A DNA stretch of 10,122 bases from Thermoanaerobaculia bacterium. Lineage in GTDB: Bacteria; Acidobacteriota; Thermoanaerobaculia; Multivoradales; JAHEKO01. Below, in pieces: positions 1 to 10,122 of this stretch. The position numbers and the translations under genes are program-made. The DNA is taken from the NCBI GenBank assembly GCA_029287645.1, contig JARFQS010000054.1, positions 1-10,122 on the forward strand, given 5' to 3'. The first letter of the stretch is position 1, and every line of letters begins with the position of its first letter. The notes beneath the pieces are model-generated. The model worked only from the letters and a program-made list of their open reading frames with translations, did not search any database and was not told the DNA's origin.

Positions 1-422
1 ACCTGCTCGACAAGATCGCCCGGGGCCTGGAGCGGATGACCAGCGGCGTTCGCTTTCTGGGCAGCTTCTCCATCCTGGCTGGAATCCTGATTCTGGCGGG
101 TGGTATCAGCGCCGGGTCCGTGCAGCGTGGCCAACGCGTCGCACTCTTGAAGACCCTGGGAATGACCCGCCTGGAGGTCGCCGCCATGATGGCCATGGAG
201 TATGCACTGATCGGTGCGGTCGCGGGGCTGATCGGAACCGCTGGCGGGGCCCTGCTTTCCTGGTTTGTCCTGACCCGGAGTATGGAGCTCTCGTGGCAAC
301 CCTACCCAGGGCTCATTCTTCTCTCGCTCGGGGCGAGCGTCCTGCTGACCGCCCTGACCGGAATTGTCGCCAGCTGGGGGGCCCTACAGCGTCGACCTCT
401 GGCGGTACTACGTGCCGACTGA
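1..422 (+). CDS. ABC transporter permease, FtsX/YbbP-like, C-terminal part (5' end outside window)
   Basis: This is the last ~140 residues of an FtsX-family membrane permease. The frame is open from base 3, so the gene starts upstream, and the ATG at 36 is only an internal Met. Three hydrophobic segments are visible: FLGSFSILAGILILAGGISA, the stretch from YALIGAVAGL to SWFVL, and a last one beginning LILLSLGASVLLTAL. Between the first two lies a polar loop with VALLKTLGMTR, the cytoplasmic coupling segment seen in FtsX-type permeases. The C-terminus RRPLAVLRAD is the usual end of this family. The EYALIG and WQPYPGL stretches resemble YbbP, whose partner ATPase is YbbA; other MacB/LolCE-type permeases cannot be excluded. 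The transported substrate is unknown. Its stop lies only 11 bases from the stop of the convergent S41 gene, with no terminator hairpin visible between them. Confidence 0.88.
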   Translation, partial: LLDKIARGLERMTSGVRFLGSFSILAGILILAGGISAGSVQRGQRVALLKTLGMTRLEVAAMMAMEYALIGAVAGLIGTAGGALLSWFVLTRSMELSWQPYPGLILLSLGASVLLTALTGIVASWGALQRRPLAVLRAD

Positions 423-433
423 AGCCGGACACC

Positions 434-1612
434 TCACGCCACTTCTTCGGTGACAAATTCCTCTTCGCCGAGGACCTCCAGGCCGCGCTGCAGGGTGCGA
501 TCCTCGATCTCTTCGTCGTCTTCAGAGGCGGGGCGCAGCATCTCGCTGACCACGACGTCCGGCACCAGGCTGCTCGAGATCGGCTCACCGTCCGGGCCGG
601 TGTAGTAAGCGTCGGTCAGGAGGACTCCCGAACCGTCGGACAGAGGGACGAGCCTCTGATGGCCGGCCAGGCCGAAGCTCCTCTGACCGACCAGCTGGGC
701 CTCGGACCGTTGGCGCAGGACAGCGGCGAGAATCTCGGCCGGGCCCTGGGTTCCAGCATTGACCAGGACGACCGTGTCTCCTGTCCAGGGCACGGCCTGG
801 AGACCCTGGAAGCGAACTTCGGCACCCTCGGCGCCCTGCAGTCGACCCAGCTCTCCACTCACAAACAGGCCGGCGATGGAATAGGCGGCTTCGCTACTGC
901 CACCGGCCAGACCTCGCAAGTCGATGAGCAGCTTGTTCTGGCCCGACCGAGTCAAGCCGACGAGAAGATTGCGGACTTCGTCAACCGTCTCCGGCTCGAT
1001 TCGCCCGAGCCGCAGCACGGCCAGACCCTCCTGTTCCTCGAGCGCCGGAGCGGACGGTGGGTAGGTCTGGAGTTGCAGGGTCAGCTCTTTCGGCTGGCCG
1101 CGTCGCAGAATCTCCAGCTCGAGATCGGTTCCCGGATCCTGAGCCAGAACCGACTGCAGCTCCCACAGGGGGATACCGCGGGTCGAACGGCCATCGATCT
1201 CGGCCAGGATGTCCCCCACTTCCAGTCCCGCAGTCGCCCCGGGACTACCGGCATCGACAGCGATCACGAAGGCGATCCCCCTCTCCTTGCCGACGGTCAG
1301 GCCACTATGGTCCCGTCCGATTTCGCGAACCTTCTCATAGTCACTCAGTGAGTCCGCCGGAACGTAGGTCGACAGCGGGTCCAGCGCGTCGGTCGCTCCA
1401 TCCAGAGCCCCGACCAAGAGCTCGTCGATGGAAGTCTCTTCGACATAGGCCCTTCGGATCAGGGACATCACCTCGGAGAAGACCGACAGATGCTTGGAAA
1501 GCGCATCGTCGTCTGCCGGCTTGTCCGTGGCAGCCCGGGACAGGGTGCCGGAGATAACGGGCAGCAAAACCGCAAGAGAGAGAAGAAAGAAGAGAAGACG
1601 ACTTCGGTTCAT
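434..1612 (-). CDS. S41-family (CtpA-like) PDZ protein with the catalytic Ser-Lys dyad lost
   Basis: This 392-residue protein has the architecture of a carboxy-terminal processing protease. It has an N-terminal signal sequence (RLLFFLLSLAVLLPVISGTL), a helical S41 N-terminal region (about 35-95), a PDZ domain (about 100-185) and an S41 core (about 195-357). The core keeps family landmarks: DLRGLAGG (cf. DLRxNPGG), VVLVNAG and a PLSDGSGVLLTDAYYTGPDG stretch. The nucleophile motif, normally SASASE after the NxG, reads TQGPAE, which places Gly290 at the catalytic Ser. The FGK motif reads FGL, placing Leu315 at the catalytic Lys. The two sites are 25 residues apart, as in E. coli Prc (Ser430, Lys455), so the alignment is unambiguous. 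The fold seems intact but proteolysis is not expected. The C-terminus is strongly acidic. It follows the EnvC-like gene after 24 bases, with AGGTGAGG as a plausible ribosome site. A scaffold, adaptor or substrate-holding role in the periplasm is inference. Confidence 0.88.
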   Translation of the reverse strand: MNRSRLLFFLLSLAVLLPVISGTLSRAATDKPADDDALSKHLSVFSEVMSLIRRAYVEETSIDELLVGALDGATDALDPLSTYVPADSLSDYEKVREIGRDHSGLTVGKERGIAFVIAVDAGSPGATAGLEVGDILAEIDGRSTRGIPLWELQSVLAQDPGTDLELEILRRGQPKELTLQLQTYPPSAPALEEQEGLAVLRLGRIEPETVDEVRNLLVGLTRSGQNKLLIDLRGLAGGSSEAAYSIAGLFVSGELGRLQGAEGAEVRFQGLQAVPWTGDTVVLVNAGTQGPAEILAAVLRQRSEAQLVGQRSFGLAGHQRLVPLSDGSGVLLTDAYYTGPDGEPISSSLVPDVVVSEMLRPASEDDEEIEDRTLQRGLEVLGEEEFVTEEVA

Positions 1613-1636
1613 GGGGGAGTCCTCACCTGATCCCGG

Positions 1637-2821
1637 TCAGCGCAGCCACTGCGCGGGGTCGACAGGCCGGTTTTCTTCGCGTATCTCGAAGTACAGGGTG
1701 TCCGTGGCGATGCCGATGACCTGGCCCAAAGATAACACATCCTCCGCGCCGACCCGGAGCTCTCCGAGGCCGGCGTAGAGTGAGAATACGCGGCCTGGAT
1801 GGTGCACGACAGCCGTCAGTCCATAGCCCTGGAACGGGGCCGCGTAGAGCACCTTGCCCGGAAAAACGACTCGCACCTCGCGACCCGTCGGCGTGGCCAG
1901 CTCCAGGCCGTTGTGGGGCACACGAGTGCCGTACACGGGGTCCAGACGCGGCCCGAATCCCTTCGATATCCTGGCTTGGATCGGCCAGTCCAGCACACCC
2001 TTGAAGTTCTGGACCGGGGTCCCGCTCAGCGGTGTCGGAGTACGGCCGTAGAGGAAGTCCAGAAAGTTCGAGAGCTTTCTTTCCTTGTCACTCAACTCTG
2101 CGGTCTTGACGGTGAGGCTCTCCCGCTCCCTCTCCAGCTGGGCGAGGAGCGTCGTCTGCCTCTGCTGAAGCCGGCCCAGCTCGGTCAGTCGCGAGGACTC
2201 CCGACCCAGCCAGTCTTCGACGTCCGCCCTGTGCTGTAACGCTTGCTCCTGCTGGAACTCGAGCTCGGTGTAGGTCTCGAGATAGGCATTCAACAATTCA
2301 CTGTCCCGCCGCACGAAGAAGCGCATCTGGCGAATGCCGGGCAGCAGGTCGCTTTCCGATCGAATCGACAGGAACAGCCTCAGGTAGCCCTGCTGGCCCA
2401 TCCGATAGAGATCGGCGAGGCTCTGCTTGAGCTTGCCGCGCACCTCTTCCAGAGACGCCTCGAGCTCCAGGACTTCTTCCCCGACAACCTCGAGGGATTC
2501 CTCCGCCAGCAGACGGGCGGTTCGAGCCTCTTCGACCCGCTTCTCCTGGAGCTCGATGGCAACGGCCGTCTGTCGCACCTCGCCCCGCAGCCCCTGCTCC
2601 TCTCTGCTGACCCTGTTGAGCCTCGACTGCAGGACCATGATCTGGTCACGAATGGCCTCCAACTCGCCCTCTCTGTCCGGTATCTGGGCATTCAGCGCAG
2701 CGATCGGCGCTACCCAGGCCAGGGCCAACGCCATGCACACAGACCACCCCCTGGCGGTCCATCTGTCCAGCACAGACGAGCACCGCCGGTCGTGGGGGCT
2801 ATCAGAACTGTCGAAAGGCAT
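1637..2821 (-). CDS. EnvC-like murein hydrolase activator: coiled coil plus degenerate LytM/M23 domain
   Basis: This 394-residue exported protein has a hydrophobic signal segment (about 28-46, MALALAWVAPIAALNAQ). A long coiled coil follows in two stretches (about 48-145 and 175-255) around the hinge LYRMGQQGYLRLFLSI. A linker leads to a C-terminal LytM/M23 fold (about 275-394) that begins WPIQARISKGFGPR. This order is that of E. coli EnvC, which activates periplasmic amidases under FtsEX control. The zinc site is degraded: HNGLE stands where HxGxD is expected (His303 kept, Asp replaced by Glu307), YAGL replaces YxHL (Gly351), and TLY replaces HLH (Thr375, Tyr377). Direct peptidoglycan cleavage is therefore unlikely, and activation of an amidase is the better inference. 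The start is uncertain: the ATG at 2821 has only a weak ribosome site, and a GTG at codon 28 or ATG at codon 30 sits immediately before the signal core. It is followed by the S41 gene, as envC and ctpA are often adjacent in other bacteria. Confidence 0.88.
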   Translation of the reverse strand: MPFDSSDSPHDRRCSSVLDRWTARGWSVCMALALAWVAPIAALNAQIPDREGELEAIRDQIMVLQSRLNRVSREEQGLRGEVRQTAVAIELQEKRVEEARTARLLAEESLEVVGEEVLELEASLEEVRGKLKQSLADLYRMGQQGYLRLFLSIRSESDLLPGIRQMRFFVRRDSELLNAYLETYTELEFQQEQALQHRADVEDWLGRESSRLTELGRLQQRQTTLLAQLERERESLTVKTAELSDKERKLSNFLDFLYGRTPTPLSGTPVQNFKGVLDWPIQARISKGFGPRLDPVYGTRVPHNGLELATPTGREVRVVFPGKVLYAAPFQGYGLTAVVHHPGRVFSLYAGLGELRVGAEDVLSLGQVIGIATDTLYFEIREENRPVDPAQWLR

Positions 2822-2878
2822 GTCGAGCGGAGAGCTCTACAGCCTGAGAAGGCTAGGACGGACCGGTTCCAGCAGTCT

Positions 2879-3220
2879 TCAGTCCTCGAAGGTGGCGACC
2901 GCTTCTTCCTCGTCGTCCAGGACCTCGAACACCGTCACCAGCTGGGTGATCTGCAGGATATCCTGGACCTTGGGCGGCAAGTGAAGGAGCCGCAGGGCAC
3001 CACCTCGGTTGGTCACCGATGTGTACGCCGAGACCAGCTCGCCGATCCCCGAGGAATCGATCGTGCTCACATCCTTGAGGTTGATGAGGATCTTGGTGGA
3101 ACCCGCCTCGAGGGCTTCGTGTACCGCCTCGCGCAGCGCCACGTCTCCCACGCCGATGGTGATCTTGCCTTTCGGCTCGAGAATCGTGATGCCTGCTCGG
3201 TGTCGGGCCGGAATCTTCAT
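2879..3220 (-). CDS. STAS-domain anti-sigma factor antagonist (RsbV/SpoIIAA-like)
   Basis: This 113-residue single-domain STAS protein carries the family's phosphorylation motif in VSTIDSSGIGEL, with candidate serines at 56 and 57. The secondary-structure pattern of the family is readable: a first strand ITILEPKGKI, then a helix ALREAVHEAL, the strand KILINLKDV, the Ser loop, a helix and the strand ALRLLHL. Members bind an anti-sigma kinase when unphosphorylated, freeing its sigma factor; phosphorylation by the kinase reverses this. The gene starts inside the end of the upstream kinase gene (ATGA overlap, 4 bases) behind a near-perfect AGGAGG 7 bases upstream, so the pair is probably translationally coupled. 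A short acidic tail (DDEEEAVATFED) ends the protein. The following gap of 57 bases to the EnvC-like gene holds no clear terminator. Confidence 0.93.
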   Translation of the reverse strand: MKIPARHRAGITILEPKGKITIGVGDVALREAVHEALEAGSTKILINLKDVSTIDSSGIGELVSAYTSVTNRGGALRLLHLPPKVQDILQITQLVTVFEVLDDEEEAVATFED

Positions 3221-3690
3221 TGCTTCTCCTCCTCTTGTTGCTTGGCCGAATTGGAACGTAACACCGCCAACTCCTTGCGCATCTCCACGACGGTGCCGCT
3301 CTCTGGCTGAAAAGTGTACTCGATTTGATCCATGAACTGGTGCATCAGCAGGATGCCACGACCGTTCCTGCGAAGCAGGTTCTCGGGCTCCAGTGGGTTC
3401 GGCACTCCATTGACGTCGAATCCGACCCCCTGATCATGAACTCGGATGAGCAGGTCTCCGTCGTCGATGCCCATCTCCACCTTGACCAGTTTGCTCACAT
3501 CCCCCTGGTTCCCGTGTTTGATGGCGTTGGCGACGGCTTCTCGGATCGAGATGCCTATCTGGTGGGCATCGTCGTCACTCAGGTCCAATTGAGCCAACGA
3601 CGACTCGACAGCAATCTGGACCAACTCTACGTTCTCCAGACGGCTCTCGACCTCTACGTGGACCCTGGGCTCCGACTTCATCATGGACAT
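3217..3690 (-). CDS. RsbW/SpoIIAB-like anti-sigma factor serine kinase (HATPase_c)
   Basis: This 157-residue protein has a GHKL ATP-binding fold and no sensor domain. The N box is SIREAVANAIKHGN (Glu51 as probable catalytic base, Asn55 as Mg ligand). The G1 box is HDQGVGFD (Asp86, Gly88, Gly90) and the G2 box is NGRGILLM (about 109-116). Length and layout match RsbW/SpoIIAB. These kinases phosphorylate the partner STAS protein and sequester a sigma factor, or in some lineages a different target. The neighbouring STAS gene is the obvious substrate. No sigma factor is in this window. The start is the first of three close Met codons (1, 3, 4) and none has a convincing ribosome site. The C-terminal tail KQQEEEKQ is encoded by the same purine-rich bases that serve as the ribosome site of the STAS gene. 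The gene lies 36 bases after the CPBP gene. Confidence 0.92.
   Translation of the reverse strand: MSMMKSEPRVHVEVESRLENVELVQIAVESSLAQLDLSDDDAHQIGISIREAVANAIKHGNQGDVSKLVKVEMGIDDGDLLIRVHDQGVGFDVNGVPNPLEPENLLRRNGRGILLMHQFMDQIEYTFQPESGTVVEMRKELAVLRSNSAKQQEEEKQ
3228..3233 (-). promoter_or_regulatory. Ribosome binding site AGGAGG for the STAS gene, inside the kinase gene
   Basis: On the - strand AGGAGG lies 7 bases before the ATG of the STAS gene, within the last codons of the kinase gene. Together with the ATGA start/stop overlap it supports coupled translation of kinase and antagonist, which would help keep their ratio constant. Confidence 0.8.
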
Positions 3691-3726
3691 TTATCCGCGG
3701 CGCAGTCTAGCAGATGAGAAGAGGCT

Positions 3727-4677
3727 TCAGAATCCCAGCGAGGCGAGAATCGCCGCAACGGGTATGGGGATCTCCGGACCGCCCTCCTCCAGCAGCCTGA
3801 GGGCCCACGGGATGATCACCAACAGCTGCATGGCGTCGAACAGGGTGTGCGCCGCGATCGCCGCCCAGATGGTCTGACGCCAGACCACGAGAAGTCCGTA
3901 GATCAGGGACAGAAGCGTGATGCCGACAAGCATGAGAGGCTGCTCGTAGCTGGCGTGTGCCAGAACGAAGAGCCCGGTCGACAGGGCCAGGCCGATGCGA
4001 GGCTGAAGGAAGCCACGAAAGAAGGTTTCCTCGACGACACCCGCCGACAGGCTGACCAGCAGTCTTACAGCTATGGGTAGGCCGGCGATCCAGGGCACCA
4101 CCGAAGGCGGTTCTGTGGGCAGATACTCGGCCCCGCCCAACCACCACACCAGCAGGGCCACGGAGGTCAGAGCGATCAGAACGACGAACCACGCCCCCAA
4201 CCCGACAGCGAGTCCCAGGCCGAGCTCGCGCCAGATCGACGTAGCCCTGAACCCCAACTGCGCTATCCACCCGTTCTTGCCCTCCGCCCCGTACCCCGGA
4301 AAGCCCGCAAAGCCCAGGACATACCAGATCATCAGGACGAACACGAACAGGAAGTGGAGGAGAAACAGCTGCGGCGTGCTGACCGCGGACAGATCCAACT
4401 CCGTGGTCTGCCCGAGAGTCGCCAGGGGAAAGAACACGCCGATCCAGAGCGCCCCCCACAGACAGGTGAGGGCGAGGCTGCGCCGCACGACCCCCATCTT
4501 CCAAGCTCGGCTTCCGGGTTCGGCAGAGTCCTCGAATCCAGGCGGAAGGAGACCTCTTCGCCAACAGGATCGGTCGAAGAACAGCGCCGTCAGAAGAGCC
4601 AGAACGGCCGGTGTGGCCAACCTCAGAATCGACATCAGCAAGGCCACTCGGGAGCGGGGGAAAACATAGAGCGGCAT
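3727..4677 (-). CDS. CPBP-family intramembrane metalloprotease (Abi/Rce1-like)
   Basis: This 316-residue protein has about seven or eight hydrophobic segments. The three CPBP signature motifs are all present in order in the C-terminal half: EExxxR (Glu216-Glu217 to Arg221 in VVEETFFRGF), FxxxH (Phe237 to His241 in LFVLAHASY) and HxxxD (His277 to Asp281 in AHTLFDAMQ). This is the full predicted active site of a membrane-embedded glutamate/zinc-type protease related to eukaryotic Rce1. Bacterial members have varied roles (bacteriocin maturation or immunity, anti-sigma processing, adaptor roles), so the substrate is unknown. It is the first gene of the - strand run, 36 bases ahead of the anti-sigma kinase. 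A role in that signalling path is possible but unproven. The ATG at 4677 has only a weak upstream purine stretch, and Met15 is an alternative start. Confidence 0.88.
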   Translation of the reverse strand: MPLYVFPRSRVALLMSILRLATPAVLALLTALFFDRSCWRRGLLPPGFEDSAEPGSRAWKMGVVRRSLALTCLWGALWIGVFFPLATLGQTTELDLSAVSTPQLFLLHFLFVFVLMIWYVLGFAGFPGYGAEGKNGWIAQLGFRATSIWRELGLGLAVGLGAWFVVLIALTSVALLVWWLGGAEYLPTEPPSVVPWIAGLPIAVRLLVSLSAGVVEETFFRGFLQPRIGLALSTGLFVLAHASYEQPLMLVGITLLSLIYGLLVVWRQTIWAAIAAHTLFDAMQLLVIIPWALRLLEEGGPEIPIPVAAILASLGF

Positions 4678-4710
4678 CTTACTCTACGGAGCGGGTCGCC
4701 AGAGGGGGCG

Positions 4711-4719
4711 TGCTATCAT
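4711..4719 (+). promoter_or_regulatory. Candidate extended -10 promoter for glutaryl-CoA dehydrogenase
   Basis: TGCTATCAT has the extended -10 form TGnTATCAT, five of six matches to TATAAT. It lies in the 121-base divergent region, about 80 bases before the dehydrogenase start. No good -35 is visible at 16-18 bases. Just downstream is an imperfect 12-base palindrome (CCGAAGCTCCGG, 4722-4733) that could be an operator; this is speculative. Confidence 0.35.
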
Positions 4720-4787
4720 CCCCGAAGCTCCGGAATGGCGCACCGGGGTGAATCCATAGGACCCGGCACGACCACTTTTCAGCCGAC

Positions 4788-4791
4788 GGAG
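4788..4791 (+). promoter_or_regulatory. Ribosome binding site GGAG that decides the TTG start of the dehydrogenase
   Basis: GGAG lies 7 bases before TTG at 4799. An in-frame TAG at 4757-4759 closes the frame upstream, and no ATG or GTG occurs between that stop and 4799. The TTG is therefore the only sensible start. Confidence 0.65.
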
Positions 4792-4798
4792 ATCTCGT

Positions 4799-5986
4799 TT
4801 GAGCCGCTTTTCGGGCGTTGATTTTCTGGATTTCGATTCCCTCCTCAGCGACGACGAGCGCCTGGCGAGGGACACGGTCAGAGACTTCGTCGAAGAACGG
4901 GTGAAGCCGATCATCGAGGAGTGTCATCGCGAGTCGCGATTCCCCGTCGAGCTGATCCCGGAGATCGGCGCTCTCAATCTCTTCGGCGCCAGCATCGACG
5001 ACTACGGTTTGCCCGGGCTCAAAGGCGTTGCCTACGGGCTCATCATGCAGGAGTTGGAGCGCGGCGATTCGGGGCTGCGCAGCTGCGTCTCGGTGCAGAG
5101 CGGCCTCGTGATGTACCCGATCTACACGTTTGGTTCGCAGGAGCAACGGGATCGGTGGATTCCGTCCCTGGCCTCGGGTGAAGCCATCGGCTGCTTTGGA
5201 CTCACCGAGCCCGACTACGGCTCCAATCCGAGCGGCATGCGGACGACGGCTCGGCGTGACGGAGACAGCTGGGTGCTCAACGGTGCCAAGCAGTGGATCA
5301 CGAACGGCTCGCTGGCCGACGTGGCGGTCGTATGGGCCCGGACCGAGGAGGGAATTCGGGGCTTTCTGGTGGAAAAGGGAACCCCCGGCTTCACGACCCG
5401 GGACCAGCACGGGAAGTTCTCGCTTCGCGCTTCGGTGACTTCCGAGCTGGGCTTTCTCGATTGCCGGATCCCGGCCGACAGTCTCCTGCCCGACACCGAG
5501 GGTGTCAGGAACGCCCTGATGTGCCTGAACCAGGCCCGCTACGGCATCGCCTGGGGAGCCCTGGGCGCCGCCATGGAGTGCTACACCACCGCGCTCGAGT
5601 ACACGAAGAGCCGCGTCCAATTCGGTGGGCGGCCGTTGGCGTCCCACCAGCTCGTCCAGGAAAAGCTCGTCTGGATGGTGAGCGAGATCACCAAGGGGCA
5701 GCTCCTCGCCTACCAGGCGGCCCGGCTGAAGGACCAGGGCAAGCTCAGGCACTACCATGTCTCGCTGGCCAAGAGGAACAACGTCTGGCTGGCACGGGAA
5801 TGTGCCCGGCTGGCCCGAGAGATGCTCGGCGCCAACGGGATCGTCGACGACTACCCCGTAATCCGTCACATGCTGAACCTCGAGTCGGTCTACACCTACG
5901 AGGGAACCCACGACATCCATGGCCTGGTGATCGGTGAGAGGATCACGGGGATTCCGTCCTACAATCCACCCATCGAAAGCACTTGA
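4799..5986 (+). CDS. gcdH: Glutaryl-CoA dehydrogenase (acyl-CoA dehydrogenase family)
   Basis: This 395-residue FAD enzyme converts glutaryl-CoA to crotonyl-CoA and CO2 in lysine, tryptophan and aromatic-acid degradation, passing electrons to ETF. The signature stretches are those of GcdH rather than other acyl-CoA dehydrogenases: [80 protein letters not shown] and RITGI. The catalytic base is Glu368 (human Glu370). Glu87, Arg94, Ser95, Thr168 and Tyr367 match the human substrate-pocket residues Glu87, Arg94, Ser95, Thr170 and Tyr369 that mark the decarboxylating type. The length is full. It uses a TTG start with GGAG 7 bases upstream, and no in-frame ATG or GTG precedes it after the nearest stop. 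It is followed by glpX after 32 bases, with no obvious pathway link. No other lysine- or benzoate-degradation gene is in view. Confidence 0.93.
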
Positions 5987-6006
5987 GCCCAAACGACCCC
6001 GCACGC

Positions 6007-6012
6007 AGGAGG
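6007..6012 (+). promoter_or_regulatory. Ribosome binding site AGGAGG fixing the glpX start
   Basis: A perfect AGGAGG lies 6 bases before ATG at 6019. The same frame is open back to a TTG at 5983 that overlaps the end of the previous gene, but that start would place this consensus inside the coding sequence. The ATG at 6019 is therefore preferred. Confidence 0.8.
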
Positions 6013-6018
6013 CATTTC

Positions 6019-7002
6019 ATGTCCGTAGATACCGATTTCGAACTGGCGTTTGTCAAGGTGACCGAAGAGGCCGCAGTGGCCGCCGCCCAAACCATGGGTT
6101 GGGGGGATCGGACCGAATCCGATCGGGTTGCGGTCGAGGCGATGCGCAAGACGCTCGACGAGCTCGACATTGCCGGTAGAGTCGTCATCGGTGAGGGAGA
6201 GAGGGACGAGGCCCCCATGCTCTTCGTCGGTGAAGAGGTCGGGGCCAGCAAGGGGCAGGCGGGCGCAGTCGGAGTCGACTTCGCCGTCGATCCTCTGGAG
6301 GGCACCAACCTGTGCGCCTTCGGCACCGCCGGCGCGATCGCCGTCATGGCTGCATCCGAGAGGGGTGGCCTCCTCCACGCCCCGGACATCTACATGGACA
6401 AGATCGTCGTGGGTCCTACGGCCCGCGGCAAGGTGCATCTAGATGCTCCGGTGGCCGAGAACCTGAGACGCATCGCCGACTCTTTCGAGCGCGACATCGA
6501 CGATCTGACCGTGGTCGTCCTCGACCGCGATCGCCACAAGCAGCTGATTCAGGACATCCGCACCGCCGGAGCCAGGATCAAGCTGATCGGCGATGGCGAC
6601 CTTTCCGCCGGCATCACGGCAGCGGTGCGTGGCACCGGCGTCCATGCGGTCATGGGTATAGGGGGAGCTCCCGAAGGTGTCATCACAGCGGCCGCCATGC
6701 GCTGCCTCGGAGGCGAGATCCAAGCTCGGCTGACGCCCCTCGACGAGAAGCAAGAAGACAGGGCCGCCAAACTGGGCATCACGGATCTCGACAAGATCTA
6801 CAGCACTGAGGAGTTGGCTCCGGGCAAGGACCTCCTCTTCTGCTGTAGCGGCGTTACGGACGGACAGCTCCTGCGCGGCGTGCGCTTTTTCGGTCGTGGT
6901 TATCGGACCCACAGCCTGTTCATGTCGCTGTCGAGAGGCCTCATCCGGTTCGTGGATACGATTCACCGGGAAGACGTGCTCACGCCCGTCCATTTCAAGT
7001 AG
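6019..7002 (+). CDS. glpX: Class II fructose-1,6-bisphosphatase (GlpX family)
   Basis: This 327-residue cytoplasmic enzyme hydrolyses fructose-1,6-bisphosphate in gluconeogenesis; in some lineages it also acts on sedoheptulose-1,7-bisphosphate. The metal and substrate motifs of GlpX are all visible: [16 protein letters not shown] (about 28-43), [12 protein letters not shown] (Glu59), [12 protein letters not shown] (Asp91, Glu94), the phosphate-binding GDGDLSAGI, and [15 protein letters not shown] (Glu219). The length is normal. The end [17 protein letters not shown] onward is also typical. The start was chosen at ATG 6019 because of the AGGAGG 6 bases upstream. A frame opening at TTG 5983 would add 12 residues without family resemblance. 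It is followed by a short hairpin and then the DUF4388 gene. It is probably co-transcribed with the dehydrogenase 32 bases upstream, although the two reactions are unrelated. Confidence 0.95.
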
Positions 7003-7006
7003 ATCG

Positions 7007-7023
7007 AGGCCTTTCCAAGGCCT
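7007..7023 (+). terminator. Perfect 7-bp hairpin after glpX, possible terminator
   Basis: AGGCCTT, loop TCC, AAGGCCT forms a perfect 7-base-pair stem beginning 5 bases after the glpX stop. No T-run follows, so it is not a canonical intrinsic terminator. It may be a Rho-assisted terminator or a 3'-end stabiliser. A TATAAT promoter for the next gene lies about 58 bases downstream, which fits a transcript boundary here. Confidence 0.4.
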
Positions 7024-7080
7024 GTTGCGGGCTGCACCAGAGGGTGACTGCTTCCACTGAGTAGCACCGCGAACCGTGCC

Positions 7081-7086
7081 TATAAT
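7081..7086 (+). promoter_or_regulatory. Consensus -10 box TATAAT upstream of the DUF4388 gene
   Basis: A perfect TATAAT lies 18 bases before the ATG at 7105. Transcription starting about 7 bases downstream would leave a leader of only about 11-13 bases. That leader has no purine-rich ribosome site. No consensus -35 is seen at 16-18 bases. The flanking TATAATCG is shared with the -10 upstream of the gene at 8944. Confidence 0.5.
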
Positions 7087-7104
7087 CGAGCGGGCGCAGT
7101 CGCC

Positions 7105-8253
7105 ATGAGCATCACCGGTAACCTCAAGACGATGGAGCTCGCCGAGCTCTTGCAGTGGCTCTCTCAGGGCCGCAAGAGCGGGACTTTGTACATCAACAAC
7201 GGCAAGGTCGAGAAGCAGATCTTCTTCCAGGAAGGAACGATCGTCTCTTCGGCCGCCAGCGACCCGAAGGAATACCTGGGCCACTTCCTGGTCAGCCACG
7301 GCTTTATCGACGAGCTCACCCTCGCCAAAGCCATGGAGATGCAGGAAGACAACAAGATGCTCCTCGGCAAGATCCTGCTGACCATCGGCGCGATCTCGGA
7401 GACCGACCTCGACCGCATGCTGCGCCTCAAAGCCGAGGAGAGCATCTACGAGATCTTCACCTGGACCGAGGGCGAGTTCCGCTTCGCCGATGGGGACCTA
7501 CCGGACTACCACATGTGGCCGCTCTCGCTGAGTGTCACGGCGGTCGTGCTGGAGGGCCATCAGAGGGTCGACGAGTGGAAGCAGATTCGCGCCCGCATTC
7601 CGAACAGCAGCGCGGTGCCGGTAGCCACACGCGAGCTGAGGAGCGAGGAGCCGGATCCCGGAGTCGAGAAGATCCTGGCCCTCGTCGATGACGACCGCAC
7701 CATCCAGGAGATCGCCCTGCAGACCCACTCGGGAGAGTTCCACGTCTGCAGGGTCCTGTATGAACAGATCCGAGCCGGCAGGCTCAAGATCGTTCGTCCC
7801 CGCCAGATGAAGGTCGAGGCCGAGGCGGCACCGACTCCGCAAGTCACCAACGACGACACGGTCGACGCCGACTCCCTGTTGCGGATCGCGGACCAGCACA
7901 TCGAGAGCCGAGAATTCGCCCGCGCCATCCGACACCTGAGAGCCGCCCAGAACCTCGAGCCCGACAGCAACCGCATCAAGCGAACCGTCGAAGCCGCCGA
8001 GAAGCGGATCGTTCTCGCCGTCCGACAGGACGGAATCGAAATGAAGGCCGTGCCGGTACTCAAGTGCGACCCGTCCGCACTCGACACCCTGGATATCTCG
8101 CCACAGCAGGGGTTCATCCTGACGCGACTCAACGGTACCTACGATATCCAGACGATTCTGAAGATCACGCCCGTCCCACCGCTCGAAGCGCAAGTCTTGT
8201 TCTGGAAGCTGCACCAGGCAGGCCACATCGATCTGGAACCTCCGAAGAGCTAG
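7105..8253 (+). CDS. DUF4388 (PATAN-type) regulatory protein with tandem MshEN-like motifs and TPR-like segment
   Basis: This 382-residue protein has no signal peptide or membrane segment. Residues 1-55 are the typical DUF4388 opening (ITGNLKTMELAELLQWLSQG, then KSGTLYI and IFFQEGTIVSSAAS). Residues 57-80 and 86-109 are two 24-residue repeats with the pattern LGxxLxxxGxIxxxxLxxxM/L, separated by 5 residues. Residues 110-135 are ESIYEIFTWTEGEFRFADG, again typical. A winged-helix-like segment follows at about 186-230 (VEKILALVDDDRTIQEIA, VLYEQIRAGRLKIV), then a TPR-like helix pair at about 255-300. A second winged-helix-like segment lies at about 335-378 (LNGTYDIQTILK, VLFWKLHQAGHIDLE). DUF4388 proteins are common in predatory, gliding and environmental bacteria, often beside response-regulator or GTPase genes, but their biochemical role is not settled. 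It has its own TATAAT, and the short leader lacks a ribosome site. A signalling-adaptor role is inference. Confidence 0.85.
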   Translation: MSITGNLKTMELAELLQWLSQGRKSGTLYINNGKVEKQIFFQEGTIVSSAASDPKEYLGHFLVSHGFIDELTLAKAMEMQEDNKMLLGKILLTIGAISETDLDRMLRLKAEESIYEIFTWTEGEFRFADGDLPDYHMWPLSLSVTAVVLEGHQRVDEWKQIRARIPNSSAVPVATRELRSEEPDPGVEKILALVDDDRTIQEIALQTHSGEFHVCRVLYEQIRAGRLKIVRPRQMKVEAEAAPTPQVTNDDTVDADSLLRIADQHIESREFARAIRHLRAAQNLEPDSNRIKRTVEAAEKRIVLAVRQDGIEMKAVPVLKCDPSALDTLDISPQQGFILTRLNGTYDIQTILKITPVPPLEAQVLFWKLHQAGHIDLEPPKS

Positions 8254-8274
8254 GCTCCGAAGCCAGGTGTCTCG

Positions 8275-8898
8275 CTAGCCGCCCCGAGGCCGTGGCCGGG
8301 ATACGTGCGGGTTGCCTCGAATCGAGAATCGCAGGGGCCACGCAGCCGCATCGCCGGCGTAACCGATACCGATTCGCGGTCCGGTCACCATCTCCTCCGC
8401 GCTCACCGGCTCGCCTTCAGTGAATCGCAGCGGGCCGCGAGAGAGCGCGACCCCATCGAAGTCGCGATCGACCTTCAGCGCCTGACAGAGCTTGCCAGGT
8501 CCTCCGGCAACATCTCCTGGGCGGGGGGTGCGCCTGAGTCCTCGGTGCTCGAGCATGGTCTCTGCACCACGGATGGGCTCGCCGGCACGCAAGAGCACGG
8601 CATCGCCATTCCCTCTGTGGCCGGTCACTGCGTTCAGGCAGAAGTGCATTCCATAAATGAAGTAGACGTAGGCCACTCCTCCGTCTGCGTAGAGGCTTCT
8701 GTTGCGCTCGGTGTGCCGCCCGTTCCAGGCATGACTCGCTCGGTCCCCAGCTCCAAGGTAGGCCTCCACTTCGACGATCCTCAGAATCAGGCGCTCCCCT
8801 TCGAGCTCGCGAACCACCAAGCGGCCCAGAAGGTCCGGCGCGACCTCCTCGGCGGGTCTGCGGTAGAACTTCGGCGGCAGGGTTCGCAGTCGCCCCAT
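8275..8898 (-). CDS. DNA-3-methyladenine glycosylase, AAG/MPG family
   Basis: This 207-residue base-excision repair enzyme is of the alkyladenine glycosylase family, which removes 3-methyladenine, hypoxanthine and related lesions from DNA. The conserved blocks are FYRRPAEEVAPDLLGR, RIVEVEAYLGAGDRASHAWN, YVYFIYGMHFCLNAVTG, GPGKLCQALKVD and PRIGIGYAGDAAAWPLRF. By alignment to human AAG, Glu45 is the general base (Glu125). Tyr47, His56 and Tyr79 match the base-stacking and pocket residues Tyr127, His136 and Tyr159, and Asn89 matches Asn169. The enzyme should therefore be active. The length is normal for bacterial members. Its stop lies 21 bases from the stop of the convergent DUF4388 gene. Its start is 45 bases from the divergent beta-helix gene. 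The ribosome site is weak. No Ada-type regulator is adjacent. Confidence 0.95.
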   Translation of the reverse strand: MGRLRTLPPKFYRRPAEEVAPDLLGRLVVRELEGERLILRIVEVEAYLGAGDRASHAWNGRHTERNRSLYADGGVAYVYFIYGMHFCLNAVTGHRGNGDAVLLRAGEPIRGAETMLEHRGLRRTPRPGDVAGGPGKLCQALKVDRDFDGVALSRGPLRFTEGEPVSAEEMVTGPRIGIGYAGDAAAWPLRFSIRGNPHVSRPRPRGG

Positions 8899-8931
8899 GG
8901 CAAGCGAGAGTCTACATTCCTTCGACAGTCC

Positions 8932-8937
8932 TATAAT
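8932..8937 (+). promoter_or_regulatory. Consensus -10 box TATAAT 6 bases before a start codon (leaderless transcript candidate)
   Basis: A perfect TATAAT ends 6 bases before the ATG at 8944. RNA polymerase usually starts 6-8 bases after the -10 box, so the transcript would begin at or next to the start codon. There is no purine-rich ribosome site in between. No consensus -35 lies at 16-18 bases. Confidence 0.55.
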
Positions 8938-8943
8938 CGGGCC

Positions 8944-9636
8944 ATGCCGGCCTCGACTCTTCCGCTACTCGTCTCTGAGCTTCCAGCGGAGATCCTCGAG
9001 ATCTACGACCCCGCGGCTCCCTGGGATCTCCTCGGAACGGGTCTCGATCAGCTCCTGGGAGCCCTGCCGTCCAGTGCTATCGAGAGCCCGCTCTCGCCGG
9101 AGGTTCACCTGCTCGGGGATCGGATCGTCATCGGTCCGGGAGCACGGATTCACCCCGGCGCACTCATCGAGGGCCCCATCCGGATCGGCCGCGACGTGGT
9201 GATTCGCACCGGCGCCTACCTGCGGGCCGGCAACTGGATCGGGGACGGGTGCGTCGTGGGGGCCAACACGGAGGTCAAGCGATCCATCTTTCTCGACGGA
9301 GCCAAGGCTCCGCACTTGAGCTATGTCGGAGACTCGATTCTGGGGAGGGAAGTGAACCTCGGCGCCGGGAGCGTGCTCTCCAATCTTCGACACGACGGAC
9401 GACAGGTTCAAATCCCATTCGGAGGTTCGCACCTGGAGACGGGGCGGCGCAAGCTGGGAGCCATCCTGGGGGATGGCGTGCTGACGGGGTGCAACTGTGT
9501 TCTCTACCCGGGTGTCGTGGTGGGGAGGTCCAGTCAGATCTATCCCGGGGTCCAGCTTCGCTCGGGGGTCTACCCGGAGGGTAGTCTCGTCAAGCTCCGT
9601 CAAGAGCTCGAGATCGTGGAGCTCCGGACCGACTGA
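8944..9636 (+). CDS. Left-handed beta-helix acyltransferase-like protein, GlmU C-terminal type without uridylyltransferase domain
   Basis: This 230-residue protein has a short N-terminal region (1-55, including PWDLLGTGLDQLL), then hexapeptide repeats (about 58-210) such as IVIGPGARIHPGALIEGPIR and WIGDGCVVGANTEVK. The core matches the acetyltransferase half of GlmU. Relative to E. coli GlmU, EVK at 110-112 matches Glu349-Lys351, His124 matches the catalytic His363, Tyr127 matches Tyr366, Asn138 matches Asn377 and Asn147 matches Asn386. Arg153 stands where Lys392 is expected. A segment with GGSHLETGRRKLGAILGD follows, as in stand-alone sugar-nucleotidyltransferase-like beta-helix proteins. 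The N-terminal pyrophosphorylase domain of GlmU is absent. The likely role is acyl transfer to a sugar phosphate or nucleotide sugar, but the substrate is not known. The frame stays open upstream to about 8305, yet that part is antisense to the glycosylase gene. ATG 8944 just after TATAAT is the real start. Confidence 0.85.
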   Translation: MPASTLPLLVSELPAEILEIYDPAAPWDLLGTGLDQLLGALPSSAIESPLSPEVHLLGDRIVIGPGARIHPGALIEGPIRIGRDVVIRTGAYLRAGNWIGDGCVVGANTEVKRSIFLDGAKAPHLSYVGDSILGREVNLGAGSVLSNLRHDGRQVQIPFGGSHLETGRRKLGAILGDGVLTGCNCVLYPGVVVGRSSQIYPGVQLRSGVYPEGSLVKLRQELEIVELRTD

Positions 9637-9679
9637 AACCATTTGGAGCCGGGCGGAGGCCGAGGCAGGTCGCGTAGGT

Positions 9680-10122
9680 CTACTGCTGGCCGTCGCCGGA
9701 CGGCATCTTGACCACGACCAGGGTCCGGTCGTCCTCCGCCGGCGCGCCATTGCAGTAGGCCTCGAGTCGGTCGAAGATGGCGTCGATGACCTCGGTCGCC
9801 GATTCGGATCGGTGCTGACGGGCCGTCTCGATGAGCCTGTCGAGCCCGAACTCCTCCAGCTCGCCATCCTCCCCTCGACAAGTCGCCTCGATGATGCCGT
9901 CCGTGTAGAGAACCAGGAGATCGCCAGGTCGGATCTTGACGAAGCCCCTTTCGTAGGTGGCGTCTTCGATCGGGCCGAGCACCACACCGCCCCGCTCCAG
10001 CAGCTTCGTGCTCCCATCCGCCGACAGACGGAAGGGTGCCGGATGCCCGCAGTTCACATAGACGAAGTTGCCGCTGCTCTCCAGCTCACCGTAGACCATG
10101 GAGACGAAGCGACTCGTCAGAG
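9680..10122 (-). CDS. SpoIIE/RsbU-type PP2C serine phosphatase, C-terminal part (5' end outside window)
   Basis: About 147 C-terminal residues of a PP2C-like phosphatase of the SpoIIE/RsbU class are visible. The frame is open through the right edge, and the residues before the internal Met at 10099 (SRFVSMVYGELE) already fit the family, so the gene starts outside. Conserved pieces are the strand and loop VYVNCGHPAPFRL, a GxxLG-type GGVVLGPIED, GDLLVLYTDGIIEA with the metal-binding Asp, the FGLDRLIE helix region and the terminal DDRTLVVVKM with the second metal-binding Asp. This class dephosphorylates STAS anti-sigma antagonists and so reverses the kinase. Its sensor domain, if any, lies outside the window. 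The stop faces the beta-helix gene across 43 bases in which I see no clear terminator. The RsbV-like protein at 2879-3220 is a plausible substrate, but the two loci are about 6 kb apart. Confidence 0.93.
   Translation of the reverse strand, partial: LTSRFVSMVYGELESSGNFVYVNCGHPAPFRLSADGSTKLLERGGVVLGPIEDATYERGFVKIRPGDLLVLYTDGIIEATCRGEDGELEEFGLDRLIETARQHRSESATEVIDAIFDRLEAYCNGAPAEDDRTLVVVKMPSGDGQQ

Follow-up and report, generated by a model that had tools for sequence, protein, structure and literature searches.

A predicted non-proteolytic homologue of C-terminal processing peptidases encoded beside an EnvC-like protein in Acidobacteriota: a candidate scaffold in the control of cell-wall hydrolysis

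C-terminal processing peptidases (CTPs) are familiar as proteolytic enzymes, and the substrates of some are cell-wall hydrolases. In the LbcA-CtpA and NlpI-Prc systems, for example, the control of envelope hydrolases is organised around an active CTP, which degrades them. A non-proteolytic relative in the S41 family is IRBP, an animal ligand-binding protein. EnvC, as found in E. coli and V. cholerae, is a dead M23 (LytM) protein that activates amidases in other bacteria; Amidase_3 proteins are its usual targets, FtsX_ECD is its partner domain and the HxH zinc motif, which it lacks, is the mark of active M23 enzymes. An active CtpA is encoded in the P. aeruginosa operon envC-ctpA-PA5135, according to the available part of the source (PMC12569750). 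The catalytic dyad of this CtpA is Ser302 and Lys327, spaced by 25 residues, and in the accessible portion of that report S302A or K327A singly abolished activity in vivo, and Q331A had a minor effect (PMC11021448).

The window analysed here is the whole stretch of 10,122 nucleotides from a Thermoanaerobaculia bacterium (contig JARFQS010000054.1), and in it an S41 gene follows an envC-like gene, the same order as is given for P. aeruginosa in the available part of PMC12569750. The S41 gene is located at 434-1612 on the minus strand (the earlier note had named no strand), with an ATG start and an unbroken frame, and encodes a protein of 392 aa, called pseudo-CTP below. A PDZ domain (PDZ_6, residues 104-181, 1070-1303 minus; 44.3 bits, cut-off 27) lies ahead of the S41 core (Peptidase_S41, 548-1021 minus; 84.1 bits, cut-off 24), both identified with Pfam. 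At the N-terminus, inspection indicated a hydrophobic helix of residues 1-28 (1529-1612 minus; helix 3-28 in the model), a putative signal peptide or anchor. The AlphaFold model (pLDDT 84.5) has a complete, full-length CTP fold, and the matches from a structure search include IRBP modules, which are alike at the level of fold only, and a protomer of the P. aeruginosa CtpA-LbcA complex, which we take to be the inactive one. The resemblance to resting CTP states may be an AlphaFold default.

Pseudo-CTP has the full-length fold, the sequence similarity, the PDZ domain and the N-terminal export-type helix in common with the CtpA/CtpB-type enzymes (S41A). It differs from them in having Gly and Leu in place of the catalytic Ser and the Lys 25 residues on, Ala in place of the basic PDZ sensor, a (V/A)A end and a separate paralogue with the intact Ser/Lys (S/K) dyad, and its score with NCBIfam TIGR00225 (prc) is below the curated cut-off (115.3 bits versus 218.6). 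Some database entries name these genes carboxyl-terminal processing proteases; this functional label is likely to be wrong.

The substitution of both catalytic residues, claimed in the earlier note, was confirmed by the codons and by alignment to CtpA structures and homologues. In phmmer alignments to P. aeruginosa CtpA (7rpq, and its S302A form 7rqh) and H. pylori CtpA (9ku0), Gly290 (GGC, 743-745 minus) falls in the nucleophile column and Leu315 (CTG, 668-670 minus) in the base column, as in the stretches NAGTQGPAEI and SFGLAG of pseudo-CTP aligned with NGGSASAAEI and SFGKGS of the P. aeruginosa protein. There is no gap between the two sites, which excludes misalignment of the dyad columns, and their spacing is that of Ser302 and Lys327 as given in the available part of PMC11021448. 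Since either mutation alone inactivates P. aeruginosa CtpA in vivo in that part of the source, pseudo-CTP should, by analogy, be unable to cut. The Gln of the proposed triad is present (Gln319).

A search matched 276 homologues, and the best 120 of these were examined residue by residue. Gly was found at position 290 in all 120, and Lys at position 315 in none of the 119 rows reaching that site, where Leu, His, Trp, Tyr, Phe or Asn was present instead. The idea that orthologues share a Gly/Leu pair thus holds for Gly among the best 120 of 276 and not for Leu, which is one of several residues. The dN/dS ratios of three same-genus pairs were 0.097, 0.120 and 0.177, values to be taken as rough, since two of the three pairs are close to synonymous saturation. 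Conservation among orthologues, dN/dS of about 0.10-0.18 (purifying selection) and the complete predicted fold bear out the earlier claim that the protein is maintained rather than decaying, and we regard it as highly probable that pseudo-CTP is both non-proteolytic and maintained. Orthologues with Ser and Lys, which the earlier note would have read as a sign of local decay or error, were not seen in the window's order and are present in one family of the same class (f10, below).

When relatives were searched, 58 of 59 genomes (the window's own included) matched the pseudo-CTP query, although some matches are not orthologues. In a named collection 30 loci matched, of which 26 were dyad-less, two were cut before the site and two, from Alistipes and Schleiferiaceae, were S/K. 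The 28 loci other than this S/K pair were mostly labelled Acidobacteria/Acidobacteriota or Thermoanaerobaculia, the other labels being uncultured bacterium, Holophagales, Vicinamibacteraceae and one 'Deltaproteobacteria'. Among the open-access papers listed, none reported a dead envC-linked CTP, or one in Acidobacteriota, which is a weak negative.

The neighbouring gene (1637-2821 minus), whose stop is 24 bp from the S41 start, encodes an EnvC-like protein with a coiled coil and a degenerate LytM/M23 domain, as found by domain search, modelling and structure match. Its residues 40-381 match 8tzk_E, a chain of V. cholerae FtsEX-EnvC type (E 8.9e-21), and its model consists of two helices of about 100 residues each and a beta domain. 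It scores 49.7 bits against the NCBIfam EnvC equivalog cut-off of 270 and is therefore called EnvC-like rather than EnvC. In the alignment, Thr-Leu-Tyr (1691-1699 minus) stands in place of the HxH zinc motif, and the HxH pair is missing in 104 of 104 readable EnvC rows (105 rows, one of them gapped, with 88 distinct sequences from 83 genomes), three of which retain a single His. With the HxH pair gone from one protein and the dyad from the other, the two adjacent genes encode a LytM factor and a CTP that are both dead. EnvC and other dead LytM factors are different proteins from pseudo-CTP; they are of the same kind as the neighbour, which is its proposed partner, and they are a precedent for regulation by a dead hydrolase.

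Amidase_3 genes were present in 12 of 12 genomes searched. FtsX_ECD was found in five of these 12, and in neither searched genome of the window's genus; the genomes in which it was not found include G000 (the window's own, 70% complete), G001 and G008. FtsEX genes lying between STAS and envC or S41 were considered and rejected, none being seen by eye in eight loci. In L041, L042 and L051 this interval contains an ORF whose sequence, by eye, suggests an ABC solute-binding protein.

A profile built from sequences of the order found matches in 246 of the 247 phylum genomes, and sequence was read for part of these. The loci read comprised those returned by the search, two fetched sets, 26 weak-match genomes, relatives and family f10, with one S41 per genome; 131 genomes remained in the pairing count when rows with fewer than 150 filled columns were left out. 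S41 genes close to the order's profile are favoured by this sampling, so that the frequencies are not unbiased: an EnvC-like gene lay directly upstream of S41 in 81 of the 131 genomes (80 in the set and the window locus, added by hand), and 71 of these 81 S41 genes were without the Ser and Lys pair. Among the 80, ten were S/K, 57 had Gly, and in the rest, none of which has the full pair, the Ser site is A, N, E, Q, R, D or S. No adjacent EnvC was found in the remaining 51 genomes, which divide into eight with a canonical CtpA only (one being G000, misfiled here since the window locus was absent from the set), one with a cut gene (G303, whose S41 was placed beside EnvC by the f10 search) and 42 with a dyad-less S41. 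Most of the acidobacterial genomes read thus retain, next to EnvC, a CTP homologue that should lack proteolytic activity. This implies a use for binding by itself, and the gene pair suggests a link to the hydrolase system.

Genera g7 and g11 gave no strong EnvC match, though both keep pseudo-CTP. The g11 loci (L065, L066, L073, L110 and L112-L120) keep the dead S41 and have no (V/A)A end; in the three wider ones (L065, L066 and L073) it is located downstream of STAS. In G017 (L042, 5433-6829) pseudo-CTP is broken up over two frames, which match overlapping parts of the query; an assembly fault may be the cause.

Pseudo-CTP ends in Val391-Ala392 (437-442 minus), and this (V/A)A-COOH tail was found in all 117 homologues longer than 370 residues among the best 120 of 276, the penultimate residue being Val in 72 and Ala in 45, with positions -3 to -11 variable. 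Among the same best 120, Ala is the last residue in 119, including one with the end IA, and only the fragment P0016 differs. Counting the tail, 8 to 14 residues follow residue 381 in the 38 rows of alignment A1. None of 234 background ORFs from the order's loci (uncurated, chosen as the longest ORFs that do not overlap, with a minimum of 200 codons) ends in (V/A)A and ten end in Ala; canonical CtpAs have this end in two of 46. The tail was present in 33 of 36 rows of the order outside family f3, the misses being the split-gene piece of G017, the second copy of G007, and G024. It was present in none of 11 f3 rows, in 16 of 16 f10 rows (10 of them S/K), in three of six other same-class rows and in 30 of 55 rows of other classes. 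A strict tie of the tail to EnvC is not supported, since the tail is present in g7, where no strong EnvC match was found.

In the PDZ domain, alignment places Ala157 (1142-1144 minus) where canonical CTPs carry a basic residue, in a column that we take to be that of CtpB Arg168. This sensor column is R or K in 23 of 23 canonical rows, and among 108 non-S/K rows it is Ala in 43, Arg in 27 and Lys in eight. The available part of the CtpB report shows that R168A/F reduces ligand affinity 3-5 fold (PMC3808539), so Ala157 should weaken binding of a C-terminus. The same part of the report describes a CtpB PDZ domain bound to a peptide ending in Val-Pro-Ala (PMC3808539), which makes an Ala end a plausible PDZ ligand; that the tail serves as one has, in our estimate, a little less than an even chance.

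The best explanation, to which we give a probability of about 0.48, is that pseudo-CTP belongs to the acidobacterial envelope and acts as a PDZ scaffold or regulator in the control of EnvC and amidases, without proteolysis. Labour would be split, with a canonical CtpA elsewhere in the genome doing the cutting and the envC-linked copy, which has no dyad, retaining fold and PDZ domain together with a (V/A)A end of its own. If cotranscribed and co-expressed with EnvC, pseudo-CTP could form a periplasmic scaffold shaped like a resting CTP, in which an EnvC or amidase complex would be held together by the PDZ groove and by a tail, either from the same chain or from a partner protomer. The complex held in this way could then gate septal peptidoglycan hydrolysis. 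Unlike the CTPs of the LbcA-CtpA and NlpI-Prc systems, the envC-linked homologue should not cut.

Several results speak against this scaffold reading, and the chance that EnvC is the partner is about even. When EnvC and S41 were folded as one chain, the pTM was 0.53 with mostly confident domains and no confident interface (the output gives no interface scores). In 51 of 131 genomes no EnvC gene was found next to S41, and g7 and g11 keep pseudo-CTP without a strong EnvC match. The tail is missing from all 11 f3 rows, from three of six further rows of the same class and from 25 of 55 rows of other classes, FtsX_ECD was found in five of 12 genomes, and Ala157 should weaken C-terminus binding, judging from the available CtpB data. 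If the scaffold reading is true, a dead S41 member joins the dead M23 (LytM) factors of cell-wall control. The idea is testable, as f10 has dyad-intact and dyad-lost versions of one gene in the same place, and the (V/A)A end is a removable element.

A related possibility, though unlikely, is a phylum-wide regulator of two dead hydrolases, in which the (V/A)A tail would dock in the next protomer's PDZ domain or in the vacated active-site tunnel and present EnvC to amidases, with f10 reflecting either repeated loss of catalysis or a regained protease. Family f10, of the same class as the window, comprises 18 genomes, 17 of which have the envC-linked type. Here one gene beside EnvC (L234-L250) is S/K in ten, A/K in two, G/K in one, S/R in one, G/R in two and cut in one. 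At the Ser site the codons are TCN for Ser, GCC for Ala and GGN for Gly, and the canonical paralogues, too, mostly use TCN for Ser. As a one-step change from Gly to Ser gives AGC or AGT, the TCN codons favour retention with repeated loss.

Two trees were made, both of the 'quick' type with SH-aLRT support only, so that deep branches are weak, and with a root between canonical and envC-linked proteins assumed. For tree 1, duplicates and rows with fewer than 240 filled columns were removed (133 kept, 131 used); the 23 canonical S/K proteins formed one group (SH-aLRT 96), and two f10 S/K rows fell among other, non-S/K rows (97). For tree 2, rows under 22 locus prefixes were left out (long branches, near copies and f10 duplicates; 130 used), and 12 losses were counted under retention without regain versus four changes with regain allowed. 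Family f10 may be either a record of repeated loss of catalysis or a case of a protease regained from a pseudoprotease.

All 16 genomes searched, the window's among them (with 546 codons open), encode a longer S41 protein that has Ser and Lys; the second, dyad-intact ctpA that the earlier note had suggested looking for is thus present, and pseudo-CTP is not the genome's sole CtpA gone dead. The canonical CtpA is about 28% identical to pseudo-CTP and had no EnvC neighbour in the short loci read. Pseudo-CTP could be a regulatory subunit of this canonical CtpA, tuning the active paralogue in mixed dimers or oligomers like the inactive protomer of known CTP dimers. We judge this unlikely: the paralogue in every genome searched, the presumed inactive CtpA-LbcA protomer among the top fold matches and a locus of G007 are in favour of it, whereas the low identity is against it, as is the finding that the pseudo-gene pairs with envC and that no locus with both genes was seen apart from the one of G007. 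In that genome (L068, 6260-8527) a second pseudo-CTP copy, without (V/A)A, is divergent beside an S/K CtpA gene whose product has a long C-terminal extension.

It is improbable that the (V/A)A tail is a degron, making pseudo-CTP a regulated substrate of canonical CtpA or, if it is not exported, of a cytoplasmic ATP-dependent protease, so that its level would report protease activity. KKAA and LAA ends resemble cytoplasmic protease tags, and the absence of (V/A)A from the 234 background ORFs, ten ending in Ala, is in favour of this reading. However, an invariant degron across the order would, in our opinion, be unusual for a protein selected to be kept, and the tail is also found in all 16 f10 rows, ten of them S/K.

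About as improbable is a maintained non-proteolytic protein with a job unrelated to EnvC, the pair being synteny inherited from an ancestral envC-ctpA operon. The same gene order with an active CtpA in P. aeruginosa, as given in the available part of PMC12569750, would agree with this, as would the dyad-less S41 without adjacent EnvC in 42 of 131 genomes and in g7 and g11. Against it are the pairing in 81 of 131 genomes from many families, the 24 bp gap in the window and the joint lack of EnvC and tail in g11, though not in g7.

It is very improbable that pseudo-CTP is still an enzyme, one whose catalytic apparatus has shifted or differs. His is among the commonest residues at the Lys site and is found there in many relatives, and Gln319 is retained in 46 of 108 non-S/K rows, but across the phylum the Lys site is occupied by L, H, W, Y, F, N, M, R, A, S or further residues, and so has no catalytic pattern, and the invariant Ser columns (S12 and S103, alignment A1) are outside the S41 core. 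Local decay, sequencing or assembly error or a pseudogene, for which only the fragmented, 70% complete assembly of the window's genome could speak, is ruled out for practical purposes by Gly in all of the best 120 of 276 homologues, the low dN/dS, the intact frame and the complete fold.

Upstream of envC and in the same direction are genes for a STAS-domain protein (2879-3220 minus) and, overlapping it by 4 bp, an RsbW-like HATPase_c_2 protein (3217-3690 minus), both identified by ORF and domain search. These run into envC-S41, are preceded by a CPBP protease gene (3727-4677 minus), and the block recurs in many relatives. A SpoIIE phosphatase gene is cut at the right end of the window (9680-10120 minus). 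It is possible that partner switching is linked to EnvC control. A promoter scan of the window gave one weak promoter-like site, on the other strand, and none for the operon; seven terminator-like sites were found versus 2.8 expected. The end of an FtsX-like ABC permease gene (3-422 plus) is convergent with the S41 gene, and several other genomes also have a relative downstream, encoded on the opposite strand. Further along the window, a DUF4388 protein (7105-8253 plus) carries a c-di-GMP-binding motif scoring just above the NCBIfam cut-off.
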